Of a stretch of 36,529 nt of DNA, positions 1-36,529 are shown piece after piece. A program made the position numbers and the translations under genes. How positions within the stretch are numbered: the stretch's first letter is position 1; each line of letters begins with the position of its first letter. The stretch covers positions 1 through 36,529 of the IMG/VR virus record IMGVR_UViG_3300037485_000582; one strand, 5' to 3'. Below the pieces are notes generated by a model. It was not told where the DNA came from. It was given only the letters and a program-made list of their open reading frames with translations, and did no database searches. Origin of the DNA: a virus.

Positions 1-2
1 CT

Positions 3-164
3 GAGAATGGAGCTATTGTAAAAGTTTATCAAGAAACAACATCAGTTGTAGCAGGAGCATTTGTAGCGAATACATCAGCAATAGTAGATGACACGGCAAC
101 CTTTGGAGGTTATACAATAGGTCAAGTTGTAGCAGCACTTAAAGCACAAGGATTATTAGCATAA
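3..164 (+). CDS. 3' end of a fibre-like virion protein (partial)
   Basis: An open frame enters from the left edge and ends at TAA 162-164, giving the last 53 residues. The tail DDTATFGGYTIGQVVAALKA followed by QGLLA resembles the conserved C-terminal segment of phage fibre or appendage proteins, including the phi29-type head-fibre family. It lies directly upstream of a small tail-region gene and the lysis genes, the usual place for receptor-binding proteins. It does not match the C-terminus of the fibre genes at 33436-35920, so it is a different protein or a different allele. The assignment rests on a short C-terminal motif only. Confidence 0.6.
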   Translation, partial: ENGAIVKVYQETTSVVAGAFVANTSAIVDDTATFGGYTIGQVVAALKAQGLLA

Positions 165-181
165 AAAAATAAATTAAAATC

Positions 182-496
182 ATGGGATTAATTATCACAT
201 CAACAGAAGAAAACAAAATCACAATAACAGGTACAGAAATTGAAGTTCCAAGTGTTTACGGAAGAATTGAATTTGCTGGAAGAGCAGACGGTAAAACTTT
301 AGAAATAGCAGTTGCAACCTATGCTAGTAAATCAGCATTTGAAAGTAAAGCAAGTGCATTGTCTACAAATGTTCAGCAAGGTAGTTTTACTGTACAATTA
401 CAAGAGGGTGAGTTACAAAGTATAGAAACATCTCTTGAATATGGTAAACAAGCATACGAGCAGTTAGGTTATAAAGTTGAAATAAATTTTAAATAA
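182..496 (+). CDS. conserved hypothetical, tail/fibre region
   Basis: A 104-residue soluble protein that I do not recognise. It has no signal peptide or membrane segment and alternates short beta-like stretches (KITITGTEIEVPSVYGRIEF) with a helical C-terminus (SLEYGKQAYEQLGYKVEINF). The ATG follows an A-rich leader 17 bp after the upstream fibre-like gene, so the two are probably co-transcribed. At the other window end the same position, just before the repeated 92-aa gene, is taken by an unrelated 82-aa protein (35930-36178). This suggests that it belongs to an exchangeable fibre cassette, perhaps as an assembly or attachment protein. That role is inference from position. Confidence 0.7.
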   Translation: MGLIITSTEENKITITGTEIEVPSVYGRIEFAGRADGKTLEIAVATYASKSAFESKASALSTNVQQGSFTVQLQEGELQSIETSLEYGKQAYEQLGYKVEINFK

Positions 497-501
497 CAAA
501 A

Positions 502-780
502 GTGACTTTCAAAGAATTTATAAAAGAGGGTTTACAAACTTTTAGCACCCAAAAGAGCTACTTTTCATCAAAGAAAATAGAACGCTTTATATCTTTTGTG
601 CTTGGTGTTGGAATGGTTTTCTTTTATTATCTAGGTCGTCAATTTTGCTGGAAGTGTAGCGCTGAAATTGATGTAAATGATGTGCTAATATTATCTGGAT
701 TGTTATTCACTTATGGAGGGTTCAATACCTTTCAAATTGCTAAAGATAAAAAGAAAGACGATGAAGTGGTGGAGGGATAA
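502..780 (+). CDS. small two-helix membrane protein, holin-like candidate
   Basis: A 92-residue protein with an N-terminal amphipathic part, membrane segments at about residues 29-47 (FISFVLGVGMVFFYYLG) and 58-77, and a charged tail (KDKKKDDEVVEG). Two membrane spans, small size and position ahead of an M15 endolysin fit a holin, but no family motif is decisive. The start here is GTG; the 96.6% identical copy at 36175 starts with ATG at the same codon, which supports the start. It overlaps the next gene by 20 bp, so the lysis genes appear translationally coupled. Confidence 0.7.
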   Translation: MTFKEFIKEGLQTFSTQKSYFSSKKIERFISFVLGVGMVFFYYLGRQFCWKCSAEIDVNDVLILSGLLFTYGGFNTFQIAKDKKKDDEVVEG

Positions 781-856
781 ATATAGCGAATTAGATGCTA
801 AGCTAACAGATGCAATGGCATTTAATATATTCCAAATTGGTGTTTGGGTTTGCCTA
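502..856 (+). repeat. left copy of the window-terminal direct repeat (355 bp)
   Basis: Bases 502-856 align without gaps to 36175-36529, the last base of the window. There are 12 mismatches, all before 730; the remaining 127 bp are identical. Within the shared 92-aa gene the differences change one residue (V to S at the FV/FS position) plus the start codon GTG/ATG; the others are synonymous. The sequences just upstream of the two copies are unrelated. Confidence 0.95.
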
Positions 857-1132
857 TTTATATTTATCATAACAAATTCAGTAGCTTACTTTTTAAATCA
901 ATATTTAGCCGAAAGGGCATTTTGGTTTAGCTTCGATATTGCTTTAATTTGCTTTTCAATTCCATTTAGGCATAAAACTTGGGTAACAGAAAGTTTCTTC
1001 GCAATATCAATTTATAATTTGTGTGATGAAATTATGGGATTCGGGGCGTTGTTACAATGGTACGAGTTCCCACTGGCATTATCAGTAATAGTATTTATAT
1101 ATTTAAAACATAAAAAAGGATGGAGATTATAG
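761..1132 (+). CDS. multi-pass membrane protein of the lysis region
   Basis: A 123-residue hydrophobic protein beginning MKWWRDKYSELDAK, with about four membrane segments (near residues 22-45, 52-68, 76-94 and 100-118) and a basic C-terminus (KHKKGWRL). I chose the ATG at 761 rather than the earlier in-frame ATG at 713 because it follows AAAGAAAGACG and leaves only a 20-bp overlap with the 92-aa gene. Function is unknown; location suggests a holin, antiholin or lysis accessory protein. The last 96 bases of the window hold the 5' end of an identical copy. Confidence 0.65.
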   Translation: MKWWRDKYSELDAKLTDAMAFNIFQIGVWVCLFIFIITNSVAYFLNQYLAERAFWFSFDIALICFSIPFRHKTWVTESFFAISIYNLCDEIMGFGALLQWYEFPLALSVIVFIYLKHKKGWRL

Positions 1133-1473
1133 GTAAGTTTTTTTGGATTATTAAAGTGATTGGATTTGTTTTTCTTTGCTGGAAATATGGACTTGATGGC
1201 TTTAATAATTATAGTGTTGACTTTGATAATAATGTAGAAAGTGTGTTTGCTTTTATGGCTGGTAGTGCGGTCGGCATAAGTGAAATATTAAATACATATC
1301 AAAGTGATTTGACAGGGCTTTTTTTTTTGATGGTAACTTCACTTTTAATAACAATTATAAAAGCATTGTTGACTGTGTTAATTACTTTTTATTTTACTAA
1401 GTTTCTAAAAAATCCTCCAAAAGGTATTGAATGGATCAAGAATATATTTATAAAGAAAAAAGCTAAGAAATGA
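1120..1473 (+). CDS. membrane protein of the lysis region
   Basis: A 117-residue protein with hydrophobic segments at about residues 4-22, 42-54 and 66-94 and a strongly basic tail (KNIFIKKKAKK). It overlaps the gene before by 13 bp and the endolysin gene by 4 bp (ATGA), so it sits in a tightly packed lysis operon. The hydrophobic helices and charged C-terminus are holin-like. It is one of three adjacent membrane proteins, and the sequence does not show which one makes the membrane lesion. Confidence 0.65.
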   Translation: MEIIGKFFWIIKVIGFVFLCWKYGLDGFNNYSVDFDNNVESVFAFMAGSAVGISEILNTYQSDLTGLFFLMVTSLLITIIKALLTVLITFYFTKFLKNPPKGIEWIKNIFIKKKAKK

Positions 1474-1931
1474 TAAGCAAGCACATAACATTAGCAGAGG
1501 CAACAAAGAGTCAAACGGCTATAAGATTAGGCATTAAAAACGTTCCTAATAAAGATCAATTAGAGGCTATGAAGTACGTAGCTGAAAACATCTTTGAAAG
1601 AGTACGAGAACATTTTAAAGTTCCTATTGGTGTAAGCTCTTTCTTTAGAGGATTTGAATTAAATAAAGCTATTGGAGGCTCAACAACTTCACAGCATTGC
1701 AAAGGCGAAGCTATTGACATAGATGCTGATATTTTTGGAGGCATAACTAATAAGCAAATATTTGATTATGTAAAAGACAATTTAGATTTTGACCAGTTAA
1801 TATTTGAGTTCGGTACAGAAAAAAATCCCGATTGGGTTCACGTTTCTTTAGTCAAAGGTTTAAATCGTAGACAAATATTGAAAGCTTACAAAAGCGGAGG
1901 TAAAACAATTTACAAGCCATTTAAGCCATGA
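1470..1931 (+). CDS. M15-family peptidase endolysin
   Basis: A 153-residue peptidoglycan peptidase of the M15 (D-Ala-D-Ala carboxypeptidase / L-Ala-D-Glu endopeptidase) type, expected to cut cross-linked peptides of the cell wall at lysis. The zinc site is visible: SQHCKGEAIDIDAD carries the HxxGxAxD pattern (His and Asp near residues 76 and 83), and NPDWVHVS supplies the second histidine near residue 126. SSFFRGFELN before the site matches the family's S.yRs..lN. There is no signal peptide, so export needs a holin. It starts at ATGA overlapping the previous gene and overlaps the next by 4 bp. Confidence 0.9.
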   Translation: MISKHITLAEATKSQTAIRLGIKNVPNKDQLEAMKYVAENIFERVREHFKVPIGVSSFFRGFELNKAIGGSTTSQHCKGEAIDIDADIFGGITNKQIFDYVKDNLDFDQLIFEFGTEKNPDWVHVSLVKGLNRRQILKAYKSGGKTIYKPFKP

Positions 1932-2233
1932 ATTTAAACTATAAGTATATTGGTATAGGATTGCTTGTTTTCTTTGCCTTAATAGGCTTAATGTTAATTG
2001 GTTTGCAACCTAAGCCAACTCCACAACCTCAAATAATTGAAGTCGAAAAGTATAAGATTGAAGTTAGTGAAAAGATTTACGATAGCTTAGAAATTGAACT
2101 TCAAAAAAGCGATAGCCGAATAAAACAACTAGAAAAAAAGAAACATGAAAAAATTAATTCTTATAAGCCTATTGAGCGTGTGCCTATCACTGACAGCATC
2201 CGCAGAAACAACGTATCAAGATTCTTTAAGTAG
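1928..2233 (+). CDS. i-spanin-like membrane coiled-coil protein
   Basis: A 101-residue protein with a single N-terminal membrane segment (about residues 7-26, YIGIGLLVFFALIGLMLIG), a proline-rich linker (QPKPTPQPQ) and then a charged alpha-helical region with coiled-coil character to the end. This is the layout of an inner-membrane spanin (Rz type). It follows the endolysin by a 4-bp overlap, and its last 89 bp are overlapped by the next gene in another frame, the arrangement classical for Rz/Rz1 pairs. Sequence similarity to Rz is not evident, so the call rests on topology and context. Confidence 0.6.
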   Translation: MNLNYKYIGIGLLVFFALIGLMLIGLQPKPTPQPQIIEVEKYKIEVSEKIYDSLEIELQKSDSRIKQLEKKKHEKINSYKPIERVPITDSIRRNNVSRFFK

Positions 2234-2555
2234 AGCCTTTGATAATTGTGTCTATTTACATGATAGTTTACAGCATGAGCTAAAGCAAGCTAAAGAGTTA
2301 GCATTGTTTGATAGTGCTCACATTGTAGAAAATGTAAAAAAAATAGGTGAGTTAAAATATCAAGTAAAGGAGTTAAAGGAGCAGATAGAATCTATGCAGG
2401 CGATAATGGATAAGCAGGCTAAAGATTATAAAAGGCTACAAAAATCAGCTAAAAAAGAGCTTATTAAATCAAAGATTAAAACATGGTTAATTGCTCCAGC
2501 TTCAGCAGTTGGCGGGTTTGTAGTTGGGTATCTGATTGGTAAATTTTTACAATAA
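2145..2555 (+). CDS. secreted coiled-coil protein with C-terminal membrane helix, spanin-like
   Basis: A 136-residue protein starting inside the previous gene (89-bp overlap, different frame). It has a signal peptide (MKKLILISLLSVCLSLTASA, likely cleaved after ASA), a helical central region of about 85 residues rich in K and E, and a C-terminal membrane segment (about 113-135, WLIAPASAVGGFVVGYLIGK). A cysteine lies in the signal at residue 13, but the preceding LSV is a poor lipobox. If lipidated, the protein would have the layout of a single-gene u-spanin; if not, it is a periplasmic protein anchored in the inner membrane. Its role in outer-membrane disruption is inferred. Confidence 0.6.
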   Translation: MKKLILISLLSVCLSLTASAETTYQDSLSRAFDNCVYLHDSLQHELKQAKELALFDSAHIVENVKKIGELKYQVKELKEQIESMQAIMDKQAKDYKRLQKSAKKELIKSKIKTWLIAPASAVGGFVVGYLIGKFLQ

Positions 2556-2578
2556 AATTTATCAATAAAAAATAAAAT

Positions 2579-3838
2579 ATGACTATTGGTGATTATATTG
2601 AAAAGTTTCCAAAATTAGATACCGAATCAATAATGGCTTATTGCCGTAGAATTTCGGAATTGGGATTTATTGATGGAGTGATAATTTCACCATCTTCAGC
2701 CCGTCAAGTTTTTTATAGAAAAAGAATAAGATGGCAATCGACTCAAAGAAAAATTGGCAAGAATGGCGAAATTATTTCAATCGTCCAAAAAAACATTTCA
2801 GATGTTATTCCATTTCCAGAAAACTTTGAAATTAAAAGAATATCGACTAATCTGAACACCCATCAACAATGGGTAATTGCAGAGCCTGATAAAAATCGTG
2901 AAATCAGTATTGATGAAATTAAAGAATGTTTAAGTGAATTAGATTATGACCAGATTAATAAGGTTTACAGTAAACCAATAACTGTAAAGTCTGACAACGT
3001 GTTGAGAGTAATTATAACAGACGTTCACGTGGGCATGGAAACTAACGAAGATGGAAACGGATTGTATGGAGAGGTGTGGAACGAAAAGGTTTTAAGCAGT
3101 AGAATAGATGTTATTCTAAAAAAGGTATCTTTATTTGTCAAATGTAAAAAATACAAAGAAATTCACTTAATCAATTTGGGTGATTTTATGGATGGATGGG
3201 ATGCACAAACAGTCCGCAAAGGTCACAATTTGCCGCAGAACATGGATAATAAAAAAGCATTTAAAGTAGGTGTCAATTTTTTTGTTGAATTATTCACAAA
3301 ATTATCAACATTTAATTTGAAAATAGTTGTGCACTCTATTACAAATTCTAATCACTCAAACGACTTTGATTATATAGTCAATTATTCAGCTAAGGAAATT
3401 TTAAAAGCTAAATATGATGAAATTGAATATCACATTTATCAGCGGTTTATAGGGCATTATATTGCTGGTAAGCATTGTTTTATCATATCGCATGGCAAAG
3501 ACGCAAAAAACCTTAAATTCGGCTTTAAACCGATATTAGATGCAAAGCAAAAGGATAAGATTAAAGAATACATCAAACACCATAATTTAGATAAGTATTT
3601 TTGCACCTTCGAAAAAGGAGATACACATTTACAGTTGATAGATAATATGACTATTGATAATTGTGACTATCATAATTATTTGGCTCTTTCTCCAGCATCC
3701 GAGTGGGTTCAAACTAATTTCTCAAAAGGTAAAAGCGGGTTTAATATCATGGATGTAAATTTGAACGAAAACGAAAAAGGATTAACTACTTTCTATTTTG
3801 AGTGGCAAAAGCCTAAAGAATATGATTATGGAAATTAA
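2579..3838 (+). CDS. calcineurin-like metallophosphoesterase
   Basis: A 419-residue protein of the Mre11/SbcD/calcineurin-like phosphoesterase superfamily. The five metal-site blocks are in order: ITDVHVGM (DxH, near residue 148), NLGDFMDG (GD, near 205), TNSNHSND (GNHD variant, near 258), ISHGKD (near 302) and GDTHLQ (GHxH variant, near 350). About 140 N-terminal residues precede the fold and begin with a possible DNA-binding helix-turn-helix. A nuclease or nucleotide phosphodiesterase role is likely; the substrate is unknown. It is the last forward gene before the convergent reverse-strand region, 23 bp after the spanin-like gene. Confidence 0.8.
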   Translation: MTIGDYIEKFPKLDTESIMAYCRRISELGFIDGVIISPSSARQVFYRKRIRWQSTQRKIGKNGEIISIVQKNISDVIPFPENFEIKRISTNLNTHQQWVIAEPDKNREISIDEIKECLSELDYDQINKVYSKPITVKSDNVLRVIITDVHVGMETNEDGNGLYGEVWNEKVLSSRIDVILKKVSLFVKCKKYKEIHLINLGDFMDGWDAQTVRKGHNLPQNMDNKKAFKVGVNFFVELFTKLSTFNLKIVVHSITNSNHSNDFDYIVNYSAKEILKAKYDEIEYHIYQRFIGHYIAGKHCFIISHGKDAKNLKFGFKPILDAKQKDKIKEYIKHHNLDKYFCTFEKGDTHLQLIDNMTIDNCDYHNYLALSPASEWVQTNFSKGKSGFNIMDVNLNENEKGLTTFYFEWQKPKEYDYGN

Positions 3839-3906
3839 TTGCATGAATTTTTAATAAAAATGATATGTGGTTTGTGCTTTGGTTTCACTTGAAAAATTTG
3901 CAAAAT

Positions 3907-3938
3907 AGATATTAACTTTAAAATTTTAATATCTTTTC
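3907..3938. terminator. AT-rich hairpin between convergent genes
   Basis: AGATATTAA (3907-3915) and TTAATATCT (3926-3934) are perfect 9-bp arms around a 10-nt loop, followed by TTTT on the plus strand. It lies between the stop of the phosphoesterase gene (3838) and the stop of the reverse-strand 75-aa gene (3955), where a bidirectional terminator is expected. The stem is AT-only apart from one pair near its base, so it would be weak. Confidence 0.45.
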
Positions 3939-3954
3939 CAACTAAATTTATAAA

Positions 3955-4182
3955 TTAAAAAGGTAGTTGAATATCTTGTTTTATTATTATGATTTGCTCA
4001 TTAAGTTTTGACTTAGGAATGAAAGTCTTACCAATCCAATAGCCAATACTACCTCCATTTAAACATTGCTTTTTTATTTTACCCGTTTTGCAATTTACAA
4101 CTTTTCTACAAGATGTAATTTTATAATTTGGATAGTCTTTAAATTCCCACTTCAAACTATATTGTATTGATATTGTTTGCAT
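3955..4182 (-). CDS. small NUMOD-like phage protein
   Basis: A 75-residue protein with the central stretch WEFKDYPNYKITSCRKVVNC then KTGKIKK and GYWIGKTFI. The pattern W..yPnYkIts.rkV.n.kTGk..K resembles NUMOD4-type DNA-binding segments found next to HNH homing endonucleases, but no nuclease domain is attached. It could be a stand-alone DNA-binding protein or a remnant. It is the most distal gene of the reverse-strand region, and its ATG lies just 11 bp beyond the conserved boundary sequence at 4183-4214. Confidence 0.6.
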   Translation of the reverse strand: MQTISIQYSLKWEFKDYPNYKITSCRKVVNCKTGKIKKQCLNGGSIGYWIGKTFIPKSKLNEQIIIIKQDIQLPF

Positions 4183-4214
4183 TGTAGTTTGTATATATTG
4201 CTACTATATATGAG
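4183..4214 (+). other. boundary sequence B1 (attI-like target) left of cassette 1
   Basis: Begins TGTAGTTTG and ends TATATATGAG just before TTATGTGC. It matches 11739-11770 at 24 of 32 positions with no gap, and the 3' half resembles 10231-10246. All three end in G directly before a TTA that starts an inverted-repeat-bounded gene block. Confidence 0.5.
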
Positions 4215-4256
4215 TTATGTGCAATAATTTTTTTAAACTTTTTTTGCCACCGCACC

Positions 4257-5066
4257 TTAGTCGGTACAAAATCCAGCTTGACATCCACTTCCTGTTCCAA
4301 AGTAGAAATCTTGTTGAAGTCCAATAGTTTTAATTTTATCATAACTCATTTCTTTTTTCCATTTACGTTTTAATTTTTCTTCCATATCTGCGAACCATTG
4401 CATTTTTAAAGGTTCATCATCAAAGTTTTTTCTAAGTTGTTGTGGGTTTTTCCAAAAGCAACCAACACAATTACTATCAGGTGGAAATATTAATCCAGTT
4501 GAATTTGCCCATTGTCCTACTTGATAGTGTCCTATTCTGTTTTCAATCAATGGATATTTGCACTCTCTCCATTCGATTTCAGCCCATTTATTTCTACCAT
4601 TGGCACTTTGTCCTACAATAGTTTTAAACTTTGTATTTTGGCTATTGGCACGTTCCATTTCATCAAACCTAAATCCAATATTCATTTCAACCATTCCAAA
4701 ATGATTGTAGCAAAATTCAAATATTGGCTTCATTTTCATTTCAGTTGTGCAAAATCGCATCATTAAGTTTGGCAATGCTTTACGTTTCAAACACACTTGT
4801 TCAAATGTATCCCCAGTAGTCCAAATTATCTCTTTGCCAAGCAACTGCTCCAAATCAAACATCAATGTTAATGTCGTATCACTTTCGGCAGTTGCTATAA
4901 ATTCCATTCCTATTTTGTCGCTTACTTTTTGCACCAATGCTTTATCCTTTGGAGTGCATTTTCTATCCTCAATCCTAACCAATGCAAAAATATTTTCATC
5001 AGTTGGATAATGTTTAGCTAAGTAAGCGGAAGTTTTACCTCCCGAAATTGATGTTATTGTTTTCAT
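4257..5066 (-). CDS. PAPS-reductase-family PP-loop protein
   Basis: About 269 residues. It belongs to the phosphoadenosine phosphosulfate reductase / adenine nucleotide alpha-hydrolase family (N-type ATP pyrophosphatase fold). The N-terminal SGGKTSAYLA is the PP-loop, FCTTEMKMKP is the conserved block near residue 115, and the C-terminal half carries cysteines (NCVGCFWK, GCQAGFC) suited to a metal or Fe-S site. Phage members may act in sulfur transfer or nucleic-acid modification; the reaction cannot be read from sequence. I prefer ATG 5066 (MKTITSISGG, preceded by AGGG) to ATG 5084. It overlaps the upstream 52-aa gene and is cargo of cassette-like block 1. Confidence 0.8.
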   Translation of the reverse strand: MKTITSISGGKTSAYLAKHYPTDENIFALVRIEDRKCTPKDKALVQKVSDKIGMEFIATAESDTTLTLMFDLEQLLGKEIIWTTGDTFEQVCLKRKALPNLMMRFCTTEMKMKPIFEFCYNHFGMVEMNIGFRFDEMERANSQNTKFKTIVGQSANGRNKWAEIEWRECKYPLIENRIGHYQVGQWANSTGLIFPPDSNCVGCFWKNPQQLRKNFDDEPLKMQWFADMEEKLKRKWKKEMSYDKIKTIGLQQDFYFGTGSGCQAGFCTD

Positions 5067-5193
5067 ATTCCCTAAGAATTTCATTCCAAGCGGTTAATTG
5101 GCCATTAAGATATGTTAAGGTGTCGTTATTGCGTTCTTTATGCCACTCTAACTCCAATTGTTTTATCTTTTCTTTTATTTTTTCTATTGTCAT
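5035..5193 (-). CDS. small helical protein upstream of the PP-loop gene
   Basis: A 52-residue frame, MTIEKIKEKIKQLELEWHKE onward, rich in K and E and predicted to be mostly helical or coiled coil. Its last 32 bp overlap the start of the PP-loop gene in another frame, which points to translational coupling. No family is recognised. It is the first gene of cassette-like block 1, with an A/T-rich leader. Confidence 0.6.
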   Translation of the reverse strand: MTIEKIKEKIKQLELEWHKERNNDTLTYLNGQLTAWNEILREYENNNINFGR

Positions 5194-5244
5194 TATTATA
5201 ATTTAAGAGCCCACGCACAAAAGTTTAAAAAAATTACAGACACA

Positions 5245-5318
5245 TAACAGCACATAAGCAAAAGCGGGCGAAACAAACTAACCGCATAAGCCCGCCTTCG
5301 CTTATCTGCAAATCGTTA
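5245..5318. repeat. attC-like hairpin E1
   Basis: TAAC (5245-5248), then A, then arm GCACATAAGC (5250-5259) and inner arm GCGGGC (5264-5269). These pair with GCCCGC (5290-5295) and GCTTATCTGC (5300-5309). Then AAATC and G/TTA (5315-5318). The outer stem has one C-C mismatch at its fourth pair. It lies just 3' of the 54-aa reverse-strand gene and separates blocks 1 and 2. A T-run at about 5226-5233 on the minus strand allows it to double as a terminator. Confidence 0.55.
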
Positions 5319-5322
5319 GCTG

Positions 5323-5487
5323 CTATTTTACCGACCACTCCGAAAGTTTAGACTTGACAATTATTTTCAGTTCATCAACTTTTGACAATGGACATCTAAA
5401 TGCAACCGTTTTAGTTTGCTCATTGTATTTAGGTTTAGCACCCGACCCTTGCCGAGTGCCTCCCCTTGTTTCTTTTTTACGTTTCAT
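5323..5487 (-). CDS. ribbon-helix-helix-like small protein
   Basis: 54 residues with a basic start (MKRKKETRGGTRQGSGAKPK) followed by TKTVAFRCPLSKVDELKIIV and SKLSEW. The strand then helix-helix pattern resembles Arc/MetJ-type ribbon-helix-helix DNA-binding proteins common in phages. Its ATG overlaps the stop of the 91-aa gene (ATGA), and its TAG lies 3 bp before the CTAAC that opens hairpin E1. A repressor or antitoxin-like role is possible but unproven. Confidence 0.6.
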   Translation of the reverse strand: MKRKKETRGGTRQGSGAKPKYNEQTKTVAFRCPLSKVDELKIIVKSKLSEWSVK

Positions 5488-5759
5488 AGCAAATCTTTTA
5501 CTTTATACCATTCGTTTTTTTCGCCTTTCTTAACTCTAACACCAACGCTTTTTGCATCTTTGTAAAATTCACGCCTTTGCTTATCATCTTTCCATCCGTG
5601 CCATTTAGGTATCCAAAAAATATCTGCTAATACTTTTCCGTAACTAATATTTATTTCTTGATTTTCAAACATTGTAATGTTACCAGATAAACTATTTTTT
5701 AATCCATCGTCATACAATGATTTGCCTACCCATTTATTTATAAATTCTTCATACAACAT
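5484..5759 (-). CDS. conserved hypothetical phage protein
   Basis: 91 residues, soluble, with aromatic-rich motifs (DIFWIPKWHGWKDDKQRREF) and a basic C-terminal part. No known domain recognised. It is coupled by ATGA to the ribbon-helix-helix-like gene downstream and preceded by an intrinsic terminator hairpin at 5775-5799. Cargo of cassette-like block 2. Confidence 0.6.
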   Translation of the reverse strand: MLYEEFINKWVGKSLYDDGLKNSLSGNITMFENQEINISYGKVLADIFWIPKWHGWKDDKQRREFYKDAKSVGVRVKKGEKNEWYKVKDLL

Positions 5760-5774
5760 AGCCTAATTTTATGA

Positions 5775-5799
5775 TTAAAAAATGGCTGTCTTTCCAGCC
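5775..5799 (-). terminator. intrinsic terminator after the 65-aa gene
   Basis: On the minus strand GGCTG and CAGCC (5795-5799 with 5784-5788) form a 5-bp GC stem around a 6-nt loop, followed by ATTTTTT. It lies 37 bp past the stop of the 65-aa gene. Confidence 0.65.
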
Positions 5800-5835
5800 T
5801 GTCAACCCTGTACGAATACTGTGGGATTTTTATCT

Positions 5836-6033
5836 TTAACCTCTTACACCTCCGCTGTAGCCTCTTTTCAATTTACCGTAGTAATACTTTTGAAAGTTTG
5901 CAGTATCAGCCTTAAACATTTTAAAAGCATCTTTGATATTTGAAGCACAATAGTAGATACTTGTAGGTCTGCCCATACTATCAACTACATTATAGTAGTT
6001 TGCTTGTTCGATTTTTTGAGTTTCTGTCGTCAT
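5836..6033 (-). CDS. small hypothetical protein with its own transcription unit
   Basis: 65 residues (MTTETQKIEQANYYNVVDSM onward), rich in Tyr and Lys with a Gly-rich C-terminus (RGYSGGVRG). No domain recognised. It sits between a good promoter (6054-6084, 20 bp upstream of the ATG) and a terminator (5775-5799), so it is probably transcribed as a single-gene unit. Part of cassette-like block 2. Confidence 0.6.
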   Translation of the reverse strand: MTTETQKIEQANYYNVVDSMGRPTSIYYCASNIKDAFKMFKADTANFQKYYYGKLKRGYSGGVRG

Positions 6034-6053
6034 TTTTTTTGTTATTTATAGCA

Positions 6054-6084
6054 CAAATATACAGCTACTTTTTGAATTTGCAAA
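6054..6084 (-). promoter_or_regulatory. Bacteroidetes-type promoter for the 65-aa gene
   Basis: On the minus strand TTTG (6081-6084), 19 nt, TATATTTG (6054-6061): an exact match to TTTG-N19-TAnnTTTG. It lacks the shared upstream motif seen at the other reverse-strand promoters. Confidence 0.75.
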
Positions 6085-6153
6085 CTATTTCAAAGATATT
6101 TTCAAATTATTTTGTAAAATGCTGAAAATCAAAGAGAAAAAAAAAACAGCAGC

Positions 6154-6236
6154 TAACAGCAGATAAGCAAAAGCCCAAATCCCTCGCACAATGCCAACGC
6201 TATTTGTGCCTTCGCCTATCTGCAAAACGTACGTTA
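6154..6236. repeat. attC-like hairpin E2
   Basis: TAAC (6154-6157), then A, then arm GCAGATA (6159-6165) pairing with TATCTGC (6217-6223), an inner stem GCACAA (6186-6191) with TTGTGC (6204-6209), then AAAACGTAC and G/TTA. The flanks ATAAGCAAAAGC and CTTCGC are nearly identical to those in E1. The stop codon of the 57-aa gene (6234-6236) is the TTA of its right end. Confidence 0.55.
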
Positions 6237-6407
6237 CTTAACAACCCGAATACTCCTGCCACTAAAATCAGCCGTATGGCTAATTTTAAGGCGTTTATCT
6301 TCATTGGAATAGTAAGGTGCTTTGTCGGCTTCATTATTAATTAAAACCCATGTATAGCGTGCAATTGCAACGGCTACTAAAATTGAAATCGTGATAAATA
6401 AAATCAT
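6234..6407 (-). CDS. single-span membrane small protein
   Basis: 57 residues with an N-terminal hydrophobic segment (MILFITISILVAVAIARYTW) and a polar tail ending FSGRSIRVVK. No family recognised. Its start follows the leader form AACTAAAAACAAAAAACA shared by many neighbours, and its TAA is part of the GTTA that ends hairpin E2. Confidence 0.6.
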   Translation of the reverse strand: MILFITISILVAVAIARYTWVLINNEADKAPYYSNEDKRLKISHTADFSGRSIRVVK

Positions 6408-6430
6408 TGTTTTTTGTTTTTAGTTAAAAA

Positions 6431-6670
6431 TTATTGATTGTTGTATTTGGTGATTAGTTCGTATTTTTTGTCTAAAATATCTGCAAAATTAAACTTGTCG
6501 CACTTAAGTATATCATCTAAGTCGGCAAACTTTACTAGATCAGAATTATCCAGTTCATCAATCTGAATTTTAATTTTAATATTTTCGTTGCGAAAGATGC
6601 TAAATAGTTTAGCTACTAAGTCATCATGGACTGCTTGTAAGTACTTTTGGTTTTCTGTTACGTTATTCAT
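6431..6670 (-). CDS. small hypothetical early protein
   Basis: 79 residues from ATG 6670 (MNNVTENQKYLQAVHDDLVA), acidic, with no recognised domain. The upstream in-frame ATG at 6700 lies inside the promoter's -7 region, and ATG 6670 follows the typical leader CTAAAACAAAAAAC, so I chose 6670. It is the first gene behind the promoter at 6698-6728. Confidence 0.6.
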   Translation of the reverse strand: MNNVTENQKYLQAVHDDLVAKLFSIFRNENIKIKIQIDELDNSDLVKFADLDDILKCDKFNFADILDKKYELITKYNNQ

Positions 6671-6697
6671 GTTTTTTGTTTTAGTTAATAATAATTT

Positions 6698-6736
6698 CAA
6701 ATTTAAAAACTATTCCCATAATTACAAATTTGTTTG
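6698..6736 (-). promoter_or_regulatory. early promoter with upstream operator-like motif
   Basis: Minus strand: TTTG (6725-6728), 19 nt, TAAATTTG (6698-6705). The -33 box lies in ACAAATTTGTTTGATAAA (plus strand, about 6724-6741), a motif shared with the promoters at 9039, 13545 and 25599. It drives the genes from 6670 downstream. Confidence 0.7.
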
Positions 6737-6755
6737 ATAAAAATGTTTTAGCGAA

Positions 6756-7046
6756 TTAGATTTGACTATTTAAAATTTTAGAAAAAATATCTTCGTTCTG
6801 TTCCTGGACTGTTTTCTTTTCGGCTTTCATTATCCATTTGGCCCTAAACCCAATCCACTTTTTTTTGACTATATAGGCTAAAATTGTATTCCAGTATTCA
6901 GGTGCAAATTCAGCAAGTTGATTTAAAAACATATCAAATGATTTCTTAGAGTTTGTTTGGTTTATCCTTATTAGCATCCATTGGTCAACTAGCAAACTAT
7001 CCAAACCTAACTTTATTAATTCGCCTTTAAAATCAAATCTTTGCAT
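6756..7046 (-). CDS. replication/recombination accessory-like protein
   Basis: 96 residues. The C-terminal half (KSFDMFLNQLAEF, then WNTILAYIVKKKWIGFRAKW) resembles the short helical tail module of phage replication proteins (N..I..Ai...W.GF...W) found in helicase loaders and DnaT/DnaD-like proteins. The N-terminal part is not recognised. It overlaps the end of the exonuclease gene by 31 bp, so it belongs to the recombination operon. Confidence 0.55.
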   Translation of the reverse strand: MQRFDFKGELIKLGLDSLLVDQWMLIRINQTNSKKSFDMFLNQLAEFAPEYWNTILAYIVKKKWIGFRAKWIMKAEKKTVQEQNEDIFSKILNSQI

Positions 7047-7747
7047 AGTTCAATTTTTTTGGTTAATAAATCGATGTCATCCTGTGGAGGCGTAAACGTT
7101 ATTGAATATACGTTTTTGTAAAATCCATCATTCGGCAAACATGGCAAAGCTTTATTAGATGCTGTTGATATAAAGTAATAGCTACTTAATTCTTCTAAAG
7201 GTTGCTCCTGTGCTAATTCTCTAATGGCATCTAATTCACTTTCATAAGGGCAGTAAACTATAAATTCACATTGTTTACGATTTGAAAGTATAGAATTAGA
7301 AACCATTTGCCAGTAATATTTTTCCCCATCTGTGTGGGTATCTCTTATTATATAAATTGCATCAAGTCCCGTAAAGCCTTTTACAATGGGGTCTACTAAT
7401 TGACAAAAAGAAAGCAAAGTAAAAGGGCATTTCAATTCACAAACCACATCTTCACCTTTGAAAGCATCTGGACTGCCAGCATAATATTCAATTGTATGGT
7501 GGTGTATCGGCTCATTCATTAATGGGGTGTACTCAATACGACCGCTATTTTCAAAGAAATGTTTTTCACATATACGCCCCCATAATAGTGGTTTTGCATT
7601 GCTTTCGGTTGCAAGTGATTTGCCTAACTTCCTTTCAAAAACTTTTGATTCTATATACGAATAACCGCCAACGCTAAATTCATTACCATTTTTGCCTTTG
7701 CCGATAATTTTGTAAATCTCGGAGCTTGTTAAATTACCTATTCTCAT
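7016..7747 (-). CDS. YqaJ/lambda-exonuclease-like nuclease
   Basis: 243 residues with the PD-(D/E)XK layout of YqaJ viral recombinases: LTSSEIYKII at the N-terminus, LLWGRICEKHFFE (helix with the first acidic residue), AGSPDAFKGEDVVCELKCP carrying the catalytic D...ExK, and KYYWQM in the place of the family's YyxQ block. It should resect double-stranded ends 5' to 3' to load the partner annealing protein. It overlaps the start of the annealing-protein frame by 4 bp, the standard SSAP-exonuclease pairing. Confidence 0.8.
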   Translation of the reverse strand: MRIGNLTSSEIYKIIGKGKNGNEFSVGGYSYIESKVFERKLGKSLATESNAKPLLWGRICEKHFFENSGRIEYTPLMNEPIHHHTIEYYAGSPDAFKGEDVVCELKCPFTLLSFCQLVDPIVKGFTGLDAIYIIRDTHTDGEKYYWQMVSNSILSNRKQCEFIVYCPYESELDAIRELAQEQPLEELSSYYFISTASNKALPCLPNDGFYKNVYSITFTPPQDDIDLLTKKIELCKDLILKAN

Positions 7748-8412
7748 AATGTTTGAAGTTTTTTATGCAAATTTAAAAATGATTTCTTTTCGTTTGAGTT
7801 AATTATCCTTTCAGCATTGGTTAGTTCATCTTTAGACAAAGAGTCTTTTTTTATCTCAAATAATTCAATAAGGTCTGATAGTTCAATAGATGCCGATAGT
7901 TGAAGCTTTTCGTTTGCCATTAGCTCAATAGTGTCTTTTCGGTTTAAATCGCTACCAAATAGCCTACCAAAGTGGTCACAAGCGTCTTTGACTGCTATTG
8001 TTTTCGCAATAGGCAAAGCCATCATAATAGCACCCCTGTTGATATTGGACATATCTAGTTTTAAAGAGCCACTATCTTTGGTGGTTTGGATTTCCTGTGC
8101 GCCTACTCCATCATGATAAAGCCATTCATTAAGTACAGGATGTAAGTAGTGAACCCTTACTGAAACTGAAACTGTATTTAATAAAGTCTTTGTTTCTAAA
8201 ACTTCAATTTTGTAAAGCCGAAATATTCTTTTCAAAAGAAATTCTACTTTATCAATTGGTAGATAGTTGTAATCTTTAATAAATGGATGTTTTTTTACCC
8301 ACTTTTCAGGCGGATTTTGGTTAAGCAATACATTCAGCTGGTCTGCTTGTTTAGCAGTGCTTAAATCGCTAATTAAATCTTCATAGCTCGGTAACGTTGC
8401 AAGTTGTTTCAT
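7744..8412 (-). CDS. single-strand annealing protein (Rad52/RecT-like)
   Basis: 222 residues. The core IKDYNYLPIDKVEFLLKRIF, RVHYLHPVLNEWLYHDGVGA, then ALPIAKTIAVKDACDHFGRL and FGSDLNRKD resembles phage single-strand annealing proteins: a beta-rich core, a GvGa turn and a helix before the FGRLFG.DLNR block. It binds and anneals single strands during recombination-dependent replication. The pairing with a YqaJ-like exonuclease directly downstream is strong support. The exact superfamily (RecT, ERF or Rad52) is not settled here. Confidence 0.7.
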   Translation of the reverse strand: MKQLATLPSYEDLISDLSTAKQADQLNVLLNQNPPEKWVKKHPFIKDYNYLPIDKVEFLLKRIFRLYKIEVLETKTLLNTVSVSVRVHYLHPVLNEWLYHDGVGAQEIQTTKDSGSLKLDMSNINRGAIMMALPIAKTIAVKDACDHFGRLFGSDLNRKDTIELMANEKLQLSASIELSDLIELFEIKKDSLSKDELTNAERIINSNEKKSFLNLHKKLQTL

Positions 8413-8437
8413 TTTGTTTTATTTTAATTGTTAATAA

Positions 8438-8716
8438 TTATCTATTTGACCAAAGAAAGTCTAAATGCTTATTGAAGTCGTTTTGGTCTTTATCCTCAAA
8501 GTTATCACTAAAATCAATTTTTACAATTTCTTTTAGTGCTAGTAACGTCATCTTATCGGTGACTTCAATAAAGTCTTCATCTCCATTCAAGTCTTCAACT
8601 TCTACCTTTTTAAATTCAATTTCACCCATCGTACCATCTGAATTTTCAAAGATTGTGCCGTCAATAAAGTAAGTAATGCCTTGCACTTTTACTTCGTAAT
8701 TTTCTAGTTTTTCCAT
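8438..8716 (-). CDS. acidic hypothetical early protein
   Basis: 92 residues, strongly acidic (EFKKVEVEDLNGDEDFIEVT), with no recognised domain. It starts after the leader form AACTAAACAAACAATAAAAC and precedes the annealing protein in the same operon. A DNA-mimic or single-strand-associated role is possible from charge only. Confidence 0.6.
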   Translation of the reverse strand: MEKLENYEVKVQGITYFIDGTIFENSDGTMGEIEFKKVEVEDLNGDEDFIEVTDKMTLLALKEIVKIDFSDNFEDKDQNDFNKHLDFLWSNR

Positions 8717-8745
8717 TTGTTTTGTTTTATTGTTTGTTTAGTTAA

Positions 8746-9000
8746 TTATTGCAATATGCAAACTAATCTTGTTTTTGTCATTTTTCTTTCACCTACATAA
8801 GAAGTACCAACTGTTTTTTCCTTGATAGTAATTGTTTTAGCTGTTTCGTTTACTATTTCTAAAACTTCGGTTTTGCTTCCGAAATTCCACAGTAAAAAAC
8901 TACCTACTTTGATTTCGATTGCTGGAGTGCCTAATACGTTTCCGATAGACTGCAATCTCATTGCATTTGTTGCTGTTTCGTTTACTAATGTGTATTTCAT
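8746..9000 (-). CDS. small beta-rich hypothetical early protein
   Basis: 84 residues (MKYTLVNETATNAMRLQSIG onward), predicted mainly beta (EIKVGSFLLWNFGSKTEVLE) like a small barrel. No family recognised. It is the first gene behind the promoter at 9039-9069; its leader AACAAACAAAAAAACAAAAC has the shared early-gene form. Confidence 0.6.
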   Translation of the reverse strand: MKYTLVNETATNAMRLQSIGNVLGTPAIEIKVGSFLLWNFGSKTEVLEIVNETAKTITIKEKTVGTSYVGERKMTKTRLVCILQ

Positions 9001-9038
9001 TTGTTTTGTTTTTTTGTTTGTTAATTAATTTCGATATG

Positions 9039-9080
9039 CAAATATAAAAACTATTTTCACAATAAAGAAATTTGTCAAAT
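9039..9080 (-). promoter_or_regulatory. early promoter upstream of the 84-aa gene
   Basis: Minus strand: TATATTTG (9039-9046) preceded by AAAATAGTTTT, with a weak -33 (TTTC or TTCT, 19-20 nt upstream). The stretch from AAAATAG to GCATATCGAA and the leader closely match the promoter at 13545-13575, and the related motif AGAAATTTGTCAAATAAA lies at about 9066-9083. Confidence 0.6.
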
Positions 9081-9105
9081 AAAAATATTCTTAAAAAATG
9101 TTAAA

Positions 9106-9785
9106 TTATTTATTTATGTGTTTAGATGCTTGGTCTAATCTCTTCGCATATTGATGCTCTTCAAAGTCTATAAGCAAATATTCATATACCTCTTCAGCTC
9201 TCATGGCTAGGACTTCACCCATTGTCTTATGGAATTTGTCGCACAAACTTTTAATAGTAATTTTCGCTCCATATTTTTTAAACTGGTCAACATCCGCAAG
9301 CTCTTCTAATGCCGATGGCTTATAGTCATTGAGGCGTTTGTAACGTTCAAAGAACTGATTAATTTGGTCAAAAAAAAACATCCGATTGGATAAATAGTTG
9401 AGGTTGGCTCTTCGCTTATATCACGTTCAAGATAAGTCGAACAGATAGTTATTAGTGCTTTAAATGGCTTATCTACTTCAATTAGTTTAGCTTTGCAAAG
9501 TTCAATCTTACCATAAGATTCAAAGCCTATATCTATTTTTTTTATATCTTCATCAGATATGAAGGCGTTTGGCAAATCGGTTGTAAATGATAAAGCTATA
9601 TTGATAGCTCCTAAGTCTGCAATAGTTAGCCTATCATAGTCATTTGAATTTATAGACGTTAAAGCCATGACCACTGATTTAGGTGTGAAATCACAGTCTA
9701 AAAACTTTATGTAATTTTTGAATGGAACGTCATTCCAAGATGTAGGGATTTCAATTATTACACCTCTTAAATTAGCTTCTAGCAT
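9106..9785 (-). CDS. split gene joined across a T9 run (putative -1 frameshift)
   Basis: The zero frame (9785-9306, 159 aa) starts MLEANLRGVIIEIPTSWNDV. At the T9 run (9370-9378 as A9 on plus) the codons are TGT TTT TTT TTG. One base of backward slippage joins codon 139 to DQINQFFERYKRLNDYKPSA and 67 further residues, ending at 9106, for a product of about 226 aa. The downstream part has no natural start of its own. A short and a long form made by -1 slippage is typical of tail-assembly chaperones, and the opening (IPTSWNDVPFKNYIKFLD) recalls such proteins, but this copy sits among replication genes. A homopolymer sequencing error is the alternative. It overlaps the DnaA-like gene by 14 bp. 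Confidence 0.55.
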
Positions 9786-10167
9786 AAGTCAACATCTCTT
9801 TTAGTTTGTTTTCAATATTAGTGAATTTTTCTGAATATGCTAGTGAAAAATCATCTGTGCAACTAAACACATTTCTAATTTGCCGAATGCTGTGGATAAC
9901 CGTACTGTGATCCGAATTAGAAAGTTCACCAATTAAACTCAAACTATTTTTCCCCAATGGCAAATAAATTCTTAAAAGGTATCGGTATAAATGCCGACCT
10001 AAAGCAATTTCACGTTTACGATTTTTAGAAAATAAATCCTGTTTTTCAATTCCTAAAAAGGATTTAATTAAAGATGCTATCTGGTCACTAATGTAGACTT
10101 CACTTGTGGCGTTGCCTCGTACACAAACCGCCAAATGCAAATTTGCCATAGTTTGTTTTTCTTTCAT
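9772..10167 (-). CDS. DnaA domain IV-like DNA-binding protein
   Basis: 131 residues from ATG 10167 (MKEKQTMANLHLAVCV); a TTG further upstream lies in the typical leader and was not used. The C-terminal two-thirds match the DnaA DNA-binding domain: NRKREIALGRHLYRYLLRIY corresponds to the R..aRqiamYl helix, and SNSDHSTVIHSIRQIRN to the signature DHTTVLHA. The ATPase domain is absent, so it cannot be a complete initiator. It could mark the phage origin or compete with host DnaA. The gene itself contains a perfect DnaA box (9891-9899). Confidence 0.8.
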   Translation of the reverse strand: MKEKQTMANLHLAVCVRGNATSEVYISDQIASLIKSFLGIEKQDLFSKNRKREIALGRHLYRYLLRIYLPLGKNSLSLIGELSNSDHSTVIHSIRQIRNVFSCTDDFSLAYSEKFTNIENKLKEMLTYARS

Positions 10168-10214
10168 GTTTTGTTTTGTTTTATTTGTCAAAATTGTTAT
10201 TAATTATCAGTCTG

Positions 10215-10246
10215 TTATTAGACAAGAAAGTGCGTGTATTGAACAG
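10215..10246 (+). other. boundary sequence B4 (attI-like target) left of cassette 3
   Basis: The 3' half TGCGTGTATTGAACAG matches TGCGTGTATATAAGAG of B5 at 13 of 16 positions, at the same distance from the G/TTA junction. The 5' half is not conserved. Confidence 0.4.
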
Positions 10247-10324
10247 TTATATGAAATGCCTTGCTGACGTATTCCAATTGAAGTTCCGTGAATGAAAAAC
10301 AAAAAGAAAAAAGCCACCGCACTT

Positions 10325-10744
10325 TTAAGATTGTTCTTCATATTTCAATTCGTTTCCAGTTAATGCAAAGTATAAGTTTTGCACTTGATGAACATAGCTT
10401 ATATCTGATAAAAATACATTTTGGTCAAGTTCATCTTCATCTGTTTGGGTAACGCAAACTGAATACGCAGTACAATCTTCATCCTGTGGTATCAAAGTAA
10501 GCCACACTACTTCGCAATCTGAAATCGGTATGCTATAATCAAAATTTTCAACAAAGAATCCGTGCTTTAATAACCAATCCTCTTTTAATGGAATTGGCTC
10601 ATACCATTCTGTTGTTTCTTCAAATGAAATTAATTGCATTTCATTAAAACCAACTTTAACTTCTTCTCCCCAATGTCTTTCTTGCCAATTACTGTGTTGG
10701 CTTCTTTTTACTAAATTCCCAATTCTTAATTCTGTTGCTTTCAT
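10325..10744 (-). CDS. conserved Bacteroidetes phage protein (MKATELRIGN family)
   Basis: 139 residues beginning MKATELRIGNLVKRS and ending with SYVHQVQNLYFALTGNEL. This N- and C-terminal combination is widespread in Bacteroidetes phages and prophages without a known function. It is acidic and probably beta-rich. It overlaps the upstream zinc-ribbon-like gene by 4 bp and forms cassette-like block 3 with it. Its stop is followed by GTGCGGTGGC, as is the stop of the PP-loop gene. Confidence 0.7.
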   Translation of the reverse strand: MKATELRIGNLVKRSQHSNWQERHWGEEVKVGFNEMQLISFEETTEWYEPIPLKEDWLLKHGFFVENFDYSIPISDCEVVWLTLIPQDEDCTAYSVCVTQTDEDELDQNVFLSDISYVHQVQNLYFALTGNELKYEEQS

Positions 10745-10962
10745 ATTGTTGTTATTTGATTTAATAGTTTCATAAATGTTTTAGGCAGTTCAAATATCCC
10801 TTTATCGGTGCAGTGTATGCACTTGTTTAAAGTGATAGTTCTTTTATCATAATTTACTTGAACCGTTAAGTAGTCAGCACCTTTCAATATTGTATGCCCA
10901 CAATTAAAACACTCTCTGTTTCTTAATGATTTTCTTTTATCTACTATTCTAAATTTTGCCAT
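10741..10962 (-). CDS. small zinc-ribbon-like protein
   Basis: 73 residues with two CxxC pairs (ECFNCGHT near residue 18 and NKCIHCTD near residue 47), typical of a zinc ribbon, and a basic N-terminus (MAKFRIVDKRKSLRNR). A nucleic-acid-binding role is likely but unspecific. It overlaps the MKATELRIGN gene by 4 bp. Confidence 0.6.
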   Translation of the reverse strand: MAKFRIVDKRKSLRNRECFNCGHTILKGADYLTVQVNYDKRTITLNKCIHCTDKGIFELPKTFMKLLNQITTI

Positions 10963-11040
10963 CGCTTTTTTTTCTTTTTGTTTTTCTGTTTAGTGTTCCA
11001 ATTGAGCTTCATCGTAAATAAGTCGGCACTTCATATAATA

Positions 11041-11084
11041 GCACATTGGCGGCATTAAAACGACCGCCAATCTGCAAAACGTTA
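11041..11084. repeat. attC-like hairpin E3
   Basis: Arm GCACATTGGCGG (11041-11052), loop CATTAAAACGA (11053-11063), arm CCGCCAATCTGC (11064-11075), spacer AAAAC, then G/TTA (11081-11084). The stem is perfect except for a C-C mismatch at the fourth pair. The left TAAC is changed to TAAT. The stop of the 81-aa gene is the TTA at 11082-11084. Confidence 0.6.
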
Positions 11085-11327
11085 CTCACCATCCACTTCC
11101 TCTACTAACTCGGACACAGGTAAACCCATACTTTCTGAAATAGTCAATAGAGCAGGATACCTAAGCAGGTTAATATGATTGTCTTTAATTTGTCTTATGA
11201 CTGTTGAAATCTTACCATCCGTTAAACCAGCAATAGCCAGCATCAAGGATTCATCATTTTTCAATTTATCTTTGACCTCCGTTTTTAGTATCAATTGCTT
11301 TACCATCTTATTATTTTTATTTTGCAA
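11082..11327 (-). CDS. Cro/repressor-like helix-turn-helix protein
   Basis: 81 residues, or 74 if it starts at the later ATG 11306 (MVKQLILKTEV). SLMLAIAGLTDGKISTVIRQ followed by a helix ending ISESMGLPVSELVEE has the order of a lambda-repressor-like helix-turn-helix with a short C-terminal extension. It could regulate the early promoters described here, but no operator link is shown. It lies just downstream of the winged-helix gene. Confidence 0.55.
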   Translation of the reverse strand: MQNKNNKMVKQLILKTEVKDKLKNDESLMLAIAGLTDGKISTVIRQIKDNHINLLRYPALLTISESMGLPVSELVEEVDGE

Positions 11328-11358
11328 ATTTATTAAAGTTTTTTAATTATCAAAACTT

Positions 11359-11703
11359 TTACCATTTTAATTGATAGCTAAATTCAAGTCCTAATTCTTC
11401 ACCACATTTAACCCATTTATCAATCTTTGCTCTTAATCTTTCTCTTTGTAGTCTTTCACGTTCTATTGGTTCGCTTGCTTTAAAAGCAGAATATCTACCG
11501 CATGGGATTTCTTTAATCAATCCTGCATCCAATAGGTCTGTTATCCTGCCCGAAAACCTGTTAAATGACTTATTTAGAAGATAGGATAAATCTATTAAAT
11601 CCATTGGTTTTTCTTTGATTAAATTATAAATCTTTTGCGCATCATTTTTAAATCTGTTTGTTTCAATACCTTCGATGTAGGCTTGTTTTTTTGCTTGTGT
11701 CAT
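11359..11703 (-). CDS. winged-helix DNA-binding protein
   Basis: 114 residues. KNDAQKIYNLIKEKPMDLID, LSYLLNKSFNRFSGRITDLL and DAGLIKEIPCGRYSAF form a typical winged helix: three helices with the recognition helix near residue 50, then a wing. The C-terminal part is helical and basic. Such proteins are common in phage early regions as replication or regulatory factors. Its promoter region contains boundary sequence B5. Confidence 0.6.
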   Translation of the reverse strand: MTQAKKQAYIEGIETNRFKNDAQKIYNLIKEKPMDLIDLSYLLNKSFNRFSGRITDLLDAGLIKEIPCGRYSAFKASEPIERERLQRERLRAKIDKWVKCGEELGLEFSYQLKW

Positions 11704-11738
11704 GGTTTCAAAGTTTATATGTTTGATAATTAGTTATT

Positions 11739-11770
11739 TGTAGTTTGAATTAGTTGCGTGTATATAAGAG
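11739..11770 (+). other. boundary sequence B5 (attI-like target) left of cassette 4
   Basis: TGTAGTTTG at the 5' end and TTGCGTGTATATAAGAG at the 3' end, directly before TTAGCTGC. It is 24/32 identical to B1 with the same length and the same G/TTA junction. Confidence 0.5.
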
Positions 11771-12512
11771 TTAGCTGCAACTGCTACCAGACTACCTATT
11801 ACGGACACCTGTGTATTCAGTAGCTTTTACTTTTTCGACTGCAAAAGCAAAACGCCAAACGCTTTTACAATCAACTACATCAATCAATTCAAGTTTTCTC
11901 CAATGGCATAAACCAAATAAAACGGTTCTTTCAATTATTTGTTCCATCGTTGGGTTATGTGAATCAAAGTAGCTTATCAAATGAGTTTGTGTTATTCCGT
12001 TCAATATGTTTACATAAGGTTTTGGCATTGTAATAAACATCACTCCTTTGTCAATCAGCAAAAATACATCAGGAAAAAATCTGTTTGGGAATCCGTATGG
12101 GTCAATGTCGATAATATCAAACTTTTTCTTATCGGCTATTAACCTGTGATATTCTAAGAAGCTATCTCCTGTTTTCAAATACTTTTTATCGTATGCAGTT
12201 ACATCACCATACGCTTCATAAACATTTGTCAAGTTTCCTTGCCCTGCAAACATTTCAAGTATTTTTGGGTTGGTTTTATTATCCCATTCAAAATCCGCAA
12301 ATACTCGTTTTATTTGGTTTATTTTTTCGTCAGGGTGATGAACTTCATCAGCGTTTTGCTTTTGCTTTGCACGAACTACATCGCGTCTTATTGCTCTGTA
12401 TGTTTTTTGTTCCATTTTATATTTTGTTTTTAATTAAGTTTCTATTAAATTAACCGCAGCAGCAGCTAACAGCACCTATGCGCCATTAAAACGAGCGCAT
12501 AGCTGCATCACG
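11771..12512. mobile_element. gene cassette-like block 4 (methyltransferase)
   Basis: GTTAGCTGC at the left (11770-11778) is exactly inverted as GCAGCTAAC at the right (12462-12470), and CTGC a few bases further in also matches. The right end runs into hairpin E4. It carries one reverse-strand gene. Confidence 0.45.
11792..12415 (-). CDS. class I SAM-dependent methyltransferase
   Basis: 207 residues. KILEMFAGQGNLTNVYEAYG is motif I (SAM-binding glycine loop), VTAYDKKYL gives the acidic residue of motif II, and FDIIDIDPYGFP supplies the catalytic DPYG. The form D.DPYG is characteristic of the Trm1-like RNA methyltransferase lineage, although N6-adenine DNA methyltransferases carry the related DPPY. 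The target (tRNA or DNA) is not decided by the sequence. It is the only gene of cassette-like block 4; its leader TTAAAAACAAAATATAAA is of the usual early type. Confidence 0.75.
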   Translation of the reverse strand: MEQKTYRAIRRDVVRAKQKQNADEVHHPDEKINQIKRVFADFEWDNKTNPKILEMFAGQGNLTNVYEAYGDVTAYDKKYLKTGDSFLEYHRLIADKKKFDIIDIDPYGFPNRFFPDVFLLIDKGVMFITMPKPYVNILNGITQTHLISYFDSHNPTMEQIIERTVLFGLCHWRKLELIDVVDCKSVWRFAFAVEKVKATEYTGVRNR

Positions 12513-12515
12513 TTA
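12467..12515. repeat. attC-like hairpin E4
   Basis: TAAC, then A, then GCACCTATGCGC (12472-12483), loop CATTAAAACGA (12484-12494), GCGCATAGCTGC (12495-12506), ATCAC, and G/TTA. It has the same 11-nt loop as E3 on a different, fully compensated stem, with the same C-C mismatch at the fourth pair. The stop of the 263-aa gene is the TTA at 12513-12515. Confidence 0.6.
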
Positions 12516-13304
12516 TTTTATTTTAGTTAATAAATCATTTCGTAAAAATTCATCTTCTAGTATCAGCTTGCAGGCGATTGTGGATAAGCGTCTTTTTTCA
12601 TCTATTGTCAACTCTACACCTTCATAAATCTTTGACCTTAAAAGTCTATTTTCTTTATTTTCAAAATCAGTGGTTTTTAGAAATACGTTTTTAGCCTTAT
12701 CGAAATATTGCGACTTCATTCCTTTTTCAAGTTGGATCAGACCAGCCTCTTCGTACATTTTAAAATGAAATATTGGAAGTTCAATATAAAGTTTTTTAGT
12801 CTTTTGGTATTCAACTATTTTGATTTTCTCGTTTTCCCAAAACTCCTTTTCAATTTCAGCCTTGTCAATTTCGGTCACTGGTTTGATTTTTATAGAATCT
12901 TCATACTGGATCTGTTTACGCAATGCCTCCGCCCTATCTTCGCTTTCTTTATAGGCTTTCACAAACTTGTGAATAGTGACTACACTAAAACCATAATACT
13001 CGCCATATTCGCCTCTTATGCCATGTTCAACTGAATACTTAAGCTCACCAATCTTTAAGGAGCCATAAGTGTTTATACAGTTCAAAATAACCCCATCCAA
13101 AAGGGTTTGAGCCTCTTTCTGGGTAAATGTTTTATTTAGGTCGTTATATGCCTTCAATAATATTTCAGCAACCTCTTTTCTTAAACGGTCTTTATCCTGT
13201 TGAAACAAATCGGTTATCTTTTCGGTTTGCAGGCTTTCTATTATAGACCTACCTACCACCCCTAAGGAGGGGGCTATCTGTGTTTTAATTGCTAGGTTAC
13301 TCAT
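12513..13304 (-). CDS. conserved phage protein, possible replication factor
   Basis: 263 residues. The segment SLKIGELKYSVEHGIRGEYG then EYYGFSVVTIHKFVKAYKES resembles a conserved block of Bacteroidetes phage proteins thought to act in replication, with a possible DNA-binding helical turn. The rest is helical and charged with no catalytic motif that I recognise. It is the largest early gene and the first sizeable one behind the promoter at 13545. A DnaA box occurs inside it (12579-12587), though codon content may explain that. Confidence 0.65.
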   Translation of the reverse strand: MSNLAIKTQIAPSLGVVGRSIIESLQTEKITDLFQQDKDRLRKEVAEILLKAYNDLNKTFTQKEAQTLLDGVILNCINTYGSLKIGELKYSVEHGIRGEYGEYYGFSVVTIHKFVKAYKESEDRAEALRKQIQYEDSIKIKPVTEIDKAEIEKEFWENEKIKIVEYQKTKKLYIELPIFHFKMYEEAGLIQLEKGMKSQYFDKAKNVFLKTTDFENKENRLLRSKIYEGVELTIDEKRRLSTIACKLILEDEFLRNDLLTKIK

Positions 13305-13353
13305 TTGTTTTGCTTTTATTGATTAATTAATATTGTTTCTTTTTTCTTTGCCA

Positions 13354-13506
13354 TTAGTTTGTAAGTTCGGCAATATCCGCTTCGATAAATTTTTTGTCAA
13401 TTTTGATTTTTAATTTACCTCCAAAATTTAAGGTTTCCCATTTAATAAATTTACAAAGTTTACCTTTCCAAAAAATAGATTTTGATTGATTTAATTCTGT
13501 TTTCAT
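13354..13506 (-). CDS. small early protein, first gene of the reverse operon
   Basis: 50 residues (MKTELNQSKSIFWKGKLCKF onward), basic and beta-like, with no recognised family. It starts after the leader form AACTAAAAACAAAACAAA and lies directly behind the early promoter at 13545-13575. A further 12-codon frame overlapping its stop (TAATG) was not called a gene. Confidence 0.6.
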   Translation of the reverse strand: MKTELNQSKSIFWKGKLCKFIKWETLNFGGKLKIKIDKKFIEADIAELTN

Positions 13507-13544
13507 TTTGTTTTGTTTTTAGTTGTTTAGTTAAATTCGATATG

Positions 13545-13588
13545 CAAATATAAACCCTATTTTGATAAAAACAAATTTATTTGATAAA
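13545..13588 (-). promoter_or_regulatory. main early promoter of the reverse-strand region
   Basis: Minus strand: TTTG (13572-13575), 19 nt, TATATTTG (13545-13552). Overlapping the -33 box is ACAAATTTATTTGATAAA (plus strand, 13571-13588), shared with the promoter at 25599 over 22 bases and in variant form with those at 6698 and 9039. Confidence 0.8.
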
Positions 13589-13632
13589 TAAATTGTTAAA
13601 AAGAGTAAAATAAAAATAATTGATTTAAATAG

Positions 13633-13640
13633 TACCTTTG
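13633..13640 (+). promoter_or_regulatory. -7 box 4 nt before an ATG (leaderless promoter candidate)
   Basis: TACCTTTG, four bases before the ATG at 13645. The -33 region is not a clear TTTG. Same geometry at 16951-16958 and 28939-28946. Confidence 0.5.
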
Positions 13641-13644
13641 CTAA

Positions 13645-14028
13645 ATGAGTGAAAAAATAGAACACAAACAAATTGTAGCTTACATTAGAGCGCAATATCC
13701 AAACGTTATTTTTCGTACTGATTATTCAGCTGGCATTAAATTAAGAATAGGCCAGGCGGTCGCACATCAAGCCTTGCAATCTTGTAAGGGTTTTCCAGAC
13801 TTGACTATTTTCCACGCTAATAATAAGTATCATGCTTTACTTATTGAATTAAAAAAGACAGGTGAAAAGTTATACAAAAAGGATGGGATCACATTTAAGT
13901 CTGATCATCTTGAGCAACAGCATAAGGTTCACAAAGAGTTATTAAAGTCCAATTATTATGCTACATTTGCAATCGGTTTCTTAGATGCTAAACAAATTAT
14001 TGATAATTATTTTAAAAATTTCCTATGA
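13645..14028 (+). CDS. VRR-NUC domain nuclease
   Basis: 127 residues. The VRR-NUC (PD-(D/E)XK) core is clear: an N-terminal helix, KGFPDLTIFHANNKYHALLI supplying the catalytic PD, and ELKKTGE supplying ExK, followed by DHLEQQHKVHKELLKSNYYA and FAIGFLDAKQIID, the typical C-terminal half. Such small phage nuclease domains are thought to cut branched DNA during replication or packaging. It is the first forward gene of the divergent region and is coupled (ATGA) to the next. Confidence 0.85.
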   Translation: MSEKIEHKQIVAYIRAQYPNVIFRTDYSAGIKLRIGQAVAHQALQSCKGFPDLTIFHANNKYHALLIELKKTGEKLYKKDGITFKSDHLEQQHKVHKELLKSNYYATFAIGFLDAKQIIDNYFKNFL

Positions 14029-14291
14029 GTGAAAAGACAAACGTGTACCCAAAGGGTATTTTATTTTTCAAAAAGAAAGACACTGCTCCATCTTGGGTTA
14101 TTGGTGAGCTTATTATTACACCAGCAATGTTATTCGATTGGATTGGTGATAATGCAGACCAGTTAATAAAGTCCGATAAATACGGAAATCAGCTGAAATT
14201 AACCATAACCGAAAAAGGTTTGCAAGTGAATAAATTTGAGCCTAAACAGAATGTGGATAAAAAAAATAATGGAAATGATTTTGGTTTTTAG
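14025..14291 (+). CDS. conserved hypothetical partner of the VRR-NUC gene
   Basis: 88 residues. NVYPKGILFFKKKDTAPSWV then IGELIITPAMLFDWI is predicted as a beta-rich N-terminal half, and the C-terminal tail is polar and ends NNGNDFGF. An aromatic or acidic end is common in single-strand-binding proteins, but the fold is not established. It starts with a 4-bp overlap with the nuclease gene. Confidence 0.6.
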   Translation: MSEKTNVYPKGILFFKKKDTAPSWVIGELIITPAMLFDWIGDNADQLIKSDKYGNQLKLTITEKGLQVNKFEPKQNVDKKNNGNDFGF

Positions 14292-14309
14292 AAATAGTTT
14301 TTATCTTTG
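14280..14309 (+). promoter_or_regulatory. forward promoter facing a gene-free region
   Basis: TTTG (14280-14283), 18 nt, TATCTTTG (14302-14309), with GAAATAGTTTT before the -7 box as in the reverse early promoters. No gene follows for more than 550 bp. Confidence 0.65.
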
Positions 14310-14313
14310 CATA

Positions 14314-14411
14314 AGATTTACGAGGGCATTTGTAAATCAAAGAAGTTTTGTTTTATTTTAGTTAATAAGAACAATCGCCTGCACCGCCCTCGTGTGGGCT
14401 TTTGTTTTTTT
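14314..14411 (+). ncRNA. candidate short RNA or attenuated leader
   Basis: From the predicted start near 14314 the transcript would contain GATTTAC/GTAAATC (14315-14321 with 14332-14338), a perfect 7-bp hairpin. It would end in GCCC-TCGTGT-GGGC (14386-14399) followed by TTTTGTTTTTTT, an intrinsic terminator. ACGAGGGC (14320-14327) is perfectly complementary to GCCCTCGT (14386-14393), so an alternative fold would break both hairpins: the logic of an attenuator or switch. No open frame of useful length is present. Confidence 0.5.
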
Positions 14412-14823
14412 AGCAAGTCGTTTAGCGAAGTCGACTTTAATAAACTAAGCATAATGAGCGCAACTGAATAAGGTTTGTCCAGAGCGGTAAAGCGCATTAG
14501 AAGAACTGAAACTCTTAAATGTGGTGCATGGACGAAACACTATCCTGCCACAGCCAAAGCTATACGTGAGAACTCATTGACGAGCTAATTATGGTGATTT
14601 TGTTTTATTCCCTTCAACATGGGGGAGGGGGGAGTAAAACACTTTCACTCACCTACTACCGCTCAAATCTATTTCGGAGCTAATTAAAATCATAGTTTAG
14701 TCTTTGTTATATTAATACTTAAATAACTAATTTAAATATAAAAAAGTCGAAACAAATAAAAAAAAGTCGAATCCAATTTAATAAACATCACAAACAACTT
14801 TAATCTAAACTAAAAACAAAAAG

Positions 14824-14853
14824 TTTGAATATTAAAAAAAAAGTTTATTTTTG
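14824..14853 (+). promoter_or_regulatory. promoter of the lipoprotein gene
   Basis: TTTG (14824-14827), 18 nt, TATTTTTG (14846-14853), 12 bp before the ATG at 14866. Confidence 0.65.
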
Positions 14854-14865
14854 TGAAATAAAATT

Positions 14866-15171
14866 ATGAATATGAAAAGACTAATAATATTACTAACTGC
14901 TTTTCTACTTATTTCATCATGCTCAAAAAAAGATGATATTTGTGGTGATAGTACATTTGAATTTAAACTTTATGGACAGCCAACAAAGCTAATAGCATAT
15001 GTAAATGGAAATTTAGTTGGTGAGTTTGGAAATGAAGTGACTATTAAAAAACCAATAGGAACTTATTTTATAAGCATTATTCAACAAAGGACTATTAATT
15101 ATTCAACTATTATTTTTTATGATACAATTGAATTAAAGCCTTGTAAAGATATTTTTAGTTATAAATATTGA
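14866..15171 (+). CDS. small lipoprotein, moron-like
   Basis: 101 residues with a lipoprotein signal: MNMKRLIILLTAFLLISSCS has a lipobox ISSC at residue 19, followed by SKKDD, an acidic-lysine stretch like the Bacteroidetes surface-export signal. The mature part is predicted beta-rich (FKLYGQPTKLIAYVNGNLVG). A second in-frame ATG at 14872 is possible. It has its own promoter and lies between a non-coding region and the terminase, so it could be expressed independently, for example to alter the host surface or exclude other phages. That role is inference. Confidence 0.7.
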   Translation: MNMKRLIILLTAFLLISSCSKKDDICGDSTFEFKLYGQPTKLIAYVNGNLVGEFGNEVTIKKPIGTYFISIIQQRTINYSTIIFYDTIELKPCKDIFSYKY

Positions 15172-15201
15172 GAATGTATTTTACTTATAAATACTTTTAT
15201 T

Positions 15202-15468
15202 ATGCCATTTGAAAAAGGGAATACGCACGCAACAAAGAAAGGTAAGCACGAAAAGACCAAAGAATGGGAGTCTTTAGGTGAAGCTATACGTACTACACAT
15301 TGCGATAGGTTTAATTCAATTTTAGCAGGTTTAGAAGACGATAAATTTATTGATAGGTACTTACAAGTTTTGGAATACTTTAAGCCTAAATTAGCACGTA
15401 CGGAGGTTAAGAATGAAGGTGAAATGACTATAAACCTAAACCCAGTTAGTTTTGTTAAATCTGAATGA
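15202..15468 (+). CDS. putative small terminase subunit
   Basis: 88 residues with a basic N-terminus (MPFEKGNTHATKKGKHEKTK), the typical KGN...GKpkG-like opening of phage DNA-packaging small subunits, then a helical region (FNSILAGLEDDKFIDRYLQV). It overlaps the large terminase gene by 17 bp. Function is inferred from position and the N-terminal pattern; recognition of the packaging site in the upstream region would be its job. Confidence 0.6.
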   Translation: MPFEKGNTHATKKGKHEKTKEWESLGEAIRTTHCDRFNSILAGLEDDKFIDRYLQVLEYFKPKLARTEVKNEGEMTINLNPVSFVKSE

Positions 15469-16684
15469 AAAGTTTAAACCACTTTACACATCTAATACAC
15501 GCTATTATATTTTAACTGGCGGAAGGGGGTCTGGCAAATCCCATGCAGTCAATTTATTTGCCACTCATTTGACCTTTGAGCAAAAACAAAGGATTCTATT
15601 TACAAGGTACACAATGACCTCCGCACGTCTTTCAATTATACCTGAATTTGTGGATAAAATTAATTTGATTGCAGGCGGTGACTATTTTGATATACAGCAA
15701 ACAGAAATTGTTAATAAGTTAAATAATTCAGCCGTTTTATTCAAAGGTTTAAAAACTTCAAGTGGAGTTCAAACGGCAAATTTAAAATCATTGCAAGGAA
15801 TAACCACTTGGGTATTAGATGAAGCTGAAGAGCTAATGGATGAAGCCGAATTTGATAAAATTGATTTATCAGTAAGGCAGGCAAATAGTCACAATAGAGT
15901 TATATTAATATTAAACCCTTCAACTAAAAATCATTGGATATATAAACGTTTCTTTGAAGATGCAAATGTAGTGGAGGGATTTAATGGCGTAAAAGGTGAC
16001 GTGACTTATATCCATACTACTTACTTAGATAATATCAAAAACCTTTCAGATAGCTTCCTAAAACAAATTGAAAGCATAAAGATAAACAACCCTATAAAAT
16101 ATAACCATATCGTAATGGGTGGATGGATTAGCGTAGCTGAAGGCGCAATCTTCACAAACTGGACTACAGGCGACTTTGATAATAGTTTACCTTATGTTTA
16201 TGGTCAAGATTATGGATTTGCAATAGATCCGACTACATTAATCAAAGTAGCAGTTGACAAAGTGAATAAAAAGATTTATGCCCATGAAGAACTATATGAA
16301 GTTGGCAAGTTAGGAACCGATGATATATTCACCAGAAACAAGCAATTGATAGGCAAACAGACCGATTTAATAATAGGAGATAGTCATGGGCAACAAAATA
16401 GGTTAGTCGAGGATTTAAGGCGCAAAGGATTGAACATCCAGGAGAGTAACAACTATTGCAAGGGTGCAAGCGAAATGATCCCTACTGCTACCGATTACCA
16501 AATTGTGATTACATCGACTAGCCACAACCTCCGAAAAGAATTTAGTAATTTTGTTTGGAATGATAAAAAGGCTGGCATTCCAGTGGATGCTTTTAATCAC
16601 GGGATTGATGGGATGCTGTATGCTTTATCTTTCTTTCATCAAGAAAAAAAATACAACAAAGTTTCAAAGAAAAGTTTAATTTAG
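15452..16684 (+). CDS. terL: terminase large subunit
   Basis: 410 residues, the packaging motor ATPase and nuclease. Walker A is ILTGGRGSGKSHAV near residue 25, Walker B TTWVLDEAEEL near residue 120, and the C-terminal RNase H-like nuclease starts at YVYGQDYGFAIDPTTLIKVA (first Asp), with LIIGDSHGQQ (second) and DAFNHGIDGMLYAL (third) in order. Length and motif order match the T4/SPP1-like large terminases. It cuts the concatemer and pumps DNA into the capsid through the portal, whose gene lies far downstream (31326). Confidence 0.92.
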   Translation: MLNLNEKFKPLYTSNTRYYILTGGRGSGKSHAVNLFATHLTFEQKQRILFTRYTMTSARLSIIPEFVDKINLIAGGDYFDIQQTEIVNKLNNSAVLFKGLKTSSGVQTANLKSLQGITTWVLDEAEELMDEAEFDKIDLSVRQANSHNRVILILNPSTKNHWIYKRFFEDANVVEGFNGVKGDVTYIHTTYLDNIKNLSDSFLKQIESIKINNPIKYNHIVMGGWISVAEGAIFTNWTTGDFDNSLPYVYGQDYGFAIDPTTLIKVAVDKVNKKIYAHEELYEVGKLGTDDIFTRNKQLIGKQTDLIIGDSHGQQNRLVEDLRRKGLNIQESNNYCKGASEMIPTATDYQIVITSTSHNLRKEFSNFVWNDKKAGIPVDAFNHGIDGMLYALSFFHQEKKYNKVSKKSLI

Positions 16685-16688
16685 CTTT

Positions 16689-16910
16689 ATGGATAAAATA
16701 GATTTAAGGGCCTACAGCCAAAAAGAAATAGATGAAAAGTATAACCAAGTTTTAGAAATGGTTAGGAATGGTGAGCAAATTAAATCGGCTATCAAAAAAG
16801 CAAATATAGGAGACAAAACATTTTACAAAAGGATTTCACCAAGTCAATTAGCTGAATTGAAATTTGAAAAGAATTTGAATACAAAATATTCTTTTAGAAA
16901 ATTGTACTAA
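16689..16910 (+). CDS. small helix-turn-helix protein
   Basis: 73 residues. SQKEIDEKYNQVLEMVRNGE followed by IKSAIKKANIGDKTFYKRIS is a homeodomain-like helix-turn-helix (compare the resolvase-type s...Aik.agis..tfy+...). It begins 4 bp after the terminase stop. It could be a packaging or late-gene regulator; a true function cannot be read. Confidence 0.6.
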   Translation: MDKIDLRAYSQKEIDEKYNQVLEMVRNGEQIKSAIKKANIGDKTFYKRISPSQLAELKFEKNLNTKYSFRKLY

Positions 16911-16950
16911 AGATTTTAGCCATATAAAATAAACAAATCTAAATTAGCTT

Positions 16951-16958
16951 TACCTTTG
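16951..16958 (+). promoter_or_regulatory. -7 box 4 nt before an ATG (leaderless promoter candidate)
   Basis: TACCTTTG, four bases before ATG 16963; identical in sequence and spacing to the box at 13633. The -33 region is not a clear TTTG. Confidence 0.5.
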
Positions 16959-16962
16959 CGTT

Positions 16963-17376
16963 ATGTATAGCGATTTAGTAGATATAATTAGGACAGCCTC
17001 TAATGAGGTCAATCCAGAAGGCTCATTTTATCATGGCAGGGTTTCAGACGTTAATCTGAATAGTCCTATGCTTTCTTTGCCCCAAATAAGACTATATCCT
17101 GTTACTATGGTAGTCAACGGAGGTGTTGATAATGTACCTAACTGCTTACTATCATTTATATTCCAAGATTCACCACATGAAGATACTGAAGGGCGTGAAG
17201 AAATACTTTACAATGCCGATACTTTAGCAAGGCGGTTTAAAAACAATTTAGAGCAAAAAAATTACGAACTAACTAATTTTAGAGTGGAGCCGTTTATTCA
17301 ATTGTTTTCAGCTGTTACAAGTGGTGTGAACGTTTCATTTACGATTAACTATAAATCGAGTAAAGTATGTTTATAG
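16963..17376 (+). CDS. putative head-tail connector / tail terminator protein
   Basis: 137 residues (MYSDLVDIIRTASNEVNPEG onward). A helix at the N-terminus followed by alternating beta strands (LPQIRLYPVTMVVNGGVDN, NVSFTINYKSS) is the fold order of small tail-completion proteins. It is followed directly, with a 10-bp overlap, by an HK97 gp10-like gene, which supports a neck function. No sequence motif is decisive. Confidence 0.5.
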   Translation: MYSDLVDIIRTASNEVNPEGSFYHGRVSDVNLNSPMLSLPQIRLYPVTMVVNGGVDNVPNCLLSFIFQDSPHEDTEGREEILYNADTLARRFKNNLEQKNYELTNFRVEPFIQLFSAVTSGVNVSFTINYKSSKVCL

Positions 17377-17855
17377 AAGATATATTAGAGAAGTTTGGAA
17401 TTACAGCAACGGAGGCGCTAGTTAATGCAATTAAGACTAAGTTAATTGAAAGACAAGGTGCAAACGGTAGCTTTAGAAGTGTAGTCAATGCCAGTGGTCG
17501 TTTAGCTGATTCAATTGATTATGTGGTCACTGGCTCAAAATTAACCATAAGAGGGGATGACTATATTTATTATTTAGAAAATGGTAGAAAACCCGGCAAA
17601 AGACCACCAAAAGATGTAATAAGAAAATGGATTGAAGATAAGGGTATAGTCCCACGTGATAATATTAGTAAAGATAGTTTGGCTTTTTTGATAGCTCGAA
17701 AGATGGGACAGGAAGGAACTACAATCTACAAAGCAGGCGGTTCGGATTTAGTAAGTGGAATATTTAACGACCAATTTGTTGATAGCTTGCAATCTGAATT
17801 TATGAATTTATTAACAGTGGAAGTCGAAAGTGAGATTTTAAAATTAGTTGCATAA
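17367..17855 (+). CDS. HK97 gp10-like neck / tail-completion protein
   Basis: 162 residues. YIYYLENGRKPGKRPPKDVI then RKWIEDKGI is the characteristic block of gp10-like head-tail joining proteins (Y..yle.Gr.pgk.Pp...i..W...kgi). The C-terminal part is helical. It ends with TAATG overlapping the next gene. It would help connect the capsid portal complex to the tail. Confidence 0.65.
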   Translation: MFIEDILEKFGITATEALVNAIKTKLIERQGANGSFRSVVNASGRLADSIDYVVTGSKLTIRGDDYIYYLENGRKPGKRPPKDVIRKWIEDKGIVPRDNISKDSLAFLIARKMGQEGTTIYKAGGSDLVSGIFNDQFVDSLQSEFMNLLTVEVESEILKLVA

Positions 17856-18661
17856 TGAGTAAAGTATATAGACTAAAAGAAAGACCAGCCAACTGGAGTA
17901 GCGCTCATGATTCGATTCGTTATGTATTTGATTTGCCAACGGAAAATATAATATTCGTTGGTGATACCGATGGATATGCAGGGGTTTTATTAGCAGGTCA
18001 CTTTATGGGAACTACAAATGTATTAAGTCCAGGTGATTTGATTTATATCGATACAGCTCCATATATTGGAGTTCACGTAGTTAAGGAAGTGGACCCAACG
18101 GGATTACCTTTTTACATTTTAGAAACAAAATACATAAGCACAATTACTTTAACTGGCAAAGCAAAATTCGCAACTACTCAGGAATGGTTTTTATACACAG
18201 GCTTAACCACAGCTGAAAAGTTTGATGGAAGAGAATATGACTATAAACTTAGTGGAGTATTAAACATGGTTTGCGGGGTGGATGGGCTTATGACAATTGA
18301 CGTTGCTAAGTTTGTAGCGTCTAGTTTTGATTTGCCAAAGCCTATGCTTGATTCAATAGACTTTCAAAGTGATGTATCTTATAATTTAATAAATGCTTAT
18401 CGACTATGCAGACCTACAGCCTATGACTTTATTGGATACGCTTTGAATAGCTCAATAACAAGTGAAGATTTAAACGCTAAATTTATAGGGCAGTATAAAG
18501 TTTTAAAAGAGGTTGATAATGTTTTATACTTAAACGCAACTAACTTCGGTACTTTTTTTAATAACTTTAATGAGATTAGAACATCTGTAACAATAGCAAA
18601 CCCGAACACTTCACTTGATAGCGATTCTTTCAAATCAGACTTTATAAACATAAATAAATAA
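17855..18661 (+). CDS. virion protein of the tail region
   Basis: 268 residues, beta-rich (ENIIFVGDTDGYAGVLLAGH, TTNVLSPGDLIYIDTAPYIG), with no recognised domain. It starts in a 1-bp overlap with the gp10-like gene and is followed 2 bp later by the next structural gene. It may be a tail component, possibly receptor-proximal; the name cannot be narrowed. Confidence 0.55.
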   Translation: MSKVYRLKERPANWSSAHDSIRYVFDLPTENIIFVGDTDGYAGVLLAGHFMGTTNVLSPGDLIYIDTAPYIGVHVVKEVDPTGLPFYILETKYISTITLTGKAKFATTQEWFLYTGLTTAEKFDGREYDYKLSGVLNMVCGVDGLMTIDVAKFVASSFDLPKPMLDSIDFQSDVSYNLINAYRLCRPTAYDFIGYALNSSITSEDLNAKFIGQYKVLKEVDNVLYLNATNFGTFFNNFNEIRTSVTIANPNTSLDSDSFKSDFININK

Positions 18662-18663
18662 AC

Positions 18664-19290
18664 ATGTCAGTTTTAACAAAAACAGCCCTTAAATCAGCAA
18701 TAACATCTGCATTTGCCACCAGTGTGGTTAACACCGATGTAATCACTCAACTTCATAATGTAGTGGATAGCTATGAGGATTTTATCCCTAGCCTAACTCA
18801 ATCACAAGTGAATGCTTTAACGCCTATTGTTAGTCAAATTGTATTCAATACAGACTTAGGACAGCTTCAATATTACGATGGCTCACAATGGCAATCGTTA
18901 GCTAGTACAAGCGATGCAATAATGAGTGTGACTAGAACCCTAACAAGTGCTGAAATATTAGATTTGTTTACAACTTCAATTGAATTAATCCCAGACCAAG
19001 GGCTTAATAGAGTAATAGTGCCTATTCAACTTATATATCAATATACGTTTGTGGATGAAGCGTATGATACCGATGGAAATGACATTGAAATAATATTAGG
19101 TGAAAGCGTAATAACTACTATTCCAGATACAGTTTTAGAAAGTGCATCTGATTTAATTGGCACATCTGCAATTGGATCTGTGACATTAATAGACAATCAA
19201 GAATTAAAAATAAAAAATAGTACAGCCAATCCAGTTGATGGAGATGGAACTTTAACGGTAACAATTTATTATAGAGTAATTTCAATTTAA
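18664..19290 (+). CDS. virion protein of the tail region
   Basis: 208 residues. The N-terminal half is helical (KSAITSAFATSVVNTDVITQ), then comes IVFNTDLGQLQYYDGSQWQS, a pattern common at the start of phage tail-fibre or appendage domains, and the C-terminal half is beta-rich. It may be a tail-tip or fibre-like protein. The stop overlaps the next ATG by one base. Confidence 0.55.
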   Translation: MSVLTKTALKSAITSAFATSVVNTDVITQLHNVVDSYEDFIPSLTQSQVNALTPIVSQIVFNTDLGQLQYYDGSQWQSLASTSDAIMSVTRTLTSAEILDLFTTSIELIPDQGLNRVIVPIQLIYQYTFVDEAYDTDGNDIEIILGESVITTIPDTVLESASDLIGTSAIGSVTLIDNQELKIKNSTANPVDGDGTLTVTIYYRVISI

Positions 19291-20072
19291 TGCCAATTAC
19301 ACACCTTAATAACGCACCTGTCATACTCGATATAGAGTACGCATGGGATTTGCCACAAGGGCTAGCAATAGTGTACGCAATCCCTATAAATTACGGATTC
19401 GGTAAGGTGTTAACCGATAATGGAACTTTAACCGATGTAAATACTTATGGACCTTTGCCTAGCGGTGTAGTTCTGCAAACTGATATAACGGGTAGCGTAG
19501 TAAATGTTTTAGTTTCTCTTTTTTGCCCGCTGGGCTTTTATGTGATTAGCCTTCTGGATGCTGATGGTAATGAATACTTAATTAGACTTAGGGTTTCTGA
19601 ATTTTCATTTTTTGGCTCAGACGAATATTATCCATCTGCTGAAATAGTCAACAATTGCGGAACTGATTTTAAAGGTATTAATATTGTTTGGCTAACTAAG
19701 CAAGGCGGGTGGGATAACTTTTACTTTACTGGCAAACGCTACATTTACGATAGCGAAAGCGAAGCGAATAAAACTTTTATTGATAGCAATAGGATTCAAA
19801 GGAAGTTTGAGAACGGAACAACTTACAAAGGCGTAACAGTTAGCACTGGAGTTATTGACTTAAATCAAAATAAAAAACTAGAGTCTTTAATGACCGCAAT
19901 CCAGGCGTTTTATTATGATGAGGATATTCCATTCTATTACGGATGGAATGCACGATTTACGCCTATTATATTCGATTCTAATGACCTTATAGTATTAGAT
20001 TCTAATGAAAGGAATTTGACTAGGCTATTCAGGTTTAGAGTTGCTCAAAGTGTAAACATTCAAAGTCAGTAA
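19290..20072 (+). CDS. virion protein, distal tail-like
   Basis: 260 residues, largely beta (QGLAIVYAIPINYGFGKVLT, FYVISLLDADGNEYLIRLRV), with a C-terminal FYYDEDIPFYYGWNARFTPI. Its place ahead of a 675-aa tail protein and the tape measure fits a tail-tip component. No diagnostic motif. Confidence 0.5.
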   Translation: MPITHLNNAPVILDIEYAWDLPQGLAIVYAIPINYGFGKVLTDNGTLTDVNTYGPLPSGVVLQTDITGSVVNVLVSLFCPLGFYVISLLDADGNEYLIRLRVSEFSFFGSDEYYPSAEIVNNCGTDFKGINIVWLTKQGGWDNFYFTGKRYIYDSESEANKTFIDSNRIQRKFENGTTYKGVTVSTGVIDLNQNKKLESLMTAIQAFYYDEDIPFYYGWNARFTPIIFDSNDLIVLDSNERNLTRLFRFRVAQSVNIQSQ

Positions 20073-22099
20073 TGAATATTACTTTGTACATATTAGGACA
20101 GCTTGCGGATGTACAGCCACAGGAATTGAAAGGAGAATATAACCTTGCTAATCTAGGTAATTTAAGCAAGCGTTTGGGTTCAAAGACAAATCAATTTACT
20201 TTGCCACCAACGGCAAACAATAGAGCTATATTTGAAAACGCAAATCAAACATTAAGTAATACTAATTTACCTTATACTATGATTCCATGTCAGTTGTTAA
20301 GTGATGGGGTGGATATGCAATTTGCGAAGCTAATATTAAATTCAAGTGGCGATTATGGTTTTAAGGTTACTTTGTTTGACACGTCTTCATCATTATTTGA
20401 TTTGATTAAGAATAAAGAACTTAAAGATTTAGACTTAAGGCACTTAAATCACCACTGGGCTTTAGATAGTTTAGCACAATTTGATGACTATGAAAGCCCC
20501 TTAACTTATCCTGTTACAGATTGTCAAGTGGACAGCCCAAACGCAGCCTTTCCAGATAATGGCTCAAGCATTTATTTAGGAGTTTTACAAGCAATGGTAA
20601 ATGAAAATTATTTAATTCAAAAAATAGTAAACGAAAGCGGATATATTTTAAATAACAAAGTTTTAAATGATGGATATTTTGAGGATAGAAAGCCTGTAAT
20701 TCCAATTTTTAGAAACGAAATAAAGCGTGATAATTTAACTAATAGGTATTTAGCAACATTTGAAATGAATGATGGCACTATATTTGTTTCACAACAAGGT
20801 AATAGTTATCCTTCGAATTGGCTAATGAAAAATATAATTAGTCAAAATGAAAATTATTATAATACAACTAATTCAGGTGTAGGAACATTATTTAATAGAC
20901 CATTTTTATTGCCTGATTCATTAGTACTTAGGGTAACTTTTCAATTTGAAATAAGAGCCGCAACTACATACAATGATTTAGTTGGTATTGAAGATACCAA
21001 TTTTCAGTTTGCAGATAACTCTTATTATACTGCTATAACAACAAGCACAAGCTGGCAAACGGTATTTATTGATAAATACATAAATTGTTTTTCACAAAAT
21101 ATAAATGGAGATTATTTTTTTAAGGTAGTTATAAGACCAGCTAATTTTGGCATTCCATCTCACAATGTAGAAATTAGAAATGCAAGATTAAATATAATTA
21201 AATCGTATAATTATGACGATGAGCGCACGGAAATTGAATACGCAATAAATAGGCAATGTAAAACATATATAACTATTGCTAACAACCTTCCTAAATTAAA
21301 GCAAGCTGAATTTTTAAAACAATACTCGTTAAAATACGGTTCAATAATAGTTGTAAATGATTTCAAAAAGACTGTGACTATAAGACCATATAAAGACCTG
21401 TTTAATTTAGGCAATGCTGATGATTGGAGCGGTCGAGTTGACTACAGCGATAAACCTGAAATTCTTTACCAAGTTGACAAAATTATTGGTGAGTATTTTT
21501 ATGCTGATAATATGGAGGAAGACACAGCAACAACAAAACCTTATCCAAAACCAATAGGGACTGATTTGACTATTAACTTGGGTGAAGTTGTTAAGTCTGA
21601 TAAATTGGAATTAAAATATGATGCAACTAGAACTATTCAAAAACCATTTACTAGCTACACAGGTGAAATAGCTCATATACCAACTTTTGAAAGTTATGGG
21701 TATATTGGTAGTGATAAAACGGTATGCTTAATGATGCGAGAGCAAACGGGCGCGTTTGAATATAAAGATGAAGCGGTTACAACTATAAATACAAACACTT
21801 ACACTACTATTGGCAGGCACTTTACAACCTACTTTATTGAAAGTGCAAACGTATTTAACTTAGGATTTGCGAATGATTTATTTAATGTTTTTTATGCTAC
21901 AATTTCAAAAGCAATTAATGATAAACCAATAATCATAAAGTGTTTCATGAGATTAGGAATTGATAAGATAGCTAACTTCAGTGGTGAAAATCCTGTTTAT
22001 ATAAAAGAATTAGATGGATATTATATTGTTAACAAGATAGTGACTTCGCTAAATACAAATGATAGTGCTGAAGTTGAACTAATTAAAATTAAATTGTAA
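20072..22099 (+). CDS. large tail / baseplate-like protein
   Basis: 675 residues. The opening MNITLYILGQLADVQPQELK, then LGNLSKRLGSKTNQFTLPPT with the NNRAIFENAN that follows, resembles large tail-tip or baseplate proteins of Bacteroidetes siphophages (a tailored N-terminal domain and a long beta-rich body). Strands and turns run to the C-terminus (IYKELDGYYIVNKIVTS-like). It is coupled to both neighbours by 1-bp overlaps. Likely part of the tail tip that carries the receptor-binding proteins. Confidence 0.6.
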   Translation: MNITLYILGQLADVQPQELKGEYNLANLGNLSKRLGSKTNQFTLPPTANNRAIFENANQTLSNTNLPYTMIPCQLLSDGVDMQFAKLILNSSGDYGFKVTLFDTSSSLFDLIKNKELKDLDLRHLNHHWALDSLAQFDDYESPLTYPVTDCQVDSPNAAFPDNGSSIYLGVLQAMVNENYLIQKIVNESGYILNNKVLNDGYFEDRKPVIPIFRNEIKRDNLTNRYLATFEMNDGTIFVSQQGNSYPSNWLMKNIISQNENYYNTTNSGVGTLFNRPFLLPDSLVLRVTFQFEIRAATTYNDLVGIEDTNFQFADNSYYTAITTSTSWQTVFIDKYINCFSQNINGDYFFKVVIRPANFGIPSHNVEIRNARLNIIKSYNYDDERTEIEYAINRQCKTYITIANNLPKLKQAEFLKQYSLKYGSIIVVNDFKKTVTIRPYKDLFNLGNADDWSGRVDYSDKPEILYQVDKIIGEYFYADNMEEDTATTKPYPKPIGTDLTINLGEVVKSDKLELKYDATRTIQKPFTSYTGEIAHIPTFESYGYIGSDKTVCLMMREQTGAFEYKDEAVTTINTNTYTTIGRHFTTYFIESANVFNLGFANDLFNVFYATISKAINDKPIIIKCFMRLGIDKIANFSGENPVYIKELDGYYIVNKIVTSLNTNDSAEVELIKIKL

Positions 22100-24819
22100 T
22101 GGCACAAGCAGAAATATTCTCCATAAACGTACAGCCGATAGTTGACCAAATGAAAGTTTTAGGAACTTCAATTAGTCAAACTAAAGACCAACTATCTAAA
22201 CTTACTGAAGAGGAAAAAAAGAATACCGATGAAGGTATTGCTTTAACAACAACTTTAAAAGCACAGCAAAAAGAATACAATAGTTTAAGTACGGTTGTAA
22301 CAAACCAAAAGAGTGCCGTTAATGAACTTGGAAAAGCAACAAAGTCCAATACCGATTTAATGAATTTAGAAAGTAATTCAATAGCTACAAATCGAAAGTT
22401 GTATAATGCTTTGTATGGTGAAATAGTGAACACAACAGCAGCAACGGATGCTGAAAGAAAAGCACTTGATAAGAAAATTGAAAAGGCAAAGCAAGTAAAT
22501 GATGTTTTAAAAAACCAAGAAAAGGCATTAGGAGATACAAGGCGAAACGTAGGCAACTATGCCGAAAGTTTGCAATCTGTTATTGGAGGTCTTACAAGTG
22601 CAATCCCAGCTACAAAAGGTTTTGGTGCAGCTCAACAAGGTGTTAATATGGTATTGTCAGCAAATCCGATTGGTGGTGTTATTACTTTATTATTTGCTTT
22701 AAAAGAAATTTTTAGTAGCAATGCTGAAGTTGCAGATGAATTAGAATTTGCATTAGCAGGAGTTAATAAAGTATTTTCTGTTTTAGTTGACTTTATTGTT
22801 GATGGAGTAAAGCAATTATCATTTCTAGGAGATGCATTTGAAAAGCCTGGCGAAACAATAAAAAAACTAGGTGAGCTATTACAAGAAAATTTATTAAATA
22901 GATTTAAAGCTTTAGGAGGATTTGTTGAAGCGATCTCTCAAGTCTTTGAAGGTGATTTTTCAAAAGCAGCAGAAACGGCTGCAAATGCTGCATTACAACT
23001 TGGTACAGGCGTGCAAGGGCTTGGAACTAAAATAAAAACTTCATTTGCCGAGGGTAGGAATGCCTCTAAAATTCTTGATGACTTAAATAAAACAATTGGA
23101 TTAAATGAGTTGGCTATTAGTAAAAATAATATTGCAATAAATAAAAATAAAGAATTGCTAGCCCAAAAGGGTAAAGATGATGAAATTAGAAAAAAAGCTG
23201 CACAGGAAATAATAAGATTAGAACAAGAAAATTCTAATAAAAGAGTTAACATAGCTAGGGTTGAATTGCAAGCATTAAACGAAGAATTAAAAGGTCGTAC
23301 GCTTAGTGGAGAACAGGAATTGGAAATATTAAGGGCTCAAGCTAAAATAGAACAAGAAACTGCTGATGGTATTGCTGCAACAAGAAAGGCAGCAGTAGAA
23401 ATTGAAAAGTTATTAAATGGTGAAAAAAAACAAGAAGATGGTAAAGCATTAGCCGATAAAAAGGCATACGATGCTCAAATATTAGCCGATAAAAAGGCAT
23501 ACGATGCTCAAATATTAGCTTTAGAAGATGAATTTCAAAAAAGTGAAAGAGACAGATTAGAAGATAGTTTTCAAAAGAAACAAGATTTAGTAACTGGCAA
23601 TAGTGAAGCCGAAAAGAATTTAAGAAGGGCAATAGGTTTACAACAAATTGAAGCCTTAAAAAAGTTTGATGAAGATGATAGAAAACGTATTAAGGATGCA
23701 GAAGATAAAAAGGCCCAAGCCCAAATAGCAAGGGATGCAGAAACCTTCAATAAACAAGTTGCTCTAAATGATAAGCTACTAAAAAATGATTTAGATTTAG
23801 TTGATTTGTCAGTTGATAGCGAAGAAAACAAAAACAAGCGAAAACAAGAAATTCAAATTAAATATCTAAAAGACCAGATAGAATTAACAAAGAAATTTTT
23901 TGGTGAACTAAGTGCAGAAGAGGAAGCCCAACTTCAATCTTTGCAAAATGCTTTAGATAAATTATTGAATCCTACAAAAAAAGAAGGTCGTGAAACCTTT
24001 GCAAGTGCTTTAGGAATTAATGAAGAGGAACTAGGTAAAGCCCAAACTGAATTACAAGGTTTTCAACAAGCAGTTAGTGCGGTTGGCACAGCCATAAATA
24101 GTATTTATGAATTGCGATTACAGACGATTGAAAATCAAAAGAACTCCGAGATAGATGCAGTAAACGCCTCAGCCCTTAATGAAGAGGAAAAAAAAGCTAA
24201 AATAGCACAGCTGAATAAGAAATATGCAATGGAGCAATATAAGATTCAAAAAGAGCAATTTGAAGTCAATAAAGCCGTTCAAATAGTGCAGGCTATTATT
24301 GGAGGTGCGTTGGGTATTATAAATGCAATATCACAACTCGGACCTATTGCGGGTGCTATTGCAGCAGTAGCCGTTGCTGCAACTACAGCGGCTCAAATTG
24401 GAATTATATCTTCACAAAAACCACCACCACCACCAAAGTTTGCAAAGGGTGTTATTGGTTTAAGAGGCGCAGGAACTTCAACAAGCGACAATATAGATGC
24501 TAAGTTATCAAGGGGCGAAAGTGTAATGACCGCAAAGGCTACAGAGGCGTTTGCCGACCAATTAGCTATGATGGAATTAGCAGTGGGGAATAAACCTAAC
24601 TATCAATTTGGTAAGGGTAGGTTCGCCACAGGGTTTATACCTACAACAGACGGAGGGTTTAGTGCAAGACAAACCGCTCAAAGCTCATTGAATAGCGTTG
24701 CAATGGCTGAAACTGTTATTAGTGCAGTTAGATCAATACCAGCACCTGTATTGGAATATTCAGAATTTACAAGGTTTACGAATGGAGTTAATAAATCGGT
24801 ACAGGTTAGTGAGCTTTAA
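22099..24819 (+). CDS. tail tape measure protein
   Basis: 906 residues. Long coiled-coil stretches (about 20-130 and 340-690), hydrophobic segments near 192-208 (NPIGGVITLLFALKEIF) and 728-775 (VQAIIGGALGIINAISQLGP), and a Gly-rich C-terminal domain (KFAKGVIGLRGAGTSTSDNI, GRFATGFIPTTDGGF) are the standard layout of a tape measure, which sets tail length and is ejected with the DNA. Residues of about 450-474 contain the tandem repeat LADKKAYDAQI twice. Its stop is only 5 bp from that of the convergent GIY-YIG-like gene. Confidence 0.85.
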   Translation: MAQAEIFSINVQPIVDQMKVLGTSISQTKDQLSKLTEEEKKNTDEGIALTTTLKAQQKEYNSLSTVVTNQKSAVNELGKATKSNTDLMNLESNSIATNRKLYNALYGEIVNTTAATDAERKALDKKIEKAKQVNDVLKNQEKALGDTRRNVGNYAESLQSVIGGLTSAIPATKGFGAAQQGVNMVLSANPIGGVITLLFALKEIFSSNAEVADELEFALAGVNKVFSVLVDFIVDGVKQLSFLGDAFEKPGETIKKLGELLQENLLNRFKALGGFVEAISQVFEGDFSKAAETAANAALQLGTGVQGLGTKIKTSFAEGRNASKILDDLNKTIGLNELAISKNNIAINKNKELLAQKGKDDEIRKKAAQEIIRLEQENSNKRVNIARVELQALNEELKGRTLSGEQELEILRAQAKIEQETADGIAATRKAAVEIEKLLNGEKKQEDGKALADKKAYDAQILADKKAYDAQILALEDEFQKSERDRLEDSFQKKQDLVTGNSEAEKNLRRAIGLQQIEALKKFDEDDRKRIKDAEDKKAQAQIARDAETFNKQVALNDKLLKNDLDLVDLSVDSEENKNKRKQEIQIKYLKDQIELTKKFFGELSAEEEAQLQSLQNALDKLLNPTKKEGRETFASALGINEEELGKAQTELQGFQQAVSAVGTAINSIYELRLQTIENQKNSEIDAVNASALNEEEKKAKIAQLNKKYAMEQYKIQKEQFEVNKAVQIVQAIIGGALGIINAISQLGPIAGAIAAVAVAATTAAQIGIISSQKPPPPPKFAKGVIGLRGAGTSTSDNIDAKLSRGESVMTAKATEAFADQLAMMELAVGNKPNYQFGKGRFATGFIPTTDGGFSARQTAQSSLNSVAMAETVISAVRSIPAPVLEYSEFTRFTNGVNKSVQVSEL
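23449..23514 (+). repeat. exact 33-bp tandem repeat in the tape measure gene
   Basis: Two identical 33-bp copies (23449-23481, 23482-23514) encode LADKKAYDAQI twice. Exact identity points to a recent duplication that adds 11 residues of coiled coil. Confidence 0.95.
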
Positions 24820-24824
24820 TAATA

Positions 24825-25316
24825 TCAAAAAGAAGCGTACATATGCCAGCTTTGTTTATACTTATCTGAAAGAAAAAAATGCTCAATATTGTCAATTAAG
24901 TCTTCGCCTCCTATTTCACGGAAAAGGTCTCTAATTGATAAAATATCTCTAATTGTCAAGTTAAACCATTCGCCAAAGTGCCTACTATCATTAAAATATT
25001 TGTGAAGAAAGTTTTCGATGTAATCAGCTGATTCATCATAATCCTCTTCTAATTCTATTATAAGTAAAGGTTGCAAACTCATTCCAGATAAGTTTTTTAA
25101 TTGAGAAAACCTAACTCTATAATTATTTGTAATTCCTATTTTACAAAGGTTTGATGATTGATTTCTAAATAGGTAGACAAATCTTTTATCTGCTGTTGCT
25201 CTTTCGTGGTTTGGATAATTTATTAGTGACTTATAATTGTCAACAAGAAACGAAGCTCTTGTTTTAATTTCAAACTCTGTTTTTGGTTTTACATTTTTTT
25301 TCATACACATACTCAT
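24825..25316 (-). CDS. T5orf172 / GIY-YIG-like protein
   Basis: 163 residues. RFVYLFRNQSSNLCKIGITN followed by RVRFSQLKNLSG and, later, ADYIENFLHKYFND and GEWFNLT match the T5orf172 branch of the GIY-YIG superfamily (vYl......yKIGit.n...R...l.......l......d....E..lh..f...r..gEWF.l). These proteins occur as mobile or regulatory nuclease-like genes in phages. Several Met codons lie at the start (MSMCMKK); the first is used. It is on the strand opposite to the structural genes, at the end of a four-gene insertion. Confidence 0.75.
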   Translation of the reverse strand: MSMCMKKNVKPKTEFEIKTRASFLVDNYKSLINYPNHERATADKRFVYLFRNQSSNLCKIGITNNYRVRFSQLKNLSGMSLQPLLIIELEEDYDESADYIENFLHKYFNDSRHFGEWFNLTIRDILSIRDLFREIGGEDLIDNIEHFFLSDKYKQSWHMYASF

Positions 25317-25336
25317 TTAGATAGTAAAAATAAAAA

Positions 25337-25570
25337 TTAATTAGTTTCTATATAATCTTCCTCGTTATCTAATTTCCACTCATTTAACGTGTGTATTAAG
25401 CCAGTACAAACGCATTTTTGTATGTATTCCATAAACTCAATTCTGTCGTTGAATACTTGACCAGCAAAAAATTCTTTGCCTTTTATATCATCGTAGGTTG
25501 AATTTAAGTATTCAAAAATTGACCTAAATGGCTGTCCATCCTCAATCATGTCTTTTGCTAATTCTGTCAT
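25337..25570 (-). CDS. small acidic hypothetical protein
   Basis: 77 residues (MTELAKDMIEDGQPFRSIFE onward), acidic and helical, with no recognised domain. It is the first gene behind the promoter at 25599-25629 and precedes the GIY-YIG-like gene by 20 bp. Confidence 0.6.
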   Translation of the reverse strand: MTELAKDMIEDGQPFRSIFEYLNSTYDDIKGKEFFAGQVFNDRIEFMEYIQKCVCTGLIHTLNEWKLDNEEDYIETN

Positions 25571-25598
25571 AGTTTATTTTTTATGTTATTTAATATTG

Positions 25599-25642
25599 CA
25601 AACCTAAAAACATTCTTTAATAAAACAAATTTATTTGATAAA
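25599..25642 (-). promoter_or_regulatory. early-type promoter inside the late region
   Basis: Minus strand: TTTG (25626-25629), 19 nt, TAGGTTTG (25599-25606). The -33 box lies in ACAAATTTATTTGATAAA (plus strand, about 25625-25642), the same 22 bases as at the main early promoter 13545. This should time the island with early genes. Confidence 0.75.
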
Positions 25643-25649
25643 TTTATTT

Positions 25650-25826
25650 TTAGTCTTTACTCTTCAACTTCTCAATAATAGCTTCACGAATAAATTTTGA
25701 TTTGTCGGTACCTTCAACTTTTACGCGAGCTTCAAGTTGGTGAGTCCAATACTGATTTAAAACAGTTCGTTCCTGTTTATATAATTTTTCTTTATCATTT
25801 TTCTTTGGTGCGCCTTTATCTCCCAT
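25650..25826 (-). CDS. ribbon-helix-helix-like small protein
   Basis: 58 residues. MGDKGAPKKNDKEKLYKQER, then YWTHQLEARVKVEGTDKSKF and IREAIIEKLKSKD, read as a basic arm, a strand and two helices typical of Arc/CopG-like ribbon-helix-helix proteins (the ...s.fIReAi.eKL end is characteristic). It overlaps the stop of the 70-aa membrane protein by 11 bp. Probably a DNA-binding regulator of the island or an antitoxin-like protein without visible toxin. Confidence 0.65.
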   Translation of the reverse strand: MGDKGAPKKNDKEKLYKQERTVLNQYWTHQLEARVKVEGTDKSKFIREAIIEKLKSKD

Positions 25827-26028
25827 AGTTGTGCAAAGATTTAATTATTGAATAAGACGCTACGATAACAAAGTACTTAGCGATAGCAGACCATTCAGAA
25901 AGTTTCAAACTCCATTCAATTAGTGATGTCAAAAAGTACACAACAATAACAACTGCAAGCATTACAGCCAAGTTTATTGATAGGTTTATAAATTCTCTTT
26001 TACTTATTTGAAATGTTTTTTTAGCCAT
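25816..26028 (-). CDS. two-span small membrane protein
   Basis: 70 residues with a basic N-terminus (MAKKTFQISKREF) and two hydrophobic segments (about 15-37, NLAVMLAVVIVVYFLTSL; and 48-62, AKYFVIVASYSIIK). No family recognised. It is the first gene of the reverse-strand island and is divergent from the protease gene, 66 bp away. The region just upstream repeats its start imperfectly (ATGGCTAAAAAC). Confidence 0.6.
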   Translation of the reverse strand: MAKKTFQISKREFINLSINLAVMLAVVIVVYFLTSLIEWSLKLSEWSAIAKYFVIVASYSIIKSLHNYGR

Positions 26029-26094
26029 AATTAATAATTGTTTTTAGCCATGAAAAATATTAATTGTAAATATATATAGATTTTTGCACTAGAG

Positions 26095-27213
26095 ATGAAA
26101 AAAGAAATTCACATAAGCGGAGAGATTGGTTATAACTACACATTAGAAACTTTGAACGGAGCTTTAAATGCTTTGGATTCAGAGGTTGTTGAACTAGATA
26201 TATATATTAATAGTGGTGGTGGTTCAGTTACGGAGGGGTTCGCTATATACGATAAGTTGATGACTTTGCCATATACGGTTAATACAATCGTAAACGGGAT
26301 GTGCGGTTCAATAGCTACTGTAATATTCCAAGCTGGGAAAAAAGGCAAAAGGAGAATGTATAAAAATGCAGAGTTTTTTGTTCACAATCCGTTTTGGATG
26401 CCTAATTATCCAGAGGCTATGGAGGCGAAAGATTTGGAGGCATTAGCACAAGATTTGAAAAATGCCGAAAACAAAATAAAAAACTTTTATTCTGAAATCA
26501 CTAGCAAATCAATTGAAGAGCTTACACCAATACTAGATAGGCAAACTACACTAACTGCAAATGAAGCGATAGAATGGGGCTTTGTTGATGAAATAGTAGG
26601 TAAAGAAATTGAAGCCTATACTCGCTACAGATTAGTAGCTTACTTTGATAAAAAAACAATAAACAATAAAATGGAAAATCAAAAATTAGAAACCGAATTG
26701 ACTGGTATCAATAAAATACTAGCTCAAATTAAAAGCCGTTTGTTCAAAAACAAAACTGCTGAATTACAAGATGGTACAGTAATATACTTTGCTGAAGATG
26801 AAGTTAGCGAAGGAGTTGTACTCTACTTAGATGAAGCGATGGTTGAAAAAGTGCCAGATGCAGACCACATATTATCAGACGGCTCTATTGCTGTTACTGT
26901 TGATGGTGTGATAACTGAAATTAAATCAGTTGAAGATGAAACTGAAGTTGAGGCTTTGAAAGCTGAAGTTGAGGCATTGAAATCTCAATTAGCAGACAAA
27001 GATGCTTTAGTAGCTAAACAAGAAACAATCTTAAATGAAACTAAAAATAATGTAGAAGTTTTGGCATCAAAAGTAAAAGCATTTGAAAATATGGTAGTGA
27101 CTGGGAAAAATACAAAAGTAATAGGTACACAAGCAAACCATAACTCAAACGTAGAAGCTCCAAAAGATGCTATGTCTGCTTTAAAAGCATTTAGAGATAA
27201 AAAAGTAAAATAA
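26095..27213 (+). CDS. ClpP-type head maturation protease fused to scaffold
   Basis: 372 residues. The N-terminal ~190 are a ClpP/S14-like serine protease: INSGGGSVTEGFAIYD forms the substrate groove, NGMCGSIATVIFQAG holds the nucleophile Ser near residue 73, FFVHNPFW the His near residue 98, and the last acidic residue lies near LTANEAIEWGFVDEIVG. The C-terminal ~180 residues are Lys/Glu-rich with a coiled-coil run (ETEVEALKAEVEALKSQLAD), the scaffold of the capsid. It would cleave itself, the scaffold and perhaps the capsid protein during head maturation. Confidence 0.85.
   Translation: MKKEIHISGEIGYNYTLETLNGALNALDSEVVELDIYINSGGGSVTEGFAIYDKLMTLPYTVNTIVNGMCGSIATVIFQAGKKGKRRMYKNAEFFVHNPFWMPNYPEAMEAKDLEALAQDLKNAENKIKNFYSEITSKSIEELTPILDRQTTLTANEAIEWGFVDEIVGKEIEAYTRYRLVAYFDKKTINNKMENQKLETELTGINKILAQIKSRLFKNKTAELQDGTVIYFAEDEVSEGVVLYLDEAMVEKVPDADHILSDGSIAVTVDGVITEIKSVEDETEVEALKAEVEALKSQLADKDALVAKQETILNETKNNVEVLASKVKAFENMVVTGKNTKVIGTQANHNSNVEAPKDAMSALKAFRDKKVK
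26671..27213 (+). CDS. candidate nested scaffold protein (internal start)
   Basis: The in-frame ATG at 26671 (MENQKLETELTGINKI) is preceded by AACAATAAACAATAAA, the same A-rich leader used by genuine starts in this genome, and opens exactly at the protease-scaffold junction. It would give a separate 180-aa scaffold from the same frame, as lambda C/Nu3 does. Translation from it is inferred. Confidence 0.5.
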   Translation: MENQKLETELTGINKILAQIKSRLFKNKTAELQDGTVIYFAEDEVSEGVVLYLDEAMVEKVPDADHILSDGSIAVTVDGVITEIKSVEDETEVEALKAEVEALKSQLADKDALVAKQETILNETKNNVEVLASKVKAFENMVVTGKNTKVIGTQANHNSNVEAPKDAMSALKAFRDKKVK

Positions 27214-27247
27214 ATAATTAAAAAATAAAATTTAAAAAAAAGAAAAA

Positions 27248-28255
27248 ATGGGAAATATAATCACCACAATGCCAACTAACAACTCACTTGCTTATGAAGT
27301 AATGTTTGAGCCGTTAATTGAAGAAATCAAAGTAAACGCCTTGCCTTTCAACTATTATGTTGGAAAAATAGGCAGAGATATTTATCTCAAATCACCAGCA
27401 GTATATGAGCCAACGCTAAAAACAACTTGCGGATGGACTTATGCAACTGGCAACGGATTTGTAAAGAAAAACCTAAACCCTGCAGAATTAGACTTTTCAC
27501 TTTCACAATGTTATTCAGTTTTGTTGAAATCTATTTATGGTGATGCTTTGCCAAATGGAGCTAAAAAAGGTGACTTGACTCAAGTGCCAGAAGTTTTGGA
27601 TTTCATAACTAGAGAGCAATTGAACAACGCTAATACTCAAATGTTGACCGCATTGTTTATGTCGGATAAAACTTCATCAACAGCTTGGTTAAGTGGAATT
27701 GATGGAGTGTTTGCAAAACTTTCAGCAGGTGTAGCTAATGTAGACGGAACAGTTGATGCTGGTTCTATTACAAGCACAGACCTTTTGCCAGCTAATATTG
27801 AAGCTACGATGAATAAAATTTACCAAGCTCAAAGTGAATTATTGTTCAGACAACCTGATTCGGCTAAAGCATTTATTGTAACAGCTTCAATAGGTAGGGC
27901 TTGGAGACGTTATTTGCAAATCGGTACAGGCTTACAAGACGGAACGCCTGATAGAGCTTCAATTTTAAACGGAGTTTCTGATTTGTCTTACAATGGCATC
28001 CCTATTATAGAACTTTCTTTACTAGATAGCGCAATAGCAACTTATGATTCAACTGGTTCACCAGCGTCAACAGTAAGCCCAAATAGAGCAATTTTAACTA
28101 TACCATCTAATCACGCTGTTGTATTGGATGGCGAAGGGTTTATGGAAATTGAGCCTAGATATGATCCAGATGCAGATTTATTGAAATCTAATCTTTCAGC
28201 AATGATAGATTACACTTATGCTTTTGGTGACTTGAACGTAATTGCAGGATTCTAA
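27248..28255 (+). CDS. major capsid protein
   Basis: 335 residues, directly after the protease-scaffold gene and before a strong terminator, the standard position of the HK97-fold capsid protein. Motifs along it, such as SLAYEVMFEPLIEEIKVNAL at the start and AILTIPSNHAVVLDGEGFME near the C-terminus with the ...YAFGDLNVIAGF end, fit phage capsid proteins of Bacteroidetes but are not catalytic. The downstream terminator and A-rich leader suit a highly expressed gene. The call is mainly by synteny. Confidence 0.75.
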   Translation: MGNIITTMPTNNSLAYEVMFEPLIEEIKVNALPFNYYVGKIGRDIYLKSPAVYEPTLKTTCGWTYATGNGFVKKNLNPAELDFSLSQCYSVLLKSIYGDALPNGAKKGDLTQVPEVLDFITREQLNNANTQMLTALFMSDKTSSTAWLSGIDGVFAKLSAGVANVDGTVDAGSITSTDLLPANIEATMNKIYQAQSELLFRQPDSAKAFIVTASIGRAWRRYLQIGTGLQDGTPDRASILNGVSDLSYNGIPIIELSLLDSAIATYDSTGSPASTVSPNRAILTIPSNHAVVLDGEGFMEIEPRYDPDADLLKSNLSAMIDYTYAFGDLNVIAGF

Positions 28256-28270
28256 ACATTTATGGTTAGG

Positions 28271-28291
28271 GGGGTGGCGACACCCCTTTTT
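28271..28291 (+). terminator. intrinsic terminator after the capsid gene
   Basis: GGGGTG (28271-28276), GCGA loop, CACCCC (28281-28286), then TTTTT. A 6-bp GC-rich stem with a stable tetraloop, 15 bp after the capsid stop. It may set a higher capsid level than the downstream gene. Confidence 0.8.
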
Positions 28292-28316
28292 CTAAACAAT
28301 AAAAAAATAAAAAACA

Positions 28317-28889
28317 ATGAGCGCAGAAAATTGCATCCCAACCCTGAGAAGCATAGGGTTATCCTGTGAGGCGAAAAACGCTACAGCAGGCGTAAATAAA
28401 AGACTTTGGCTAACTACACTAAGTAGAATTGATAGCACAACTAAAGATTCAAACGGTTATGTTGATACACTTGTACTTGGTGAAGATTCAAGTTCACAAG
28501 ATTATAAGCTAATCACAATAACTGGAAAAGCATACACTCACAATGGAGCTTTTGAAGGCGTGTTTGGTGACAATGTAAACCTTATTAAACACAACGCTAC
28601 AGTTAAAATGTTTTGCGATACACCTGAAAAAAGAGATTTGGTTAAAAACCTACTTAATGAAGATGATGTAGTTGTAATATATGAAACTGAAGCTGGGAAT
28701 GTTGAAATTTATGGACTTGAAAAAGGTCTTGAAATGTCAGCACTAAGCGGAAGCACCGGAACTGCATTACAAGATGACTTTGGTATCACAGCTACATTCA
28801 GCGGAGATCAATCATCTTTGCCAGATATGATGTTAGTTGGTGGGTCTTTAACGGCTACAATTGCATACCTAGACGTTATCACAGAATAA
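28317..28889 (+). CDS. virion structural protein (tail tube or capsid accessory candidate)
   Basis: 190 residues, beta-rich (DYKLITITGKAYTHNGAFEG, VVVIYETEAGNVEIYGLEKG), with GSTGTALQDDFGITATFSG near the C-terminus. The position between capsid and accessory genes and the length fit a tail tube or a capsid decoration protein. It is bounded by terminators on both sides, so it may have separate transcription. Confidence 0.6.
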   Translation: MSAENCIPTLRSIGLSCEAKNATAGVNKRLWLTTLSRIDSTTKDSNGYVDTLVLGEDSSSQDYKLITITGKAYTHNGAFEGVFGDNVNLIKHNATVKMFCDTPEKRDLVKNLLNEDDVVVIYETEAGNVEIYGLEKGLEMSALSGSTGTALQDDFGITATFSGDQSSLPDMMLVGGSLTATIAYLDVITE

Positions 28890-28910
28890 ATGTGAATAAA
28901 TTCTTTAAAG

Positions 28911-28939
28911 AGCCTGCCATTAATTTGGTGGGCTTTTTT
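28911..28939 (+). terminator. intrinsic terminator overlapping the next promoter
   Basis: GCCTGCCA (28912-28919) and TGGTGGGC (28926-28933) pair over 8 bp with two G-U pairs around TTAATT, followed by T6. The T-run continues into the -7 box of the next promoter. Confidence 0.7.
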
Positions 28940-28946
28940 ATTTTTG
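28939..28946 (+). promoter_or_regulatory. -7 box 4 nt before an ATG (leaderless promoter candidate)
   Basis: TATTTTTG, then CGGT and ATG at 28951. Its first bases are the end of the terminator T-run. Same 4-nt spacing as at 13633 and 16951. Confidence 0.5.
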
Positions 28947-28950
28947 CGGT

Positions 28951-29229
28951 ATGCTATTAGATGAAATAAAAGAAAATGTATTAAATTATTCAGTTGATAA
29001 AGTTGATATTAAACAACTTAATAAATATCATGAATTGGTATATAATCAAGGCATAGATATGAAATGTGGAATGTGTATTACAGAAGCCTATTTTAGAATT
29101 TCAAAATATTATCGTAAACACATTAATGGAGATGAATATAAGAGAGTAAGTTTATTGAAACTTGCTTTAGTAGAATTTGAAAAGGAGCAAAACTATGAAT
29201 TGTGTGACTTTATAAAAAAACGTTTATGA
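28951..29229 (+). CDS. small hypothetical, first gene of the glycosyltransferase block
   Basis: 92 residues (MLLDEIKENVLNYSVDKVDI onward), helical, with two close Cys (KCGMCITEAYF). No family recognised. It is coupled by a 4-bp overlap to the first glycosyltransferase-like gene, so it may act with it. Confidence 0.6.
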   Translation: MLLDEIKENVLNYSVDKVDIKQLNKYHELVYNQGIDMKCGMCITEAYFRISKYYRKHINGDEYKRVSLLKLALVEFEKEQNYELCDFIKKRL

Positions 29230-29873
29230 AAAAAACAATAGTAACCAGGTCACAAAATGACAAGCTGTATAAAATTGCTAAGGCACTGCTAAGTGATAAA
29301 AACGAGTTTATTCAATGCAAGCAGTTCAAAGGGTTTGAGGGGGCTTTAAATTATTTAAAGTGGATTTTTGAAACTCAAAGCGGATGGGTAGTTAATATAG
29401 ATGAAGATTGCTTTATAGTAAATGAAAGTCTGATAGATATTTGCATAAATCAAATGAAGCGTAATGGCTGGGTTTATTGTGGCGTTCCGGATGGAGGTGG
29501 ATTAATTCCGCATAGGAATAAATCTAGGTACACTGCAAACCCTTTTTTCAATATCTTTAATGTAGATGCAATAAAAGAAAAGTGGCATACGTATAGCGAT
29601 GTAATTGACTTTGAGATAATTAAAGAAATAGAACCTAACTATAATCTTGATGAACCTTTTGCATGGCTTTTTTATTGGATGTTTAAAAATTTTGAATCAG
29701 CTGAATTTAGTGATATTGATAGCACCGATGGAACGTCTACAATAATTAATGTAAATAAAAAGCCTATGCTTATTCATAGTTGGTATAGTCGAATGTACGA
29801 TAAAGATGTAGCTCAAACTGAAAGAATAAATAAATGTATTGAATGGGCTATAATTCAAAAGATGCAAGGATGA
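29226..29873 (+). CDS. glycosyltransferase-like protein (GT-A fold)
   Basis: 215 residues. A DxD-type metal and sugar-nucleotide site is visible in GWVVNIDEDCFIVN near residue 60, followed by YCGVPDGGGLIPHRNKSRYT and a helical C-terminal part (LDEPFAWLFYWMF). The family is not clear from sequence alone; general glycosyl or nucleotidyl transfer to a virion or host glycan is inferred from the neighbouring transferases. It is coupled by ATGA to the galactosyltransferase-like gene. Confidence 0.6.
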   Translation: MKKTIVTRSQNDKLYKIAKALLSDKNEFIQCKQFKGFEGALNYLKWIFETQSGWVVNIDEDCFIVNESLIDICINQMKRNGWVYCGVPDGGGLIPHRNKSRYTANPFFNIFNVDAIKEKWHTYSDVIDFEIIKEIEPNYNLDEPFAWLFYWMFKNFESAEFSDIDSTDGTSTIINVNKKPMLIHSWYSRMYDKDVAQTERINKCIEWAIIQKMQG

Positions 29874-30481
29874 AAATAATAGTACCATACAGAAACAGAC
29901 GCGAAAATTTAGAAGTATTTTTAAAAGAATATTCAGATTTTAATATACTTATTGTTGAACAAGAAGAAAGAAAGTTATTTAATCGTGGAAAACTTTTGAA
30001 CATTGGATTTAATGAGTGCAAAGATGACATAGTTTGCTTTCATGATGTGGATTTAATTGCTGAAAATAAAGAAATTTACAATCAATATGTAGAAGGTGCA
30101 ATCCATCTAAGTGGTTTATGTAGTCAATTTAACTATAAAAAACCTTATGCAGATCTATTCGGCGGTGTGGTTATGTTTGACTCGCTTTCTTTTTTGGCTT
30201 GTAATGGATTTAGTAATTCTTTTTGGGGGTGGGGTGGTGAAGATGATGACCTCTACAAGCGAACTATATTAGCAAACGTAAAAGTAGATATGCAACTAAA
30301 CAGATATAAGTCTTTAAATCACGAAAAGCAGCCGATTACAGCCATGTATGACTCAAATAAGAACATACTTAAGCAAACAGATAAACTATGGCAAAAAAGC
30401 GGTTTAAATTCGATGCAATACGAAATTATAGAAATGCAAAACATATCAGATAATATTCAAAAAATTAAAGTAAATTTATAA
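29870..30481 (+). CDS. beta-1,4-galactosyltransferase-like protein (GT7 type)
   Basis: 203 residues from ATG 29870 (MKIIVPYRNRRENLEVFLKE), which overlaps the previous stop (ATGA); an earlier in-frame ATG at 29843 would extend it inside that gene. The motifs are those of the GT7/beta4GalT family, in order: PYRNR, FNRGKLLNIGF, CFHDVDLIAE (metal-site DVD), and FLACNGFSNSFWGWGGEDDD matching the ...FWGWGGEDDD acceptor-site signature, with a C-terminal ...KSLNH block. It should transfer a hexose from a nucleotide sugar. Bacterial and phage members are uncommon. Confidence 0.85.
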   Translation: MKIIVPYRNRRENLEVFLKEYSDFNILIVEQEERKLFNRGKLLNIGFNECKDDIVCFHDVDLIAENKEIYNQYVEGAIHLSGLCSQFNYKKPYADLFGGVVMFDSLSFLACNGFSNSFWGWGGEDDDLYKRTILANVKVDMQLNRYKSLNHEKQPITAMYDSNKNILKQTDKLWQKSGLNSMQYEIIEMQNISDNIQKIKVNL

Positions 30482-30496
30482 CCAAAAATAAAAATT

Positions 30497-30838
30497 ATGA
30501 GTGATTTCAAATTATGCAAATGGCAACTAAAAGATGGACTTTCAGAAATTGTTTTTAAAAATGAAAGAGGCACACGCTTGTTAATTAATGAAGATAACAT
30601 TAATGACGAGCTAGTAAAGATGGCTACTGATAGAGGTAAGGGGCATTGTTTTGTTGAGCGTAAAATAGTTGATTTAAAAAAAAAGCAATTTCAACACCAA
30701 TACACGCCTGTTACATCAACCTTGAACGAAGTGCCGACCGAAGAGAGCGATTCACTGCCAGCTGTCGAGAACAAGCGGGCAGACTCTTTACAAGTGGACA
30801 AAAAGAAAAAGGGCAGACCAGCCAAATCAAAAGAATAG
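30497..30838 (+). CDS. conserved phage protein containing a slippery site and an overlapping gene
   Basis: 113 residues. MSDFKLCKWQLKDGLSEIVF, then KNERGTRLLINEDNINDEL, is a conserved Bacteroidetes phage N-terminal domain of unknown function; the C-terminal half is a charged, low-complexity tail ending KKKKGRPAKSKE (AT-hook-like). Codon 61 onward reads AAA AAA AAG, giving the heptamer A AAA AAG at 30679-30685. From there a second frame encodes the N-terminus of the next gene. The ribosome could stop here at 30838 or shift -1 into the glycosyltransferase. Confidence 0.7.
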   Translation: MSDFKLCKWQLKDGLSEIVFKNERGTRLLINEDNINDELVKMATDRGKGHCFVERKIVDLKKKQFQHQYTPVTSTLNEVPTEESDSLPAVENKRADSLQVDKKKKGRPAKSKE

Positions 30839-31329
30839 AAGCTGTTGATGGACTCAACATAACAAGTCCAATTCATGGAGTTACCAACTTTGAGTACGCC
30901 TGTTTGCAAAGTCATTTAAAAGCTTTGAGATGGGCTAAGAGTACTGGAGCGAATCATGTAGCTATATTCGAAGATGACATTATATTTGATAATAATTTTG
31001 CGCACAAATTAGACTACTATTTAAAGCAAGCACCCGATAATTTTTGCATCATGTACTTAGGCGGTTCATTTGGTCGTAAACCACAACCGATGAATTTAGA
31101 TTTCACAAAGCAAGTTATGACATGGGGGGCTTTTGCATACATTGTAAATTGTGATTATGTAGGTGAATTAATTAATTCAATTTCTATGGCTAAAAAAATA
31201 ACGGATGCTGTATATATTGATTTTCAAAATAAGTATGTTTGCATCAAGCCAATAAAGAAATTAGTTACACATCCTAAAGGTTTTAGCACTATAAAAAACA
31301 AAGACGTAGATTATAAGCATATAACATGA
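30673..31329 (+). CDS. GT25-like glycosyltransferase without a standard start codon
   Basis: The open frame runs from the stop at 30670-30672 to TGA 31327-31329 (218 codons). It encodes the GT25 (LPS glycosyltransferase) hallmarks: ACYINLERSADRRERF (30706-30753), IEAVDGLNITSPIHGV, then CLQSHLKALRWA and HVAIFEDDIIFD. The YINLeRs.dRrerf block lies wholly inside the 113-aa gene in another frame, and no ATG, GTG or TTG precedes it in this frame. Expression probably uses the A AAA AAG site at 30679-30685, giving a fusion of about 277 aa. The first usable TTG, at 30904, would delete the conserved N-terminus. It is coupled by ATGA to the portal gene. Confidence 0.75.
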   Translation, partial: FKKKAISTPIHACYINLERSADRRERFTASCREQAGRLFTSGQKEKGQTSQIKRIEAVDGLNITSPIHGVTNFEYACLQSHLKALRWAKSTGANHVAIFEDDIIFDNNFAHKLDYYLKQAPDNFCIMYLGGSFGRKPQPMNLDFTKQVMTWGAFAYIVNCDYVGELINSISMAKKITDAVYIDFQNKYVCIKPIKKLVTHPKGFSTIKNKDVDYKHIT

Positions 31330-32477
31330 ATTTAGCAAAAGTTTTTAGAAATCTTTTACCGAAAACAAAGGAAAACAATAATGGTGGAAATGGCTATTAT
31401 AAGTTTGGGCATAATGATAATTTGCCACTTGAATTGATAGAAGCCATTAACAATAGTGGAGTGGCAAAAAAATCACTAAAAAAATATAGCGACTATGTTC
31501 AGGCGGATGGGTTTGTAAGTCCATTAGCTTCAACTAAAATTGTGAACAATGAAACGAAAGAAACGGCGGATCTAATACTTAGAAAAATTGCTTTAGCATT
31601 CGCTTATTTTAATGGCGCTTTTTTGCATATCAAAAGAAATGGACTAGGATTAGTTGAGGCTATTACATTATTTCCAAATCAAAAAATAAGACGTGGTTTA
31701 GATGGTAAAAGTTGGTTATATAATCCAACTATCGGAACTGATAAAGTAGAAAAAAACACGTGGGTAAAGTATCAAAACTTTGTAGGCTACCAAGCAACGT
31801 TAGAAGATTTACAAGATAATATAATTGAATATGATGGGAACGGTGAAATATATTACTGCAATGATGGTAATATATTTGACAGTTCTATTTATTCTTTGCC
31901 AGACTATTTAAGTTCAATAGAGGATATAAAAACATCTGCTGAAATATCTAAAATGGATTATGAAGCCGTTTTAAATGGTTTTGTTTTGGGTGGTGTAATG
32001 ACTTTCGTGGGTGTTGATAACACTACTGAAGATGAAACAGGTCAAACCGAAGAGGATAGAATATCGGATGGATTAACTTCATTCACTGGACTTAAGAAAA
32101 ATTCAGATGGATTAAGCTCAAGATTTGGTTTGCTTGTAAACTTTGTAAAAACAGCCGAGCAAGTGCCTACTTACACAGGCTTCGACCCTAAACCAATACT
32201 AGAAGCTAGTAATGCAAAAAGAGATATTATAGAGCGTGCAGTGTGCAAACTATGGAGTGTACATCCTGTGCTACTAGGATATTCTGAAGCGTCTGTTTTA
32301 GGTAATGATAAAGCCATTCAACAAGCAATGGATATTCTAAAGCAATCGGTTAATCCTATTCAAAGAATAATTACTCAAATGTTTATTGACTTTTATGGAA
32401 ATTCTATTGATTGGACTATAAGTGAATTTGGAGTTAAAAAATTAATGATAAATACAACTACTGAAAATGCGCAATAA
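31326..32477 (+). CDS. portal protein
   Basis: 383 residues. The C-terminal block KRDIIERAVCKLWSVHPVLL then GYSEASVLGNDKAIQQAMDI and NPIQRIITQMF is the conserved region of phage portal proteins, and the N-terminal half has the expected mixed fold (KSLKKYSDYVQADGF). It is the ring through which the terminase pumps DNA. Unusually it lies well downstream of the terminase (15452), capsid and tape-measure genes, after a glycosyltransferase block. Start overlaps the previous stop (ATGA). Confidence 0.85.
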   Translation: MNLAKVFRNLLPKTKENNNGGNGYYKFGHNDNLPLELIEAINNSGVAKKSLKKYSDYVQADGFVSPLASTKIVNNETKETADLILRKIALAFAYFNGAFLHIKRNGLGLVEAITLFPNQKIRRGLDGKSWLYNPTIGTDKVEKNTWVKYQNFVGYQATLEDLQDNIIEYDGNGEIYYCNDGNIFDSSIYSLPDYLSSIEDIKTSAEISKMDYEAVLNGFVLGGVMTFVGVDNTTEDETGQTEEDRISDGLTSFTGLKKNSDGLSSRFGLLVNFVKTAEQVPTYTGFDPKPILEASNAKRDIIERAVCKLWSVHPVLLGYSEASVLGNDKAIQQAMDILKQSVNPIQRIITQMFIDFYGNSIDWTISEFGVKKLMINTTTENAQ

Positions 32478-33105
32478 TGATTATCCATTTATTAGCCTAA
32501 CTGATATTACGCCTATTTATGGGATTATATCACCAAACACAGCATCCAGTCAAATTACACCGCAAGTTTTAAAAGCACAAGAAACCGATTTAGAGGCTAA
32601 TCTATGCGCTAATTTAGTAGATGCAATAGAAGTGCAACTAAAACTAAACATAAAGCAGTGGAGTGCCACTAAAACGTATGCAATAGGTGACAAAGTTTTT
32701 TTTGATAATAGTTATTATATAGCAACTGCAGTAAGTACTAACGAAGCACCTCCGTCAAACAAATGGGAGCTATTTGAGCTTATGAATTTTTGGCATCACT
32801 ACGCTAAGAAATTTTTAATTAGTTCAACTGTAAAAAATTATTTTCCTTATTTAGGAATGCACGCTACACAATGGGGATTGGAGCAATATAATCAAGAGGG
32901 CTTCGGTCAAGTTACTGACAAATCAAGAGCGCAGTTATTGAATGCAGTGACTTCGGACTGTGGTCGCTACTTAAATAAATTATTGGTATATGGAAAATCA
33001 GTTGAATGGACTTTTGATGGAATAAAATACGAGTGTTCAACTGAATGCAATACGCCAAAATTAAAACGTGGTTTAAACTTTAGAATAATAGGAGCAAATG
33101 GATAA
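32467..33105 (+). CDS. head-tail connector with carbohydrate-binding-like insert
   Basis: 212 residues. Residues about 62-98 (KQWSATKTYAIGDKVFFDNS then YYIATAVSTNEAPPSNKW) have the form of a small carbohydrate-binding module of the CBM5/12 type (W...tYa.GdkV.f....Y.a.......P....W). The flanking parts, including the N-terminal DITPIYGIISPNTASSQ and NFRIIGANG end, belong to the connector-type protein that follows the portal. It overlaps the portal gene by 11 bp. Surface exposure at the neck would let it touch glycans. Confidence 0.65.
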   Translation: MRNNDYPFISLTDITPIYGIISPNTASSQITPQVLKAQETDLEANLCANLVDAIEVQLKLNIKQWSATKTYAIGDKVFFDNSYYIATAVSTNEAPPSNKWELFELMNFWHHYAKKFLISSTVKNYFPYLGMHATQWGLEQYNQEGFGQVTDKSRAQLLNAVTSDCGRYLNKLLVYGKSVEWTFDGIKYECSTECNTPKLKRGLNFRIIGANG

Positions 33106-33439
33106 GATAGCAAAAAATACCGACCACTTAGTTACACTTAATCTTAATATAGATGGAGTTGTAATTGACTATTCAGATGTAATAGATTTGCAAGTTATTT
33201 TTTACCAAAAAAAAGACGATGTTTTGAGTTTCAAAAGTTTTGTAAATAATGAAGTTGACTTTGTAGGAAGCCCACCAACGGAAGCTGTTACAACTTTAAA
33301 CAGACAATCAATTAACAAAGTTCCTAATGGTCGTTTATATTGTCAAGTTGATATTTACCTTACAAACCCTGACTTTATAGATGGTAAAAAATTAACAATG
33401 ACCGATATTTTAATTGGCGAATTAATAGACGTGGCATGA
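33098..33439 (+). CDS. small virion-region protein
   Basis: 113 residues, beta-rich (HLVTLNLNIDGVVIDYSDVI), with a C-terminal MTDILIGELIDVA. No domain recognised. It overlaps the connector gene by 8 bp and the fibre gene by 4 bp; possibly an assembly or fibre-attachment protein. Confidence 0.6.
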   Translation: MDKIAKNTDHLVTLNLNIDGVVIDYSDVIDLQVIFYQKKDDVLSFKSFVNNEVDFVGSPPTEAVTTLNRQSINKVPNGRLYCQVDIYLTNPDFIDGKKLTMTDILIGELIDVA

Positions 33440-35133
33440 TAATTATAGATATAGACTTTACTACCAAGCAAATAACTGCAACTACTACCAATGATTTAAC
33501 TTTGGGTATAGGCGGTGGAGGTGGCGGTGGTGTAGAATCAGTAACAGGTGATCTAGTTAATAATACAGACCCGCTTAATCCAATAGTCAACACGCCAACA
33601 TTAGAGCAAGTTTTAGATAATGACAATACATCGGGTTCAAATGATATTGAATTTGATTCAACACGTGGTTTATTGTTTGCGAATAATTCAAGACTAAGAG
33701 AGGGCACAATAGATGCAGGACTAGGAGGGAATAAAGGCATTGCTTTGATTTGTGGAGTAGGTTATGAATATAAGTGGGAAGCTGGCACATTGTATGTAAT
33801 GAATGGTGATGGAACTGGAATAAGACAATCACTATATAATTTCACTAACACCCCAACAGCAACAGACGATACGTCTAAGGGTTATGCAGTAGGCTCACTG
33901 TGGACATTAGACGATGGGACTACTTATGAATGTACGGATGCAAGTGTAGGTACAGCGGTTTGGACTGCAATTACAGTAGGTACAGTCACTTCAGTAGGTT
34001 TGACTATGCCAAGTGCTTTTACTGTGGCAAATAGTCCTATTACTTCAAGTGGAGATATAGCAGTAACAGGTGCGGGATTGGTTAGTCAATATGTAAGGGG
34101 TGATGGTACCCTAGCTAACTTCCCAGCGTCAACAGGGGGAGGGGCTTCACAATCTTTTTATTTGAACGGCTCGGTTTCACAGGGTACATTTGGTGGGGTT
34201 GCATTTAGAGAAATGGATAGAGTGCCAATTTTAGGAGCGGGCACTGATTTTACTATAAACACTAACGGATATATTGAAAGTTTTATAACGGATGCAGGCG
34301 TTCCTAACTTATTAGAGATACCAGCAGGAAATTGGACTTTTGAAACCTACTTTAGCGCATCAAGTAATGGCGGTTCACCTTCATTTTATCTTGAACTATA
34401 CAAATGGAATGGAGCTACATTATCTTTAATTGCAAGTAATTCAGTAAACCCTGAATTTATTACAGGTGGAACAAGAATAGATTTATATGTAAGTGCATTA
34501 GCAGTTCCTCAAACAGCATTATTAGCAACCGATAGGCTAGCAGTTAGAATATATGTAACCAATAGTGGTAGAACAATTAAATTACATACTGAAAATGGGC
34601 ATCTTTGTCAAGTTATTACTACATTTTCAACTGGCATTACAGCTTTAAATGGATTAACAGATCAGGTTCAAAACTTAGCAGTAGGTACGAGCGGAACGGA
34701 CTTTGCAATTAATTCAGCAACGGGAACGCATACCTTCAATTTGCCAACAGCAAGTGCTACCAATAGAGGTGCTTTAAGTTCAGCGGATTGGACTACTTTT
34801 AATGAAAAAGCATCATACACACCACGAGTTCAGTCAATAACTTCAAGTGCAACCGTAACACCAACAAGTGCAAATGATATAGTTAAGATTACAGCGCAGG
34901 CGGCTGGACTTACATTAGCTAACCCTACTGGCACATTTGCTGAAGGTCAATCTTTGATAATTAGAATAAAAGACAACGGAACTGCAAGGAGTATTGCATA
35001 CGGTGCTAAATATAGAGCAATAGGAGTTACTTTACCTACAACAACTGTACTTAGTAAAACCACTTATTTAGGTATAATTTACAATATAACTGATGACACG
35101 TTCGACGTTATTGGTGTAACAACGCAAGCGTAA
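33436..35133 (+). CDS. tail fibre / appendage protein
   Basis: 565 residues. It opens with a short beta strand and a poly-Gly stretch (GIGGGGGGGVESVTGDLVNN), the linker of many phage fibre N-termini. The middle has repeated beta units with TDPLNPIV, YVRGDGTLANFPAS and TSSGDIAVTGAGLVSQYV-type motifs common in Bacteroidetes phage fibres, and a C-terminal beta domain (LSKTTYLGIIYNITDDTFDV). Such proteins bind host surface sugars or proteins. The region is highly variable between related phages. Confidence 0.7.
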   Translation: MIIIDIDFTTKQITATTTNDLTLGIGGGGGGGVESVTGDLVNNTDPLNPIVNTPTLEQVLDNDNTSGSNDIEFDSTRGLLFANNSRLREGTIDAGLGGNKGIALICGVGYEYKWEAGTLYVMNGDGTGIRQSLYNFTNTPTATDDTSKGYAVGSLWTLDDGTTYECTDASVGTAVWTAITVGTVTSVGLTMPSAFTVANSPITSSGDIAVTGAGLVSQYVRGDGTLANFPASTGGGASQSFYLNGSVSQGTFGGVAFREMDRVPILGAGTDFTINTNGYIESFITDAGVPNLLEIPAGNWTFETYFSASSNGGSPSFYLELYKWNGATLSLIASNSVNPEFITGGTRIDLYVSALAVPQTALLATDRLAVRIYVTNSGRTIKLHTENGHLCQVITTFSTGITALNGLTDQVQNLAVGTSGTDFAINSATGTHTFNLPTASATNRGALSSADWTTFNEKASYTPRVQSITSSATVTPTSANDIVKITAQAAGLTLANPTGTFAEGQSLIIRIKDNGTARSIAYGAKYRAIGVTLPTTTVLSKTTYLGIIYNITDDTFDVIGVTTQA

Positions 35134-35134
35134 T

Positions 35135-35920
35135 ATGAGTTATTATTCACTAATATCATTAATGCCTAAGTTTAGTTTTGACGCAGATGCACAAGCCTTT
35201 ATTACAGCAGCTGGAATAACAGACGCTACTCAAAAAAGTGCTATTAATACTTTAGTAGTTGATTTGAAAGGGTACGGTATATGGACTAAGATGAAAGCTC
35301 TTTATCCATTTGTTGGTGGGACTGCAACAACTCACAAATGGAACTTAAAAAATCCCTTAGATACAGATGCAGCATTTAGATTAGTGTTTAATGGAGGGTG
35401 GACTCATTCGGCAAATGGAGCTAAACCAAACGGTACAAATGCATACGCAGATACTTTTTTGAATTTTAACACAACAATGTTATTAAATGATGCTGCATTA
35501 TCTTTTTATTCAAGAGAGGATATTTTCACAGCAGTATTAATGGGTTGCGGATGGGATAATATAACATCTATGATTTCACCAAATTTTGCAAGTGGAGTTG
35601 GAGAATATTCAAGTATTAATTCGGGTGGAAATGGAACAGGAGTAATTAATAAAAGCGGTTTATTTACAATTTCAAGATTAACATCAACTAATGTAATAGG
35701 ATATAGGAATGGTAGCCAGTATTTTAATAGAGCGGTTAATTCGACATCAAAACCTAATTACAAAGTTTTTATAGGAGCAAGAAATTATCTTGGAGCAACT
35801 CAATATTCACAAAATCAATGTGCTTTATCTGCCATACATGATGGATTAACAGCTACAGAAGCAGCTAATTTGTATACGGCAGTACAAAATTTCCAAGTGG
35901 CACTTTCCAGAAATGTTTAA
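35135..35920 (+). CDS. fibre-associated beta-sandwich protein
   Basis: 261 residues. ALYPFVGGTATTHKWNLKNP is a motif shared by Bacteroidetes phage tail-fibre proteins that fold as lectin-like (LamG/concanavalin-type) beta sandwiches; the C-terminus LSAIHDGLTATEAANLYTAV is helical. It follows the fibre gene by 1 bp. Likely a receptor-binding partner; by position it is the counterpart of the fibre-like end at 3-164. Confidence 0.6.
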   Translation: MSYYSLISLMPKFSFDADAQAFITAAGITDATQKSAINTLVVDLKGYGIWTKMKALYPFVGGTATTHKWNLKNPLDTDAAFRLVFNGGWTHSANGAKPNGTNAYADTFLNFNTTMLLNDAALSFYSREDIFTAVLMGCGWDNITSMISPNFASGVGEYSSINSGGNGTGVINKSGLFTISRLTSTNVIGYRNGSQYFNRAVNSTSKPNYKVFIGARNYLGATQYSQNQCALSAIHDGLTATEAANLYTAVQNFQVALSRNV

Positions 35921-35929
35921 TTATAATAC

Positions 35930-36178
35930 ATGAAACTATCACAACTAACACTCGAAGAAAAATTAATTTATGTAGGACTTTTAACTGAACTACAAAAAGA
36001 CGAATTAATAGGTCAACAATATGATGATGATTCATATTTCAATCCGATTCAAGACGCTAACGATAATTGGATAATATCTATTGAAGAAATTGAGAATAAT
36101 ATAAATCCAAAATTTGAATGGTTAAAAGATTTGGAAATGATAATTTACGTTCCTAAAGAATTTAATTTGCCGATATGA
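35930..36178 (+). CDS. small fibre-region protein
   Basis: 82 residues (MKLSQLTLEEKLIYVGLLTE onward), acidic and helical, with a C-terminal LEMIIYVPKEFNLPI. No family recognised. It takes the place, relative to the repeated 92-aa gene, of the unrelated 104-aa protein at 182-496. Overlaps that gene's copy by 4 bp. Confidence 0.6.
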   Translation: MKLSQLTLEEKLIYVGLLTELQKDELIGQQYDDDSYFNPIQDANDNWIISIEEIENNINPKFEWLKDLEMIIYVPKEFNLPI

Positions 36179-36453
36179 CTTTCAAAGAATTTATAAAAGA
36201 GGGTTTACAAACTTTTAGCACCCAAAAGAGCTACTTTTCATCAAAGAAAATAGAACGCTTTATTTCGTTTTCGCTTGGTGTTGGAATGGTTTTCTTTTAT
36301 TATCTAGGTCGTCAATTTTGTTGGAAGTGTAGCGCTGAAATTGATGTAAACGACGTGCTAATATTATCGGGATTGTTATTTACCTATGGAGGGTTCAATA
36401 CGTTTCAAATTGCTAAAGATAAAAAGAAAGACGATGAAGTGGTGGAGGGATAA
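36175..36453 (+). CDS. second copy of the holin-like membrane protein
   Basis: 92 residues, identical to the product of 502-780 except V to S near residue 33, and starting with ATG instead of GTG. The nucleotide changes are otherwise synonymous, so both copies have been kept under selection for the protein. Same layout: two membrane segments and a charged C-terminus. It is either the same locus closed round a circle in another allele or a true duplicate. Confidence 0.75.
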   Translation: MTFKEFIKEGLQTFSTQKSYFSSKKIERFISFSLGVGMVFFYYLGRQFCWKCSAEIDVNDVLILSGLLFTYGGFNTFQIAKDKKKDDEVVEG

Positions 36454-36529
36454 ATATAGCGAATTAGATGCTAAGCTAACAGATGCAATGGCATTTAATA
36501 TATTCCAAATTGGTGTTTGGGTTTGCCTA
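36434..36529 (+). CDS. 5' end of second copy of the multi-pass membrane gene (partial)
   Basis: The first 32 codons of the gene seen at 761-1132, identical at the DNA level up to the window edge; the frame continues past the end of the window. Confidence 0.8.
   Translation, partial: MKWWRDKYSELDAKLTDAMAFNIFQIGVWVCL

Follow-up and report, generated by a model that had tools for sequence, protein, structure and literature searches.

What placed the accessory genes that sit in this phage's early region? Four blocks of such genes lie in what appears to be the minus-strand early operon of a Bacteroidota phage, and the first-pass annotation proposed that they move as integron-like cassettes with no integrase in view. 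The window, by which we mean the whole 36.5-kb stretch of viral DNA that was analysed, indeed encodes no integrase at any point. It contains four attC-like sites and zero integrases, the sites being called with other than CALIN software, and the blocks would be in a CALIN-like state, with no recombinase in cis.

Block ends, junctions and hairpins

The features of the region are as follows.

4194–4214, minus strand: attI-like insertion site 1, minus-strand reading TAA/CTCATATATAGTAGCAATA; matrix rank 3 of 73,018, conserved in a relative
4215–5315, minus strand: cassette 1; G/TTA at either end, first bases complementary to the R'' box of the same cassette
4257–5084, minus strand: cassette 1 gene, 275 aa, PAPS-reductase-like (phrog_424, E=6e-29)
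5245–5315, plus strand: attC-like hairpin of cassette 1, TAACAGCA...TGCAAATCG/TTA
5316–6233, minus strand: cassette 2, three small genes (5323–5487, 5484–5759, 5836–6033)
6154–6233, plus strand: attC-like hairpin of cassette 2, end CGTACG/TTA
6234–6407, minus strand: resident phage gene; the junction TTA supplies its TAA stop codon
10228–10246, minus strand: insertion site 3, weaker attI-like; matrix rank 110 of 73,018, identical in the relative
10247–11081, minus strand: cassette 3, two genes (10325–10744, 10741–10962); BLAST against the relative breaks at 10249 and 11082
11036–11081, plus strand: attC-like hairpin of cassette 3
11082–11327, minus strand: resident phage gene, ending at the junction
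11752–11770, minus strand: attI-like insertion site 4, top strand GTTGCGTGTATATAAGAG/TTA; matrix rank 1 of 73,018, identical in the relative
11771–12512, minus strand: cassette 4; full-length copy in another phage (L068), replaced in the relative
11792–12415, minus strand: cassette 4 gene, 207 aa, weakly methyltransferase-like (PF02005 E=4e-4, below cut-off; phrog_799 E=0.005)
12467–12512, plus strand: attC-like hairpin of cassette 4
12513–13304, minus strand: resident phage gene, ending at the junction

All seven block junctions (4214, 5315, 6233, 10246, 11081, 11770 and 12512) read G/TTA, and the right end of each of the four blocks is a strong hairpin with a final G before TTA, just as first described. 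The hairpin ends share the form TAA(C/T)-AGCA-stem-loop-stem-TGCA-NNN-CG/TTA; the R'' box of block 3 has a terminal TAAT instead of TAAC, and block 2 ends in ...AAAACGTACG/TTA, with three additional bases. In four of four blocks, the first bases pair with those immediately left of the block's own hairpin. The ends had been said to differ from block to block, and they do, except that blocks 2 and 4 have the end GTTAGCTGC in common. Folded as circular forms, the four sites give -25.0, -27.4, -21.5 and -27.3 kcal/mol; in the linear arrangement, the values are -17.8, -15.7, -12.2 and -15.0 kcal/mol.

This match between R'' box and cassette start is beyond chance. Among 86 viral hairpins picked by pattern alone, 71% have an upstream G/TTA that matches at least 5 of 6 bases past the TTA, compared with 13% for R'' boxes taken from a different locus. 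The cassettes have the limits expected at G/TT, with a start complementary to the R'' box, and they have the architecture of attC sites: a long imperfect hairpin, unpaired spacers (of 1 and 5 nt in 157/274 cassettes) and a variable terminal loop.

Cassettes are exchanged between phages at exact junctions

Alignment with a relative, L124, which has about 88% DNA identity to the window phage, bears out the proposal that blocks are gained and lost at these junctions. At each of the three sites the relative has cassettes other than those of the window, and the breaks fall at G/TTA: the conserved flanks end at 4219/6217, 10249/11082 and 11773/12496, with different DNA between. Cassettes 1 and 2 are replaced together, and site 3 of the relative has no hairpin. 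The block ends covary with the block, site 4 of the relative reading TTATAAACT / AGTTTATAA. Cassette 4 is a discrete unit elsewhere, recurring at full length and 87% identity in L068 (458–1198) between flanks that are both unrelated, and two further phage contigs (L044 and L096) have a common 279-bp cassette, 100% identical, with both flanks different. More than 250 cassettes of the window type were located in viral contigs, and their gene products fall into 169 families.

Some cassettes have the gene and R boxes in common and differ in the hairpin interior, a pattern that simple cassette movement does not explain. No empty insertion site was found, and searches of an annotated phage collection returned no match to the region (megablast) or to a resident gene (tblastn). 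A recombinase gene is absent from both the window and the relative's 33-kb contig, so the enzyme was assigned by association.

A phage recombinase beside an attI-like site

Twenty-two viral contigs encode relatives of a tyrosine recombinase of 263–289 aa. In most of them an attI-like site, TATATAATAG/TTA, opens the cassette array about 50 bp from the recombinase start codon; at 10 of the 16 loci with a call, the G/TTA junction lies 47–54 bp upstream of the integrase ATG. An attI site adjoining the integrase gene is thus present in related phages, and its motif recurs at window sites 1 and 4. A matrix built solely from sites adjoining phage integrase genes, run over 73,018 window positions, ranks sites 4, 1 and 3 at 1, 3 and 110. 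The arrays follow this recombinase: our cassette finder made 59 calls in 244 kb around its relatives, and in 335 kb near tyrosine recombinases of other kinds it made 1. Some recombinase-adjacent arrays carry hairpins of other types.

The recombinases keep the residues R, K, H, R, H and Y, and the nearest structures by Z score are XerA (23.9) and then the Vibrio integron integrase 2a3v (21.7). Residues 205–253 of IntI1 have almost no counterpart in either the phage or the Bacteroidota recombinases, and TIGR02249 aligns to the phage recombinase in two stretches with a score under its cut-off. In a quick tree, in which IntI1 and Leef_1 sit on long branches of unsure placement, the phage integrases form one cluster (21/22, together with a phage contig that had been binned in a MAG); L171 is the phage integrase outside it. 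Polaribacter phage Leef_1, which encodes the nearest cultured-phage integrase (36%), has no detectable cassette array. From its position beside like modules in other phages, this phage-encoded recombinase is the likely mover of the cassettes.

Gene polarity differs between phage and bacterial pools

In the window, genes had been seen to read from hairpin to target. This is the rule across the whole phage family, where 225 cassettes read away from the attC hairpin and 6 toward it. Complementarity of R'' box and start cannot by itself pair a hairpin with a gene, as the two readings mirror each other; the pairing was settled by single-cassette sites, by the hairpin-free integrase end and by cassettes common to several phages. 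As a positive control, a looser finder was run on class 1 integrons; known cassettes came out mostly in the usual orientation, with some spurious calls. A hairpin that we located in Polaribacter phage P12002L is antisense to its methyltransferase gene.

Arrays whose hairpins are of this type, TAACAGCA...CTGCAAAACG/TTA among them, also adjoin a related recombinase in Bacteroidota chromosomes, and there the usual polarity prevails, 28 to 2. Across 395 Bacteroidota genomes the best match to the phage recombinase has at most 41% identity; about half of the phage members have 50–62% identity to the query used on these genomes. The exact hairpin pattern has only 21 matches in bacterial genomes, several on phage-like or non-Bacteroidota contigs, and is therefore unfit to measure bacterial arrays.

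A model for cassette movement and its alternatives

We assign a probability of roughly 0.85 to the explanation that all four blocks are mobile cassettes of the integron type, seated in three attI-like sites, with a recombinase acting from elsewhere or formerly. Each unit would run from TTA through the gene to the R'' box, the hairpin and G, and upon circle closure its first bases would make up the rest of a folded attC-like site, whose single strand an Xer/IntI-type tyrosine recombinase would join to G/TTA. In related phages the gene of the putative enzyme lies about 50 bp from an attI-like site and array; for the window cassettes, it would act in trans now or have been active in the past. Since the target TTA is the TAA stop codon of the operon gene upstream, insertion would leave the resident gene intact and bring the cassette under expression from the phage operon. 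As the gene reads away from attC and toward attI, the hairpin comes to lie on its 5' side. On a wider scale, we lean toward a picture in which Bacteroidota phages run their own integron-like system: a separate pool of flipped polarity, captured by an XerA-like enzyme without the IntI domain and subject to read-through from the phage operon in the direction of attI, with integrase-less phages sharing the pool in trans and probably exchanging methyltransferases and other counter-defence genes.

The blocks could instead be ordinary bacterial cassettes from a host chromosomal integron (CALIN sensu Qi et al. 2023), moved by the host integrase. Phage CALINs have already been published and Bacteroidota chromosomes hold same-hairpin arrays beside a related recombinase, but the phage and bacterial pools have opposite polarity (225 to 6 versus 28 to 2), the phage integrases cluster together (21/22 and the MAG-binned phage contig) and bacterial matches stop at 41% in the 395 genomes, against 50–62% for about half of the phage members. 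We regard host origin as unlikely, while a host enzyme may act on phage cassettes in trans.

Spread without any dedicated recombinase, by homologous or illegitimate recombination at short hairpin repeats or stop-codon junctions, would suit the hairpin interiors swapped between otherwise equal cassettes, which resemble hairpin-hairpin recombination. It is very improbable in view of the exact G/TTA boundaries amid unrelated flanks, the R''/start match inside each unit and the constant distance that separates arrays from a single recombinase gene. IS200/IS605-type single-strand transposons and their relatives likewise have hairpin ends and insert site-specifically beside a short target. Here, however, the cargo is varied (169 families) with no common transposase, the associated enzyme is a tyrosine recombinase, and the unit ends pair with each other around one hairpin per unit, not two; IS200/IS605 elements have a Y1 transposase and hairpins near both ends, and the window cassette proteins scanned had no Pfam transposase match. 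We give this origin almost no weight. Scarcely any credence goes, too, to the hairpins being transcription terminators or RNA elements in an incidental block pattern: they do sit between operon genes, yet no terminator-like site coincides with them, a terminator scan yielded no more sites than shuffles, Rfam gave no match up to E=1, and the blocks are gained and lost as units.

Implications for phage mosaicism

Phage genomes are mosaic, and clean single-gene swaps have mostly been ascribed to illegitimate recombination. Mobile cassettes of the kind favoured here would offer many phages a site-specific route for such swaps: cassette ends are defined, the attI-like targets coincide with stop codons, and there is a candidate enzyme. 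Integron cassettes are held to owe an orientation fit for expression to the use of the bottom attC strand (PMC8946536). In the phage pool the sites have that same polarity and the genes are reversed, so that it would stay separate from the pool in bacteria. In Bacteroidetes, the integrons reported by IntegronFinder 2.0 were few (PMC9024848). Since phage and chromosomal arrays both lie beside recombinases without the IntI domain, domain-keyed searches may miss both.

Relation to integrons and other known systems

The system works like an integron but lies outside strict integron membership. Cassette ends, pairing, attI and exchange all agree with the integron reading of the first-pass annotation; the strict label of integron is not supported, as neither the GTTRRRY box nor the IntI-specific domain is present. 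The strict definition asks for an integrase with the IntI-specific additional domain (as cited in PMC9668308), which the phage recombinase lacks, the window having no integrase at all. TTRRRY fits 14/274 phage cassette starts, and GTTA is the sole constant part of the phage R boxes, a part that the finder itself demands. Nor, as a rule, do phage genes end toward attC, with attC on their 3' side.

In sequence and in structure, the phage recombinase comes nearest to archaeal XerA and NCBIfam NF040815 recombinases. The phage enzymes score below the NF040815 cut-off, and we know of no such recombinase that runs cassette arrays. The chromosomal arrays of Bacteroidota, which adjoin XerA-like recombinases, have the same hairpin type and junction and a related recombinase (35–41% identity), likewise lacking the IntI domain, and differ in their usual gene polarity, their separate tree branch and an integrase that reads toward the array, whereas in phages it reads away. 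Class 1 and Vibrio integrons share the G/TT limits, R''/R' pairing in the circle, a folded site with asymmetric spacers, an attI beside the integrase start and the arrays. In contrast to them, phage genes are antisense to attC and cassettes read toward attI, the R box is GTTA without RRRY, and the recombinase is without the IntI-specific domain.

Also close are the phage CALINs, in particular that of Polaribacter phage P12002L (Qi et al. 2023, PMC9892861), which likewise have attC-like sites and cassettes without an integrase, and methyltransferase cargo. With IntI1 as the enzyme, P12002L_attC2 recombined with attI1 and gave the expected junction, and folded bottom-strand recombination was shown for this pair of site and enzyme (PMC9892861). 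That work covered few phages, tied them to no clade of phage integrases that has an attI-like site of its own, remarked on 'divergent directions' without recognising the inverted polarity, and showed no exchange between relatives (PMC9892861). Phage CALINs are therefore already known; in a literature search covering few subscription journals and preprints, we found no report of inverted polarity, of a phage integrase clade with attI or of cassette exchange at homologous phage sites.

Matched ends of the cassette blocks

The minus-strand early genes of the window, a 36.5-kb IMG/VR virus record whose genes include terminase, portal and tape-measure, are split at three places by blocks (a slash before TTA marks the junction):

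4215-6233, minus-strand genes (site 1, junction 4214): two blocks, G/TTA start, hairpin then G/TTA end
10247-11081, minus-strand genes (site 3, junction 10246): one block, G/TTA start, hairpin then G/TTA end
11771-12512, minus-strand genes (site 4, junction 11770): one block (block 4), G/TTA start, hairpin then G/TTA end

Each time, the right-hand TTA is the stop codon of a resident minus-strand gene (6234, 11082, 12513). The hairpin ends are common to the blocks, TAA(C/T)-AGCA ... TGCA-NNN-CG/TTA, while the hairpin middles vary. The first bases of every block are complementary to an R'' box left of the same block's hairpin, and the four window sites fold better as circles than as linear DNA by 7 to 12 kcal/mol. 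At 86 hairpins in other viruses, picked by pattern only, a start/R'' partner was present at 71%, compared to 13% with borrowed boxes. Class 1 attC R boxes are 7 bp, and the pairing of phage cassette starts extends longer. We also observed that phage cassette starts, such as window 11771-11785, follow TTAnnnGCAATT, and that their pairing with R'' resumes beyond a short mismatch that follows the R box.

Blocks move between phages

The first-pass annotation had proposed that the blocks move as cassettes, and comparison with other phages supports this. A close relative of the window was found on three viral contigs. BLAST alignment between the two breaks at block edges (4219 and 6217, 10249 and 11082, 11773 and 12496), and the relative's DNA between those breaks (about 382, 530 and 324 bp) differs from that of the window. 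The edges are alike up to G/TTA, except that site 3 of the relative has CCC/TTA on its right side. The two ends of the relative's site 4 block match each other in a sequence of their own (TTATAAACT and AGTTTATAA); block ends thus covary with the block. Block 4 occurs at full length and 87% identity in a different phage (L068), where the flanks are unrelated to the window's except for the attI-like left edge. Similarly, a 279-bp cassette is 100% identical in two viral loci (L044 and L096) that differ on both flanks, and several further phage pairs share a cassette within different flanks. Neither an empty insertion site nor a circular form of a cassette was found. The relative's site 3 insert (L124, about 6599-7129) has no visible hairpin, as if turned into a fixed resident. 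Separately, window segment 2569-3840, which carries an exonuclease-like gene of 419 aa, has the opposite orientation relative to its neighbors in the relative (L124, L128), and there is no strong inverted repeat on its flanks.

A cassette family of viruses

The pattern TAACAGCA N24-54 CTGCANAACGTTA matched at least 120 stretches in viral contigs but only 21 across 85,000 genomes of bacteria and archaea. Using a simple finder that demands R''/start pairing plus a hairpin, we counted 274 cassettes in fetched viral loci (exact duplicates dropped, near-duplicates still included), with a median of 458 bp and 169 protein families. DNA methyltransferases, assigned by reading family sequences, are the largest family. 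Such units are present in two isolate phages, Flavobacterium phage 11b and Polaribacter phage P12002L. Some cassettes match in gene and R boxes but differ in hairpin interior (L014:7671-8310 and L123:8428-9066, both minus strand, 97% identity; also L007, L111 and L118), suggesting that hairpins may be exchanged independently of genes.

A candidate recombinase and its attI-like site

PF00589 recombinases were encoded in 5/49 records searched, nearly all of them cassette-bearing. Three of the five are Xer/IntI-like (277-298 aa), lie 1 to 4 kb from a hairpin, and are at loci where whole cassette arrays terminate at the integrase start codon. Relatives occur at 22 viral loci at ≥38% identity; finder calls gave 59 cassettes in 244 kb near them, compared to 1 in 335 kb near other tyrosine recombinases. 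In ten loci, 47-54 bp separate the integrase ATG from the first junction, which is mostly TATATAATAG/TTA or a close variant. A matrix from 15 integrase-adjacent sites, none from the window, ranked window site 4 1st, site 1 3rd and site 3 110th among 73,018 positions; the relative's sites 1 and 4 ranked first and second. Six catalytic residues are invariant in the recombinases, and a structure model (mean pLDDT 88.5) is nearest to XerA (Z 23.9), with a Vibrio integron integrase at Z 21.7; the IntI1-specific segment 205-253 is absent. A recombinase of this clade is the likely enzyme for the cassettes. Since its gene was found neither in the window nor on the relative's contig, we infer that it acts on the window's cassettes in trans.

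Polarity in phage and bacterial arrays

We scored polarity with the short spacer of the hairpin left and CG/TTA right, taking the direction of the longest ORF; this uses only the hairpin's own asymmetry and is thus independent of hairpin-gene assignment. The longest ORF points away from the hairpin in 225/231 phage cassettes, whereas on Bacteroidota chromosomes genes point toward it, as in ordinary integrons (28 of a small sample of 30 scored). Bacteroidota relatives of the recombinase, mostly at 35-41% identity, adjoin arrays of the same hairpin type. Six Bacteroidota genome loci (L275, L279, L285, L286, L289, L294) have usual-polarity chromosomal arrays beside XerA-like recombinases without an IntI domain; some of these recombinases have 480-500 aa, including an additional region at the N-terminus. 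Integrase orientation flips too, with arrays at the integrase start in phages and downstream of its end in bacteria. In a tree, 21/22 phage integrases group in a single cluster, which also takes in one contig from a Bacteroidales MAG bin (JAQVVM010000005.1; L293/L135, 109 kb). This contig looks like a phage, encoding a terminase-like protein and an endolysin, and most of its cassettes are inverted. Its phage-type integrase has one in-frame TAA.

Comparison with integrons

CALINs in phages had already been described, and IntI1 recombined one site of P12002L (PMC9892861). That result supports the chemistry for hairpins of this type; the tested site may differ from the hairpin found here. In that published region (L153:29238-30053) the hairpin is antisense to a methyltransferase gene, so the unit fits the inverted family. 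Few integrons are found in Bacteroidetes per IntegronFinder 2.0 (PMC9024848), and we found no report of the inverted cassette pool or its integrases in the literature searched. The phage system works like an integron: its attI-like site would capture circular units via a folded attC-like site. It does not qualify as an integron under the strict tests applied because, in contrast to integrons, its recombinase has no IntI domain, its R boxes are not GTTRRRY, and its cassette genes are reversed relative to the attC-like hairpin.
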